From an uncultured Pelagibacteraceae bacterium (GTDB lineage: Bacteria > Pseudomonadota > Alphaproteobacteria > Pelagibacterales > Pelagibacteraceae), in NCBI GenBank assembly GCA_902590625.1, contig CACIXL010000001.1, forward strand, positions 1 through 64,000: a stretch of DNA of 64,000 bases. Direction: 5' to 3'. Of the stretch, positions 1 to 64,000 are shown one piece after another (position 1 is the first letter of the stretch; every line of letters starts with the position of its first letter). Below the pieces are notes generated by a model that had not been told where the DNA came from, ran no database searches, and was given only the letters and a program-made list of their open reading frames with translations. A program made the position numbers and the translations under genes.

Positions 1-1538
1 ACTTTTCTTTGACCCATAACTTCTAAACATGATCTTTTGACACCATCCATGGCAATTTTAATATCATGTTTTTTTGCTTCATTAGGAGTCAAAAATTTTG
101 TTTTTAAGAAATTATTTAGTGAGAAAATATTTTTTTTCTTTTCTGAGAATATTTTTTTTCTTTCAAATCCTATTAAGTCTAAATTTATACCAAGATCTGT
201 TAATCTCTGATCTGCATTATCAGCTCTTAAAGTTAATCTGTATTCTGCTCTAGAGGTAAACATACGATAAGGTTCAGTAACACCTTTTGTTATTAAGTCA
301 TCAATCATTACTCCAATGTAAGAAGTTGACCTATCTAACACAAATTCAGATTTATTTTTGATTTTTAAAGCAGCATTAATTCCAGCTATCAAACCTTGAG
401 CAGCTGCCTCCTCATAACCAGTAGTGCCGTTAATTTGGCCTGCTAAGAATAATGACTTAATTTTTTTAGTCTCTAAAGTAGGGTTAAGTTCTCTTGGATC
501 CACATAATCGTACTCTATGGCGTACCCAGCTCTCTTCATCTTAACCTGCTCTAAACCCTTGATTTTAGCTAATATTTTGAGCTGTATCTCTTCTGGTAGA
601 GAGGTAGATATGCCATTTGGGTAAATAGTATTGTCCTTTAATCCTTCTGGCTCTAAAAATATTTGGTGCTGTTGTTTCTCTTTGAACTTTACAATTTTAT
701 CTTCAATGGAAGGGCAATAACGAGGTCCTACACCTTTAATATTCCCCGAATACATTGCGCTACGAGAAATATTATCGCTTATAATTTTGTGTACTTCGTT
801 ATTAGTGTAAGTCATTCCACACTTTATTTGTTTGTTATCTATTTTATTAGTGAGAAAAGAAAAATAACAATGCTCATCATCCGCTGGCTGCATTTCTAAG
901 TCATCGTAGTTAATTGTACTACCATCTAGCCTAGGCGGAGTCCCTGTCTTCAATCTTCCTATTTGCATTTTAAATTTAGCTAATTGCTCACTTAAACCTG
1001 TAGATGGTTTCTCATCATACCTGCCTGCTGGTATTTGCGTTTCACCGATATGTATTAACCCATTAAGAAAAGTACCTGTAGTTAATATAAGCTCCTTAGT
1101 CCTCACTTCTTTTCCACTTTGACATACAAAACCTATAATTTTACCTCCCTCAAACATAAATTTAATAACTGGATCTGCAATTACCTCCAAGTTTTTGTAA
1201 TTTAGTAAAATCTTCTGCATATGTTCTTTGTAAAGAGCTCTATCTGACTGAGTACGTGGACCCTGCACTGCTGGACCTCTACTTCTATTTAATAATCTAA
1301 ATTGAATGCCTGATTTATCGGCTACAACGCCCATTACACCATCTAAAGCATCTATTTCTCTAACAAGATGCCCTTTTCCGAGGCCTCCAATGGCTGGATT
1401 GCACGACATTTCGCCTATAGTCTCAATTTTATGTGTAAAAAGAGCAGTATTTACACCCATTCTAGCGGATGCTGCTGCTGCTTCACATCCAGCATGTCCA
1501 CCCCCTATTACCACTACATCATAGCTTTGTTTAGTCAT
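1..1538 (-). CDS. mnmG: tRNA uridine-5-carboxymethylaminomethyl modification enzyme MnmG/GidA (3' end cut by window edge)
   Basis: Translating the minus strand from 1538 gives [36 protein letters not shown]...[24 protein letters not shown], the MnmG FAD-binding N-terminus; open to position 1. Not in the ORF track because it is truncated. Confidence 0.96.
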
Positions 1539-1580
1539 AAGATGAATGTAACGCGGTATATTAGGAATACAAGAGGTATT

Positions 1581-2908
1581 TTATTTACCTATACAAAAGT
1601 CTTTAAATATAGATCCGAGGATTTCTTCAACATCAACCTTACCAACAATACTTCCAAGATGTCTTGTAGCCATTCTTAGATCTTCTGCGGCTAATTCTAA
1701 ATCTTTATTTTGATCTTTTTTAAGGAAGTTATCTATTTCTTCCAAGCACTCATTAAGTTTAAGTCTATGTCTTTCTCTAGTAATTAAAGCAGTATTATTA
1801 GACGTAAATTTATTACTTAATTTTTCTTTTATCTTGTAAATCAAAATATCAATATTTTTATTCTCTTTGACTGATGCTAACACAGTATCTGCCTCAAATT
1901 TATGATTTTGTTTATTTTGTACGTCTGACTTATTTAGTAAAACTATCGTGTCTTTATTGATCATCTTTTTAATTTCATTATTTATGCTTTTTGAGGAATT
2001 ATCTATAACAATAATATTTAAGTCTGATTCTTTCGATTTTCCTAAAGCTAAAGATATACCTTTTTTTCAACTTCATTTTTTGCATCTCTAATGCCGGCAG
2101 TGTCAGCTAGGATCACGGGATAACCGTCTATATTTAAATATGTCTCAATTACATCCCTAGTAGTTCCAGCTTCATCTGAAACAATAGCGACATCCCTTTT
2201 TGCTATCAAATTTAAAAGAGAAGATTTACCTGCATTAACTTCACCTGTTATTGAAACTCTAAATCCATCTCTTATTTTTTCTCCTATTTTATTGTCTTCA
2301 ATTATTTTATTAATATCTTTTTGGATTTCTTTAATAGAGTTTTGTACTTCTTTTAAAACTTTTTCCGGTAAATCATCCTCAGCAAAATCAATTTTAGCTT
2401 CGATATAAGATAAAGATTTAATTAATTTTTCTCTTAAATCATTATAATAATTTGAAGCATTACCTTGAACTAATTTAACAGCTTGATTTCTTTGAAGCTC
2501 AGTCTCTGCATGAATTAAATCACCTATGCTTTCAGCTTTTAAAAGATCAATTTTATCATTTTGAAAAGCTATCTTTGTAAATTCACCAGGTTCAGCTAAT
2601 CTGCAATTATCTTGTTCTGATAGTGCCTTTAATAAAGCATTGATAACAGCATTACTTCCATGAACTTGGAACTCGGCTAGATCGTCACCTGTATAGCTAT
2701 TAGGCCCGGGAAACCACAATAATAGAGCTTCTGGGTCTATTATTTTATTGTTTTTAGGATCATAGAATTGACAATAATTCACTTCATTGGATTTGATTTC
2801 TTTAAGTTTTGTTAAGTTCTTACAAACTTTAAGAGTGTCTTTACCTGAGATTCTAACGATAGCTATTCCTGACGGACCTCTGCCTGATGAAAGAGCATAA
2901 ATGTTCAT
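1581..2908 (-). CDS. mnmE: tRNA modification GTPase MnmE/TrmE, interrupted by a one-base frameshift at an A7 tract (2061-2067)
   Basis: ORF 2048-2908 holds the N-terminal domain and G1-G3 motifs (GEVNAGKSSLLN, DTAGIRDA). ORF 1581-1964 holds NKSD and the C-terminal ...DFCIGK. The gap between them is open in the downstream frame. Confidence 0.92.
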
Positions 2909-2912
2909 TGAA

Positions 2913-4010
2913 TTAAATTGATAAACCTTGATTGGAAATAAATTTGCTTATTCTTTTAAGAGTATTATTTTTTGAGATATTTTTCAAAATTGTTTCTTTA
3001 AATGGATCTAATAATTTATTTTGTTTAAAGAAATTATGAGTCAGATCGATCCCTATACCTGTAATAATATTCTCAGATTTTCTATTATTAGCAAATTCTT
3101 CAAGAGCAGGAGTGCTTTTTAAAGACATGCCTAATTCTGTATAATATTTAAAAATCTTTTGTAATTTATTAATATCTCTTAATACAAGATTAAAGCCTTG
3201 ACCAGCTACAGGATGAACTGTGTGCAATCCTTCACCTAAAATAAGAATATCATTTTTATAATACGTTCGTTTTAAATTGAGCATCAATGGATATGATTGT
3301 TGATTAGATATTTGTACTTTTTTTGTTTTTAAAACTTCACAAATTTTTGTTTTAACGAGTGAATTAATATCTTTTTTTAAAAACTCTTTATCTACACTCC
3401 AAACAAAAGAAAAGTTATTTTTTGAAAAGGGGAGTATAGCTAAGGGTCCTTCTTTTAAAAAATATTGGGCTGTATTCAAATTTCTTAAATTGTGTTTAAC
3501 ATAACCTGTTATTGCGATTTCTTTATAATCTTTGGTTAATGATCTTTTATCAACTATACTTTGATAGATTTTTGAAGATCTGCCTAGGCATAATATTTTC
3601 ATATCATAACCATCTAGGTCTTTTAGTTCATTTATATTTTTTTGAAGAGTTTTGACTTTATTTTTTTTAATTTCTTTAATTAAAATTTCTTTGACTTTTT
3701 CATTCTCAAAAACGTACATAAGATTTTTGCTATCTTCATTAAAATTTAAGAAGTTCATGGTCTGATCTTTTGTTTCGTAAAACAGATCGATCTTTTTTGA
3801 AGGCCAAAATAATTTATTGTCGAGTTTACTTATGACTTTATTAATAAACTCATGATTGAGGGCAGAAATAGCTGTAGTTCGTCTATCTTTAGAATGCTTG
3901 TTTTTTCTTGATATTAGGTGAACTTCTAAACCTTCCAATTTGTTTAAGGCTAAAGCAATCATTAAACCTGAGAGACCGTCTCCAACTATACAAATTCTCT
4001 GTTTTTTCAT
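2913..4010 (-). CDS. UbiH/UbiF/COQ6-type FAD-dependent ubiquinone biosynthesis hydroxylase
   Basis: N-terminal ICIVGDGLSGLMIALAL FAD motif and GEGLHTVHPVAGQGFNLVLRD. Start set to internal Met (MKKQRICIVGDG), which avoids overlap with divergent ftsK. Confidence 0.85.
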   Translation of the reverse strand: MKKQRICIVGDGLSGLMIALALNKLEGLEVHLISRKNKHSKDRRTTAISALNHEFINKVISKLDNKLFWPSKKIDLFYETKDQTMNFLNFNEDSKNLMYVFENEKVKEILIKEIKKNKVKTLQKNINELKDLDGYDMKILCLGRSSKIYQSIVDKRSLTKDYKEIAITGYVKHNLRNLNTAQYFLKEGPLAILPFSKNNFSFVWSVDKEFLKKDINSLVKTKICEVLKTKKVQISNQQSYPLMLNLKRTYYKNDILILGEGLHTVHPVAGQGFNLVLRDINKLQKIFKYYTELGMSLKSTPALEEFANNRKSENIITGIGIDLTHNFFKQNKLLDPFKETILKNISKNNTLKRISKFISNQGLSI

Positions 4011-4066
4011 ATTAAAATTTTTCTCACTTTCATAAAAATGGTAAAAAGTACGTAAAACGATTCGAT

Positions 4067-6163
4067 ATGAATACAAACTTTTTAAATAGTTTAACAAATT
4101 TTTTAAAAAAACGAACCTTTGAATTTATAGGATTAATCTTAATTTCGTCGAGTATCGGTCTAGCAATAGCTTTTACGACATATTCACCAGAAGATCCGTC
4201 ATTTGTCTATGGTGATAGGGAATTTGAGATCAAAAATTTCTTTGGAATCTATGGAAGTAGTATTGCAGATTTTCTCTTGCAGAGTTTTGGTCTCGTTTCA
4301 TTTTTAATTTTGGCTAATTTTTTATTCTGGGGAATTAATTTAATCATTCAAAAAAAAATCAAGAGAATAGTTTTAAAATTATTTCTAGTAGTTTCATATT
4401 TGGTCTTGGGCACTATCTTTATCTATATTACATTTAATAATTCATTTTGGCTTATTGATAATGGTAACTCGGGTTTTGTTGGAAAGATTGGTTATGAATT
4501 TTTAAGCATATGGTTTCCATATATTGACAACACTTATTCTGCGTATGGTTTATTATTACTTACTTTAATCTTTTTTATTTTTTCAGCTGATTTAAATATA
4601 AAGAAAATAATTACTGGAACTTTTTCTATACTTGCTTCATTGTTTAGAAGAAAAGAAAATACTATTCCCGATGTAAATTTAGAAGCAGATCCAACAGAGG
4701 ATAAAAGTGAAATCATTGAAAGACCACAACAATCATTTTCTTTTGGTGACTTAACTCAATCAGAAAAACAAAAAACTAGTTTAAGATCAAAATATAAACT
4801 GCCAGCAATAGATTATTTAGACAAAAGTTCTACAAAACTTAGTGCATCAGAATTAAATAAAAATCGTCCTGATGGTGAGTTTATGGAAAAAATTCTTTTA
4901 GATTTTGGTATTGATGGGAAAATTAAAGCTATTAATAACGGTCCAGTTGTTAGTTTGTATGAATTTGAACCAGCGCCAGGCGTAAAAGTTTCCAAGATAA
5001 TAAATTTATCCGAGGATTTAGCACGTAACACTAGTTCAACATCTGCAAGGGTCTCAGTAATACCTGGTAAAAATACAGTAGGTATCGAGATACCAAACGA
5101 GACAAGAGAAAGCGTGTCACTCCGAGAAATCATCTCCTACGAAAAGTTTCAAAAGAAAGATATCAAATTACCAATAGCACTTGGCAAAAGCATATCTGGC
5201 ATGCCGATAGTTGGAGATCTTACTTCAATGCCTCACTTATTAATTGCTGGAACTACAGGTTCAGGTAAGTCAGTATGTATTAATACGATTATTGTTTCAT
5301 TGCTTTACAAATTAAATCCTGATCTTTGTAAATTTATTTTAATTGATCCTAAAATGTTAGAGCTATCAACTTATGAAGGTATTCCTCATTTATTAACTCC
5401 AGTAATCACCGATGCAAAGAAAGCAACATCTGCTTTGGCTTGGACAGTAAAAGAAATGAACAGCAGATACAAACTTATGAGCAAAGTTGGAGTGAGAAAC
5501 ATCGATGGTTATAATGCTAAACACAAATTAAAAATGCCTTACATCGTTGTAGTAGTTGATGAAATGTCAGATTTAATGCTTGTTGCTGGCAAAGAAATAG
5601 AAAACTATATTCAAAAATTATCACAAATGGCAAGAGCCGCAGGGATACATATTATTATGGCTACACAAAGACCAAGTGTTGATGTTATTACTGGTACAAT
5701 TAAAGCAAACTTTCCAACAAGAGTATCTTTTCAAGTGAGCTCTAAAATAGATAGTAGAACAATATTAGGAGAGCAGGGTGCAGAACAATTGTTGGGTAAA
5801 GGTGATATGTTGTTCATGTCTTCAGCAAATAGAATTGTTAGAATTCACGGTCCGTTTGTTTCAGAGAATGAAATAGAAAAAATTGTTAACTCCATTAGAG
5901 CACAAGGGGAGCCCGATTATATGGATGAAATAACTGCACATACAAGTAGTGAAACTTCTTCCGCTGCAGATGTAGACAGCGATGAGGACGAACTGTATTC
6001 GCAAGCAGTTGATATTATTAAATCAGAGGGAAAGGCTTCAACAAGTTTCTTGCAAAGAAAATTACAAATTGGCTATAATAGAGCAGCTAGAATTATTGAT
6101 ATGATGGAAGAAAAAGGTATTGTCAGCAAAGCAAATCATGTTGGTAAACGTGAAGTTCTATAA
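4067..6163 (+). CDS. ftsK: DNA translocase FtsK
   Basis: N-terminal TM segments, GTTGSGKSVCINT Walker A, VVVDEMSDLM Walker B, C-terminal gamma winged-helix (STSFLQRKLQIGYNRAARIIDMMEEKGIV). Confidence 0.96.
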   Translation: MNTNFLNSLTNFLKKRTFEFIGLILISSSIGLAIAFTTYSPEDPSFVYGDREFEIKNFFGIYGSSIADFLLQSFGLVSFLILANFLFWGINLIIQKKIKRIVLKLFLVVSYLVLGTIFIYITFNNSFWLIDNGNSGFVGKIGYEFLSIWFPYIDNTYSAYGLLLLTLIFFIFSADLNIKKIITGTFSILASLFRRKENTIPDVNLEADPTEDKSEIIERPQQSFSFGDLTQSEKQKTSLRSKYKLPAIDYLDKSSTKLSASELNKNRPDGEFMEKILLDFGIDGKIKAINNGPVVSLYEFEPAPGVKVSKIINLSEDLARNTSSTSARVSVIPGKNTVGIEIPNETRESVSLREIISYEKFQKKDIKLPIALGKSISGMPIVGDLTSMPHLLIAGTTGSGKSVCINTIIVSLLYKLNPDLCKFILIDPKMLELSTYEGIPHLLTPVITDAKKATSALAWTVKEMNSRYKLMSKVGVRNIDGYNAKHKLKMPYIVVVVDEMSDLMLVAGKEIENYIQKLSQMARAAGIHIIMATQRPSVDVITGTIKANFPTRVSFQVSSKIDSRTILGEQGAEQLLGKGDMLFMSSANRIVRIHGPFVSENEIEKIVNSIRAQGEPDYMDEITAHTSSETSSAADVDSDEDELYSQAVDIIKSEGKASTSFLQRKLQIGYNRAARIIDMMEEKGIVSKANHVGKREVL

Positions 6164-6698
6164 AATATTCACAATCTTTATTTTATTATCAGTAAATCTT
6201 TCTGCTAATGAAAAGGATCAAATAGTCAATCAATTAAATAATTTAAATTCATTAGAATTTACCTTTGATCAAACTATTAATGACAAAACTGAAAAGGGGA
6301 GTTGTCTTTTAGAATTTCCTGGTAAATTAAAATGTGATTATTTTGATGATAAAAAAAAGGAGTTAATAATTAATAAAAAAAAATTAGCGATAACACAAAA
6401 GAGGTATAATAAAACTTACTATTATCCTATTACAAAATCTCCGTTCCTAAATATTTTGTATAAAGACAAACTTTTAGAAATTGTAAAATCTGGGAAGTTA
6501 GAACTATCTGATCAAATTATAAAGTTAGTTTATTTAAATGATAACGAGATAACAGTTTTCTTCGACAAGAAAACATTAGATTTAAAAGGTTGGCAAATAA
6601 TTGACCAGTATAACAACAATATAAATTTCTCTTTGAACATTATTGTTAAAAATGATGTCTTTAAAAAAGGAACTTTCAAAATTCCAGAGATGAATTAA
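6138..6698 (+). CDS. lolA: LolA-like outer-membrane lipoprotein carrier protein
   Basis: Signal peptide, LNSLEFTFDQTINDKTEKGSCLLEFPGKLKCDY; directly after ftsK, a common order. Start moved to internal Met. Confidence 0.75.
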   Translation: MLVNVKFYKIFTIFILLSVNLSANEKDQIVNQLNNLNSLEFTFDQTINDKTEKGSCLLEFPGKLKCDYFDDKKKELIINKKKLAITQKRYNKTYYYPITKSPFLNILYKDKLLEIVKSGKLELSDQIIKLVYLNDNEITVFFDKKTLDLKGWQIIDQYNNNINFSLNIIVKNDVFKKGTFKIPEMN

Positions 6699-7201
6699 GC
6701 TACGAAATCGATTTCTTCTTCTTTAAAAATTTCAAAACCTTTTGACTTATAATTTTGTAGCGCATGTTTGTGGTCTAAGCTACAAGTATGAACCCACATT
6801 CTTTCTGGATTTTTTCTCGATGCACTGGCAATAGCGTGATTTACAAGAGTTGAACCTAGTTTAAGACCTCTAAATTCTTTTAATACTCCCAAATTTATTA
6901 ATTCTACTTCATTAGAACCTGGATGATATTCCTGTTCATAATAACCAACAAGATCTTCTCCTTTTTTTAAAACATGGGTTTCTAAATTTTTGTTTGTTAT
7001 ATACCTAACCCATTCACTATCTGACCATAATAACCTATCTCTCCAAAAATGATCTAAACCTATTTGTTTATAAAAAAATTTATTTAAATGAAAATTATCT
7101 TTATTATCTAAAATAATTTTGTAATTTTCAGGGAGATTTAGGTCTATAGTTTTTGAAAAATCTTTAATCTCTAAAAAATACCTTTTAACTCTCGAAACCA
7201 T
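6695..7201 (-). CDS. GNAT family N-acetyltransferase
   Basis: LINLGVLKEFRGLKLGSTLVNHAIASA...YKSKGFEIF matches GNAT acetyl-CoA-binding pattern. Confidence 0.75.
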   Translation of the reverse strand: MVSRVKRYFLEIKDFSKTIDLNLPENYKIILDNKDNFHLNKFFYKQIGLDHFWRDRLLWSDSEWVRYITNKNLETHVLKKGEDLVGYYEQEYHPGSNEVELINLGVLKEFRGLKLGSTLVNHAIASASRKNPERMWVHTCSLDHKHALQNYKSKGFEIFKEEEIDFVA

Positions 7202-7557
7202 TAGTTTACCATCTTTCCTATCTTTTCACCGGCAAAAATATGAAAGTGTAGATGAGGAACTTCTTGTCCTCCATCACTACCAATATTTGTAAGTGCTCTA
7301 TAACCTTTATCTTTTGAGCCCATTAAATTTGCTACATGTGTTACCGCTTTATTTAATTCAACAATCTCTTTATCAGACGCTTTATTGTTGAAATCATCTA
7401 AATCAATATATTCACCTTTTGGTATTACTAATACATGCACTTTTTTTTGAGGATTAATGTCATGAAAAGCTAAAACATGATCATTTTCATAGACTTTCTT
7501 ACAAGGAATTTCTCCTCTAAGGATTTTTGCGAATATATTATTTTTATCGTAACTCAT
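7201..7557 (-). CDS. HIT family (Hint-like) protein
   Basis: IFAKILRGEIPCKKVYENDHVLAFHDINPQ and HLHFHIFAG histidine triad. Confidence 0.95.
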   Translation of the reverse strand: MSYDKNNIFAKILRGEIPCKKVYENDHVLAFHDINPQKKVHVLVIPKGEYIDLDDFNNKASDKEIVELNKAVTHVANLMGSKDKGYRALTNIGSDGGQEVPHLHFHIFAGEKIGKMVN

Positions 7558-7826
7558 TTTTGTCTTTTTTTTAGTTCACTCATAACATCTTCGATCTTAA
7601 TATTATGGGCCTCAAGATAAACCATTAAATGATAAATTACATCTGCTGCTTCGTGTATTTTATTAGAGTTTTGTTCAACAGCCTCAATTAATTCTGCTAT
7701 TTCTTCTTTAACTTTTGCAACACTTAAACTTTTATCGTTGAGAAGTTTATTCGTATAGGATTTATCAGGAGAAGAATTTTTTCTTTCTCTAATAGTTTGC
7801 ATTAATTGTTCTAGGTTTTCAAACAT
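7554..7826 (-). CDS. hisE: Phosphoribosyl-ATP pyrophosphatase
   Basis: EEIAELIEAVE...EAADVIYHLMVYLEAHNI; adjacent to hisF. Confidence 0.93.
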   Translation of the reverse strand: MFENLEQLMQTIRERKNSSPDKSYTNKLLNDKSLSVAKVKEEIAELIEAVEQNSNKIHEAADVIYHLMVYLEAHNIKIEDVMSELKKRQK

Positions 7827-7827
7827 C

Positions 7828-8589
7828 TTATAATCTTACCGATACATTCTTAGAATTCAAATATTCTTTAGCTTCTTTGATTTTATATTCTCCATAGTGA
7901 AAAATAGAAGCTGCTAAAACTGCGCTCGCCCCACCTTTAACTATACCATCGTAGAGATGATCTAAAGTTCCTACACCACCAGAAGCAATAACAGGAATAT
8001 TAGTTTTATCTGTAATTACTTTTAATAATTCAACGTCATATCCAGACTTCGTTCCATCTCTATCCATAGAAGTTAATAAGATTTCTCCTGCTCCAATTGT
8101 TTCCACTTGTTTAGCGAATTCAACAGCATCAATACCTGTTTTGTTTCTTCCACCATGGGTAAAGACTTCCCATTTATTATCAGAAACTTTTTTAGCATCG
8201 ATAGCTACAACAATACATTGAGAGCCAAATTTTTTAGAAGCTTCTTTTACAAAACTAACATCTTTAACTGCTGCTGTATTAATAGAAACTTTATCTGCAC
8301 CAGCCAATAATAAATCAGTTATATTTTGAATAGTTCTTACACCACCACCAACAGTTAAAGGAACAAAACATTCTTTTGCAGTTTTTCTTACGATATCAAT
8401 AATTGTATCTCTATTTTCGTTTGATGCAGTTATATCTAAAAAACAAATCTCGTCAGCACCACCATCGCTATAAATTTTAGCTTGTTCAACTGGATCTCCA
8501 GCATCTTTTAATTCAACAAAGTTAATACCTTTAACTACTCTTCCATTCTTAACATCAAGACAAGGTATAATTCTATTTTTAAGCATCAA
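7828..8589 (-). CDS. hisF: Imidazole glycerol phosphate synthase subunit HisF
   Basis: [61 protein letters not shown]. Confidence 0.98.
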
Positions 8590-9304
8590 TCTCCTTTGCT
8601 AATTCTTCTAGTTTAATATCACCATCATAAATAGCTTTACCAACAATGATACCTTCTATTTTTTTATTATTTAATTGTTTGGCTTTCTTAATGTCATTTA
8701 TTGAAGAAACACCACCTGAAATTACAACAGGGCAATTAGAAAGCTCTGCTATTTTTACTGTCTCATCAAAGTTGGGGCTATTCTTCATTCCATCTCTATT
8801 AATATCTGTATAAATAATTCGGCTCACTCCAAAGTTGTTTACATCTTTTAGAAAGTCTAAGGTTCTAATATTTAGATTTTCTTTCCAACCTGATACAGAG
8901 AGATTTCCATCCTTTGCATCTAATCCTAAAGCAATTTGATTTTTATATCTTTGACATGCTTCTTTTAGAAATTCTTTATTTTTAATAGCGCCACTTCCTA
9001 AAATTACTTTCTCGACTCCCGCATCGATATATTGCTTAATGCTATCGAGAGATCTTACTCCACCACCTATTTCAATATTCAAATCATATTTACTTATTAT
9101 TTCTTTAATAATGGTTAAATTAACTGTTTGACCTGTTAAAGCTCCATCTAAATCAACAATATGTAAATTTTTAAAACCTTGTTCTTTATATTTACCTGCT
9201 TGATCAATAGGTGAAGTTTTATATTCAGTTTTGTTTTCAAAGTCTCCTTTAATCAACCTCACACACTTTTTATCTTTAATGTCTATTGCAGGAAATATTT
9301 TCAT
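8579..9304 (-). CDS. hisA: Phosphoribosylformimino-5-aminoimidazole carboxamide ribotide isomerase
   Basis: [47 protein letters not shown]. Confidence 0.97.
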
Positions 9305-9933
9305 TATAGTTTTATAAAGTTATCAATTATTTTTAATCCTTTTTTATCACTTTTCTCTGGGTGAAATTGAGTACCTAGCAAATTTTCTCTCTCGACTGCA
9401 CATACAATCTTTGATGAATAATCTGTAGTTGCTGAAATCACCGACTTATCTTCAGGAATAAATTCGTAACTATGAACAAAGTACATGTGGGATTTGTTTT
9501 TTATGTCTTTAAATATTTTGCTTTCTTTTTTTATTTCAATTTCGTTCCAGCCAATGTGAGGAAGTTTGAATTTTCCGTTTTGATTATCGATTTTAGAAAC
9601 TTTACCAGAAATCCAACCTAATCCTTTTGTTTCTGCCTCTTCATAACCAATGTCAGCAAACATTTGTAAACCTACACAAATGCCTAATAAAGGTTTTTTA
9701 TTTGTAATTACAAATTCTTTAAGTGTTTCAACTAAACCATTAATACTATTTAAAGAATCTACACAGCTTTTAAATGAACCTTGACCTGGCAAAACAATCT
9801 TATCGCTAGATTTAATTTTTTTTATGTCAGATGTGACTTCTAAATTTACTTTACCTTGAGCGACCTCTGTAAAAGAGTTTATGACTGAGCTTATATTGCC
9901 CGATTGGTAGTCAACAATTGTGACGTTCATCAA
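9304..9933 (-). CDS. hisH: Imidazole glycerol phosphate synthase subunit HisH
   Basis: VDYQSGNISSV, LGICVGLQMFAD nucleophile motif, GTQFHPEKSDKKGL. Confidence 0.97.
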   Translation of the reverse strand: MMNVTIVDYQSGNISSVINSFTEVAQGKVNLEVTSDIKKIKSSDKIVLPGQGSFKSCVDSLNSINGLVETLKEFVITNKKPLLGICVGLQMFADIGYEEAETKGLGWISGKVSKIDNQNGKFKLPHIGWNEIEIKKESKIFKDIKNKSHMYFVHSYEFIPEDKSVISATTDYSSKIVCAVERENLLGTQFHPEKSDKKGLKIIDNFIKL

Positions 9934-9935
9934 AT

Positions 9936-10526
9936 TTAAATAGAGCCTTTAGTCGAAGGTATTGAGTTTTTAATTCTTTTATCAACTTCTAGAGCATCTT
10001 TTAATGATCTAGCTAAACCTTTGTAACAAGACTCAATTTTGTGGTGACTATTCTCACCATAAATATTTTCAATGTGTAAAGTAACACCAGCGGATTGCGA
10101 AAAGGCTTGGAACCATTCTTTAAATAATTCTGTATCCATTTCACCTAATTTTTCTACTGCTAAATTAACTTTCCATATTAAATAAGGACGGTTGGATACG
10201 TCGATAGAAACTCTACTTAATGTTTCATCCATTGGTATCATTGTTGACGCATATCTCCTTATACCTTTTCGGTTACCAGCAGCTTTCTTGATAGCTTCAC
10301 CTATGGCAATTCCTGTGTCCTCCGTTGTGTGGTGTAAATCAATATGAGTATCACCCTTAGCATTTACCTCTAAATCAATTAAAGAGTGCTTAGACAGTTG
10401 TTCTAACATGTGGTCTAAAAAACCTATTCCGGTTTTAATTTTATATTTACCTTTACCGTCTAAATTTACTGAAACAGAAATACTGGTTTCTTTTGTTTTT
10501 CTACTAATTTTTGCTTTTCTTGCCAT
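9936..10526 (-). CDS. hisB: Imidazoleglycerol-phosphate dehydratase
   Basis: [50 protein letters not shown]. Confidence 0.98.
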
Positions 10527-10610
10527 AAATTATCTCTGATTTATCATTGATATATATATAATCGGTCATTTTATCAATAAATCAGATTTACTATTGAAGA
10601 TCCTAAATTA

Positions 10611-11168
10611 ATGTCCACATATAACATTATGAATACAGCTGAAAAGTGGCATGGAACAACAATTGTCTTGCTCAGAAAGAATGGTGAAACTGTTGTTGCT
10701 GGAGACGGTCAGGTTAGTTTAGGCAACACTGTTTTGAAAAGCAAAGCTAAGAAAGTAAGAAAAATCGAGAGCAGAGGAGTAATAGCAGGTTTTGCTGGCT
10801 CTACTGCTGATGCACTTACTTTGTTTGAAAGATTAGAAGCTAAACTAGAAAAACACGCAGGTAATTTACAAAGAGCAGCTGTGGAATTGGCAAAAGATTG
10901 GAGAAGCGATAAATTTTTAAGAAGGTTAGAAGCTTTAATGGCTGTAGCAGATAAAAAACATAGTTTTATAATTTCTGGAACAGGGGATGTTTTAGAGCCA
11001 GAAGATGGAATAATTGGAATTGGATCAGGCGGTAATTATGCACTTGCAGCTGCAAAAGTATTAGCTGAAACTGATATGAGTGCAGAAGATATTGCTAGGA
11101 AGTCTATTAAGGTTGCATCTGACATATGTGTTTTTACTAACAACAATATTACAGTGGAAAAGGTTTAA
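10611..11168 (+). CDS. hslV: ATP-dependent protease subunit HslV
   Basis: [39 protein letters not shown]; followed by hslU. Confidence 0.98.
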
Positions 11169-11169
11169 A

Positions 11170-12543
11170 ATGGCACCAACTAATAAAGTTACAAATTTAA
11201 AGGTAGTAAAAAAAGACAAAGAAACTTCTAAGGTAAGTGCATTATCTCCAAGAGAAATTGTTTCTGAATTAGATAGATACGTCATTGGTCAAAAAGATGC
11301 AAAAAAAGCCGTAGCTGTTGCATTAAGAAACAGGTGGAGAAGACAAGCTTTATCAGATGAAATGAGAGACGAAGTGCTTCCAAAAAATATTTTAATGATT
11401 GGGCCAACAGGAGTTGGGAAAACAGAAATTTCTAGAAGACTGTCAAAATTAGCGGAGGCTCCCTTTATAAAAGTTGAAGCAACAAGATTTACTGAAGTTG
11501 GTTATGTAGGAAGAGATGTGGAGCAGATTATTAGAGATTTAATTGAAATTGCTATAGCTATGGAAAGAGAGAAGAAAAGAAAAGAGGTAAAAGCTAAAGC
11601 AGAATTAAAAGCAGAGGAAAAAGTTTTAGATGCACTTGTTGGAAATAAAGCTAGTGTTGCAACGAGAGAGAGTTTTAGAAAAAGATTGAGAACTGGTGAT
11701 TTAGATAACAATGAAATTGAAATAGAAGTACAAAACACTTCTAATCCACTGCAAAGTTTCGAAATACCTGGAATGCCAGGCGGAAATGTTGGAATGGTAA
11801 ATCTTGGAGATATTCTTGGAAAATCTATGGGAGGTAAAAAAGGTAAGAAGAAAAAAATGACCGTTAAAGAATCTCATGATATTTTAGTTGCTCAAGAGTC
11901 AGATAAAATGATTGAGGAAGATAAAATTATTACTGAAGCAAAAAAAGCAACTGAAGAAAATGGAATAGTATTTTTAGACGAGATTGACAAAGTTTCTGCA
12001 AGAAGTGATAGAGTAGGTGGGGATGTTTCAAGGGAAGGTGTCCAAAGAGATTTACTTCCACTAATTGAAGGAACAACTGTTAGCACTAAGCACGGCCCAA
12101 TTAAAACGGATCATATTTTATTCATTGCTTCAGGAGCATTTCAATTAGCTAAACCTTCAGATTTATTACCTGAATTACAAGGTAGATTGCCGATAAGAGT
12201 TGAATTAGATGCACTTAAAGAAGAGGATTTCAAAAGAATTCTTAAAGAACCGGATAACAGTTTAATAAAACAATACAAAGAATTGCTAAAAACTGAAAAT
12301 GTAAATCTTGATTTCACAGATGATGGAATTGATATGCTTGCTAAAATTTCAGCAGAGGTGAATTCATCAGTTGAAAATATAGGTGCTAGAAGGCTACATA
12401 CTATTATTGAAAAAGTTTTAGATGATATTAGTTTTAACGCGACAGATAGAGCGGGTGAAACGATAACGGTTAATCAAAAATACGTGCAAGATAATTTAGG
12501 AAACTTAGTAAAAGATACAGATTTGACCAAATTTATATTATAA
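11170..12543 (+). CDS. hslU: ATP-dependent protease ATPase subunit HslU
   Basis: [56 protein letters not shown]. Start set at 11170 just after hslV. Confidence 0.98.
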
Positions 12544-12957
12544 ATTCTTTAATTTAATTATAATTGCTCCTTCACCTCCGTCTTTCTTTCCAGCATCATT
12601 AATCGAAATTATTAGTTTATTTAATTCTGAATTAGTTTTGATAAACTCAGGAACCGAATATTTTAATTTTCCTAAATCTTTGGATGTGTATGCGTCTACA
12701 TCAGTTGTAGAATGAATTCCTTTTCCAGTTATTAGCAATAATTCTCTAAATTTATTTTTAACACAAAATTCTATAATTTCTTTTACTTTGCTGTTTGCTT
12801 CATTCAAAGTAAACCCGTGTAAATCAAATTTATAGCGTTCTTCTCTCTGAATATTGTTAGAGGCTTGTTTATCTTTGTCGTATATGTCGGAAGGGTTTTT
12901 AATATATTCTTCCCAAATTTTCTTATCTTCTTGGTTAAATTCTTTTTTTTTTGTCAC
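12538..12957 (-). CDS. Smr-domain (Smr/MutS2 C-terminal) protein
   Basis: [22 protein letters not shown]...[11 protein letters not shown]...[11 protein letters not shown]. Confidence 0.88.
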
Positions 12958-13556
12958 TTACTGATAATTTCTGACAAATACCAATTAGGATCTTTTTGTT
13001 TTATATTTCTTGTGAATTTCCAACAATCAGTAACAAACTTAATTTTATCTGGGTTACCTTCTATTATTTTATTTTCTTTATCTTTTTTTACAGAAATAAC
13101 CTCAGCAACAAACTTAACTGATGCAAATAGATTATCTTTGATTTTATCGTATTTTTCTACAGATGACTCTTTTACACCTATAAATGTAAATTCAGATTTA
13201 ATACCCTCTTTATTTCTTAATTTAATGGCCTCAGAAAAATTTGAAAACATATTGGGAGATAATAAATTTTTTAATTTTATCAAATCTCCAGATGCGAAAG
13301 AAGTCAGAATACTTTCATAAGCAATTTCTGCACCTCTTAAAAATTCTTTTTTATCTTTTCCCTCTAAAGTTTCTAAATTTTGTTTAACTGGTTTCGCGTC
13401 ATTTTTTGGTATGTTAAATTCTTTCTCGGCAAAACCCGGGTAAACTTTAGACTCATGTCCAGTTTTTCTACCTAATATACTTCGAAGCCGCAAGATGATA
13501 AATCCAGCGATCATTCCCAACAAAATTATATCAATATAACCAAAACTATTATTCAT
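12954..13556 (-). CDS. Tim44/TimA-like domain protein
   Basis: N-terminal TM segment followed by FLRGAEIAYESILTSFASGDLIKLKNLLSPNMFSNFSEAI, typical of the alphaproteobacterial Tim44-like family. Confidence 0.85.
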   Translation of the reverse strand: MNNSFGYIDIILLGMIAGFIILRLRSILGRKTGHESKVYPGFAEKEFNIPKNDAKPVKQNLETLEGKDKKEFLRGAEIAYESILTSFASGDLIKLKNLLSPNMFSNFSEAIKLRNKEGIKSEFTFIGVKESSVEKYDKIKDNLFASVKFVAEVISVKKDKENKIIEGNPDKIKFVTDCWKFTRNIKQKDPNWYLSEIISK

Positions 13557-13600
13557 AATTTGATAAATATACATTAATCATATAATTTTGTATCAGACAA

Positions 13601-14020
13601 ATGAACCCATTTTTTCTTATATTTATATGCCTTCCCGCTTTAGAGATATACCTATTGATAGAAGTCGGAGGCCAAGTTGGAGCTTTAAACACTGTGCTTT
13701 TAATTTTCTTTACCGCAATAATTGGTCTGTTCTTTGCAAAATACCAAGGATTGCAAACATTGAAGGCTGGTATGGTCAATCTATACCAAAATAGAACGCC
13801 TATTTATGAAATAGTGTCAGGTGCTTCAATAGCTTTAGCTGCTTTTTTACTTATAATACCCGGTTTCTTCACTGACTTTATAGGTTTTTTATTGCTTATT
13901 CCCTTTACAAGAAAAATTTTATTTAAACTAACTTTGAGGAAAAAAGCAACAGATAACGATAAATCTCGAAATAAAACTATTGATGCTGAAATAATAGAAA
14001 ATAATAAAGATGACTTATAA
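13601..14020 (+). CDS. fxsA: FxsA family membrane protein
   Basis: CLPALEIYLLIEVGGQVGALNTVLLIFFTAIIGLFFAKYQGLQTL...SGASIALAAFLLIIPGFFTDFIGFLLLIP. Confidence 0.85.
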   Translation: MNPFFLIFICLPALEIYLLIEVGGQVGALNTVLLIFFTAIIGLFFAKYQGLQTLKAGMVNLYQNRTPIYEIVSGASIALAAFLLIIPGFFTDFIGFLLLIPFTRKILFKLTLRKKATDNDKSRNKTIDAEIIENNKDDL

Positions 14021-14429
14021 AATTATAGGCAAATATATAAAGGAGTTAAACTTTAATATTCCAAATCCTAAAACATTTTTTTTACTCTCTAAAGACATTG
14101 CTAATTATAAAATTAATATTGATATAAAGAGCTCTCAAACTAAACAAAATATTATAGAAGTACTTGTAAACTTAAGTCTTTCACCTACAAATAATAATTT
14201 TGAAACTATTAAAACGAATATTATTTTTTCAACTATTATTGAAATTGAGAACAACTCGCTATCTAAGGAAGAGATGGAAAAAATAATCCTTGTAGAAGTT
14301 CCTAGTAAAATTTATTCTGAACTAAGAAAAATATTCGTTTTCTTATTTGAAAACTCAGGGTTTAAAGATGTGAAAATCAGTGAAACTGTTGATTTTGAAA
14401 AACTATATAAAATGAAAAGGGTTCAGTAA
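14010..14429 (+). CDS. secB: Divergent SecB-like protein-export chaperone
   Basis: YIKELNFNIPNPKTF at N-terminus and ILVEVPSKIYSELRKIFVFLFENSGF fit SecB; adjacent to Tim44/fxsA/dnaQ. Confidence 0.72.
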   Translation: MTYKIIGKYIKELNFNIPNPKTFFLLSKDIANYKINIDIKSSQTKQNIIEVLVNLSLSPTNNNFETIKTNIIFSTIIEIENNSLSKEEMEKIILVEVPSKIYSELRKIFVFLFENSGFKDVKISETVDFEKLYKMKRVQ

Positions 14430-15082
14430 AAATTCTTTTTTAACTCTGCCTTTAAGAAATTCTTATGTTTTTTCAATTCAATGTCTGAGATTTTTACTAC
14501 TATTTTGCTATAATCTTTTGCTTTATTGATATTGATTTCAGAAATATTATTAGAAAGATTAAGTTTGGGCTCCTTTACATCTAGCAAATTTATATAAACT
14601 TCTCTTAATAACTCACAGTCTAACAGCGCGTTGTGTTTCGTTCTTCGAGATAAATCTACATTGAATCTTTTACAAAGTGCATCGAGAGAATTAGAAATTC
14701 CTGGAAACTTATTTCTGGCTATCTCTAAAGAATCTATTACTAATTTTTTATTTATTTTTTCTTTTTTTAAAGACTCTAGCTCACCATTTAAAAAACTTAG
14801 ATCAAAGGAAGCATTATGAATTATAATCTTTTTATTTTTTATAAAATTTAAGAATTGATCTGCTACTCGATCAAAAGTTTCTTTGTCACTTAAAAACTCT
14901 TGGGAAAAACCATGTACTTTAAACGCCTCTTCCGGCATACCTCTTTTAGGATTTATTAATTTGTGAAATATTTTTCCAGTAGGGACTAGATCTTTGGTTT
15001 CAATACATGCAATTTCAACAACTTTATGCCCATCTTTAAAAGATAAACCCGTGGTCTCAGTATCTAAAAAAATTTCATACAT
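14423..15082 (-). CDS. dnaQ: DNA polymerase III epsilon subunit (3'-5' exonuclease)
   Basis: EIFLDTETTGL ExoI, IHNASFDLSFLN ExoII, KHNALLDCELLREVY ExoIII. Confidence 0.95.
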   Translation of the reverse strand: MYEIFLDTETTGLSFKDGHKVVEIACIETKDLVPTGKIFHKLINPKRGMPEEAFKVHGFSQEFLSDKETFDRVADQFLNFIKNKKIIIHNASFDLSFLNGELESLKKEKINKKLVIDSLEIARNKFPGISNSLDALCKRFNVDLSRRTKHNALLDCELLREVYINLLDVKEPKLNLSNNISEININKAKDYSKIVVKISDIELKKHKNFLKAELKKNFY

Positions 15083-15641
15083 ATTTTTTGATTATATCGA
15101 ATAAGTTCTTTTTTAAAATACTTAAATTTTTTTCGTTAACAACCACATGATCGCAAAATTTAATTTTTTTAACGTCACTCATCTGCCTCTTACTTAATAA
15201 ATTGAATAATTTTTTACCTCCGTTTTTTGATTGGAATCTTTGAAGTCTTAATTGTTTTTTAGCTTTTATAAAAACAACCACATTGAAATATTTCATTAAC
15301 TTACTTTCGATTAATAATGGTATTTCATAAAAGAGGAATCTTTTTTTCTTATTTTGTAAAGTAAAATTTCTCATTTTTTTTCTTACCAGCGGATGAATTA
15401 TTTTTTCTAACTTTTTAATATTATTTTCATTTTCTAATATAAGATTTTTTACAGATTTTTTTATTTGATTTTTATTTTGTATTTTAAACATTTTTCTAAT
15501 CAAAAACCTGAATTGTCTATCTTTATAAAGTTCATTCACAGCTATATCTGCACTAAAAAGAGGTCCTCTACGATAAGATAAAATCTTGCTAGCGGTAGTT
15601 TTACCGGAGGCTAACGATCCTGTAATTCCTATTTTAATCAT
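15075..15641 (-). CDS. coaE: Dephospho-CoA kinase
   Basis: IGITGSLASGKTTASKIL P-loop, FSADIAVNELY, IHPLVRKKM. Confidence 0.94.
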   Translation of the reverse strand: MIKIGITGSLASGKTTASKILSYRRGPLFSADIAVNELYKDRQFRFLIRKMFKIQNKNQIKKSVKNLILENENNIKKLEKIIHPLVRKKMRNFTLQNKKKRFLFYEIPLLIESKLMKYFNVVVFIKAKKQLRLQRFQSKNGGKKLFNLLSKRQMSDVKKIKFCDHVVVNEKNLSILKKNLFDIIKKYV

Positions 15642-16459
15642 TTAAGTTTAGAATTTAATAACTCTATTAGTTCGTCGTTTATTTCAGGGTTTATTTTATT
15701 CCATAGATAAAAAGATTTTTGTCCTTGGTAAATAAACATATCAAGGCCATTAAAAACCTTTCTTCCCTCTTCTCTTAAATGTTTAAAAGTTTTTGTCTCT
15801 AGCGGATTATAGATCGTGTCAATATATATAAGCTCGTTTTTAGTATTACTAAAATTAAAATTAAAATCATCACCATTTTTTAAACCTAGACTAGTTGCAT
15901 TTATAATTATATCAAAGTTTTTGATTTCGTGCTTAAGTTCTAACCAGGGAACAATATTTAAAAAATTAAATTTTTTTTTAAGGAAGATACATTTTTCTAC
16001 CGTTCTATTTGTTATTGAAATATTTTTTATACCAGATTTTTTGATAGATAGAATAACTGAAGGCGAAACACCTCCTGCACCAATGACTAAAGCTTTTTTA
16101 TCAAAACTATTTTCTATTTCTTTGAGGTAAGCAGCTTGCAATCCGTATACGTCTGTGTTTTCGCCAATTACTAATTTATCGTTATTTATAAGAATTGTAT
16201 TCACCGATCCTGTGACTTCAGCGTCGTTAACTACTTTATCGGTATAATTAATAATTTTTTGCTTAAAAGGTAGAGTAACGTTGATGCCCGCATAATCTCC
16301 TAATTTTATTTTTTTAATTATTTTTGACAATTCATTATCCGTCGTCTCGATAATTTCATAATCAGCATTAATATTATACTTTTTAAACCAGTAATTATGT
16401 AAAACTGGCGATAAAGAGTGCTTAATAGGGTTTCCAATTATTCCAAATTTTTTTCTCAT
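15638..16459 (-). CDS. aroE: Shikimate dehydrogenase
   Basis: GIIGNPIKHSLSPVLHNYWF, GINVTLPFKQKI, GENTDVYG, VIGAGGVSPSVILSI. Confidence 0.96.
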   Translation of the reverse strand: MRKKFGIIGNPIKHSLSPVLHNYWFKKYNINADYEIIETTDNELSKIIKKIKLGDYAGINVTLPFKQKIINYTDKVVNDAEVTGSVNTILINNDKLVIGENTDVYGLQAAYLKEIENSFDKKALVIGAGGVSPSVILSIKKSGIKNISITNRTVEKCIFLKKKFNFLNIVPWLELKHEIKNFDIIINATSLGLKNGDDFNFNFSNTKNELIYIDTIYNPLETKTFKHLREEGRKVFNGLDMFIYQGQKSFYLWNKINPEINDELIELLNSKLK

Positions 16460-17040
16460 TTTTTTAATTGTTTAATATAGTTAATGATTTCCTTGATAGG
16501 TAGACCCATAATTGAGTCTTTGTCTCCATTGACATATTCGAATAACTTTAATCCATCTGCCTCTATTTGATAAACGCCATAGTCTAACAACGTTTTTGTT
16601 TCAATTTTACTCAAATATGAAGATAATTCATCATCACTTAAATTCTTCATTTTAAGTTCTGAGGAATCTGTGTAATTCCATACCATTGATCCGTTTTTAG
16701 TAATACATGCTGAACTAATTAATTGATGTTTTGAATTATTAAGTTTTTTTAAAATAGCAAATGCTTCATTTCTAGAATTTGGTTTATTGATCAATTCTTC
16801 ATTAAATGAGATGACGCTGTCAGCTCCTAAAACGTAACGATCTGGATTTTTATTACTTATTTTTAAGGATTTAATTTCAGCAAGATTTTTTGATATGAGA
16901 AGAGGATTTGCTCCTTCAGCTAATAAAGACTCTTTAACTTCGTCTTCATCAACGTTTGATGCTATGACTTCATTGTCTATGCCATATTTATCTAAAATTT
17001 GTTTTCTTACCCCACTTTTGGAGGCTAAAATTATTTTCAT
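16456..17040 (-). CDS. maf: Maf family nucleotide pyrophosphatase
   Basis: IILASKSGVRKQIL, VLGADSVISF, LDYGVYQIEADG, MGLPIKEII. Confidence 0.94.
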   Translation of the reverse strand: MKIILASKSGVRKQILDKYGIDNEVIASNVDEDEVKESLLAEGANPLLISKNLAEIKSLKISNKNPDRYVLGADSVISFNEELINKPNSRNEAFAILKKLNNSKHQLISSACITKNGSMVWNYTDSSELKMKNLSDDELSSYLSKIETKTLLDYGVYQIEADGLKLFEYVNGDKDSIMGLPIKEIINYIKQLKK

Positions 17041-17855
17041 TTATTTTTCTTAATCTCAATAATTTTTAATATCGAAGCAGCAGTTTCTTCTACGGATCTT
17101 CTAGTCACATCAATTATAGGCCAATTATTTCTCTTAAATAAATTTTTTGATTCTTCAACTTCTTTTTTAATAGAATTTAAATCAGTATATTCTTTAAGAT
17201 TTTGATCTTTCATAATAGCAACTCTATTACGTCTTATATCTGATAGTCTTTCAGGGTCAGCTACTAACCCTATTATACAAGCAGTTTTATTTACCTTTAG
17301 ATCTTCTGGAATTTTTTGATCCAAAACTAATGGTATGTTTACAGTTTTATAACCTCTATTCGCTAAATAAATGGAGGTGGGTGTTTTACTGGTTCTGCTC
17401 ACTCCTAAAAGAACTACATCTGCATTATTAATATCATCTACTTTTTTTCCATCATCGTGGGTCATTGTAAACTGTATAGCCTCAATTCTTTTATAATAAT
17501 CATCGTCTAAGACATGTTGGGCGCTTGGTTTATGAATCGCTTTTTGATTAAGAAGCTTTGAAAAGCTTAAAATTAGATTTCCTAATACACCGAAACACGG
17601 CACTAAATTTTTTTCACTTTGACTGGCAAGATATTTTGCTAATTTTGTTTCAACAATCGTATATAATATAATTGAATTCTCAAAATGGTTGCATTCTTTG
17701 ATAATTCTATCAATTTGTTGCTCTGTTCGAATAAAAGCAAATTCTTTTTTTTCATACTCAAAATTAGCAAATTGTGATTTCAGAGATAAAAAGATTCTAT
17801 CTAAAGTTTCACCCGTTGAGTCAGACACAAGATATACATTGTATTTTTCGTTCAT
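17037..17855 (-). CDS. ppsR: PEP synthase regulatory kinase/pyrophosphorylase (DUF299 family)
   Basis: VYLVSDSTGETLDRI, VLLGVSRTSKTPTSIYLANRGYKTVNIPLV, WPIIDVTRRSVEETAA. Confidence 0.95.
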   Translation of the reverse strand: MNEKYNVYLVSDSTGETLDRIFLSLKSQFANFEYEKKEFAFIRTEQQIDRIIKECNHFENSIILYTIVETKLAKYLASQSEKNLVPCFGVLGNLILSFSKLLNQKAIHKPSAQHVLDDDYYKRIEAIQFTMTHDDGKKVDDINNADVVLLGVSRTSKTPTSIYLANRGYKTVNIPLVLDQKIPEDLKVNKTACIIGLVADPERLSDIRRNRVAIMKDQNLKEYTDLNSIKKEVEESKNLFKRNNWPIIDVTRRSVEETAASILKIIEIKKNK

Positions 17856-18125
17856 AACATTGTTAATAAAATATTAATTAATTAATGTTTTACATTTTAA
17901 GTTAAAATTATAAAAAATAATCAACATCAATTAACATTATTTAAACATTTTATTGAATGTTGATAATAGGGTTTTTTAACTGTTTATAAAACTAATAAAG
18001 TCTCTAAAATGAATAATATTGATAAAACTTATAAACTTCATCATGTATAAAAAATGTATAATTCGTTATATAACTAATTAACAGGACCTAGAGCATAAAT
18101 TACACTTATAAAATTTTATTATTTA
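17856..18125. other. Candidate chromosomal replication origin region (ppsR/hemE intergenic)
   Basis: 270 bp, extremely AT-rich, divergent ppsR and hemE. Three exact TTATNAACA 9-mers on the minus strand (17861-17869, 17958-17966, 17981-17989) plus near-matches at 17918-17926 and 18029-18037. Same gene neighbourhood as described alphaproteobacterial origins. Confidence 0.6.
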
Positions 18126-19130
18126 ATGAGTAATCTTAAAGAAATATTGATGAATAAAAAAAATTGTAAATCAGTTTGGTTTATGAGACAAGCAGGTCGC
18201 TATTTGCCTGAATTTAGAAAAATAAGATCACAAAACCCAAATTTTATAAATTTTTGTCTTAATAGCAAACTAAGCTCCGAAATTACTTTACAACCTATAA
18301 AAAGGTTTGACCTGGATTCAGCTATAATCTTTTCGGATATACTCATTGTACCTTATGCTTTAAACCAGAATGTAGAATTTATAAAAGATAAAGGACCAAA
18401 GTTAGAAAAATTTAATATCGAAAATTTTTTAAAGAATGATGAAAACAGTTTTATAAAAAGGCTCAATCCTGTTTATGAGGCAATTAAAATGACAAGAAAA
18501 AATCTACAAAAGGAAAAGTCTTTAATTTCTTTTGTAGGTGCTCCATGGACACTATTAGTTTATATGATTGGTGCTAAATTAAATAAAAATGAAATTAATT
18601 TTGAAATAATTAAAAAGAAAAAAAAAGAAATTGAAATAATTTATAATAAGTTAAACGATTACCTTTGCATACATATTAAAAATCAAATAAAAGCTGGCGC
18701 CGATGTAATACAAATTTTTGATTCTTGGGCTGGATTAATACCACCAAATGAACTGGACAGACTTTGCTATAGACCAAATTTTAGGATTGTAGAGTTTTGT
18801 AAAAAAAATAAAATTCCCGTTATTTGTTTTCCTAGAGGAATTAAAGAAAATTATAAAGACTTTAACAATTTGATAAAGCCCGACGGAATAAATATTGATT
18901 ATAGTATTGATCCTTATTGGGCCAAAGAAAATCTTAAAGATACAGTAATTCAAGGCGGATTAAATCCAAAAATTCTATTATTATCGAACAAGGAAATTTA
19001 TAATAATGTAAAAAAATATTTAGACGCATTCAAAGGATTGCCTTATGTTTTTAATCTAGGACATGGTATGTTACCAGAAACAAACCCAGAAAAAGTAGAT
19101 AAACTAGTAAAATTTTATAGAGAATATTAA
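18126..19130 (+). CDS. hemE: Uroporphyrinogen decarboxylase
   Basis: KSVWFMRQAGRYLPEFRKIR, GAPWTLLVYMI, GGLNP, FNLGHGMLPETNPEKV. Confidence 0.98.
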   Translation: MSNLKEILMNKKNCKSVWFMRQAGRYLPEFRKIRSQNPNFINFCLNSKLSSEITLQPIKRFDLDSAIIFSDILIVPYALNQNVEFIKDKGPKLEKFNIENFLKNDENSFIKRLNPVYEAIKMTRKNLQKEKSLISFVGAPWTLLVYMIGAKLNKNEINFEIIKKKKKEIEIIYNKLNDYLCIHIKNQIKAGADVIQIFDSWAGLIPPNELDRLCYRPNFRIVEFCKKNKIPVICFPRGIKENYKDFNNLIKPDGINIDYSIDPYWAKENLKDTVIQGGLNPKILLLSNKEIYNNVKKYLDAFKGLPYVFNLGHGMLPETNPEKVDKLVKFYREY

Positions 19131-19132
19131 TA

Positions 19133-20125
19133 ATGTTAAGCGATCATCCAGAGGTTAAATTTGGTAAAACAGGTGTTCTATTAATAAACCTAGGAACACC
19201 AGACTCAACTAGCTGGTGGGATATAAGAAAATATTTAAAAGAATTTCTTTCTGATAGGAGAGTGATAGAAGTTAACCCTGTTTTATGGCAAATCATTTTG
19301 AACTTATTTATACTCACATTTAGACCATCCAAAACAGCTCATGCATACAAAAAAATATGGAGAAAAGAAACGAATGAGTCCCCTTTACTTTATTTTACAA
19401 AAAGTCAGGCGGAAAAGCTTGATGCCAAGATAGGAAGTGAAAAAATTATTGTCGATTTTGCAATGAGATATGGTAACCCTAGCATAAAATTTAAGCTTAA
19501 TATTCTTAAAGACGCTGGATGTGAGAATATAATAATACTACCTTTGTACCCACAATATGCAGCAGCAACAACAGCTACTGTGTGTGATGAGGTCTACAGA
19601 TCACTTATGAGCATGAGGTGGCAACCAAGTTTACAGGTAATATCTCATTATGAAAGTGAACCAATGTACATAGAAGCGCTTATAAAAAGTGTTAAAAAAA
19701 AATTAAGTAGTATAAGTTGGAAGCCAGACTTAATTATTTCTTCATATCATGGCATCCCAAAAAAATATTTTGATAAAGGAGATCCTTACCATTGCTACTG
19801 TCATAAAACCACAAGACTTATGAAAGAAAGCTTTAATGAAATAGATATCCAAACAACCTTTCAGTCAAGGTTTGGGCCTCAGGAATGGTTAACACCTTAC
19901 ACAGATAAGACTTTAGAAAGTTTACCAAGAAAAGGAATAAAAAATTTATTAGTTATTTGTCCGGGTTTTGCTTCTGATTGCGTAGAAACTTTAGAGGAAA
20001 TTGATATCCAAGGGAGAGAAGGTTTTATGGAAAATGGTGGTAAAAATTTTGATTTAATACCATGTCTTAATGATAATTCAGATCACATCAATTTGTTTGA
20101 AAAATTAGTCAAAAAATATATTTAA
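19133..20125 (+). CDS. hemH: Ferrochelatase
   Basis: GVLLINLGTPDS, FAMRYGNPSI, LPLYPQYAAATTATV, SYHGIPKKYFDKGDPYHCYCHKTTRL. Confidence 0.98.
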   Translation: MLSDHPEVKFGKTGVLLINLGTPDSTSWWDIRKYLKEFLSDRRVIEVNPVLWQIILNLFILTFRPSKTAHAYKKIWRKETNESPLLYFTKSQAEKLDAKIGSEKIIVDFAMRYGNPSIKFKLNILKDAGCENIIILPLYPQYAAATTATVCDEVYRSLMSMRWQPSLQVISHYESEPMYIEALIKSVKKKLSSISWKPDLIISSYHGIPKKYFDKGDPYHCYCHKTTRLMKESFNEIDIQTTFQSRFGPQEWLTPYTDKTLESLPRKGIKNLLVICPGFASDCVETLEEIDIQGREGFMENGGKNFDLIPCLNDNSDHINLFEKLVKKYI

Positions 20126-20127
20126 AG

Positions 20128-20559
20128 ATGAATACCTACCTTTTGTTCAAATCTTTGCATCTGATAGCAGTTATTTCTTGGATGGCTGGTCTTTTGTATT
20201 TACCAAGAATATTTGTTTATCATTCAGAGGCAACTCATGAGACTCAAAAAACAGTTTTTAAGACTATGGAAAGAAAACTTTATAATTATATTATGATGCC
20301 GGCGATGTTGCTATCATGGTTGTTTGGTATGTTGTTAATACATAATCTTGGATTTAATGTTTTTTCTGAGTTATGGATGCAAGTAAAAACAGCATTAGTA
20401 ATAATATTAACTTTTTACCACTTCTTACTTGGAAGATATCTTGAAGATTTTGCAACAGATAACAATATTAAATCTTCAAAATACTTTAGGATTATTAATG
20501 AGGTACCCACAATAATACTTATTGTTGTTGTATTTATTGTGGTTTTTAAGCCTTTATAA
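20128..20559 (+). CDS. hemJ: Protoporphyrinogen oxidase HemJ (UPF0093)
   Basis: FKSLHLIAVISWMAGLLYLPRIFVYH conserved N-terminus; directly after hemH. Confidence 0.93.
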   Translation: MNTYLLFKSLHLIAVISWMAGLLYLPRIFVYHSEATHETQKTVFKTMERKLYNYIMMPAMLLSWLFGMLLIHNLGFNVFSELWMQVKTALVIILTFYHFLLGRYLEDFATDNNIKSSKYFRIINEVPTIILIVVVFIVVFKPL

Positions 20560-20625
20560 AAAGCCTTGAATTTTTCCAAAAAAGTCCTATATTTTTAATA
20601 CTTCCCTATTAATCAATACAATCAC

Positions 20626-21900
20626 ATGAATTTACAAGAATTAAAGCAAAAGAACCCGGCGGAACTTATTAATGAAGCTGAAAAACTGGGTATAGAAAAT
20701 CCCAGCACTTTAAGAAAACAGGAAATACTTTTTGCCATTTTAAAGAAATTAGCTGAAAAAAATGAGCAAATAACAGCAACTGGCGTGTTGGAAGTTTTAC
20801 AAGATGGCTTTGGTTTTCTTAGAGCTATAGAGTCTAATTATTTACCAGGGCCAGATGATATTTATGTAAGCCCAAGTCAAATAAGAAGATTTGGTTTAAG
20901 AACTGGGGATTCGGTTGAAGGCGAAATTAGAGGACCTAAAGACGCTGAGAGATATTTTGCTCTATTAAAGGTAAATAAAATTAATTTTGATGAGCCAGAA
21001 AAAGGAAAAAATAAAATTGCCTTTGATAACTTAACGCCTCTTTATCCAAACGAAAGAATAAAGTTGGAGGTTGAAAGCGTAAAGGTTGAAAAAAAACCTG
21101 ACAATACAGCAAGACTTATAGACTTAGTTAGTCCAATCGGTAAAGGACAACGTTCATTAATCGTTTCGCCACCTAGGGCTGGTAAAACAATTATTCTTCA
21201 AAACATCGCTCAATCAATTACAGCAAATCATCCAGAATGTTATTTGATGGTGCTTTTAATTGACGAAAGACCAGAGGAGGTAACAGATATGCAAAGATCT
21301 GTAAAAGGCGAGGTGGTAGCATCAACATTTGATGAACCAGCTTCAAGACACGTAGCTGTAGCAGAGATGGTAATTGAAAAAGCTAAGAGGTTAGTTGAAC
21401 ATAAAAAAGATGTGGTAATTTTATTAGACTCAATAACAAGGTTAGGAAGGGCTTACAATGCTGTCATCCCAAGTTCAGGAAAGGTTTTGACTGGAGGTGT
21501 TGATGCTAATGCGCTTCAAAGACCAAAAAGATTTTTCGGGGCAGCTCGTAACGTAGAAGAAGGCGGTTCACTAACAATAATCTCAACTGCTTTAATTGAT
21601 ACAGGAAGTAGAATGGATGAGGTAATATTTGAAGAGTTTAAAGGGACTGGTAATTCCGAGTTAATTCTTGATAGAAAAGTTGCAGATAAAAGAATTTATC
21701 CTGCACTAGATATAACTAGATCAGGCACAAGAAGAGAAGAGTTGCTATTTGAAAAAGACGACCTATCAAAAATGAATGTACTTCGTAGAATAATAAGCCC
21801 AATGGGCACCATGGATGGAATAGAGTTCTTAATTGCTAAATTGAAGAATACGAAAAATAATGCAGACTTTTTTGAGTCTATGAACAAGTCGGCTAATTAA
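20626..21900 (+). CDS. rho: Transcription termination factor Rho
   Basis: [62 protein letters not shown]. Confidence 0.99.
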
Positions 21901-21902
21901 AT

Positions 21903-22520
21903 CTATTGTATCGTTTGGTTGTTTAAACCTGTTTCATGTAAATAAAAACTGATTATACTTTCAAGTGTACTAATTTTATCTTTAATAGATATTGACTCTA
22001 ATAATTTTTGCTTTTCCTCATTGGTAACAGGAGCTATCATGGCCAGGGTGTTTACTCTCTGAGACTGGTCTAGCTTTTCAAATTCTTTCCAATTAAGTAA
22101 AAGTCCATTTTTCCTAAAAAAATTTTTAGCCTTTTCTACTAAAGAAAAAGTGTCTATTTCACTTTTTATAATTTTCACATCTTCGATAAAGTTGCTGTAA
22201 TCAACCTTAAATACACGATACATTTTTTCATTAGAGATCTCCTCTAAAATTTTAAATCTGGAAATACCCGTAAGGTTTATTAAAATTCTCCCATCTTCAA
22301 TTTTTTTGTAATCGCTTATTTTCCCCAAACAACCTACTTGATAAACACTATTGCCTTCCTTTTTGGATTGAACCATACCCATCAATTTATCTTTATTATA
22401 AGCGTCGTTAACTAAATTTAGATACCTTTGCTCAAATATATTCAAAGGTAGATTAGTTTTAGGAAAATATATTACACCGCTTAAAGGAAATACTGGAATT
22501 ATGTGAGGAAAGTTTTTCAT
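21903..22520 (-). CDS. LON substrate-binding domain protein
   Basis: IIPVFPLSGVIYFPKTNLPLNIFEQRYLNLVNDA. Start chosen at internal Met (MKNFPHI). Confidence 0.85.
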   Translation of the reverse strand: MKNFPHIIPVFPLSGVIYFPKTNLPLNIFEQRYLNLVNDAYNKDKLMGMVQSKKEGNSVYQVGCLGKISDYKKIEDGRILINLTGISRFKILEEISNEKMYRVFKVDYSNFIEDVKIIKSEIDTFSLVEKAKNFFRKNGLLLNWKEFEKLDQSQRVNTLAMIAPVTNEEKQKLLESISIKDKISTLESIISFYLHETGLNNQTIQ

Positions 22521-22610
22521 TAGTCTATTATATAAAAAAAAACGATTTGCTGATAGCGGCATTTTATAATAGTTGACCATTCATCATTCTGTATACTATA
22601 CTTAATTATT

Positions 22611-22685
22611 GCGGGCATAGCTCAGTGGTAGAGCGTCTCGTTGCCAACGAGAAGGTCGAGGGTTCGAACCCCTTTGCCCGCTCCA
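22611..22685 (+). tRNA. tRNA-Gly (anticodon GCC), CCA encoded
   Basis: GCGGGCA...TGCCCGC acceptor stem, anticodon loop TTGCCAA flanked by TCTCG/CGAGA, GGTTCGAACCC T-arm, discriminator T then CCA at 22683-22685. Confidence 0.97.
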
Positions 22686-22689
22686 AATA

Positions 22690-23028
22690 ATGGAAGATTT
22701 ATCAAAAAAAAAATGTGTCGCTTGTGATGGTGATATTCCGCCATTTGATACGAGTGAAATACACAAATATCTGAAAAAAGTCGATGGATGGGATGTAAAA
22801 AGTAGTGATGATAAGAGTTTTTATTTAATTAAAGATTTTAAGTTTAATAATTTTGAAGAAAGTCAAAAATTTGTCAACAAAGTTGGAAATATAGCTGAAG
22901 TCGAGAATCATCACCCAGACATTTCTTTTGGTTGGGGATACTGCAAGGTAAAGATATTTACACACGCTATTAAAGGACTAGCAGAAAGTGATTTTATATT
23001 AGCTGCAAAAATAGATAAAATTGCTTAA
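22690..23028 (+). CDS. 4a-hydroxytetrahydrobiopterin (pterin carbinolamine) dehydratase
   Basis: FVNKVGNIAEVENHHPDISFGWGYCKVKIFTHAIKGLAESDF. Confidence 0.93.
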   Translation: MEDLSKKKCVACDGDIPPFDTSEIHKYLKKVDGWDVKSSDDKSFYLIKDFKFNNFEESQKFVNKVGNIAEVENHHPDISFGWGYCKVKIFTHAIKGLAESDFILAAKIDKIA

Positions 23029-24575
23029 TGAGTAAAGTGTCTTATACCTGTGAAAAACATTTTAATTTTTGCTTTATCAGCAGCATTTATAACTTCTTGG
23101 TCTCGAATTGATCCACCAGGCTGAATTATAGTTTTAACACCAGCTTTTATAAGCGCATCAACTCCGTCTGCAAAAGGAAAAAAAGCATCTGATGCGGCAA
23201 CTGAATTTTTAATTTTTGAAGGTTGGAACTTCTTTGCCTTCTGCACAGCAATTTTACAACTGTCTAACCTACTTGGTTGACCTGCTCCAATACCAATTGT
23301 TGAAAAATTGTTACATAATACTATTGCATTAGACTTAACATATTTACTGACATTAAACGCAAATTCGATTTCAGCTAATTCTTTCTTGTTAGGTTTTAAC
23401 ATTGTTACACACTTCAATTTTTTGTTATCTATTATAATATTGTCTTTACTTTGAACTAAAAAAGAATCACCAAATGCTTTTATAGAGGTTAAATTTTTAT
23501 GTTTAAAATTAGATATATCAATAATTCTTATATTTTTTTTTCCTTTAAGAATTTCTAAGGAGTCTTTACTAAAACCTTTGGCCATAATAACTTCTAAAAA
23601 ATTTTTATTGATTTCATTGGCAATTTTTTTATCAATTTTATAATTGCAGGCTATCACTCCACCAAAAGCACTAATAGGATCTGATGCATAAGCATTTTTG
23701 AAAGAGATCAATGGAATCTTATTTTCTGATACTCCACAAGGATTTGCATGTTTAATAATTACCGTTCCAGAATTTTTTTTCAATGAGTTCAAAATATCTA
23801 AAGATGCATACATATCATTGTAATTGTTATAACTTAGTTCTTTTCCGTGAACTTGATCAAAACCCAATTGTTTATCATTATAGTCACTTATATATATAGA
23901 ACCTTGCTGGTGTGGATTTTCACCGTATCTTAATTTTTGAAGCCTTCTTCCAAATATCGTTTTTCTCTCAGGAAATTCAATCTTTAGTTTTTTATTAAAC
24001 CAATTTGCAATCATAGCATCATAATATGCAGTTAGGCCAAATGCTTTTGAGGACATAAATTCTCTGAATTTTATTGTGGTTTTCCCTTTAAAATTTTCTA
24101 ATTCTTTAATTAGTGGCGCATAATCATTTTCATTAGTTATAATAGTTACATTTTTATAATTTTTAGCAGCTGCTCTTACCAGTGTTGGGCCACCAATATC
24201 TATATTTTCAATTATTTTTTTTGGATTTTTAGAATTCAAAACAATTTTTTGAAATGGGTAAAAATTAACTACTATAAGATCAATAGAAGGAAAATTTTGC
24301 TTCGACATTTCATTTTTATGTTTTTTATTTCGTCTATCATGGAGAATTCCAGCATGTATCTTTGGGTGAAGAGTTTTAACTCTTCCGTCTAACATTTCTT
24401 TAAAACCTGTATATTTAGATAGTTCTGTGCATTGATATCCTAACTTTTTTATTGAAGTATAAGTTCCTCCAGAACTTATGATATTGATTTTATATTTCTT
24501 GAAAACTTTAAGAAGAGATATTAAATTTTCCTTATTAGAAACGGATATTAATGCATTTTTAACTTTTAAATTCAT
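23025..24575 (-). CDS. purH: Bifunctional AICAR transformylase/IMP cyclohydrolase
   Basis: ALISVSNKENLISLL, GGTYTSIKKLG, DGRVKTLHPKIHAGIL, RYGENPHQQGSIY, AASDAFFPFADGVD. Confidence 0.98.
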   Translation of the reverse strand: MNLKVKNALISVSNKENLISLLKVFKKYKINIISSGGTYTSIKKLGYQCTELSKYTGFKEMLDGRVKTLHPKIHAGILHDRRNKKHKNEMSKQNFPSIDLIVVNFYPFQKIVLNSKNPKKIIENIDIGGPTLVRAAAKNYKNVTIITNENDYAPLIKELENFKGKTTIKFREFMSSKAFGLTAYYDAMIANWFNKKLKIEFPERKTIFGRRLQKLRYGENPHQQGSIYISDYNDKQLGFDQVHGKELSYNNYNDMYASLDILNSLKKNSGTVIIKHANPCGVSENKIPLISFKNAYASDPISAFGGVIACNYKIDKKIANEINKNFLEVIMAKGFSKDSLEILKGKKNIRIIDISNFKHKNLTSIKAFGDSFLVQSKDNIIIDNKKLKCVTMLKPNKKELAEIEFAFNVSKYVKSNAIVLCNNFSTIGIGAGQPSRLDSCKIAVQKAKKFQPSKIKNSVAASDAFFPFADGVDALIKAGVKTIIQPGGSIRDQEVINAADKAKIKMFFTGIRHFTH

Positions 24576-24577
24576 TA

Positions 24578-26215
24578 CTAAATATTTTTTCTAATCTCCC
24601 AGTTAAAGGTTCTATTTTTATTAACTAAATTACCACTAATAGTTATACAAGTACTATCTATTATTTTTTTTTTACCAAAAAATATACTTTTTTCTATGTC
24701 TAGATTTTCATTACTAACTGTAAAGATAAGTGATTTATTTTTAGAAATTTGAATCAAAGCGCTATTTCCACTCATAGTTTTAACCACACTTAACTCTGGA
24801 TTAATGTGGAACCTGAACGCATATCTTATGGGATATCCATCTTTTGCTTTAAAAATATGGTCTATACCTTTTAGATAATTATTTTTTTTGTCTAAATAAA
24901 TTTCTCTTTTGTGAACACATCCAAATTTTTTTTCATAGCCATTATTTGATGCCGAACAACCTGATATATTATTCTCATCTTTTGAAAAAAAATCAAAAGA
25001 TTTAAAGCTGTTTTGAATTGAGGTCCCAAAAACTTTATTGATCATTTTGTTTCTTTCAAACTTTGTTATTGAAGTATCATTTATATTTAAAGTTGACTGA
25101 CAAGCTGTTAGCCTACTGAGAAACTCTGCTTTTTTTGAAATAAGATTACCAAATCCTGAATTTGTTATAATTTTGACTCCATCTAAAAAATATTCAAAAG
25201 ATAAAGGTCCTGATTGATATGATTTTGAAAATTTCTTTTTTGGCGGACTATCGGTATCCATGATTAAAAAATGATTTTTATGTTTTATTTTATATAAACC
25301 ACCCAAGTTATTATTTTTTACATTAGGTTTAAAGTCATCTAAATATTTTTGAATTTGACTTAAGCTAGGTGAGGTTGCCCCATTAAATAAAGGCAATAGT
25401 CCATCTGGTGTTTTGATGTGATGAATACAATTTAGATTTTTACTTATGATATCGTCTAAAAATTCTGGTACATACTTTTGACTGTCTTTGATTACCTCTT
25501 TGCAAAATATTAAATATCTTGAAAAAAATATTAAATCATTAGGATTTCTTGATAATGGAAAACCGTTTCTATCAAAAAAATCTTTTATAAGTATTTCTAA
25601 TTGTTTGATACCAATATCATAGTTTTCTTTATATTCTTTAAACACAAGTCCAGTCAGCATGATAGCAGTTAAAATTTCAATTTTTTTTGTGGGGTCTTTT
25701 TCAAATCGTATATTTTTTTTAAGGTGATTAGTTTGACGTATTATACAATCTAAAAAATTTTTTCTAAAATCAAAAGTGCTATTATCTAAAATAATATCAA
25801 CATTTAAGATCCAGCTGATAATCCTGGCACTTAAAGATGATGTTTCCCAAATTTTTTTTTTATATTTTGAATTTCTTGTCATCCAAATATAAATTATTTT
25901 TTTTAATTTTCTGCGATCTGTTTTTCTATCTATAAGATTTAACCAAAAGAAATTATGTATTTGGTCTGTTTCTTTTATTTTATCTTTGAGCCAAAAAATA
26001 TTTGGATCAATATTATTAATTTTAAAGGACTGGTTTTTGTAAGAAGTGATTATTGATAGTAGAAAGGGATTTGGATTATAGTATAGTTGTTGTGGCGTCT
26101 TTGTTTCTAATGATTTATTATAATTTTTAGACGAAAAATATATCTTTTTGAAAAATTTAATTAATATTATTTGACATGCAATCAAATAAAAATAGACACT
26201 TTTCAGCCCGAACAT
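24578..26215 (-). CDS. Heparinase II/III family protein
   Basis: PDGLLPLFNGATSP...QSGPLSFEYFLDGVKIITNSGFG...LTACQSTLNINDTS; located between purH and rpe. Confidence 0.82.
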   Translation of the reverse strand: MFGLKSVYFYLIACQIILIKFFKKIYFSSKNYNKSLETKTPQQLYYNPNPFLLSIITSYKNQSFKINNIDPNIFWLKDKIKETDQIHNFFWLNLIDRKTDRRKLKKIIYIWMTRNSKYKKKIWETSSLSARIISWILNVDIILDNSTFDFRKNFLDCIIRQTNHLKKNIRFEKDPTKKIEILTAIMLTGLVFKEYKENYDIGIKQLEILIKDFFDRNGFPLSRNPNDLIFFSRYLIFCKEVIKDSQKYVPEFLDDIISKNLNCIHHIKTPDGLLPLFNGATSPSLSQIQKYLDDFKPNVKNNNLGGLYKIKHKNHFLIMDTDSPPKKKFSKSYQSGPLSFEYFLDGVKIITNSGFGNLISKKAEFLSRLTACQSTLNINDTSITKFERNKMINKVFGTSIQNSFKSFDFFSKDENNISGCSASNNGYEKKFGCVHKREIYLDKKNNYLKGIDHIFKAKDGYPIRYAFRFHINPELSVVKTMSGNSALIQISKNKSLIFTVSNENLDIEKSIFFGKKKIIDSTCITISGNLVNKNRTFNWEIRKNI

Positions 26216-26218
26216 CTA

Positions 26219-26881
26219 TTAATTGTTTCTGAGAATTTCTATATTTTTTTTCAGGTCACCTTTATTTTCTTTAAAGATAGTAGACCCTGATACAAGTATA
26301 TTTGCACCTGCATCTTTTGCTTTGGAACAATTTTCAAAATTGATTCCACCATCAATTTCTACATCTACATCTAAACCCTTTTGTTCAATAAGATTTCTAA
26401 CAGCCTTAGTTTTTTCTAAAACTTCAGGCATAAATTTTTGTCCTCCGAATCCCGGTTCCACACTCATTATTAAAACTAAATCAATTTGATTTAAATGATC
26501 TCTGATTAAATCGATTTTTGATTTTGGTTTTAAGGAAATACCAACTTTTTTGTTTTGATCTTTTATCAATTTAATTGTTTTTGATACATTTGAAGTGGCC
26601 TCAGGATGAAAAGTAATAATGTCTGCACCGGCGTCTGCAAAATCATTTATAAAATTATCGACTGGAGAAATCATTAAATGAACATCAAACGTTTTTCTTG
26701 TTAGAGGTCTTAGTTTTTTTATAACTTCAGGACCAATTGTTAAATTTGGAACAAAATGTCCATCCATTACATCAATATGAATGTAATCTGCGCCTGCCTT
26801 TTCTAACGAAATAACTTCATCACCTAATTTGCTGAAATCAGCTGACAAAATTGAAGGTGAGATTTTAATTGTTCCACTCAT
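26219..26881 (-). CDS. rpe: Ribulose-phosphate 3-epimerase
   Basis: ISPSILSADFSKLGDEV, IHIDVMDGHFVPNLTIGP, MSVEPGFGGQKFM, EIDGGINFENC. Confidence 0.98.
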   Translation of the reverse strand: MSGTIKISPSILSADFSKLGDEVISLEKAGADYIHIDVMDGHFVPNLTIGPEVIKKLRPLTRKTFDVHLMISPVDNFINDFADAGADIITFHPEATSNVSKTIKLIKDQNKKVGISLKPKSKIDLIRDHLNQIDLVLIMSVEPGFGGQKFMPEVLEKTKAVRNLIEQKGLDVDVEIDGGINFENCSKAKDAGANILVSGSTIFKENKGDLKKNIEILRNN

Positions 26882-26928
26882 AATTCTTTTATATTTTAAA
26901 CTAAAACTTTGTCAAAAAAATTAAGATG

Positions 26929-27264
26929 TTAGTTGAATAACTGATAAAGTTGTCTCGAAAAATCACTTTCAAGTGGAAATGCTAGCATTCCCCACACATC
27001 ATAACCCAAAATATAAGGCATTGCGTAAAATCTAAATAAATAAAAAAACCAAGCAACATATAGAGCTATAAAAGGTCCCCATAGAAAACTTGGTGTGATA
27101 AATTTGAATAAATTAATTATTGGATTTGTATATTTAACAAATACTCTCATAAAAAAGAATGTAGAGTCTTCTCTTTGAAAAATATTCATAAATGCACGAC
27201 CTATTAATGTCCACATTATAGTTCCTAATATGTAATCTAAGACAATTGCCCAAGTAGGTATCAT
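26929..27264 (-). CDS. Small integral membrane protein, possibly YggT-like
   Basis: Multiple hydrophobic segments; FFMRVFVKYTNPIINLFKFITPSFL weakly resembles YggT. Confidence 0.6.
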   Translation of the reverse strand: MIPTWAIVLDYILGTIMWTLIGRAFMNIFQREDSTFFFMRVFVKYTNPIINLFKFITPSFLWGPFIALYVAWFFYLFRFYAMPYILGYDVWGMLAFPLESDFSRQLYQLFN

Positions 27265-27294
27265 ATTTTTAAATTATCATCATTTAGGTAAAAA

Positions 27295-27325
27295 AAAAGG
27301 GGCGAAAAATTCGCCCCTTTTAATT
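27295..27325 (-). terminator. Rho-independent terminator for the symporter operon
   Basis: AAAGGGGCGAA/TTCGCCCCTTT perfect stem with T/A tracts on both sides, about 20 nt after the symporter stop. Confidence 0.9.
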
Positions 27326-27340
27326 TAAAATTATTATTTA

Positions 27341-29197
27341 TTAGTGTTGCTTACCAAGTATAGCCTTACCTGTAGGTATTCTTGTATCGTCTACCATTTT
27401 CTGTGTAGCTGGACTTGGTTCTTTAGTCATTAAACTGACTACAACCATTACAACTAAACAAATTGGTGCGCCTATTAAACCAAATCTTAAGTGGTCGATA
27501 CCTAAGAAAGGAGTATTTACACCACCGAATATTGGCACAGAGAATTTAGGGAACACCCACAATAAGTATAATGTTCCTGAAACAATTCCCGATACGATAC
27601 CGGCGATTGCACCAGCTCTAGTAGCTCTCTTCCACCATACACCAAGTACAAGTGGGAAGAATAAGCCTGACATTGCAAAGTCGAATGCCCAAGCAACCGA
27701 ACCTAAGATACTTGTTAACCTGAAAGAGGCTATATAAGCACCAGCAGCTCCGATTATTACTAGAAGTACACGAGCAACTAAAAGTCTCTTAGCTGTATCA
27801 GCTTTTGGATCTATGATTTTGTAGTAAATATCATGAGATAAAGCATTTGATATCGCTAACACAAGACCGTCAGCAGTTGACATGGCAGCAGCCATACCAC
27901 CAGCAAACACTAATCCAGAGATTACAAACGGTAGTCCCGCTACTTCTGGAGTAGCTAATACTACAACGTCACCTCTCATGAACCACTCGTTCAACTGAAG
28001 TATACCGTCACCATTAAAGTCTGCGATAAATACTTGTTTAACTTCAGACCATCTTTGTACCCACTCTATCGACTGAACCTCAGAAATAGATTTTCCGATA
28101 ATTCCAGTTGGTAGATTTGGATCCATTAATGCCAACTTAGACAATGTCGCTAACATAGGCGCTGAAGAGTAAAGTAAGAAAATAAAGAATAGCGACCATG
28201 CTACTGATTTTCTTGCTGCTCTTACAGTAGGAGTTGTAAAGTATCTCATTAAGATATGAGGTAACGATGCAGTTCCCACCATCATACAAATCGCTAACGA
28301 TAAGTATTTCCAGACAGCCATTCCACCTTCAGGTACTCCAGAGTGAGATCCAGAGATGTATTTCAATCCTCCTGGTACCCCAGCTGCTTTCATATCTGCG
28401 GCGCTGTTTTTAACTAGTCCAAATTGTTGTTCAAGTTCACCAAGTCTTGCAACTTCATCACCTAACATTAAGTGAGGGAATACTCCTCCACCTACTTTAT
28501 TACTAATCCAGAATACTGGTAGTAAGTAAGCAATGATTAATACAATGTACTGGGCAACCTGAGTCCAAGTTACAGCTCTCATTCCTCCAAGCATTGAACA
28601 GATAAGGATACTTATTAATCCTACCCATACACCTGCTTCGAACGGAATACCAAGAGCTCTAGAAGCAATTGTACCCGTAGCGTTAATTTGTGCTGTTACG
28701 TAAGTAAATGATGCTATGAAAAGCACGAATACTGAGCAAGCTCTTACGAGGTTACCACCGTATCGTGTTCCAATAAAATCAGGAACTGTGTAACATCCAA
28801 ATTTCCTTAGGTACGGAGCCATTAAAGTTGCAACAAGTACATATCCACCTGTCCAACCTACTAAGAAGGCCATGTAAGTATAGCCACCAAAGTAAACTCC
28901 ACCCGCTAAGGCTACGAATGAAGCACCTGACATCCAGTCAGCTGCTGTTGCCATCCCGTTAAATACGGTAGGCACTTGTCTTCCTGCAACATAGTAGGCA
29001 TCTACTTGTATGGTTCGTGATAAATAACCGATTAAGGCATAAATCAAAACCGTGAAAGCCACGAACATCACTCCGATGTTTTTAGCTGACACACCAGCTT
29101 GTTCCGCAATAGCCATCAAAATGATGAATACTAAGAAACCACCTGTGTAGGTCCCGTATATTTTAGGAAGGTTTTTTATAAAATCTCCTTTAAACAT
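27341..29197 (-). CDS. Sodium:solute symporter family protein (ActP-like)
   Basis: SSF fold: YYVAGRQVPTVFNGMATAADWMSGASFVALAGGVYFGGY, GGMRAVTWTQVAQYIVLIIAY, AAAMSTADGLVLAISNALSHDIY. Confidence 0.92.
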   Translation of the reverse strand: MFKGDFIKNLPKIYGTYTGGFLVFIILMAIAEQAGVSAKNIGVMFVAFTVLIYALIGYLSRTIQVDAYYVAGRQVPTVFNGMATAADWMSGASFVALAGGVYFGGYTYMAFLVGWTGGYVLVATLMAPYLRKFGCYTVPDFIGTRYGGNLVRACSVFVLFIASFTYVTAQINATGTIASRALGIPFEAGVWVGLISILICSMLGGMRAVTWTQVAQYIVLIIAYLLPVFWISNKVGGGVFPHLMLGDEVARLGELEQQFGLVKNSAADMKAAGVPGGLKYISGSHSGVPEGGMAVWKYLSLAICMMVGTASLPHILMRYFTTPTVRAARKSVAWSLFFIFLLYSSAPMLATLSKLALMDPNLPTGIIGKSISEVQSIEWVQRWSEVKQVFIADFNGDGILQLNEWFMRGDVVVLATPEVAGLPFVISGLVFAGGMAAAMSTADGLVLAISNALSHDIYYKIIDPKADTAKRLLVARVLLVIIGAAGAYIASFRLTSILGSVAWAFDFAMSGLFFPLVLGVWWKRATRAGAIAGIVSGIVSGTLYLLWVFPKFSVPIFGGVNTPFLGIDHLRFGLIGAPICLVVMVVVSLMTKEPSPATQKMVDDTRIPTGKAILGKQH

Positions 29198-29454
29198 TAG
29201 TCATCCTCTCTTTCTGAGAAACCATGTTCTTCGTCGATTTTTTCTTGTTTATTTGCAGTCCAAAACAAAATTATCACAAAGGCAAGAAGTGAACCTTGCG
29301 CAGTCATGTAATATGCTAGTGGATAGCCAAGAAAAGACATCGTGTTCAGTTCAGAACCAAACATGAAGATCACTAATGAGAAGAAAGCCCAAAGAACCAA
29401 TGTTACGATCATATGGTTTTTGGTCTTATTCCAATATGCGTCTTTATTTGACAT
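29197..29454 (-). CDS. DUF4212-type small subunit of sodium/solute symporter
   Basis: YWNKTKNHMIVTLVLWAFFSLVIFMFGSELNTMSFLGYPLAYYMTAQGSLLAFVIILFWTA; overlaps the symporter gene. Confidence 0.88.
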   Translation of the reverse strand: MSNKDAYWNKTKNHMIVTLVLWAFFSLVIFMFGSELNTMSFLGYPLAYYMTAQGSLLAFVIILFWTANKQEKIDEEHGFSEREDD

Positions 29455-29474
29455 ATTTCCCCCTATTATTTTTA

Positions 29475-29492
29475 ACTTTTTACGTAAAAAGT
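29475..29492. repeat. 18-bp perfect palindrome ACTTTTTACGTAAAAAGT in divergent promoter region
   Basis: Read directly; lies 21-38 bp upstream of the DUF4212 gene. Confidence 0.85.
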
Positions 29493-29608
29493 ATTATTAG
29501 TTTCAGGAAACCTTACCCATTATGAGTTTAATTTAAAGAGAAAAAAGGACCCTAAAACCAATTTGAAATGCTATAAGTTAAGTAAAATAAGGGTTTTTAA
29601 AATACAAC

Positions 29609-30238
29609 GTGAAATTGAATCTAGAAAAGCTTAGAATAACTCTAAAAACTATGGGTGAATACCTATTCCCTGTAGAAAAAGTAACAAGTTATTTCAAAAG
29701 CATCAAATCTAAAAGCGATCTTCAAAAATTTATTCAACAAAGATCAGCTCATGTTACTCAAACAACTTTGTATGGTTACTTAAAGACCAGAATAGGAGTG
29801 AAGTATACAGCTATGGTTGAAGATGAAGTTTTTTCGAAATCAATTAACATTGCAAAGTGGAATATTTATATGATCGCTATTGCCGATTGTGCTTTTTACA
29901 CTTTTTCTTACTTAATTAGTGAAAAAAATCTTAAAGAGAATAATTGTAAGGAAATTTATTTAGATATTATAGAAAAAGAAAAATCTAATGGTTTAAGCGA
30001 AGAAATTTATTTAAAGGCTAAGAATGAATTTTTAAATCGTTACGAAAAAATAGACTTTAACAAATATTATTTAGATAATCCCTTTAAAGAAAGTTGTTTA
30101 GCACTTTATAATTGGTCACCTATTGCTGATGAGCTGAAAACTCTAGATAAAGAAATAGTTTTGAATTCAATGAGATTAAAGTGGAATTTAAAAATAGATG
30201 AATTTAAAAAGTTAACAAAAAATTTAAATTTTAATTAA
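29609..30238 (+). CDS. Conserved-looking hypothetical protein, no domain recognised
   Basis: 209-aa ORF with natural start spacing; no family motif that I can name. Confidence 0.8.
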
Positions 30239-32391
30239 TCTCTATTTTGTCTATTCTCGACAAGCGAAGTCACAACACTTGGGTCAGCTAAAGTCGTAGT
30301 GTCACCAAGATTATCAGGCTCATTAGCTGCAATTTTTCTTAAAATTCTTCTCATTATTTTACCTGATCTTGTTTTAGGTAGCCCTGGTGCAAATTGGATC
30401 ACGTCCGGATAACAAATGGGACCAATTTGTTTTCTTACCCATTGTTTAAGATCTCTTTCTAGATCACCTGTAGGATTTTCTCCAGCGTTCAAAGTTACGT
30501 AACAGTATAGACCATTTCCCTTTATACTATGAGGAAAACCCACTACTGCTGCCTCGGCAACTTTAGGATGAGCAACAAATGCACTTTCAATTTCTGCCGT
30601 TCCAAGATTGTGTCCTGAAACAATAATAACATCATCTACTCTTCCTGTTATCCAATAATAACCATCTTTATCTCTTTTACATCCATCGCCGGTAAAATAT
30701 TTGCCATCAAATTGTGAAAAGTAAGTATCTATAAATCTCTGATGATCACCATACACAGTTCTCATTTGACCTGGCCAAGAACTAGCCATGCACAATCTTC
30801 CTTGACCTTCTCCTTTTATTATTTTTCCGTCTTTATCAACTAAAACAGGTTTAATTCCGTAGAATGGTTTTGTTGCAGAGCCTGGTTTTAAATCGATAGC
30901 ACCCGGTTGAGGAGCTATTAATATTCCTCCTGTTTCTGTTTGCCACCAGGTATCAACTATAGGACATCTAGCATCTCCAACTGTTTTGTAATACCACATC
31001 CAAGCCTCAGGATTAATTGGTTCACCAACAGTGCCCAACAATTTTAAAGATTTTCTACTTGTTTTTTTTACCGGTCCATCTCCCTCTCTCATTAAAGCAC
31101 GAATAGCGGTAGGAGCAGTATAAAATGTATTAACTTTATATTTATCTACGATTTGCCACCATCTTGAATTGTCAGGATAGTTTGGAACACCTTCAAACAT
31201 GATTGTTGTAGCACCGTTAGCAAGTGGACCATAAATAATATAACTGTGACCAGTTACCCAACCAATGTCGGCTGTACACCAATAAATATCGTTAGGTTTA
31301 TAATCGAAAATATACTGATGAGTCATGGAAGCGTAAACCATGTAACCACCTGTAGTGTGCAAAACACCTTTTGGTTTTCCAGTAGAACCTGATGTGTAAA
31401 GAATAAATAATGGATCTTCAGCACTCATTTCCTCAGGGTCGCATTTTGTTGGCACCGAGGAAATTAATTTTTTATATGAAACATCTCTTTCATTATTCCA
31501 ATTTACTTGATTCCCTGTTCTCTCAACTACAACACATTTTTTAACGTTAGGACATTGATCCAGTGCTTCATCAGCAATTTTTTTTAAAGGGATAATTTTT
31601 CCGCCTCTAACACCTTCATCAGCAGTGATTAAATATTCAGACTCACAATCAGTGATCCTAGTAGCAATCGAGTCTGGTGAAAAACCACCAAAAATAATCG
31701 AGTGTACCGCACCTATTCGTGCGCAAGCCAACATTATGTAAGCTAGTTCGGGTATCATTGTTAAGTAAATTGTTACTCGATCCCCTTTTTGAACTCCTAA
31801 ACTTTTCAAACCATTAGCTGCTTTACAAACATTTTGATGCAATTCTTTGTATGATATCTTTTTTGAATCAGCTGGATCATCACCTACCCAGATAATTGCA
31901 GTTTTGCTTGGATTTTTTTTAAGATGTCTATCAATGCAATTAGCTGATGCGTTTAATGTTCCGTCATAAAACCATTTAATTTTTACTTCTTCTTTACTGT
32001 ATTTAACGTCTTTAATTTTTGAGTATTTTTTAATCCAAGTAATTCTTTTTCCCTCTTTAGCCCAGAATTTATCGTTCTCTTTGATTGAAAGTTTATATTT
32101 CTTTTTATATTTAGACTCATTAACATAAGCATGATTTGCCCAACTATCTGAAACTTTTATTAAAGATTTTCCATCAGCATCTTCAAGTAGTTTTGGTGCT
32201 TTAAAATTAAACTTTCTAGGTTTTGCTTTCCTTGATCTAGATTTTATTTTTTTTCTTTTTTGATATTTCGATTTTTTTGTTTTTTTTACTTTTCTAGATT
32301 TCTTTTTATATCTAATAATTTTTTTAGACTTTTTTCTTCTAGTCTTTTTCGTTTTTTTAGATTTTTTTTTCTTTTTTTTTCTTTTAGCCAC
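30235..32391 (-). CDS. acs: Acetyl-CoA synthetase with Lys/Arg-rich N-terminal extension (GTG start)
   Basis: Core: [107 protein letters not shown]. Minus strand shows AGGAG-AAATT-GTG at the start. Confidence 0.97.
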
Positions 32392-32399
32392 AATTTCTC

Positions 32400-32822
32400 C
32401 TAATTAGGTTTTATTTTACCCATCTTATAAATAATTTTCCAGCTTTTATAATCAATTGGCATTACTGATAATCTACTCTGTTTGATAAGTGGTAAATGAG
32501 AAATAGTCTTTGTTTTTTTAATCTTTTCAAGTGATATTGGGTATTTTATATACTCTTCGAACCTAACCTGGACGGCTACAAATCTTTTTTTTTTATCAGT
32601 TTTGTCAATAAATGCTTCTTTAATTACTTTTACAATGCCCACAATTTCTTTTCCAATATTCGAATGATAAAAAAAGCATAAATCACCTACCTTCATTGCT
32701 TTCAAATTATTGGCTGCTTGATAATTCCTAACACCATCCCAAGCCGCCCCTTTTTTTCCGGCTTTTATTTGTTGTTCAATTGACCAAACGTCAGGTTCAG
32801 ATTTCATTAACCAATATTTCAT
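32400..32822 (-). CDS. EVE domain protein
   Basis: [16 protein letters not shown]...[28 protein letters not shown]. Confidence 0.95.
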
Positions 32823-32969
32823 TTAACTTTATTGAATAAATATACCCAAATATCAATGATTAATGAATTTTTAAAATCAAAAAGTCGATCATATCTATAA
32901 TCGAATAGTTCTAATTGCATATTTTTGGATTACTTAAAAATAACAAACAAAGATGGCTTAAATTTGATT

Positions 32970-34046
32970 TTATAATTTTAGACCTGGCCCTTTCATATAA
33001 GGAGCATTTTTATCAAGAGGCCATCTTGATTTTGCAAATACCGTGATATCATCAATCAAATTTTTTTTAAACCTTTGTATACCTGCCCAAGCAATCATAG
33101 CGGCGTTATCACCACAAAACTTTAGATCTGGGTAAATAGTTTCAAAGCCCATTTCATTAGATAAAGATGACAAATTTTTTCTTATTGTTTCGTTGGCCGC
33201 AACACCACCAGCTACTATCAATTGAAATTTTTCTTTTTTTGTTTTTTCCCTAAACATTTCAACAGCAACTTTAGTTTTCTTATAAAGAATTTTATTAATT
33301 GTATTTTGAAAAGAAGCTGCCAAGTTATATTTTAATTTAATTTCCCCATTAATTTTTTTTGACTCTCTAAGTACTGCCGTTTTAAGACCAGCAAAGGAAA
33401 GATTACAACCTGCTTTGTTTATTATTGGTTCAGGAAGTTTAAAAAATTTTTTGTCTCCTAATTTTGAAAATTTTTCAACATTTGGCCCGCCAGGATAACC
33501 CAAGTCTAACATTTTTGCTGTTTTATCAAACGCTTCTCCTAAAGCATCATCGATCGTAGTTCCTAATTGTTCATATTCATTTACATCTTTAACTATTAAA
33601 AATTGAGTATGACCTCCTGAAATTAATAATAATAAATAGGGAAATTTAATTTTTTTTTCTAAGCCAGGACTTAACGCATGTCCTTCCAAATGATTCACTC
33701 CAATAAAAGGTTTGTTAGAAAATGCTGCAATTGATTTTCCAATATTAAGACCAACAGTCAAACAAACTATCAAACCAGGCCCAGCGGTTGCCGCTACACC
33801 ATCTAATTCATCAATAGAAATTTTACTTTCTTTTAAAGCTGTATCTATAATGTATTCAATATTTTCCAGGTGAGCTCTAGCTGCCAACTCAGGTACAACA
33901 CCACCAAATTTTTTATGCTCTTCGATCTGACTTGAAACTATATTGGACAAGATGTCCGCAGTTCCTTTGTCATTTTCTCTTATGACAGCAGCAGCCGTTT
34001 CATCGCAACTGGTTTCTATTCCAAGAAAAGTTATTTTTTTAGTCAT
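32970..34046 (-). CDS. tsaD: tRNA N6-threonylcarbamoyladenosine synthase component TsaD
   Basis: LGIETSCDETAAAVI, GVNHLEGHAL, LLISGGHTQFLIV, DDALGEAFDKTAKMLDLGYPGGP. Confidence 0.98.
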   Translation of the reverse strand: MTKKITFLGIETSCDETAAAVIRENDKGTADILSNIVSSQIEEHKKFGGVVPELAARAHLENIEYIIDTALKESKISIDELDGVAATAGPGLIVCLTVGLNIGKSIAAFSNKPFIGVNHLEGHALSPGLEKKIKFPYLLLLISGGHTQFLIVKDVNEYEQLGTTIDDALGEAFDKTAKMLDLGYPGGPNVEKFSKLGDKKFFKLPEPIINKAGCNLSFAGLKTAVLRESKKINGEIKLKYNLAASFQNTINKILYKKTKVAVEMFREKTKKEKFQLIVAGGVAANETIRKNLSSLSNEMGFETIYPDLKFCGDNAAMIAWAGIQRFKKNLIDDITVFAKSRWPLDKNAPYMKGPGLKL

Positions 34047-34100
34047 TCGATTTATAATTTAAATAGTATAATTTAGATCTTTCAAATATATAATCAATTT

Positions 34101-35021
34101 ATGACTAAAATTACAATTGGTGCCAGAGGAAGCAAGCTTTCAATTGCTTATGTTGAAAAAGTGAAAGAGCTTTTAATTAAAAAAAATACTGATTTGAATG
34201 AAGAAAATATAGATTTTAAAGCTATCAAAACTTCTGGTGATATTAATCAAAACGTAAAATTATCTGAAATAGGGGGCAAAAATCTATTTTGTAAAGAAAT
34301 CGAAGAGAAACTTTTGAAGAAAGAAATTGATATTGCTGTTCACTCCTTAAAAGATATGGAGTCTGTAGAGGATAGCAACCTTATCATTGGCGCATATATA
34401 AAGAGAAATGATTATAGAGACGTAATTATAAGCAATAAGATTAAAAGCTTAGAAGATCTAAAAGGTAAAATAGTTATTGGCTCAAGCTCTAAAAGAAGAG
34501 AATTACAGCTTAAAAAAATTAATAAAAATATTTCTGTAACAAGTATGAGAGGAAATATTGATACTAGAATTAAAAAACTCGAAGAAGGTAAATTAGATGG
34601 AGTAATCTTAGCTGCAGCAGGAGTTAAAAGTTTGAATTTAGATGATAAAATAGGTCTTTCTTTTAAAAGTGAAGAAGTTTTACCAGCGGTAGGTCAAGGA
34701 ATTATAGCTGTCCAATGTAATAAAGATGATGATGAAGTTAAAAATCTTTTGAGAAATATAAATGATACAGAAACCGAAATATGTGCAAAATCTGAACGTG
34801 CAATGTTGCAAGCAATCAAAGGTGATTGCGAAACAGCTGTTGGTGGTTTAGCAATAATAGAAAATAATAATCTTAAATTTACAGCTCAATTATTTTCAGA
34901 CTCAGGATTAAAAAGTTATGAGTATGAGCTGATGGGCAAACCTAGTGAAGCAGTAAATATTGGAAAATTAGTTGGAGAAGAACTATTAAAACTTGCAGGA
35001 TCTGAATTTAAAAAAAAATGA
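34101..35021 (+). CDS. hemC: Hydroxymethylbilane synthase
   Basis: IGARGSKLSIAYVEKV, DIAVHSLKDM, SSSKRRELQL, GDCETAVGGLA. Confidence 0.97.
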   Translation: MTKITIGARGSKLSIAYVEKVKELLIKKNTDLNEENIDFKAIKTSGDINQNVKLSEIGGKNLFCKEIEEKLLKKEIDIAVHSLKDMESVEDSNLIIGAYIKRNDYRDVIISNKIKSLEDLKGKIVIGSSSKRRELQLKKINKNISVTSMRGNIDTRIKKLEEGKLDGVILAAAGVKSLNLDDKIGLSFKSEEVLPAVGQGIIAVQCNKDDDEVKNLLRNINDTETEICAKSERAMLQAIKGDCETAVGGLAIIENNNLKFTAQLFSDSGLKSYEYELMGKPSEAVNIGKLVGEELLKLAGSEFKKK

Positions 35022-35716
35022 ACATATTAATTACAAGACCTTTAATAGACTCAGAAGATTTAATGGGAAAGCTTTTCTCTCTAGGACATAAGATTGTTCA
35101 TATCCCAACACTAAAGATCTCAGCATCTAATGCTAATCCAGTAGATGCAAAAAAGTATGATGCGTTTATTTTTACAAGTGCCAACGCTATTAGAAATTTA
35201 AAGTTGGATAATCAAGATACTAATAAAATATGTTTTTGTGTGGGCTCCATTACTGAAAAAATAGTAAGACTAAAGGGATACAATAATACAATTTCTGCCG
35301 GAGGAACTGTAAATGCTCTAAAAAATATAATTTTAAATTCAGATCAGATTGATAAAAAAAAATCTATTGCTTATTTTTGTGGGGACTACATATCTTCAAA
35401 TTTAGATAAAGAACTTAAAAACGAGGGATTTCAGCTAGATAAAATTATTAACTACACCTCTGAAAAAATTACTGAACTTAATGAAGAAAATAACAAAATA
35501 ATTAAAAATCATCCTCCTGACATAATTTTTATTTACTCTCAAAGGAGCGCTGAGAGCTTTATTGAAATAGTAAAAAAATACTCTCTGAATGGGTTGATGA
35601 CAGAGTCAAGAGTATTATGTATAAGTGAAAAAGTTTTAGATGTATTAAAAAAATCAGGGTGGAAAAAATTGGAAGTTTTTCAGCCAGGAGAAGAGTTAGA
35701 AAAATTGAAAGATTAA
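35018..35716 (+). CDS. hemD: Uroporphyrinogen-III synthase
   Basis: ILITRPLIDSEDL, YDAFIFTSANAIRNL; overlaps hemC. Confidence 0.88.
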   Translation: MNILITRPLIDSEDLMGKLFSLGHKIVHIPTLKISASNANPVDAKKYDAFIFTSANAIRNLKLDNQDTNKICFCVGSITEKIVRLKGYNNTISAGGTVNALKNIILNSDQIDKKKSIAYFCGDYISSNLDKELKNEGFQLDKIINYTSEKITELNEENNKIIKNHPPDIIFIYSQRSAESFIEIVKKYSLNGLMTESRVLCISEKVLDVLKKSGWKKLEVFQPGEELEKLKD

Positions 35717-35720
35717 AAGT

Positions 35721-36815
35721 ATGGAAGTGTTACAAAATTTTAAAAACTTATTTTTTGATGTGTGGAACAAAGGTATATCTGGAATTAATATTTCAGAAAT
35801 AATAATTGCCTTATTAATTTTTTTATTTTTTTTATTTTTAAGGGGTGTTTTTTCAAAGTTTGTAGTTAAAAGATTAGAAAATTACGTATCAAAATCTACA
35901 AATAATTTTGATAATTCTCTTGTTTTTTCAATGGAGGGACCAGCAAAGTTCTTTCCAGTGGTTTTAGGATTTTTTGTTTCTACCAGTTATTTAACTGTTG
36001 AAACACAAGCGGCTGAATTTTTAGAAACTATCAATCGATCTTTAATAACTATTTTAATATTTTGGACATTCCATCAAGTCATTGGACCTTTATCAGTGGT
36101 AATCAAATCGGTAGGAGGCCTGCTTTCAAAAGATTTAATCAATTGGATTATAAAAGCCATAAAAGTTCTAATTTTTATTTTAGGAGCCGCAGCTGTCCTT
36201 GAGCTTTGGGGTATAAAAATTGGTCCAATCATCGCTGGCTTAGGTTTATTTGGTGTAGCAGTTGCACTTGGAGCTCAGGATCTATTTAAAAATTTGATTT
36301 CAGGCATATTAGTTTTAGTCGAGAGAAGATTTCAGGTTGGCGACTGGATTTACGTTGAAGGAGTTATTGAGGGCACCGTAGAAAGCATAGGTTTTAGATC
36401 AACTGTAGTGAGAAGATTTGATAAATCTCTAGCAACGATTCCAAATTTTCAATTTGCTGAAAATGCAGTGATTAACAATACTCAAACAACAAACAGAAGA
36501 ATTAATTGGATGATTGGTTTGGAATATCGAACTAGCAGTGAACAATTAAAAAATATTAAAAAAGAAATTGAAGATTACATTAAAAAAAGTGATGATTTTG
36601 TTAAATCCGAAGACACTTTATTATCAGTCAAAATAGATCAATTTGCTGCAAGCTCTATAGATATAAGACTGATTTGTTTTACAAAAACAAAGCACTTTCA
36701 AGAATGGCTTAATGTTAAAGATACTTTAGCTTTAGAAATTAAAAACATTGTAGAAAAAAATAAAGCTTCATTTGCATTCCCAAGTACATCGGTTTATGTG
36801 GAGAAAAATTCATGA
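35721..36815 (+). CDS. MscS family mechanosensitive channel
   Basis: GLGLFGVAVALGAQDLFKNLISGILVLVERRFQVGDWIYVEGVIEGTVESIGFRSTVVRRFD. Confidence 0.93.
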   Translation: MEVLQNFKNLFFDVWNKGISGINISEIIIALLIFLFFLFLRGVFSKFVVKRLENYVSKSTNNFDNSLVFSMEGPAKFFPVVLGFFVSTSYLTVETQAAEFLETINRSLITILIFWTFHQVIGPLSVVIKSVGGLLSKDLINWIIKAIKVLIFILGAAAVLELWGIKIGPIIAGLGLFGVAVALGAQDLFKNLISGILVLVERRFQVGDWIYVEGVIEGTVESIGFRSTVVRRFDKSLATIPNFQFAENAVINNTQTTNRRINWMIGLEYRTSSEQLKNIKKEIEDYIKKSDDFVKSEDTLLSVKIDQFAASSIDIRLICFTKTKHFQEWLNVKDTLALEIKNIVEKNKASFAFPSTSVYVEKNS

Positions 36816-37102
36816 AGTCAGTTTTAATACTATTTGATAATGTAATTACTCTTTACATTTGGATATTAATCATTAACGCAGTTATAAGTTGGTTAGTTGC
36901 TTTTAATATCTTAAACACTGGAAATAGGTTTGTTTATTCAGTTCTTGATTTTTCTTACAGATTAACCGCTCCTGCTTTAAACTATATAAGACGGTTTTTA
37001 CCGAACTTAGGCTCAATAGACATTTCTCCAGTAATATTAATTTTAGCGCTAATGTTTTTAAGGAATTTTGTTTTTGAAATGTTTGCCCCAAGTTTATTTT
37101 AA
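36812..37102 (+). CDS. YggT family membrane protein
   Basis: LYIWILIINAVISWLVAFNILN...LTAPALNYIRRFLPNLGSIDISPVILILAL. Confidence 0.9.
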   Translation: MKSVLILFDNVITLYIWILIINAVISWLVAFNILNTGNRFVYSVLDFSYRLTAPALNYIRRFLPNLGSIDISPVILILALMFLRNFVFEMFAPSLF

Positions 37103-37941
37103 TGATGATTATTGATGGAAAAAAAGAAGCTGAAAATTTAAGACAAGAAATTAAAAAAGAAATTAACGAATTAAAGTCTAAAAATAATAAAGTTCCTGGA
37201 TTAACTGTCATATTAATTGGCGATTTTGCGCCAAGCCAGATTTACGTTAAGAATAAAGAAAAAAGCGCGAAAGAGGTTGGAATTAATTCTAATGTTATTA
37301 GATATCCAAAAGAAGTAACAGAAGAGGAAGTTTTAAAAAAAATTGAAGATCTTAATAATGATACAAATGTTTCTGGTATACTAGTTCAATTACCTTTGCC
37401 TCCTCAAATTAATAAGGAAAAAATTATTAATGCTGTAAGTCCTAAAAAAGATGTAGATGGATTTCATCCTATAAATGTTGGCAACCTTTCATCTGGCCAT
37501 AATGCTTTAGTTCCTTGTACGCCTTTAGGATGTTTATATTTGATAAAAAAAGTTGAAAAAAATTTAACAGGAAAACATGCGGTTATCATTGGCAGATCAA
37601 ATTTAAATGGTAAACCTATGGCTCAATTACTTTTAAAAGAAAATTGTACAGTTACTATTGTCCATTCAAAAACAAAAGATTTAAAACTAGAGTGTTTAAA
37701 GGCTGATATTTTAGTTGCTGCAGTTGGAGTAGCTAAATTAGTAAAGGAAGATTGGGTAAAAAAAAACTCAATAGTTATTGATGTTGGAATAAATAAAGTG
37801 GGGGATAAAATTGTAGGGGATGTTGATTTTGATGCTGTAAAAGAAAAATCCAAAGCTATAACTCCGGTTCCTGGCGGGGTAGGACCAATGACAATCGCTT
37901 GTTTATTAAAAAATACCTTAGATTGTTTTAAAGCTCGTTAG
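37102..37941 (+). CDS. folD: Methylenetetrahydrofolate dehydrogenase/cyclohydrolase
   Basis: YVKNKEKSAKEVGI, GILVQLPLPPQI, KDVDGFHPINVG, IIGRSNLNGKPMAQLL, PVPGGVGPMT. Confidence 0.98.
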   Translation: MMIIDGKKEAENLRQEIKKEINELKSKNNKVPGLTVILIGDFAPSQIYVKNKEKSAKEVGINSNVIRYPKEVTEEEVLKKIEDLNNDTNVSGILVQLPLPPQINKEKIINAVSPKKDVDGFHPINVGNLSSGHNALVPCTPLGCLYLIKKVEKNLTGKHAVIIGRSNLNGKPMAQLLLKENCTVTIVHSKTKDLKLECLKADILVAAVGVAKLVKEDWVKKNSIVIDVGINKVGDKIVGDVDFDAVKEKSKAITPVPGGVGPMTIACLLKNTLDCFKAR

Positions 37942-38314
37942 ACTTTGATTTATCAATTTTTAAGTACTTACTATTTCTAAATCTTATTATTACAGTAGCT
38001 AAGGCTACAATTAAAATTGCAACAGATATATAAATTAAGTTTGTCGGATCGCTCTCTTTGTCTTGTAATATAATAAACCGGGCTAAGGCAGTTATTGCAA
38101 TCACCAAAGGATAGGTAATTCTTACTGCTCTTGTTTCCCAATAAGATCTAACTAATCCGATAACTTCTATGTAGATGAACATCAATAGAAGGTCTGCTAG
38201 TGTAATATCTCTATTCTCGTACATTTCTCTCATCTCTAAGAAGAAAGCAATGATTGTTGAGATTAGGACAACTACAACAGCTGCTAGCTGAATATTTCGA
38301 ATCGAATTGTTCAT
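37928..38314 (-). CDS. PsiE-like (phosphate-starvation-inducible) membrane protein
   Basis: ADLLLMFIYIEVIGLVRSYWETRAVRITYPLVIAITALARFIILQ. Confidence 0.8.
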   Translation of the reverse strand: MNNSIRNIQLAAVVVVLISTIIAFFLEMREMYENRDITLADLLLMFIYIEVIGLVRSYWETRAVRITYPLVIAITALARFIILQDKESDPTNLIYISVAILIVALATVIIRFRNSKYLKIDKSKSNEL

Positions 38315-38336
38315 TTAAAAATATTGTATCAAAAAT

Positions 38337-39521
38337 TTAACCTTTATTTAACTGTTTAGAATGAAATTTAATAAAATTTTCAACTTTTTTCTTATTAAAG
38401 GTTTTGTTTTCTTCAAAAGAAACTTTTTTCATTGAATAGGCTTTGTTTTTCGTTTTCCTTGAAAGAATTGTGACATTACCCTTGTACAAGCTCAAAACTA
38501 TTTCACCAGAGACTTGATTTCTTTTTTTATCAATTATTTTTTGAAGTTTAATTCTTTTTTTTGAAAACCAATATCCATTGTAAACTAATTCAGCATACTC
38601 AGGCATAACCCTTTCTTTTTCGTGGGCTGTTTTTTTATCTAAAGTAACTGACTCAATTGCTCTATGTGCTGTATATAACAAAGTTCCACCAGGTGTTTCG
38701 TAAACACCTCTTGATTTAATACCAATAAATCTATTTTCAACAAGATCAACTCTTCCAATGCCATTTTTCCCAGCAAGAATATTCAATTTATCTAAAAGTT
38801 TATCAGGCCTTAATTTTTTTCCATTTACAGCAACAGGATCACTACTTTTAAAAGTAATTTTTACTTTCGTTTTTTTGTTTGGAGCTTTTTCCGGTGAAAC
38901 GGTTCTTTGAAAAATAAATTCTGGTGCAGAATTTTTAGGATCTTCTAAAACTTTGCCTTCTGTAGAGGTATGAAAAATATTATCATCAACGGAGAAAGGG
39001 GGCGCTCCCTTTTTATCTTTAGGAATTGGAATATTATTTTTTTTTGCGTATTTAATTAAGTCTGCTCTAGATTGTAATTTCCATTCTCTCCAAGGCGCGA
39101 TAGTTTTAATTTTCTTTCCGCCAAAAAAAGCGTAACCAAGTTCAAATCTAACTTGATCATTACCTTTTCCCGTGGCTCCATGTGATACAGCATAAGCTTT
39201 AAATTTTTTTGCTATGGCTATTTGTCTTTTAGCAATTAAAGGTCTAGCAATTGAAGTACCAAGTAAATAAACACCTTCGTAAACAGCATGTGCTCTTATT
39301 ATTGGAAATACATAATCTTTTACAAATACATTTTTCAAATCTTCGATTATTATATTTTTAACCCCAAGACGTTTTGCGTTGGTTATAATTTTTTTCTTAT
39401 TAATTTCTTGGCCAATGTCTGACGTATAAGCAATTACTTCTGCATTATAATTTTCTTGTAACCATCTTAAAATAATTGAAGTATCTAATCCACCAGAGTA
39501 GGCTAATACAATTTTTTTCAT
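38337..39521 (-). CDS. argG: Argininosuccinate synthase
   Basis: VLAYSGGLDTSIILRWLQENY, SHGATGKGNDQVRFELGY, GIKSRGVYETPGGTLLYTAHRAIES. Confidence 0.98.
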   Translation of the reverse strand: MKKIVLAYSGGLDTSIILRWLQENYNAEVIAYTSDIGQEINKKKIITNAKRLGVKNIIIEDLKNVFVKDYVFPIIRAHAVYEGVYLLGTSIARPLIAKRQIAIAKKFKAYAVSHGATGKGNDQVRFELGYAFFGGKKIKTIAPWREWKLQSRADLIKYAKKNNIPIPKDKKGAPPFSVDDNIFHTSTEGKVLEDPKNSAPEFIFQRTVSPEKAPNKKTKVKITFKSSDPVAVNGKKLRPDKLLDKLNILAGKNGIGRVDLVENRFIGIKSRGVYETPGGTLLYTAHRAIESVTLDKKTAHEKERVMPEYAELVYNGYWFSKKRIKLQKIIDKKRNQVSGEIVLSLYKGNVTILSRKTKNKAYSMKKVSFEENKTFNKKKVENFIKFHSKQLNKG

Positions 39522-40022
39522 TTAGCCGCAGGTTTTTTTCGCAGTGTTATATGCCTTTGTAAATCCCATCATTGAATAATGATCAGTAGTTTCCGCACCT
39601 TTCGTTGTTCTAGCTTTAACAATAAGATTTGTTGCTTTTTTCATTAATTTAATAAAATTTTTTTCTTCACGATCATCTAATAACCAAGCGAAATTTTTTT
39701 GTGAAAAAAAAGAATATCTTTTTTTTCCTGAGCTAGCTGTAACGGTAGAACTTTTGTAATCGTGGCCACTTGTAACGCTAACCTCATCTTTAATGTTCTC
39801 ACCAGGTCTAAAAGTCACAAACAATTTAGATTGATCTCTTTGAATTGCCCCTGGAGCTCTTTTTGTGGGAACAGTTTGAGCAAAACATATTTTACCTTTT
39901 TCCGTCTCAGCAACAAAGCTTTCCCAATTTTTATATTTACCGGTTGATCTTGGGGTATTAGCAAAGGCGCTAAAAGAGAAGATTACGAGAATAATTAATA
40001 GCAATATTTTTTTGACCACCAT
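39522..40022 (-). CDS. Invasion-associated locus B (IalB)-like periplasmic protein
   Basis: Signal peptide, YKNWESFVAETEKGKICFAQTVPTKRAPG...RTTKGAETTDHYSMMGFTKAYNTAKKTC. Confidence 0.75.
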   Translation of the reverse strand: MVVKKILLLIILVIFSFSAFANTPRSTGKYKNWESFVAETEKGKICFAQTVPTKRAPGAIQRDQSKLFVTFRPGENIKDEVSVTSGHDYKSSTVTASSGKKRYSFFSQKNFAWLLDDREEKNFIKLMKKATNLIVKARTTKGAETTDHYSMMGFTKAYNTAKKTCG

Positions 40023-40063
40023 AATTCGTTTTTATACTAAATTATTTTGATTTCAACGCTCGA

Positions 40064-41101
40064 TTAAGGTGACGGATTTGGGTTGTTGTTGTGAATTTCA
40101 TTCACTCTTTCCATCATTTCATCCGTAAATTCTATGTTTATGCTTTCAACATTTTCTTTAAGTTGATCCATTGTGGTTGCTCCAATTATATTACTTGTTA
40201 CAAATGGTCTAGAATTAACGAAGGACTGAGCCAGTTGAACCATTGTTAGATTTAAATCTTTAGCAAGTTCAAAATATTTATCATAGGCTTTCATTGCCAA
40301 AGGATTTAAATGTCTTTCCCAACCTTTAAAAAGTGCCATTCTTGAATCTTTAGGCATTTTACCATTCCTATATTTTCCAGATAATCCTCCTGCTGCAAGC
40401 GGATAATAAACAAGTAAACCACATTTCTCCCTAATAGAAATTTCTGACATGCCTATTTCGTAAGTTCTGTTTACTAAGTTGTATGGATTTTGCACTGACA
40501 TCATCCTGGGCGCACCTTTATTTTTTGAAATTTCAAGATATCTAGATAAACCATATGGCGTTTCATTAGACATACCAATATGTCTTATCTTTCCACTCTT
40601 TATAAATTTATCTAAAGCTTCAAGAATACTCTCAAAACTATTCCAATTTCCCTCTTTATTATTATATAGAAAATCTCTACTACCAAAATAATTAGTAGAT
40701 CTTTCAGGCCAATGTAGCTGATACAAATCAATATAATCTGTTTTTAATCGTTTTAAACTTCCGTCAATAGCTTCCTTAATTTTCTTTTCATCAAAATTAT
40801 TTCCTCCACCTCTTATCCAACTACATCCTGGTCCAGCAACTTTAGAAGCTAAAATAATTTTTTCTCTATTTTTTCTTTTTTCGAACCAATTACCAATCAT
40901 TACCTCTGTTTTACCAAAGGACTCTGAAGTTGGAGGAACAGAGTAAAGCTCTGCCGTGTCAAAAAAATTTATTCCTTGGGATACTGCGTAGTCCATTTGT
41001 TCAAAAGCATCTTTTTCAGTATTCTGAGTTCCCCATGTCATTGTGCCAAGACAAATTAAACTCACATCAATATCTGTGGTTCCAAGTTTTCTAAATTTCA
41101 T
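40064..41101 (-). CDS. Aldo/keto reductase (Tas-like)
   Basis: MKFRKLGTTDIDVSLICLGTMTWGTQNT, FFDTAELY, DYIDLYQLHWPER. Confidence 0.93.
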   Translation of the reverse strand: MKFRKLGTTDIDVSLICLGTMTWGTQNTEKDAFEQMDYAVSQGINFFDTAELYSVPPTSESFGKTEVMIGNWFEKRKNREKIILASKVAGPGCSWIRGGGNNFDEKKIKEAIDGSLKRLKTDYIDLYQLHWPERSTNYFGSRDFLYNNKEGNWNSFESILEALDKFIKSGKIRHIGMSNETPYGLSRYLEISKNKGAPRMMSVQNPYNLVNRTYEIGMSEISIREKCGLLVYYPLAAGGLSGKYRNGKMPKDSRMALFKGWERHLNPLAMKAYDKYFELAKDLNLTMVQLAQSFVNSRPFVTSNIIGATTMDQLKENVESINIEFTDEMMERVNEIHNNNPNPSP

Positions 41102-41179
41102 AAAAATTAATATTTATGGCTCTTTTTTAGGTCAATTTTTGACTATTGAAAAGTTTTTAAAAAAACATATATATAAAGT

Positions 41180-41932
41180 ATGGAATTTAACAAACAAACA
41201 TCAACAGTAAGATCATCAGCTTCTGAGGCAATTATAGATCAGGGTTTACGTTCTTACATGCTTAAAGTTTATAACTATATGGCTTCAGGTGTTTTATTGA
41301 CAGGTTTAATAGCTCTTGCATTTTTTAAAATGGCTGTTGTGACTTCAAACGAGGGGCAGATTATTGGTTTAACAAACTTTGGAAACACAATTTACGCTTC
41401 AGGACTTAAATGGGTAATCATGTTAGCTCCTTTAGCAGTAGTCTTTTATATGAGTTTTGGGATTGCAAAAATGACAGCAGCGAAAGCCCAAACTACTTTT
41501 TGGATATTCGCAGCTTTAATGGGTGCATCGCTTTCATCAATATTTTTAATTTACACTGGAGCAAGTATAACTAGAGTTTTTTTCATTACTGCTGGAACAT
41601 TTGGCGCAATGAGTATTTACGGCTACACAACTAAGAGAGACTTAACAAAGTTAGGTTCATTTTTAATGATGGGTCTATTTGGTATCATAATTGCTTCAAT
41701 AGTTAATATTTTTATGAAATCTACAATGATGTACTTTGTAATTTCTATAATCGGAGTATTAGTTTTCGTAGGTTTAACAGCTTATGATACTCAAAAAATA
41801 AAGAACATGTATTTAGTAAGTGATAGCGGAGAGATGATGGGTAAAAAAGCTGTCATGGGTGCTCTAACTTTATACTTAGATTTTATAAATCTATTTATAA
41901 TGCTTTTAAGACTTTTCGGCCAAAGAAGATAA
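41180..41932 (+). CDS. Bax inhibitor-1/YbhL family membrane protein
   Basis: LRSYMLKVYNYMASGVLLTGLIAL...FVGLTAYDTQKIKNMY...ALTLYLDFINLFIMLLRLFG. Confidence 0.95.
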   Translation: MEFNKQTSTVRSSASEAIIDQGLRSYMLKVYNYMASGVLLTGLIALAFFKMAVVTSNEGQIIGLTNFGNTIYASGLKWVIMLAPLAVVFYMSFGIAKMTAAKAQTTFWIFAALMGASLSSIFLIYTGASITRVFFITAGTFGAMSIYGYTTKRDLTKLGSFLMMGLFGIIIASIVNIFMKSTMMYFVISIIGVLVFVGLTAYDTQKIKNMYLVSDSGEMMGKKAVMGALTLYLDFINLFIMLLRLFGQRR

Positions 41933-42280
41933 TTACTTCACTAATTTTAATTTATTCCAACTAGTTTTATTTATAAGCTGATTTAAATTTTCTGATTTTT
42001 TTAGAATTGCTCCATTTTTATCCTTAATGAGATATTTTTCATTAAAATATTTTGGTTTAAGATTTTTTAAAATTCTTAAGACAGGTTTTTCGGAAGCCCT
42101 TTGATAAACATTGAATGAGACTTCTTTTAAACCAGAAGTAAACGAATAATCTTTCCAGGAACCATTTGAAACCATTTTCGCATATAAATTTAGAATACTT
42201 TGCAATTCTTTTTTTATAAAAAATTTTTCTCTTTCATTTTTTTTAGCTTCATTATTAATTATAAGTCTTATTTTGTTCAT
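41933..42280 (-). CDS. DUF2794-like protein
   Basis: FFIKKELQSILNLYAKMVSNGSWKDYSFTSGLKEVSFNVYQRASEKPVLRI. Confidence 0.75.
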   Translation of the reverse strand: MNKIRLIINNEAKKNEREKFFIKKELQSILNLYAKMVSNGSWKDYSFTSGLKEVSFNVYQRASEKPVLRILKNLKPKYFNEKYLIKDKNGAILKKSENLNQLINKTSWNKLKLVK

Positions 42281-42822
42281 AACTTATACCTGTTTATTAG
42301 AGGTAACTGCATCGCTGTAAAAATTATTGTAATTGGTAACATACCCCAAACTTTAAAGTTTACCCAAGTCGACTCTGGTTGGGTACGCCAGACAACCTCA
42401 TTTAATAAAGCTAAAAAGACAAAAAAATAAGCCCACCTTGAATTAAGTTTTCCCCATCCTTCATCATTTAATTGAAACGCTGTATGTAAAAACAATTTTA
42501 AAAAATTTTTATTAAAAAAGGATTTACTTACAAGAAGAATAGCTGCAAATATCAAATTTACTATTGTTGGTTTCATATAAATAAAAATTGGATTATTAAA
42601 ATATAACGTCAAACCACCAAATAATGAGATCACTACAGCACCAATTAATGGCACATAGGGAATTTTTTTTTCAATAAAGTACATGATAGCGACTGCTATT
42701 AATGTTGAAATTATCAATGGTGGAATTGCTGCACTTAAGTTATTGCCACTTTTATAGTAAATAGAAAAAAAAATTAATAAAGGGCCAAAGTCTGTAATAA
42801 ATTTTAAAAAAGACTTATTCAC
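42277..42822 (-). CDS. Inner membrane-spanning protein YciB / septation protein A family
   Basis: FITDFGPLLIFFSIYY...LNEVVWRTQPESTWVNFKVWGMLPITIIFTAMQLPLI. Confidence 0.93.
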   Translation of the reverse strand: MNKSFLKFITDFGPLLIFFSIYYKSGNNLSAAIPPLIISTLIAVAIMYFIEKKIPYVPLIGAVVISLFGGLTLYFNNPIFIYMKPTIVNLIFAAILLVSKSFFNKNFLKLFLHTAFQLNDEGWGKLNSRWAYFFVFLALLNEVVWRTQPESTWVNFKVWGMLPITIIFTAMQLPLINRYKL

Positions 42823-42898
42823 AAATAATTATTAGCATATAATAAAATTTTATTAAATTAGATATTGATTTCTGAATAAAAATTATTAACTATCTGGT

Positions 42899-43222
42899 AT
42901 GGGCGTAAGTAATACAGCTAAATTTTCTATCGGTGAAGTCGTAAAACACAGGCACTTTGATTTTAGGGGTGTGATTTATGATGTTGATTTTGAATTTAAT
43001 AATTCAGAGGAATGGTACCAGTCTATTCCAAAAGAAGTTAGACCTAGAAAAGATCAACCATTTTATCATTTACTTGCCGAGAGCAATGACGTCACTTATG
43101 AAGCGTATGTCTCTGAACAAAACCTTCTTTTAGACCAATCAAAAGAACCAGTTAAGCACCCACTTATAGAAGAAATTTTTTCAGGAAAAAAAGGCTCAAG
43201 TTACCACAAAATATCCAACTAA
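42899..43222 (+). CDS. hspQ: Heat shock protein HspQ
   Basis: FSIGEVVKHRHFDFRGVIYDVDFEFNNSEEWYQSIP...DQPFYHLLAE...AYVSEQNLL. Confidence 0.93.
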   Translation: MGVSNTAKFSIGEVVKHRHFDFRGVIYDVDFEFNNSEEWYQSIPKEVRPRKDQPFYHLLAESNDVTYEAYVSEQNLLLDQSKEPVKHPLIEEIFSGKKGSSYHKISN

Positions 43223-43296
43223 TATTTACTGCCTAAAATTCAACAATTTTTATTCAAACCTCAGACACAGAGAATCTATATGATTTTTATGTTTTA

Positions 43297-43351
43297 GCCC
43301 AATTGAGGATAAACTTCTTTAGTTATACTCCCTCCTAATTCTCAGTTGGGC
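43297..43351. ncRNA. Candidate structured RNA/leader, strand undetermined
   Basis: 11-bp stem GCCCAATTGAG / CTCAGTTGGGC (one G-U) enclosing a 33-nt loop, inside a 177-bp intergenic region upstream of ccmC. Confidence 0.35.
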
Positions 43352-43399
43352 CCATAAAACAACTTCACATAAAAAAAATATTATAGTAGTTAAAGTCTT

Positions 43400-44107
43400 A
43401 TGTTTAAAATATTAAACTTAAGCAATATATTTTATTGGATTGAGAAATTAATTGGATTTATAAATTCAATCTTTTTTATTTTACTCTTGGTTGCACTTTC
43501 TTTTGCATTAATTTTTTCACCACCAGATTACTTGCAAGGAGATAGTGTAAGAATAATGTATGTACATGTTCCTTCAGCATGGATTGGTTTAGCTTCTTTT
43601 TCTTCAATTGCCATATTGTCCATTGCACATTTTATTTTTAAAATAAAAAATATTAAATTAATAACTAAAAGTATTGCTCCAATAGGTCTTATGTTTACAT
43701 GCTTGGCATTAGTTACAGGCTCTATTTGGGGGCAACCTACATGGGGAACATGGTGGGCATGGGATGCTCGAATAACATCTATGTTGATCCTTGCTCTTTT
43801 TTATGTTGGATTTATCTCAACTCATAAATTTATTTCAGATGAAAACAAAGCAAACAAAATTTCTAGTATTATTGCGATAATAGGTTTAATCAATATTCCT
43901 ATAATTAAGTACTCCGTTGATTGGTGGAACACACTTCATCAACCTGCAAGTATTAAGTTAACTGGAGAAAGCTCAATCCATTCTTCTATGTTAATGCCAT
44001 TATTGTTAATGTTTTTTGTCTTAATATTGTATTGTGCGCTAATTTTTCTAATGAAATACAAGACAGAAATCATTAGAATAAAGAAAAAAAACTTAAAAAG
44101 ATTATGA
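43400..44107 (+). CDS. ccmC: Heme exporter protein CcmC
   Basis: MYVHVPSAWIGLASF...GSIWGQPTWGTWWAWDARITSMLILALFYVGF...WWNTLHQPAS. Confidence 0.97.
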   Translation: MFKILNLSNIFYWIEKLIGFINSIFFILLLVALSFALIFSPPDYLQGDSVRIMYVHVPSAWIGLASFSSIAILSIAHFIFKIKNIKLITKSIAPIGLMFTCLALVTGSIWGQPTWGTWWAWDARITSMLILALFYVGFISTHKFISDENKANKISSIIAIIGLINIPIIKYSVDWWNTLHQPASIKLTGESSIHSSMLMPLLLMFFVLILYCALIFLMKYKTEIIRIKKKNLKRL

Positions 44108-44337
44108 TACAAAATTTTTTATCAATGAACGGTTACGGTCTATTTGTTTGGGGGTCTTTCGCAATTACTTTTATTGCGTGTGGATTGCTTTATTACAAAA
44201 CGTTCAAAACACTTAAAAAATACGAAAGAGATTTTGCGAAAGAGATTAACGAGCTTTCAACTGAGAGAAAGAAAATAGTTATCGAGAATTCAAAAGTAGC
44301 TTCACAAGTTTTATCCTCATCTAGCAAAACTATTTAA
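44104..44337 (+). CDS. ccmD: Heme exporter protein CcmD
   Basis: Short single-TM protein FLSMNGYGLFVWGSFAITFIACGLLY between ccmC and ccmE. Confidence 0.88.
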   Translation: MIQNFLSMNGYGLFVWGSFAITFIACGLLYYKTFKTLKKYERDFAKEINELSTERKKIVIENSKVASQVLSSSSKTI

Positions 44338-44345
44338 AGCATTTA

Positions 44346-44774
44346 ATGCTCCCAAAAAAAGTAAAAAAAAGGGCATCACTCTTAGTCATAACGTTACTGG
44401 CAACAGTTATAGGAATATTCTTTATTCTTCAGTCATTAAATAAAAATATTTTATATTTTAAATCTCCTACAGATATAAAAAATAATCAAAATATAAATTT
44501 TGAAAAAAAAATTAGAGTAGGTGGAATGGTTAAAAAAAATTCATTAATAATTAAAGAGGAAGAAATAAAGTTTATAATCACTGATTTTAATAATGAGCTT
44601 AATATTAGCTTTAGGGGCACAGTTCCTAACTTATTTTCAGAGGAAAAAGGTGTTGTTGCTGAAGGAAAATTACAAGATAAAACTTTTTTTATAGCTGATA
44701 GAATTTTAGCAAAACATGATGAAAATTATATGCCTCCAGAATTAAAAGATATGATGAAAACAAATGTTAAGTAA
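44346..44774 (+). CDS. ccmE: Cytochrome c-type biogenesis heme chaperone CcmE
   Basis: Start fits KKVKKRASLLV; RVGGMVKKNSL, F.VTD-like FIITDFNNELNISFRGTVPNLFSE, AKHDENYMPPEL heme-binding HDENY. Confidence 0.96.
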   Translation: MLPKKVKKRASLLVITLLATVIGIFFILQSLNKNILYFKSPTDIKNNQNINFEKKIRVGGMVKKNSLIIKEEEIKFIITDFNNELNISFRGTVPNLFSEEKGVVAEGKLQDKTFFIADRILAKHDENYMPPELKDMMKTNVK

Positions 44775-46644
44775 TCTAGGAAATATATTATTATTTTTAA
44801 ATGTAATTTTAAGTTTTAGTATTATTTATACTGCTAACAGAAATCTAAAAATATCTGGAGGAGTAGATAAAAATATCTTTCAACTAAGTTTAATCCAGAG
44901 CACATCAATAATCATTTGTTTTTTTGTTTTGATAGCTGCTTTTATTGTCTCAGATTTTTCTTTAATCACCGTTTATCAAAACTCACATTCTTTAAAGCCT
45001 TTATTTTATAAGATCGCAGGAACATGGGGAAACCATGAAGGCAGTTTATTGCTTTGGGCTATCATTCTCTCAATATTTTCTTTTTTATTCTTAGTCTACA
45101 ATAAAGATCACCCAAAAAAATTTAGACTTTTAACTTTAATAATTCAAAATATTTTAATTCTTGGTTTCCTTTTTTTTATTCTTTTTAATTCAAATCCTTT
45201 TAGTAGAATTTCTCCAATTCCATCAGAAGGCCTTGGTTTAAATCCAATATTACAAGATCCAGCTTTAGCTATTCATCCGCCACTTCTTTATATAGGTTTT
45301 GTTGGTGCATCTATTTATTTTTCAGCAGCAATAGCATCGCTAATTACTAATTATTCAGAAAAATCATTTTCTCTTTCTATTAAAAATTGGGTTTTAATAT
45401 CATGGTGTTTTCAAACACTTGGAATTCTTGTTGGCTCTATATGGGCTTACTATGAATTGGGCTGGGGAGGATTTTGGTTTTGGGATCCAGTAGAGAATGC
45501 ATCTTTGTTGCCTTGGTTTGCAATGACAGCTTTATTTCATTCATTAATTGTTTTCGAAAAAAGAAATTTATTTTATTTTTGGGTAATAATCCTCTGTTTA
45601 ATTACTTTTACTTTAAGTGTTACAGGAACCTTTTTAGTAAGATCTGGTATTTTAAATTCTGTTCATACATTTGCGAGCGATCCAACTAGGGGGATTTATA
45701 TATTAATATTTTTAAGTTTAATGATATTTGGATCTATTTTTCTCCTTTTTCAAAAGTATAAAAAAGAAAATTATGATTTAAATCGTAACAGTAAAGAAAC
45801 ATTCATTTTAGTTAATAACTGGTTTATGATGTTTTACTTAATTACCGTTTTACTAGGAACTATTTACCCTATTTTTACTGATGCTTTAACAGATAATAAA
45901 ATTTCGGTAGGCCCCCCTTTTTACAATACAATTATATTTCCGGTGGTTGTTGTATTTCTCCTATTTATGGCTTTAGGACCTAAAGCAAAATGGATAAAAA
46001 ACAAATTTGAAAATATTAGAATTTATTTTCTTATACTAATCGGCGCGATTTGTTTAAATTTAGCAATAATATTTTTCTTTAAAAGCTATTCCTTATTATC
46101 TAATTTTATTATTATCAGCGCTCTATTTTTGATCATTTCCTCTTTAATGGATATAGCAATGGCTCTTAAAAAAAATAAATTAGATTTTGCTAGAATTATT
46201 TCACATACGTCTTTTGGTTTTTTAGTTTTATTCATTGGATTGAATGATATTTTTTCATTGGAAAAAGATTATAATATTAAATTAGGGGAAACAAAAAAAT
46301 TTGAGAATTACTCCATTCAGTTACAAAATTTAGATTTAAAAAATTATAAAAATTATCAAGCAGTTATTGGAAAATTAGAAATAAAAAATTTAAATTCAAA
46401 TCAAACCAATATTTTAAATCCAGAAATAAGAATTTACAATGAGCCCAAAACTCTAACTTATGAAGCAGCTATTAAAACCAGTTTAATAAAAGATTATTAT
46501 TTAACTATGAGCAATATTGATAGATCAGATTATTATAATATTAAGTTTCAAAAAAAACCATTAATGGCTTGGATATGGATTTCGGTAATTATGATTGTTG
46601 TTGGTGGCTCTATAAGACTATTTAGTGATGCAAAAAATAATTAA
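44764..46644 (+). CDS. ccmF: Heme lyase CcmF
   Basis: KIAGTWGNHEGSLLLWA, NPILQDPALAIHPPLLYIG, GWGGFWFWDPVENASLLPW. Confidence 0.98.
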   Translation: MLSNLGNILLFLNVILSFSIIYTANRNLKISGGVDKNIFQLSLIQSTSIIICFFVLIAAFIVSDFSLITVYQNSHSLKPLFYKIAGTWGNHEGSLLLWAIILSIFSFLFLVYNKDHPKKFRLLTLIIQNILILGFLFFILFNSNPFSRISPIPSEGLGLNPILQDPALAIHPPLLYIGFVGASIYFSAAIASLITNYSEKSFSLSIKNWVLISWCFQTLGILVGSIWAYYELGWGGFWFWDPVENASLLPWFAMTALFHSLIVFEKRNLFYFWVIILCLITFTLSVTGTFLVRSGILNSVHTFASDPTRGIYILIFLSLMIFGSIFLLFQKYKKENYDLNRNSKETFILVNNWFMMFYLITVLLGTIYPIFTDALTDNKISVGPPFYNTIIFPVVVVFLLFMALGPKAKWIKNKFENIRIYFLILIGAICLNLAIIFFFKSYSLLSNFIIISALFLIISSLMDIAMALKKNKLDFARIISHTSFGFLVLFIGLNDIFSLEKDYNIKLGETKKFENYSIQLQNLDLKNYKNYQAVIGKLEIKNLNSNQTNILNPEIRIYNEPKTLTYEAAIKTSLIKDYYLTMSNIDRSDYYNIKFQKKPLMAWIWISVIMIVVGGSIRLFSDAKNN

Positions 46645-47143
46645 GATAACAATTTTATTCATTTTCTTATTTGTAATAGGTATATTTTATATAAGTCTAA
46701 CAAGAGAGACAAATTATAATACCTCAAGTTTAATAAATAAAGAGACGCCCGAATTTAAAATTATTTCTTTTGATAATTCAAATTTCTATACAAGAAATGA
46801 CATAAAAAAAAATAATTATACATTAATAAATTTTTGGGCATCATGGTGTGCTCCTTGCAAAATTGAACATCCTGTATTAATGAAATTGTCCCAAAAAAAA
46901 AATTTAATAATATTAGGTATCAATTTTAAGGATAAAGAGTCACAAGCTAAAATTTTTTTAAGTGAACTAGGTAATCCGTATGATTTATTAGCGAAAGACA
47001 AAAATGGTAAACATTCAGTAAAATTTGGTATTTATGGAATTCCAGAAAGTATATTAATAAATAAGGAATTAATGATTATTCAAAAATTTGTAGGACCACT
47101 ATCAGTTGACGACTATAATAATATTATCAAAATTATAGAGTAA
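46625..47143 (+). CDS. ccmG: Thiol:disulfide interchange protein CcmG/DsbE
   Basis: LINFWASWCAPCKIEHPVL active site, YGIPESILINKE. Confidence 0.95.
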   Translation: MMQKIIKITILFIFLFVIGIFYISLTRETNYNTSSLINKETPEFKIISFDNSNFYTRNDIKKNNYTLINFWASWCAPCKIEHPVLMKLSQKKNLIILGINFKDKESQAKIFLSELGNPYDLLAKDKNGKHSVKFGIYGIPESILINKELMIIQKFVGPLSVDDYNNIIKIIE

Positions 47144-47145
47144 TT

Positions 47146-47505
47146 ATGAAATTAAATTTAATTCTATTATTATTTATTTTTTTTTCAAAATTTTCTTTTG
47201 CGGCAGAAAAGACTGTCGATACAAATTTAATTCATAAAAATTTACGCTGTCTAGTCTGTCAAGGACAATCAATTTCAGACTCGAATTCTGATTTTGCTCA
47301 AACAATAAAATTAGTTGTGAAAGATTTAATTGATGAGGGCAAAACAGAAGATGAAATTTATGAATTTATGTCTGAAAAATATGGAGACTGGATTGTTTTT
47401 AAGCCTCAATTTAATACTCAAAATTCCTTGTTATGGATTTTGCCCTATATAGTGCTAATTTTTGGAGGGTTTTTCATTTTCTTTTTTCTAAAAAAAAGAC
47501 AATAA
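47146..47505 (+). CDS. ccmH: Cytochrome c biogenesis protein CcmH
   Basis: LRCLVCQGQSISDSNSDFAQTIKLVV, EIYEFMSEKYGDWIVFKP. Confidence 0.96.
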   Translation: MKLNLILLLFIFFSKFSFAAEKTVDTNLIHKNLRCLVCQGQSISDSNSDFAQTIKLVVKDLIDEGKTEDEIYEFMSEKYGDWIVFKPQFNTQNSLLWILPYIVLIFGGFFIFFFLKKRQ

Positions 47506-47540
47506 AGCACTAAAGGAAACTGTACATATTAAACATTTAG

Positions 47541-48059
47541 TTGTATTTTTTTAGTATGAAATTCAAACTACTTATTGGTTTAATGATTGCCTTTTTAACG
47601 TTTGGTAATGTGAATGCAGATCAAGGAGATTCTGACATTTCATTTTACACAGGCACTTTTGACGTTATAGATAAAGAAGGGGATGATCAAACCACTTTAT
47701 TCGGAGTAGAACACAAAAATCCAAATTTGTTTAGAGATACTTTTCTTGGCAAATTCAAACCTGTCACAGGCGCTTTTATGACAGGGAATAGTTCAGTTTA
47801 CCTTTACACAGGTATTGAAGGTCAATATGGAATTGGACCTTTAAAAATTTTGCCGAGTTTTACCCCCGGTTATTATGAAAAAGGTGACGGAAAAGATTTA
47901 GGAAGCGCTTTAGAATTTAAGAGTGAAGTTAAGATAGGTCTTGATATTTTTGAAAATTCTAATTTAAGTTACAGTTATAGCCATATTTCAAATAATGATT
48001 GGGGTGAAACAAATCCTGGAACAGATAATCAACACATTACTTTTTCAAAAAACTTTTAA
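47541..48059 (+). CDS. PagL-like acyloxyacyl hydrolase / outer-membrane beta-barrel protein
   Basis: Signal peptide, alternating beta-barrel pattern, C-terminal SYSHISNNDWGETNPGTDNQHITFSKNF with the PagL-type His-x-Ser-Asn and NPG motifs and terminal Phe. Confidence 0.68.
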   Translation: MYFFSMKFKLLIGLMIAFLTFGNVNADQGDSDISFYTGTFDVIDKEGDDQTTLFGVEHKNPNLFRDTFLGKFKPVTGAFMTGNSSVYLYTGIEGQYGIGPLKILPSFTPGYYEKGDGKDLGSALEFKSEVKIGLDIFENSNLSYSYSHISNNDWGETNPGTDNQHITFSKNF

Positions 48060-48064
48060 TAATC

Positions 48065-49213
48065 ATGAGTCTTAAAGATTGTTATAATTTTGAAGATTTT
48101 AGACGATTAGCAAAAAAAAACTTACCAGCTCCAATTTTTCATTACATAGATGGTGGCTCAGATGATGAGACCACTTTAAAAAGAAACACAGAGTCATTTT
48201 TAAAATGTGATTTAGTACCCAACATACTGGCTAGTGTGGGAGAACCCGATCTATCAACTACTGTTTTTGGGCAGAAAATTGATATGCCTTTATTTTTAGC
48301 ACCTACCGCGATGCAAAGACTATATCATCATGATGGAGACAAAGCATCTGCAAGAGCAGCAGAAAAATTTGGAACCTTTTACAGTATGTCGACCATGGCA
48401 ACCTCTTCAATTGAGGAAATAGCCAATGTTGCTAGCGGGCCTAAGATGTTTCAACTTTATATTCATAAAGATCAAGGTTTAACAGATAATTTAATAGATA
48501 GATGTAAAACAGCAGGATTTAAATCTTTGTGTTTAACTGTTGACACAGTTGTAGCAGGAAATAGAGAAAGAGATCATAAATGGGGTTTTACTACGCCACC
48601 TAAATTAACTTTAAAAAGTATAATGAGTTTTGCAATGCATCCCAAATGGGCATTTAATTATTTAACAAATAAAAAATTTGAATTAGCAAATGTTTCTCAT
48701 TGGACAAAAAAAGGCTCAAGCATAGCAAAAGGGGTTATGGAATATATTAATGAGCAATATGATCCTGCAATGAGTTGGAAAGATGCTGAGTATGTTGTCA
48801 AAAAATGGGGAGGACCATTTGCATTAAAAGGTGTCATGTCAGTTGAAGATGCTAAAAAAGCAATTGATATTGGAGCTTCTGCAATTTTGTTATCCAATCA
48901 TGGTGGAAGACAATTAGACGGCTCTCGATCACCTTTTGACCAACTTCCGGCAATAAAAGAAGCAGTAGGAGATAAATTAGAAATTATTTTAGATGGAGGC
49001 ATTAGAAGAGGTACTCACGTTTTAAAAGCTTTATCATTAGGTGCAACAGCTTGTAGCTTTGGAAAAGGTTTTTTATTTGCATTAGGTGCTGGTGGCCAAG
49101 CTGGAGTAGAGCAAATTTTAAAAAGAATGAGAGAAGAAATAAGAAGAGACATGATTTTATTAGGCTGTAAGAGCATAAAGGAGCTAAATAGCTCAAAAAT
49201 TGCATACAGGTGA
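48065..49213 (+). CDS. FMN-dependent alpha-hydroxy acid oxidase (L-lactate dehydrogenase/LldD-like)
   Basis: DFRRLAKKNLPAPIFHYIDGGSDDETTLKRN, LSNHGGRQLDGSRSPFDQLP, LDGGIRRGTHVLKALSLGA. Confidence 0.95.
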   Translation: MSLKDCYNFEDFRRLAKKNLPAPIFHYIDGGSDDETTLKRNTESFLKCDLVPNILASVGEPDLSTTVFGQKIDMPLFLAPTAMQRLYHHDGDKASARAAEKFGTFYSMSTMATSSIEEIANVASGPKMFQLYIHKDQGLTDNLIDRCKTAGFKSLCLTVDTVVAGNRERDHKWGFTTPPKLTLKSIMSFAMHPKWAFNYLTNKKFELANVSHWTKKGSSIAKGVMEYINEQYDPAMSWKDAEYVVKKWGGPFALKGVMSVEDAKKAIDIGASAILLSNHGGRQLDGSRSPFDQLPAIKEAVGDKLEIILDGGIRRGTHVLKALSLGATACSFGKGFLFALGAGGQAGVEQILKRMREEIRRDMILLGCKSIKELNSSKIAYR

Positions 49214-49256
49214 TGCAATTTGGGAGTTTGAAAATTAAAAAAAATTTAATTAAAAT

Positions 49257-50426
49257 TTGATTATGAAATTAGCAAAAAATTTAGAACGGTTAGGAACCGA
49301 GACAGCTTTTAGCGTCTTAGCAGAGGCTAAGAAACTTGAAGCTCAAGGAAGAGAAATGATCCATTTAGGATTGGGTCAACCTGACTTTAAAACACCTCAG
49401 CATATTATGGATGCAGCAAAAAAAGCAATTGATGATGGACATCATGGATATGTTTTAGCAAACGGAATTACAGAATGCAGACAAGCTGTTTCTAGAAAAA
49501 TTAAAAGTTTATACAAAAAAGATGTAGATCCAGAGAGAATTATGATTATGCCAGGAGGAAAACCTACAATGTATTATGCTATTCAAATGATTGGCGAACC
49601 TGGCGCAGAAATAGTTCATCCTACACCTGGATTCCCAATTTATGAGTCGATGATAAATTATACTGGCGCTAAAGCTGTGCCCTATGATTTAACAAAAGAA
49701 AAAGATTTAAAGTTTGATCCAGAAAAAATTCTATCTTTAATAACTGATAAAACAAGATTGGTAATTTTAATTAATCCAAATAACCCCACAGGAAGTTTTG
49801 TAGAAAAACCTGCAATAGATTTTCTTGCTGAAGGTTTAAAGAAACATCCGCATGTCTACATATTGAGTGATGAAATCTATAGTAGACAAATTTTTGATGG
49901 AAAAGAAATGCCAACTTTTTTTAATTACCCTGATTTACAAGAAAGATTAATAGTGCTTGACGGATGGAGTAAAGCTTATTCTATGACAGGTTGGAGAATG
50001 GGTTGGAGTGTGTGGCCAGAAAAATTAATTCCTCACGTAACAAAATTAGCTATCAATAGTTTTTCTTGTGTTAATGCACCTTCACAATTTGCAGGTATAG
50101 CTGCGCTTGATGGGCCTGACGACTCTATTCATCATATGATGGAAAAATTTGATCAAAGAAGAAAACTAATTCACAAAGGTTTAAATGATTTACCAGGAGT
50201 TACTTGTAGTATGCCAGGCGGAGCGTTTTATGCTTTTCCAAATGTAAGTGGAACTGGAATGAACGGATCAGAATTCTCGAAAAAATGTATGCATGAAGCA
50301 GGAGTAGCAATTGTGCCAGGAACAGCTTTTGGCAAAACTTCTATTGATTTTGTGAGGTTCAGTTTTGCCGCATCTAGAGATAACATTCAAAAAGCCCTCG
50401 AAAAAATAGGAAAAATGCTTAAGTAG
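49257..50426 (+). CDS. Pyridoxal phosphate class I/II aminotransferase
   Basis: LGLGQPDFKTPQHI, INPNNPTGSF, DEIYSRQIFDG, DGWSKAYSMTGWRMGW. Confidence 0.95.
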   Translation: MIMKLAKNLERLGTETAFSVLAEAKKLEAQGREMIHLGLGQPDFKTPQHIMDAAKKAIDDGHHGYVLANGITECRQAVSRKIKSLYKKDVDPERIMIMPGGKPTMYYAIQMIGEPGAEIVHPTPGFPIYESMINYTGAKAVPYDLTKEKDLKFDPEKILSLITDKTRLVILINPNNPTGSFVEKPAIDFLAEGLKKHPHVYILSDEIYSRQIFDGKEMPTFFNYPDLQERLIVLDGWSKAYSMTGWRMGWSVWPEKLIPHVTKLAINSFSCVNAPSQFAGIAALDGPDDSIHHMMEKFDQRRKLIHKGLNDLPGVTCSMPGGAFYAFPNVSGTGMNGSEFSKKCMHEAGVAIVPGTAFGKTSIDFVRFSFAASRDNIQKALEKIGKMLK

Positions 50427-50475
50427 GATATTTAACTATTTTGACCAAAAACAATTAAAATTATAAAGTAATTTT

Positions 50476-51972
50476 ATGAGCAGTTTAAAAATGCCAAAAG
50501 TTGATAGTTCAATCTTATCTAAAAAAGATAAGATTCTTTCGGATATTGAAAAAATCATTGATCCGAAAAATGTACTATCACACACAGATGAAATCAGGCC
50601 TTATGAAACTGATGCCTTAGCGGCATACAAGCAAGCTCCTTTACTCGTTGTTTTACCTGAAACAGTGAAAGAGGTTAGTGAGATTTTAAAATACTGTAAT
50701 GATAATAAAATAAAAGTAGTACCTAGAGGTGCGGGAACTGGTTTGTCTGGTGGATCGTTGCCATTGGAAGATTGTATTTTATTGGCAATGGGAAAATTCA
50801 ACAAAATTTTAGAATTAGATTATGAAAATAGATGTGTGGTTACTCAGCCTTGTGTAACTAATTTGGCTATTACACAAGCCGTTCAAGATAAAGGTTTTTA
50901 TTATGCTCCTGACCCATCGAGTCAAATAGCATGTTCAATTGGAGGCAATGTGGCCGAAAACTCAGGCGGCGTTCACTCTTTAAAGTATGGAGCGACAACA
51001 AATAATTTACTAGGTATCGAAGTGGTTCTTATGGATGGAACAATAACAAGATTTGGCGGCAAGGCTATGGACGCGGAAGGTTATGATTTTCTTGGACTAA
51101 TGACAGGCTCAGAGGGTTTACTAGGTGTTATGACAGAAGTAACAGTAAAAATTTTAAGAACGCCCGAAGTTGTTAAAGCAGCGTTAATTGGATTTCCAAC
51201 AATAGAAGATGCCGGAAATTGTGTTGCAGAAATTATTGCTCAAGGATGTATCCCGGCGGGCATGGAAATAATGGATAAAGCTTTAACCAAAGCAACTAAT
51301 GATTACTCTAAAGCTGGCTACCCGACGGATGCCGAAGGAATGATGATAGTGGAGTTTGATGGCACAGAGCACGAAGTCAATGCATATATAGAAAAAGTAA
51401 AAAACATTGCAGAAAAAAATAATTCCTCAAGTTTAAAAATAAGTAAATCTAATGATGAAAGATTAAAATTCTGGGCAGGAAGAAAAGCTGCATTTCCTGC
51501 TTGTGGAGTTTTAGCACCAGATTATATGTGCATGGATGGATCTATACCTAGAGGAAAATTAGCGGAAGTGTTGAACGAGATAACAAGATTGTCAAAAAAA
51601 TATAATTTGCCGGTAGCCAATGCTTTTCACGCAGGAGATGGAAATCTTCATCCTCTAATTATGTTTGATGCAAATGATCCTGAGGAACTTAAAAAATGTG
51701 AAGAATTTGGTGCGGATATATTAAAGTATTGTGTGAAAGTCGGTGGAGCTTTAACCGGAGAACATGGGGTTGGAATTGAGAAAAGAGAATTAATGTGTGA
51801 AGCATTTAATGATAAAGATATTCAACAACAACTTACAATTAAAGTTGCACTAGACCCTAATTCTCTTTTAAATCCTGGAAAGGTATATCCAATTCTTAGA
51901 AAATGTGCTGAGGAAGGAAGGGTTCATGTCCATGGAGGAAAAACAAAATTCCCAGACATTCCTAGATTTTAA
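50476..51972 (+). CDS. glcD: Glycolate oxidase subunit GlcD (FAD-linked oxidase)
   Basis: RGAGTGLSGGSLP, PDPSSQIACSIGGNVAENSGGVHSLKYG, FHAGDGNLHPLIMFD, GGALTGEHGVGIEK. Confidence 0.96.
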   Translation: MSSLKMPKVDSSILSKKDKILSDIEKIIDPKNVLSHTDEIRPYETDALAAYKQAPLLVVLPETVKEVSEILKYCNDNKIKVVPRGAGTGLSGGSLPLEDCILLAMGKFNKILELDYENRCVVTQPCVTNLAITQAVQDKGFYYAPDPSSQIACSIGGNVAENSGGVHSLKYGATTNNLLGIEVVLMDGTITRFGGKAMDAEGYDFLGLMTGSEGLLGVMTEVTVKILRTPEVVKAALIGFPTIEDAGNCVAEIIAQGCIPAGMEIMDKALTKATNDYSKAGYPTDAEGMMIVEFDGTEHEVNAYIEKVKNIAEKNNSSSLKISKSNDERLKFWAGRKAAFPACGVLAPDYMCMDGSIPRGKLAEVLNEITRLSKKYNLPVANAFHAGDGNLHPLIMFDANDPEELKKCEEFGADILKYCVKVGGALTGEHGVGIEKRELMCEAFNDKDIQQQLTIKVALDPNSLLNPGKVYPILRKCAEEGRVHVHGGKTKFPDIPRF

Positions 51973-53185
51973 TCAGAGCACTTTTAATCCATCAACTAGA
52001 GAAGAGATAGTTGAGATTGTAAAAGACTGTTACAAAAAAAATATTCCATTAGAAATAAACGGTACAAAATCAAAAAATAAAATTGGAAGAAATTTTCAGT
52101 CTGAAAAAACTTTAAGTCTTTCAAAATTTTCTGGGATTATCGAATATAAACCAGAAGAACTATATATAAAAGTTAAGGCAGGAACACCTGTTAAAGATAT
52201 TGTTGCTGAACTAGATAAAAATAATCAGCAACTTGCCTTTGAGCCAATTGATTTTGGATTCTTATTTAAAGGATCAAGCGATGCAGGAACTATTGGCGGT
52301 GTAGTCTCATCAAACTTTGCTGGCCCAAGAAGATTTAAAGTTGGAAGTGCTAGAGATCATTTGTTAGGTTTTCAAGGAGTTAATGGTAAGGGAGAAATTA
52401 TAAAATCTGGTGGAACAGTGGTAAAAAATGTAACAGGATATGATTTATGTAAACTCCTTTCAGGATCATTTGGCACATTAACAGTTTTAACAGATCTTTC
52501 AGTTAAAGTTTTACCCAAGCCTGATAGCAGCAAGACTCTTATAATAAATAACCCTCATTTAAAAAAAGCTATAGAATATTTAGGAATTGCACTTTCTTCA
52601 TCCACAGATCCATCAGGAGGTGTTTTTTACCCAGAAAAATTTGATAATAATTTTACGTTTAACGATTTAACTCATAAAGGTGCTCTAACTGCTATTAGAA
52701 TAGAAGGTCCATTAAATTCAGTTGACGAAAGGATAAAACGATTAATTAAAGAATTAAGTCTTCTTGAGAATGAATTTTCTATTTTAGAGTCAGTACAAAC
52801 AAATATTTTTTGGAATAAAACAAAAAATTTAGAGGTATTTTCAAATAGCAAAAGTAATTTATTGAGAATTGTAGTTCCTGTAAGTGAAACTTTAAATGTA
52901 ATTCAAAAACTCAAAATTTTTGACGCAAATTACTTTTTAGACTGGGGAGGTAGTTTGATCTGGTTAGAATTAGAAAAAATAAATTTAAAAACACTTAGAG
53001 AAATAAAGGAAATTGCACAAGAACACTCTGGTTACTGTACAATAATTAAAGTCGAGGAGGACTTGAAGGCCTCAGCAGATATTTTTACTATTGATCCAAT
53101 TAAGTATAAAATATCAGAAAAAATTAAAAAAAGTTTTGATCCAAAAAGGATTTTTAACCCAGGTAAAATGTATTCAGGAATATAA
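51926..53185 (+). CDS. glcE: Glycolate oxidase subunit GlcE (FAD-binding)
   Basis: FAD-binding type 4 pattern, GTIGGVVSSNFAGPRRFKVGSARDHLLGFQGVNGKGEIIKSGGTVVKNVTGYDLCKLLSGSFGTLTVLTD. Internal Met chosen as start. Confidence 0.94.
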   Translation: MSMEEKQNSQTFLDFNQSTFNPSTREEIVEIVKDCYKKNIPLEINGTKSKNKIGRNFQSEKTLSLSKFSGIIEYKPEELYIKVKAGTPVKDIVAELDKNNQQLAFEPIDFGFLFKGSSDAGTIGGVVSSNFAGPRRFKVGSARDHLLGFQGVNGKGEIIKSGGTVVKNVTGYDLCKLLSGSFGTLTVLTDLSVKVLPKPDSSKTLIINNPHLKKAIEYLGIALSSSTDPSGGVFYPEKFDNNFTFNDLTHKGALTAIRIEGPLNSVDERIKRLIKELSLLENEFSILESVQTNIFWNKTKNLEVFSNSKSNLLRIVVPVSETLNVIQKLKIFDANYFLDWGGSLIWLELEKINLKTLREIKEIAQEHSGYCTIIKVEEDLKASADIFTIDPIKYKISEKIKKSFDPKRIFNPGKMYSGI

Positions 53186-54483
53186 TGCAAACATCTTTTT
53201 CAGATAAACAACTTGAAAATAAAGACAATAAAACGAGTGAGAGTATTGTAAGAAAATGTGTTCATTGCGGAATGTGTAATGCCACATGTCCAACTTATGG
53301 AATTAACGGTGATGAATTAGAAGGACCTAGAGGAAGGATTTATTTGATAAAAGATATGCTTGAAAATAACAAACCAGCAAATAAAAAGATCGCCCAACAT
53401 ATAGATAGCTGTCTTTCGTGTTATTCATGTATGACTACTTGTCCTTCAGGAGTGAACTATATGCACCTGATAGATCACGGAAGAAATTATGTTGAAGAGA
53501 CATATAAAAGACCTTTTTTAGATAGAACTTTTAGATCTATTTTATCTTTTGTGCTTCCAAGGCCAAAAGTTTTTTTAATATTAGCTTTAGTTTCAAAAAT
53601 AATAAAGCCTTTTAGTTTTTTATTACCTCAATTCTTTAAAAATTCACTTAAGTTAATGCCGGATAAGATACCTTCAAAAAAATTGAAAGTACAAAAAGTC
53701 TACACTCCACAAAGTGGTAAAGTAATTTCTAGAGTAGCTCTTTTAACAGGATGTGTGCAAAGAGTTATTTCACCTGAAATAAATGAGTCAACTATTAGAT
53801 TACTTAATAGACACGATGTCGAAGTAGTAGTTATGCCTGATATTGAATGTTGTGGATCGCTAAACCATCATTTAGGGAAAAAAGATTTAGCTAAAAGTTC
53901 ATTTGTAAAAAATATAAAAAGTTGGCACGAAGAATATTTATCTAATGGACTTGATGCAATTATAAGCAACACATCTGGATGTGGAACAACTCTTAAAGAT
54001 TATGGACATATTTTTAAACATGATAAAGAGTTTAAAAAAATGGCTAAAAAAATCTCTGAGCTTACAAAAGATGTAACAGAGTATTTGCATGAAAATCTTA
54101 AATTAAATTTAAAAAATGATGAAGAAAAAAAATATAAGATAGCCTATCATTCAGCTTGTTCTATGCAACATGGTCAAAAAATTCATAGTCAACCCAAAGA
54201 ATTAATTTCCAATACTGGTAATGAAGTTTTAGAAATTCCTGAAGGTCATTTATGTTGCGGTTCAGCAGGTACTTACAATATTTTACATCAAAAAATGGCA
54301 AAATCATTACTAAGAAACAAAGTAAAAAATATTGAAAAAGTATCTCCCGATTTTATTTCAACTGGTAATATCGGATGTATTACGCAAATTTCTACAGGCA
54401 CAAGAATACCAATTATACATACTGTAGAACTTCTGGACTGGTTTACTGGAGGACCAAAACCTAATAAATTGCAAAATCTTTAA
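53185..54483 (+). CDS. glcF: Glycolate oxidase iron-sulfur subunit GlcF
   Basis: CVHCGMCNATCPTY and CLSCYSCMTTCPSGVNY [4Fe-4S] motifs; two CCG domains (CCGSLNHHLGK, CCGSAGTYNIL). Confidence 0.97.
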   Translation: MQTSFSDKQLENKDNKTSESIVRKCVHCGMCNATCPTYGINGDELEGPRGRIYLIKDMLENNKPANKKIAQHIDSCLSCYSCMTTCPSGVNYMHLIDHGRNYVEETYKRPFLDRTFRSILSFVLPRPKVFLILALVSKIIKPFSFLLPQFFKNSLKLMPDKIPSKKLKVQKVYTPQSGKVISRVALLTGCVQRVISPEINESTIRLLNRHDVEVVVMPDIECCGSLNHHLGKKDLAKSSFVKNIKSWHEEYLSNGLDAIISNTSGCGTTLKDYGHIFKHDKEFKKMAKKISELTKDVTEYLHENLKLNLKNDEEKKYKIAYHSACSMQHGQKIHSQPKELISNTGNEVLEIPEGHLCCGSAGTYNILHQKMAKSLLRNKVKNIEKVSPDFISTGNIGCITQISTGTRIPIIHTVELLDWFTGGPKPNKLQNL

Positions 54484-54485
54484 TT

Positions 54486-55439
54486 ATGAAAAAAGTATTT
54501 GTTACACGAAAACTTTTAAAAGAAAATGAAGAAAAGTTAAAAGAATTATTCGATGTAAAACTTAATCCAGATGACAAAATTTATTCTGCGGCAGAAATTA
54601 TTGAAGGATCAAAAAGTTTTGATGGAATTTTGAGTTCTGTAACAGATCCAATTAATTCCGAAACAATTTCCAAGCTATCAAGCTCTATTAAAATTATTGC
54701 AAATGGCGCAGTAGGTTTTGGAAATATTGATATCAAAGCTGCTCGCGAAAAAGGTATTACTGTAACAAACACTCCAGATGTTCTTACTGATGCGACTGCA
54801 GATATTCAAATTTTACTTTTATTAGGTGCTTCAAGAAAGGCATACGAAGGAAGAATAGCAGCAGAAACACAAAGCTGGAAATGGTCTTGGGATTTTTTAC
54901 TAGGCAAACAAATGTCTAATAAAAGACTAGGTATTTTAGGTATGGGTAGAATTGGAAGAGCTGTTGCAAAAAGAGCTAAAGCTTTTGGTATGGAAATTCA
55001 CTACCATAACAGATCTAAATTATCCTCAGATTTAGAGGATGGAGCAATTTATCATAAAACTATTAAAGATCTTTTTGAACAAAGTGAATTTTTGTCTTTA
55101 AATTGTCCAGCCACTCCTGAAACCACAAAAATTGTAAATAAAGAAACACTTAGTTATTTAAAAAAAAATACTGTCATTGGGAATGCTGCCAGAGGAGATA
55201 TTGTTGATGATGACGCCATGGTAGAGGCAATTAAAAATGGAACAGTGTTCGCATATGGATTAGATGTTTATAATGGTGAACCAAAAATTCATCCTGAATA
55301 TTTAAAATTAAAAAACATTTTTTTATTACCTCATTTAGGAAGTGCGACTAAAAGAACAAGATGGGACATGGGTTATCGAGCTACAAAAAATCTAGAAGAT
55401 TTTTTTTCAGGAAAAAAACCACAAGATCAAGTAAATTAA
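54486..55439 (+). CDS. D-2-hydroxyacid dehydrogenase (glyoxylate reductase-like)
   Basis: GFGNIDIKAAREKGITVTNTPDVLTDATAD, LGILGMGRIGRAVAKRAKAFGM, NAARGDIVDDDAMVEAI. Confidence 0.93.
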   Translation: MKKVFVTRKLLKENEEKLKELFDVKLNPDDKIYSAAEIIEGSKSFDGILSSVTDPINSETISKLSSSIKIIANGAVGFGNIDIKAAREKGITVTNTPDVLTDATADIQILLLLGASRKAYEGRIAAETQSWKWSWDFLLGKQMSNKRLGILGMGRIGRAVAKRAKAFGMEIHYHNRSKLSSDLEDGAIYHKTIKDLFEQSEFLSLNCPATPETTKIVNKETLSYLKKNTVIGNAARGDIVDDDAMVEAIKNGTVFAYGLDVYNGEPKIHPEYLKLKNIFLLPHLGSATKRTRWDMGYRATKNLEDFFSGKKPQDQVN

Positions 55440-55552
55440 TACACCTTTAGATTGAATCTTAAAAATTTACTTTAAAATAATTCTAAAAAAATAGAGAGAC
55501 TCTGAAATGAGATTATGTTTAAATATTTTAGTTAATTAACAACGGAGGACAT

Positions 55553-56701
55553 ATGTCAAAAAAAATAAAAGGAGTAAAAACTCCATCAAGACGTAAGTTC
55601 TTTAAAGCAGCAGCAGCTACGGGTGCTGCAGCGGCAGCAACTGTTGCAATGCCAAACATTGCATTAGGTGCTCCTCAGACTTTAAAGATGCAAGCGGCTT
55701 GGCCGTCAGGCGCTAACATTTTCTTTGAAATGGCTGGCGACTACGCAAAAATGGTAAGCGATATGTCTGGAGGTGAATTAAAAATTGATCTTCAGCCAGT
55801 TGGAGCTGTAGTTAAGACTTCGGAGATTGGACAAGCAGTAAGTTCAGGTGTACTTGATATGGGACACTGGGTAACAGCTTACTGGTATGGAAAAAATCCA
55901 GCAGCTTCTTTATTCGGTACTGGTCCGTCATACGGAATGTCATCTCAAGAAATTATGGGATGGATAGAATATGGTGGAGGTAGAAAACTTTATGATGAAA
56001 CTCTTGCAAAAGTAGGTTTCGATTATATTGGTTTCTTCCATATGCCTATGCCTGCACAGCCTTTTGGATGGTTCAAAAAGAACGTAACAAAAGTATCTGA
56101 TGTAAAAGGCATGAAGTACAGAACAGTAGGATTAGCTACTAACGTACTAACAGCAATGGGAATGGTTGTAAGACAATTACCAGGAGGTGAAATTCAGCCT
56201 GCAATGAAGACAGGTTTGATTGAAGCTGCTGAGTTTAACAACCCAACATCAGACTCTCAGTTTGGTATGCAAGACGTTTCTAAGCATTATCACTTAGGAA
56301 GCTTCCACCAATCACAAGAGATGTTTGAAATCCCAGTTAATAAGAAGACATTTAATGGATTATCGCCTAAACATCAGGCTATTCTAAAAAATGCTGCTTA
56401 TGCTGCAAACAGTGATAACTACTTTAAAGCATTAGTAAGATACTCTGCTGACTTATCTAAATTGATGAACCAGCACAAAGTAAACGTGTATCAAACATCT
56501 GATGCGATCTTAGCTCAACAGTTAAAAGGTTGGGATAAAGTAATCGGAGATTTCAATAAGAAAGATCCATTCTTTAAAAAGATTGTAGATTCACAAAAAG
56601 CTTACGCAAAAAGAGTTATGAAATACTTACTCATGAACCAACCTAATTATAAGTTGGCTTACGAAAATGAGTTCGGCTCTATAGCTAAAGTTAAAATTTA
56701 A
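55553..56701 (+). CDS. TRAP transporter substrate-binding protein (Tat-type signal)
   Basis: SRRKFFKAAAATGAAAAATVAMPNIALGAPQTLKMQAAWPSG; strong ribosome-binding site CGGAGGA upstream; followed by DctQ/DctM. Confidence 0.94.
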   Translation: MSKKIKGVKTPSRRKFFKAAAATGAAAAATVAMPNIALGAPQTLKMQAAWPSGANIFFEMAGDYAKMVSDMSGGELKIDLQPVGAVVKTSEIGQAVSSGVLDMGHWVTAYWYGKNPAASLFGTGPSYGMSSQEIMGWIEYGGGRKLYDETLAKVGFDYIGFFHMPMPAQPFGWFKKNVTKVSDVKGMKYRTVGLATNVLTAMGMVVRQLPGGEIQPAMKTGLIEAAEFNNPTSDSQFGMQDVSKHYHLGSFHQSQEMFEIPVNKKTFNGLSPKHQAILKNAAYAANSDNYFKALVRYSADLSKLMNQHKVNVYQTSDAILAQQLKGWDKVIGDFNKKDPFFKKIVDSQKAYAKRVMKYLLMNQPNYKLAYENEFGSIAKVKI

Positions 56702-56717
56702 TTATATTTTAAACGTG

Positions 56718-56748
56718 AAAAGGGGGTGATTTATCACCCCCTTTTTTT
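56718..56748 (+). terminator. Rho-independent terminator/attenuator between TRAP binding protein and permease genes
   Basis: GGGGGTGAT TT ATCACCCCC followed by T7. Confidence 0.92.
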
Positions 56749-56785
56749 ATGGAAATAATAAAAAAATTAGCATAATTTAAAAACC

Positions 56786-57370
56786 ATGAGGGGATTTATT
56801 CATTTTGCAGATACTTTAAGCACTTCCGTTGGCAAGGCTTTTTCTTGGTGTATCGTAATTTTAATGGGCGGAACTTGCTACGAAGTAGTTATGGCATATG
56901 CCTTTAATGCCCCTACCTTATGGAATTTTGATTTTAGTTTACAAATGTACGGTGCGATTTTTATGATGGCAGGTGCTTATACTCTTTCTACTGAGGCTCA
57001 TGTGAGAGGTGATGTAATTTACAGACTTTTTAAACCAAGAACTCAGGGTTACATCGATTTAATTCTATATTTTATATTTTTCTTTCCAGGTGTGCTTGCT
57101 CTTGCATTTTATGGTTATGAGTACGCTTCGCTTGCGTGGAAGATAAAAGAAACTAGTTGGAACAGCCCTGCACAAATTCAAATTTACATGGCTAAATCTT
57201 TAATTCCTGCTGCAGGAATATTATTAACGATTCAAGGTATCAGCGAAGTTTGTAGAGCAATCATTTGTATTCAAACAGGACACTGGCCTGCAAGAATGGT
57301 TGTAGCAGAGGAAACAGAAAAAATGTTAATGAGAACTTCACAAGACGAGGATCAAAAAGATGTTATTTAG
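56786..57370 (+). CDS. TRAP transporter small permease subunit (DctQ type)
   Basis: Four hydrophobic segments; FDFSLQMYGAIFMMAGAYTLSTEAHVRGDVIYRLF. Confidence 0.92.
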   Translation: MRGFIHFADTLSTSVGKAFSWCIVILMGGTCYEVVMAYAFNAPTLWNFDFSLQMYGAIFMMAGAYTLSTEAHVRGDVIYRLFKPRTQGYIDLILYFIFFFPGVLALAFYGYEYASLAWKIKETSWNSPAQIQIYMAKSLIPAAGILLTIQGISEVCRAIICIQTGHWPARMVVAEETEKMLMRTSQDEDQKDVI

Positions 57371-58721
57371 TTTAACTAATCCTGAAATTGCAATTTTAAT
57401 GATGGGAATATTCCTGTTTGCAGTGCTACTTGGTTTTCCTATAGCTTTTACGCTTATGGCAATGGGAGTTGGATTTGGTTATTACGCTTACTTTGATCCG
57501 ACAAGAATGGAACATCTTTTTGATAACAGAATTTTTCAATTATTCGTTCAAAATACTTACACCGTTATGGATAATACGGTTCTGACAGCGGTCCCACTCT
57601 TTTTATTTATGGGGTATTTAGTTGAAAGAGCAGGGATAGTTTCAAGACTATTTTTTGCGATTAGACTAGCTTCTCATAGACTGCCAGCTTCAATGGCAGT
57701 AGCTGCATTAGTTACTTGTGCTTTATTTTCTACAGCGACTGGAATTATCGGAGCCGTGGTAACTTTAATGGGGCTTCTTGCTTGGCCAGCGATGATCAGG
57801 GCTGGATACGATAAAAAATTTGCATCTGGAGTAATTTGTTCTGGAGGTTGTTTGGGGATTTTAATACCACCAAGCATTATGTTAATCGTTTACTCTGTAA
57901 TTGCTCAACTTTCTCCTTTAAGATTATTTGCGGCAGCAATTTTTCCAGGATTATTGTTAGCAGGATTATATATAGCTTATGCGGTTACTTTAGCTTATTT
58001 TAATCCTTCGATCGCACCTAAACCACCTAAAGAAGATATTCCACCAAGATCAGTTATTCTAAAAGAGGTAATGGTTTCTTTCTTACCACTTTTCTCATTA
58101 ATTATTTTAGTATTAGGAACTATTTTAGGAGGACTTGCAACTCCTGCAGAAGCGGCAGCGGTTGGAGCATTTGGGGCGTTAGTGCTGTCATATTTTTACA
58201 AAACACTTAAGTGGAAAAATTTTAAAGAGTCGGTATTTTTAACTGCAAAAACAACTGCGATGATCATGTGGTTGTTTATTGGTTCATGGACCTTTGCTTC
58301 TGTTTTCTCTTATTTAGGTGGACACGAAGTATTTGAACATTTCTTTAAATCAATGAACCTACAGCCTTGGCAGTTCTTGGTTATTACTCAAATTATAATT
58401 TTCTTACTGGGTTGGCCATTAGAGTGGACAGAGATATTAATTATTTTTGTACCAATATTTTTACCTTTAGTAGCATTTTTTGAAGTTAACCCTTACTTTT
58501 TTGCAATGTTAATAGCTTTAAATTTACAAACTTCATTTTTAACTCCACCCATGGCGATGTCCGCGTACTATTTAAAAGGCGTACAGAGTAAAAATGTAGA
58601 GTTAATGGAAATATTTAAAGGTATTATGCCTTTTCTAGGTATAGTTATATTAGCTATGTTTTTAATGTACCTCTTCCCAGGAATAGCTCTTTGGTTGCCA
58701 GATACATTATTTGCTAATTAA
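57360..58721 (+). CDS. TRAP transporter large permease subunit (DctM type)
   Basis: VPLFLFMGYLVERAGI, GVICSGGCLGILIPPSIMLIVYSVIAQ, LGGLATPAEAAAVGAFGAL. Confidence 0.96.
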   Translation: MLFSLTNPEIAILMMGIFLFAVLLGFPIAFTLMAMGVGFGYYAYFDPTRMEHLFDNRIFQLFVQNTYTVMDNTVLTAVPLFLFMGYLVERAGIVSRLFFAIRLASHRLPASMAVAALVTCALFSTATGIIGAVVTLMGLLAWPAMIRAGYDKKFASGVICSGGCLGILIPPSIMLIVYSVIAQLSPLRLFAAAIFPGLLLAGLYIAYAVTLAYFNPSIAPKPPKEDIPPRSVILKEVMVSFLPLFSLIILVLGTILGGLATPAEAAAVGAFGALVLSYFYKTLKWKNFKESVFLTAKTTAMIMWLFIGSWTFASVFSYLGGHEVFEHFFKSMNLQPWQFLVITQIIIFLLGWPLEWTEILIIFVPIFLPLVAFFEVNPYFFAMLIALNLQTSFLTPPMAMSAYYLKGVQSKNVELMEIFKGIMPFLGIVILAMFLMYLFPGIALWLPDTLFAN

Positions 58722-58730
58722 CAAATTTAA

Positions 58731-60065
58731 ATGATAGACGTTACATCTTTAAGCGCATACGAGTTATCTCAAAAACTTCATTCAGGTGAAATATCTTCCG
58801 TTGATCTCTGCACAGCATATCTAGATAGAATAAAAAAATTTGAAAAGGATGTTCAAGCTTGGCAATTTATAGATAAAAAACTTTTAATAGAAAAAGCTGA
58901 AGAAGCAGATACTTACAGAAAATCAGGAAAACCTCTGGGGCCACTACATGGGATGCCGGTTGCAATAAAAGATATTATTGGAACTTATGACATGCCAACT
59001 GAATGTGGAACAGTTTTTAGAAAAAAAATGTCTAACTCACAGGATTCTGAAATTGTAAACTTATTAAAAAATTCGGGTGCAATAATAATGGGTAAAACTG
59101 TTACTTGTGAACTTGCTTACATACACCCATCTAAAACAAAAAATCCTCATGATTATTCAAGAACACCAGGAGGGTCATCAAGTGGATCAGCAGCAGCAGT
59201 TGCTGCACACATGGCCCCTTTATCTGTTGGTTCTCAAACTGGAGGTTCAGTTATCAGGCCAGCATCGTATTGTGGGGTTGTTGGCTATAAACCTTCTTAT
59301 GGATTGATCTCAAGAAATGGCGTCCTAAAAGTTTCAGATAAACTAGATACAATGGGTGTATTTGGTAAAACAGTAAAAGACGTTGCTTTGCTTGCTAAGT
59401 CATTGATTAGAAAAGATTTACACGATCCTTCAACAGTTTATTTTGCTGCTGAAAAAATGGTAGAAGAATGTGAGAAAGGTCCTGTTTTTGATCCTAAGTT
59501 TATTTTTTACAAAACAAAGAATTGGAAAAATATTAATAAGAAATCTCAACAGGCTTTTGAATTTTTAATTAAAAATTTTAAAAAGAATATTGAGGTATTT
59601 GATACACCATCATATTTTGAAGATATTCCAAAGTATCATCAAATAATTCATGAAGTTGATATGGCAAATAATTTTCAGGTTTATTATAAAAAAGATAAAA
59701 CAAAACTATCAAAAGAAATGAGAGAAGCTATTGTGAGAGGATTAAAATATTCAGCAAAAGAATATGGAGACGCTGCAGATTTTATGAAGCAAAGCTATGA
59801 GTCGTACAAAGAAGTTTTTGAGGACTATCATGGAATTATTACTCCTTCATCAAGCGGAGTAGCAGATAAGGGATTGAAATCAACAGGCAGCGCAGACTTC
59901 CAAAAAATTTGGACATACCTTGGATTACCCACAATTTCCTTACCTTTACTTACAGGTGAAAATGACCTACCATTAGGCGTCCAGGTAGTTGGCGACAAAC
60001 TTGATGACTTAAGATTCTTGGGAACAGCGAACTGGCTAGAGAAAAATTGCAAAGATGAAGGATAA
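58731..60065 (+). CDS. Amidase signature family enzyme
   Basis: GPLHGMPVAIKDIIGTYDMPTECGT, GKTVTCELAY, TPGGSSSGSAAAVAAHMAPLSVGSQTGGSVIRPASYCGVVGYKPS. Confidence 0.95.
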   Translation: MIDVTSLSAYELSQKLHSGEISSVDLCTAYLDRIKKFEKDVQAWQFIDKKLLIEKAEEADTYRKSGKPLGPLHGMPVAIKDIIGTYDMPTECGTVFRKKMSNSQDSEIVNLLKNSGAIIMGKTVTCELAYIHPSKTKNPHDYSRTPGGSSSGSAAAVAAHMAPLSVGSQTGGSVIRPASYCGVVGYKPSYGLISRNGVLKVSDKLDTMGVFGKTVKDVALLAKSLIRKDLHDPSTVYFAAEKMVEECEKGPVFDPKFIFYKTKNWKNINKKSQQAFEFLIKNFKKNIEVFDTPSYFEDIPKYHQIIHEVDMANNFQVYYKKDKTKLSKEMREAIVRGLKYSAKEYGDAADFMKQSYESYKEVFEDYHGIITPSSSGVADKGLKSTGSADFQKIWTYLGLPTISLPLLTGENDLPLGVQVVGDKLDDLRFLGTANWLEKNCKDEG

Positions 60066-60234
60066 AGTTACAATAATTATTGGAGTTGCACTCTGTACGT
60101 TTTTTTTAATTGGTCTAGCTACGACATTAACTAGATCAATGATGATAGGTTTTTTTGATGTGCTTCCTGTTTACATTTTAATGGGCATGGTAATTGTAAT
60201 GATGTTTTATGAAGCCTTCATTGACAAAAAATAA
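60055..60234 (+). CDS. 59-aa small membrane protein, uncharacterised (not in ORF track)
   Basis: ATG at 60055 gives MKDKVTIIIGVALCTFFLIGLATTLTRSMMIGFFDVLPVYILMGMVIVMMFYEAFIDKK-stop; fills the gap between amidase and EamA with overlaps at both ends. Confidence 0.7.
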   Translation: MKDKVTIIIGVALCTFFLIGLATTLTRSMMIGFFDVLPVYILMGMVIVMMFYEAFIDKK

Positions 60235-61114
60235 TAGTTACTTTCCTTATTTATTATTATTCATTCAGCCAATTTTTATGGCAACAAATATTATTGTTGC
60301 GCGTGGGGGAGTAGAATATGTGCCTCCAGTATCTTTAGCTTTTTGGCGATGGCTAACCGTGTTTTTAATATTATTACCTTTTTTCTATGGCGAAATTCTC
60401 TCGAATAAAAAATTTATTAATAAAGAGTTCTGGAAACTGTTTTTCCTTGGGTCGATGGGTTGCGGTGTTTGTGGTGCATTTCCTTTCATAGCTGGAATGT
60501 CAACTACGATGGCGAATATGGGTATCATTTATACATCATCACCAGTTTTTATAATTATTTTATCAGTCATGTTTTTCAAAGATAAAATAAATTCTTCAAG
60601 AATTTTAGGATTAGTTTTATGTTTAATTGGTGTGCTTGCAATTATTAGTAAAGGAAACTTAGATTTATTAATAAATTTTAAATTTACATCTGGCGACTTA
60701 TGGATGATTGGTGCAGCTATGGGCTGGGCGATCTATTCCATTTATCTTTTAAATTGGAAAAGTAAATTTAGTTTAATGGCTAGATTTACTTTAATAGCAA
60801 TGTTTGGGGCTATATCTTTGTTCCCGTTTTATATTTTAGAAGAAATTTTTTATTTTAATACTAGCTTCAACAATAATTTCATTTTTTGGGTATTGTTCGC
60901 AGCTATATCTCCGGGCATCATTGCTTTTACTTTATATACTAAAGTGCAAAAATATCTGGGCGCTTCATTAACTGGTTTTACTCTTTATATTTTTTCAATT
61001 TATTCTGCTATTTACGGTATTATACTTTTTGATGAAGCTCTTCTAAATTTCCATTATTTTGGAGCAGCTTTTGTCTTTGCTGGTGTATATTTAGCAAGGA
61101 AGATTAAATCATGA
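60209..61114 (+). CDS. EamA/DMT family transporter
   Basis: About ten hydrophobic helices; PPVSLAFWRWLTVFLILLPF, SSPVFIIILSVMFFKDKINSSRILGLVLCLIGVLAI. Confidence 0.92.
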   Translation: MKPSLTKNNSYFPYLLLFIQPIFMATNIIVARGGVEYVPPVSLAFWRWLTVFLILLPFFYGEILSNKKFINKEFWKLFFLGSMGCGVCGAFPFIAGMSTTMANMGIIYTSSPVFIIILSVMFFKDKINSSRILGLVLCLIGVLAIISKGNLDLLINFKFTSGDLWMIGAAMGWAIYSIYLLNWKSKFSLMARFTLIAMFGAISLFPFYILEEIFYFNTSFNNNFIFWVLFAAISPGIIAFTLYTKVQKYLGASLTGFTLYIFSIYSAIYGIILFDEALLNFHYFGAAFVFAGVYLARKIKS

Positions 61115-61911
61115 AATATTTCTATCTAGCTGCATGCTCAATAATCTTAGCTTATATCGGAATAACTATATTTATATATTTTTATCAAAGGAATTTATTA
61201 TATCACCCCAGTGAAAATAATTATTTAAACGACAAAATTAGTTTTGAATATGAGGAACTATTTATAAATACAGATGAAAACATATCGCTTAAATCTTGGT
61301 TTATAAAAAAAGATTTATCTAAATTTAAAACAATACTTTTTTTCCACGGAAATGCTGGAAACCTCTTAAATAGAGTACATAAACTTAATGAGCTTAATAA
61401 ACTTGATGTAAACATTTTATTGATTTCATGGAGAAGCTTTAGTGGAAATAAGGGCAAACCTTCAGAGAGAAACCTCTATCATGATGGTAATAGGGTTGTT
61501 GAATGGCTTAATGAACAAGGAATAAACAAAAATAATATTATTCTATATGGAGAGTCTTTAGGGACTGGTGTAGCTACTGAACTAGCCTCAAATAATAAAT
61601 TTGCCGGAGTTATTTTAGAATCTCCATTTACTTCAATAGCTGATGCAGCAAAAATCTATTATCCATACTTACCGATTAATTTACTACTTAAAGATAGATA
61701 TGACTCTAAAAATAAAATCAAAAAAATTAATTCTCCAATTTTAATTATGCATGGAAAAAAAGATAATATTGTGCCCCAAATAATGGGACTAGAACTTTTT
61801 GAAAAAGCTAATAATCCCAAATTTAGTTATTTTCCTGATAACGATGATCACATGATGGAGTATAACGAAGAATTACTCTCTAAGATTAAAAATTTTATTA
61901 ATAAACTTTAA
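61111..61911 (+). CDS. Alpha/beta hydrolase
   Basis: TILFFHGNAGNLLNRV, LYGESLGTGVATELA nucleophile elbow, ILIMHGKKDNIVP, DDHMMEY. Confidence 0.92.
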   Translation: MKYFYLAACSIILAYIGITIFIYFYQRNLLYHPSENNYLNDKISFEYEELFINTDENISLKSWFIKKDLSKFKTILFFHGNAGNLLNRVHKLNELNKLDVNILLISWRSFSGNKGKPSERNLYHDGNRVVEWLNEQGINKNNIILYGESLGTGVATELASNNKFAGVILESPFTSIADAAKIYYPYLPINLLLKDRYDSKNKIKKINSPILIMHGKKDNIVPQIMGLELFEKANNPKFSYFPDNDDHMMEYNEELLSKIKNFINKL

Positions 61912-62828
61912 TTTTCAATTCCTAATAAAGCTTTTGAAAAATATTCAGCATTAAAGGGTTGTAGATCAGTTTCCTTCTCACCCATTCCTACAGCAACAAT
62001 TGGAAGTTTAAATTTTTTACAAATTGCTAAAACAACTCCTCCCTTAGCAGTACTATCAAGTTTGGTAATAATTAAACCTGTCAAATCATGTATCTTACTA
62101 AATTCTTCAACTTGATTAAGTGCATTTTGTCCTGTAGTTGCATCTAAGACAAGAATTACTTCGTTAGGATAAGAAGGGTCGATTTTTTTAAGGACATTTA
62201 TAATTTTTTTGTACTCTTCCATTAAATTTTTTTTATTTTGAAGTCTTCCCGCTGTGTCAATCAAAGCTACATCAATTTCATTTTTTTTTGCAAATTCAGC
62301 AGTCTTAAAAGCCACAGAAGCTGGATCACTATTGATTTCGGATTTAATAATATCAACTTTGACTTTCGCAGCCCAAACTTGCAGTTGATCTATGGCAGCT
62401 GCTCTAAAAGTATCCGCAGCTCCAAAAACCACAGATCTATTATTGTCTTTAAAATACTTCCCAAGTTTTCCGATACTAGTTGTTTTTCCAACCCCGTTTA
62501 CTCCGGATACAACTATCACAGCAGACTTTGCATTTCCCATTAGGCTTAGATCTTTTTCGTACTTTTGAAGATTAATGGCTAATTTATCCGCTATCAGTTT
62601 TAAAATTTCTTTATGATCTTCTAATTTTTTATCAACTTTGAAATTCTCAAAATCTTTTCTTAGTTCTTTTGCAACTTCTACTCCTGCATCAGAAGTTATA
62701 ATTAATTCTTCAAATTCTGTAAGGACATTTTCATCAATTTTTTTTTTGGAAAATATATTTTTAAAGCCGGTAGATAGCCCATCCGAACTTTTACCTAATC
62801 CTATCTTAAATTTATCAAATAAACCCAT
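61908..62828 (-). CDS. ftsY: Signal recognition particle receptor FtsY
   Basis: VVSGVNGVGKTTSIGKLGKYF, FGAADTFRAAAIDQLQVW, ALIDTAGRLQNKKNLMEEY, TKLDSTAKGGVVL. Confidence 0.98.
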   Translation of the reverse strand: MGLFDKFKIGLGKSSDGLSTGFKNIFSKKKIDENVLTEFEELIITSDAGVEVAKELRKDFENFKVDKKLEDHKEILKLIADKLAINLQKYEKDLSLMGNAKSAVIVVSGVNGVGKTTSIGKLGKYFKDNNRSVVFGAADTFRAAAIDQLQVWAAKVKVDIIKSEINSDPASVAFKTAEFAKKNEIDVALIDTAGRLQNKKNLMEEYKKIINVLKKIDPSYPNEVILVLDATTGQNALNQVEEFSKIHDLTGLIITKLDSTAKGGVVLAICKKFKLPIVAVGMGEKETDLQPFNAEYFSKALLGIEN

Positions 62829-63659
62829 TTAGATTTCAAGGCTAGTATGTTTTATTTCTGAAACTGGACCTCTCATAAATATATTAAGATCTGAGTCAAT
62901 TTTAATATTTAAACTTCCTTCTTCAAATTTAATATTGATATCATTTTTTGTTAACTTCTTGATAAATGCTGCAACAGCAGTCGCACAAGCTGCTGTTCCA
63001 CACGCTTTTGTTAATCCTGCGCCTCGTTCCCAAACATTGACTGTAATATTATTTTCGTCGTCTATTTGTGCAAAAGTAACGTTAGTTCTTTCCGGAAATA
63101 ATTCATGAGTCTCTATTTTTGGTCCTAATATTTTTAGATCATATTCAAAACAATCTTTAACAAAAAAAATTATATGCGGGTTTCCCACGTTGAGGCTAAA
63201 TCCATCGGTGAATTTTTTACCATCAACATCTAGAGTTATATTTTTGTGATCTAACTTTTCTTTTAATGGAATTTTATTCCACTCAAATACAGGTTTCCCC
63301 ATTTCCAGTTGAACATCTGACTTCCCAACAATTTTTGCATTAAGCATTCTATTATTGGTTTTTAATTTAATTTCTTTATTATTTAAGTCTTTACTCAACA
63401 AGTAAGCCACACACCTACTTCCATTTCCACATGCACTTACCTCGCCTCCATCTGAATTAAAAATGGTAATGGGAAAAGTATTTTTAATTTCTTTTTCAAT
63501 AAATATAATTTGATCAAATTCAATGTTACGATGAAAAGATTTTAGATTTCCCAAATGAATTATTTTTTCTTTAGGTATATTTATGGATTTTTCTCTTCTA
63601 TCTATGATAATAAATCTATTACCTAAACCATCCATTCTAAAAGCTTTAATCAAAGGCAT
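62829..63659 (-). CDS. dapF: Diaminopimelate epimerase
   Basis: KAFRMDGLGNRFIIID, CGNGSRCVAYLL, VGNPHIIFFV, RGAGLTKACGTAACAT. Confidence 0.97.
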   Translation of the reverse strand: MPLIKAFRMDGLGNRFIIIDRREKSINIPKEKIIHLGNLKSFHRNIEFDQIIFIEKEIKNTFPITIFNSDGGEVSACGNGSRCVAYLLSKDLNNKEIKLKTNNRMLNAKIVGKSDVQLEMGKPVFEWNKIPLKEKLDHKNITLDVDGKKFTDGFSLNVGNPHIIFFVKDCFEYDLKILGPKIETHELFPERTNVTFAQIDDENNITVNVWERGAGLTKACGTAACATAVAAFIKKLTKNDINIKFEEGSLNIKIDSDLNIFMRGPVSEIKHTSLEI

Positions 63660-63699
63660 ATTAGTAGATTAGTATAATTATTCATTGACTTTTAAAACC

Positions 63700-63826
63700 C
63701 CAAATTGTAGTTTCCACGAACTTTCCGCAAATACTTAAGTTTTTGCGGTGCTCTTGAAAACAAGAGTGTCGACACTAGTCAGCGAAGGTTCGCCCACTAG
63801 TGCGATAGGTGTTGGACGTTATAAAA
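63700..63826 (+). promoter_or_regulatory. Structured high-GC leader upstream of ffh, candidate cis-regulatory RNA
   Basis: Hairpins: CCGCAAA (63725-63731)/TTTGCGG (63742-63748); CTCTTG (63751-63756)/CAAGAG (63761-63766); CACTAGT (63773-63779)/ACTAGTG (63796-63802) with nested GCGAA/TTCGC. Ends directly at the ffh start. Confidence 0.78.
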
Positions 63827-64000
63827 ATGTTTGAAAACTTAACAAATAAATTAGAAAATATTTTTTCTAAACTAAAAAGTGCCCCTTCCTTAACGGAAGA
63901 ACAAGTGGACTCTGGACTTAAAGAAATACGCTTAGCTTTATTAGAGGCCGACGTAGCGCTGCCAGTTGTTAAAGATTTCGTTGAAAATGTAAAACCAAAA
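63827..64000 (+). CDS. ffh: Signal recognition particle protein Ffh (3' end cut by window edge)
   Basis: MFENLTNKLENIFSKLKSAPSLTEEQVDSGLKEIRLALLEADVALPVVKDFVENVKPK; canonical Ffh N domain. Not in the ORF track. Confidence 0.97.
   Translation, partial: MFENLTNKLENIFSKLKSAPSLTEEQVDSGLKEIRLALLEADVALPVVKDFVENVKPK

Follow-up and report, generated by a model that had tools for sequence, protein, structure and literature searches.

A candidate SAR11 replication origin between ppsR and hemE, with putative DnaA boxes shifted from C to A

The closest described systems to the locus considered here are the Caulobacter crescentus origin Cori and the Rickettsia prowazekii ori, which share its flanking genes, divergent gene layout, AT-richness and several DnaA-box-like sites (PMC1914354). 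These origins exceed 400 bp, whereas the SAR11 gap spans about 270 bp. The SAR11 gap also differs from them in carrying A at box position 6, with no CtrA found and no IHF-consensus site. The literature searched did not describe any SAR11 origin at the level of sequence.

The window analysed is a 64,000-nucleotide stretch of an uncultured Pelagibacteraceae genome, whose assembly comprises 754 kb in 35 contigs and is 70% complete. For this reason, closed relatives served for the whole-chromosome tests. The gap between ppsR and hemE is 270 bp long and has a GC content of 16% (84% AT, compared with 61–75% in 2-kb stretches of the window). The first-pass annotation had described an AT-rich gap of this length between the two divergent genes, and profile matches for both genes confirm it (Table 1). 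The window's ppsR is 75–94% identical to that of Pelagibacteraceae single-cell genomes, and 90% identical to that of the isolate HIMB058. When the gap was examined for RNA families, no credible match was found. The gap very probably serves this SAR11 genome, a relative of HIMB058, as its single chromosomal oriC.

Table 1. Features in the window and the basis for each
Feature	Coordinates	Strand	Basis or remark
gidA/mnmG, cut by contig start	12..866	-	PF01134; last gene at this contig end
ppsR (Kinase-PPPase, DUF299/COG1806), left flank	17037..17855	-	PF03618 4.6e-91; NCBIfam NF003742 above cut-off
Candidate oriC	17856..18125	none	Conserved gap; inversion/strand-bias axis and parS/parB proximity in relatives
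Box 1, TTATTAACA (plus strand TGTTAATAA)	17861..17869	-	TGTTAATAA exact in 60/81 gaps of genus
Half-box 2, TAATCAACA	17918..17926	+	Conserved block, genus alignment
Half-box 3, CAATTAACA	17928..17936	+	Conserved block; 10 bp from box 2
Half-box 4, ATTTAAACA	17939..17947	+	Conserved block; 11 bp from box 3
Box 5, TTATCAACA (plus strand TGTTGATAA)	17958..17966	-	Conserved TGTTRATAAT block
Box 6, TTATAAACA (plus strand TGTTTATAA)	17981..17989	-	Conserved TGTTTATAA block
Near-match TTATAAACT	18029..18037		Coordinates checked
Two TGTATAA repeats, 11 bp apart	18044..18061	none	Highly conserved in genus
hemE-side box, TAATTAACA	18075..18083	+	Candidate platform box of unwinding module; orthologous boxes in relatives
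GG spacer, CTA (18088-18090; 3'-GAT-5' on other strand), AT-rich stretch	18084..18125	+	Candidate DnaA-trio/unwinding region
hemE, right flank	18126..19130	+	PF01208 4.3e-86; TIGR01464 above cut-off

Box-type repeats and the C-to-A shift

The three same-orientation copies and the near-matches TAATCAACA and TTATAAACT listed in the first-pass annotation are all present at the positions it gave. It overlooked the plus-strand half-boxes, whose ACA ends fall at 17926, 17936 and 17947 (10–11 bp apart), as well as the hemE-side box. The gap contains three matches to TTATNAACA, where its dinucleotide shuffles predict 0.15 (P ~0.001). Nowhere else do three of the genome's 91 matches fall within 270 bp, and the genome-wide Poisson expectation for three within 129 bp is ~0.011. 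A general excess of TTATNAACA was ruled out, both across the window (7 found, 9.3 expected) and across the 754-kb genome (91 matches, against 118 for a reversed control); the local cluster alone is meaningful.

Canonical TTATNCACA boxes are absent from the window's gap. A canonical cluster elsewhere in the same genome was also rejected, as its 24 matches are scattered, with at most two within 300 bp. The paired TGTATAA repeats are among the most conserved gap bases in the genus and have no DnaA-box match.

The proposal to count TTATNAACA genome-wide and in orthologous gaps yielded both a local cluster and enrichment among relatives. Observed and shuffled counts per gap are 2.21 and 0.14 in genus g1, 3.00 and 0.16 in g2, 2.34 and 0.17 in g3, 2.50 and 0.12 in g4, 2.25 and 0.10 in g5, 1.00 and 0.17 in g6, and 0.36 and 0.08 in family f2. 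Enrichment is thus 14- to 23-fold in five of the six genera (g1–g5) and ~6-fold in g6. Comparison among relatives shows the location of the putative origin and the conservation of its boxes.

Pooled TTATN?ACA sites from the window's genus have A in 179 cases, T in two, C in one and G in none, so that C6 has been replaced by A, and not by T or G. Since C-to-T change, the usual AT-ward drift, is nearly absent, composition alone does not explain the A. At the box 1 position, the sister genus g6 reads TGTGGAT, while most of the window's genus reads TGTTAATAA. In the window's genus, 78 of 81 gaps have an A-type hemE-side box; among g3 gaps, 25 of 35 are C-type and 10 are A-type. The orthologous hemE-side box alternates between TTATTCACA and TTATTAACA within g3, and is CCACA-type in L278 and family f2. 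On the ppsR tree, this box has undergone at least seven C/A changes, three of them in g3 (a handful of the boxes were typed by eye). An unbiased tally of bases directly preceding the nearest ACA yields 78 A and 3 C for g1, and for g3 it yields 24 C, 7 A and 3 T. Canonical boxes are present in the gaps of g3 and g6. The strongest argument for the A form being a DnaA box is this C/A interchange at a single site. Because most g3 copies of the hemE-side box retain C, the proposed shift approaches completeness only in the window's genus and the relatives nearest to it.

The DnaA protein of this genome scores above the TIGR00362 cut-off. Alignment of its domain IV to that of E. coli (1J1V) shows RDHTTV-HA intact; the recognition helix is RDHTTVIHA, the same as in E. 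coli, and the motif RDHTT[VI]IH is kept in 14 relatives. In studied DnaA proteins, deviation from TTATNCACA lowers affinity (PMC5043019). A canonical helix combined with such loss of affinity favours weak, cooperatively used boxes. The idea of lineage-specific C-to-A boxes is supported by the enrichment in g1–g5 and the same-site interchange, but the unchanged helix makes weak boxes likelier than a shifted specificity. The A-type boxes are likely to be DnaA sites, and are probably weak ones rather than the product of a re-specified code.

An alternative is that the gap is oriC, but that its TTAAC repeats bind some other factor, either CtrA-like or a nucleoid protein. We consider this unlikely, even though C is the base that the DnaA helix leads one to expect at position 6 and TTAA-N7-TTAAC is enriched in the gaps of g1 and g5 (0.64 and 1.00, respectively, against 0.03). 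Repeats spaced 10–11 bp apart can themselves yield a CtrA-like pattern, and the swapping of C and A at a single orthologous box, whose TTAT...ACA frame is preserved, points to DnaA. Control by CtrA was rejected, as Pelagibacter lacks ctrA (PMC2877005) and the 70%-complete genome yielded a single OmpR-type regulator, whose score of 94.5 is far below the CtrA cut-off of 350; no CtrA was found in that genome. The gap has a single TTAA-N7-TTAA match, at 17863, which we do not read as a CtrA site. The IHF consensus WATCAANNNNTTR is absent from the gap and shows no clear enrichment in the gaps of relatives.

Conservation of the gap and its place on the chromosome

The gap itself is maintained across the order.

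In 138 distinct relatives, the orthologous gap is AT-rich and measures 258–289 bp (353 bp in g2). In genomes that are ~94–95% coding (PMC2031905; also computed in this analysis), such constancy of length points to a role for the gap in its own right. In family f2, which lacks ppsR at the gap, maf and hemE are still 271–280 bp apart, and in genus g2, which lacks hemE, hemH and hemJ there, ppsR and rho are still 353 bp apart. The gap might instead comprise only the back-to-back promoters of ppsR and hemE, with the repeats as AT-rich regulatory sites. The flanking genes do diverge, and promoter-like matches number 9, against 4.1 (sd 2.2) in shuffles. However, the gap persists at ~275 bp without ppsR (f2) and at 353 bp without hemE, hemH and hemJ (g2), and is therefore not merely a promoter pair; it also lies on the replication symmetry axis, near parS. 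We regard the promoter explanation as highly improbable.

Several further observations concern the flanks. In g2 (L274 of G001 and L275 of G007), only a remote hemE match (29–30%) occurs elsewhere. In f2 (L263–L273), hemE has maf as its neighbour across the gap, with no ppsR there; a search of two f2 genomes (G002 and G008) gave no PF03618 match. hemE is split into two frames at G117:C1:358209-359203, G040:C5:73513-74506 and G100:C2:55163-56150, through frameshift or assembly error. The drafts G047, G052, G082, G098 and G008 (92–96% complete) are without hemE and ppsR, possibly owing to an assembly gap at the origin. GANTC is scarce in the gaps of g1, g3, g5 and f2 (0–0.12 per gap, against 0.66–1.33 in mononucleotide shuffles).

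The reading of the gap as oriC also draws on chromosome-wide asymmetry. The closed relative G003 (1,199,990 bp) was analysed whole. When the terminus is held diametrically opposite the origin, the gene-strand bias of G003 peaks at 66–67 kb, and the gap lies at 66.98 kb; the unconstrained minimum falls at 92–97 kb, and the unconstrained minima of strand bias and GC skew are 25–31 kb from the gap. The gap is also the only four-copy TTATNNACA cluster in G003. Inverted orthologues between G003 and G009, G025 and G013 have median centres at -4.9, +0.8 and +27 kb from the gap, respectively. The corresponding correlations of distance from the gap (0.849, 0.990 and 0.964) are within 0.003 of their maxima, which occur within 15 kb of the gap.

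Cumulative GC skew, put forward earlier as a check, gave a mixed outcome. In sampled skew, the G009 optimum brackets the gap, that of G025 lies within about one sampling block, and G013 is diffuse (best 48 kb, gap at 234 kb). In G003, analysed whole, the minimum, at 98 kb, is 31 kb off (bootstraps mostly 62–130 kb, with a tail to 266 kb). The window's own skew does not dip clearly at the gap and was discarded as an origin locator.

Partition elements lie nearby. A near-perfect parS is found 7.3–19.7 kb from the gap in all 10 closed genomes of known length, and parS lies 7–33 kb away in three further genomes. The product of chance fractions is ~2e-18, which is indicative only, as the genomes are related. 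All seven genomes with a parB match carry it 10–34 kb from the gap, and in five members of the window's genus parB is ~20 kb away on the ppsR side (subtracted from hemE positions). The window starts inside gidA, and its gidA protein is 79.6% identical to the gene adjoining parS in L303, so a parS for the window would be expected immediately beyond this end of the contig. A two-mismatch parS candidate at 50649 was rejected, being inside an FAD-oxidase gene and without CACGTG. In g1 (G029, G031, G046, G058, G065, G072 and others), every member checked has parB, but parS, when two mismatches are allowed, is either degenerate or escapes detection; TATTTCACGTGAAAAA, near parB in G086, is a degenerate example, while the sites of g2–g5 are near-perfect.

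Taken together, strand asymmetry, mirror inversions, parS/parB and coarse GC skew in closed relatives converge on the ppsR/hemE gap, where the first-pass annotation had placed the origin. That the true origin lies elsewhere in the region, for example at dnaA, 61–86 kb away, is scarcely credible: the G003 skew bootstraps do spread over dnaA and one SAR11 study begins its genome alignments there (PMC12421898), but symmetry correlations fall from 0.85, 0.99 and 0.96 at the gap to 0.80, 0.92 and 0.95 at +60 kb, none of the top box clusters in G003 is at dnaA, and dnaA switches sides from one lineage to another while staying about as far from the gap, as near-origin genes do.

Predicted initiation and known counterparts

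The hemE side of the gap is the candidate site of unwinding. Across six clades, the last 55 bp before hemE contain 1.8–4.0 CTA per gap, against 0–0.3 TAG. Clear CTA repeats can be seen by eye in L270, L278 and L116, with L270 running ACTACTACTACTAC and then TATATATATATT. The window's own gap has one clean CTA only, and its trios are degenerate; we infer its unwinding module from these relatives. The BUS module of Bacillus subtilis and others consists of a DnaA-box, a spacer and DnaA-trios (PMC8287927), the criterion being three or more trios (3'-NAN-5') no farther than 16 bp from a DnaA box. Many relatives are alike in having a hemE-side box followed by CTA repeats and AT-rich DNA. The window differs from the module in its AACA-type box and degenerate trios, and unwinding here is only predicted.

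In the mechanism we propose, DnaA would load on TTATNAACA-type boxes, derivatives of TTATNCACA with C-to-A at position 6. The loading array would comprise the three inverted copies and the three half-boxes spaced 10–11 bp apart. DnaA would then reach the hemE-side box and extend over the CTA/trio-like, AT-rich DNA as far as 18125. This stretch would melt, and replication would leave in both directions. Binding, melting site and order of assembly are all put forward here as predictions.

A broader proposition, that a SAR11 lineage has shifted almost all of its origin to C6-to-A DnaA boxes with the DnaA helix unchanged and without CtrA, is one that we doubt as much as we believe. If true, this origin would depend on DnaA sites that are weak throughout, or that are read in a different way, and that were selected together with an extremely high AT content. 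The shift under an unchanged helix would offer a natural test of how DnaA boxes are read, and of initiation control without CtrA. An exact, order-wide origin could also serve as an anchor for methods such as those of PMC9589681.

The location is ordinary for the class, following the alphaproteobacterial rule; what is new is the C-to-A box chemistry and the CtrA-free layout. Sub-consensus boxes read by a canonical DnaA helix are familiar from the G and W boxes of Caulobacter and the low-affinity sites of E. coli. The SAR11 gap resembles these weak sites in pairing such boxes with a canonical helix (PMC5043019). It differs from them in that a single substitution, C6 to A, is common to nearly every box of the genus.
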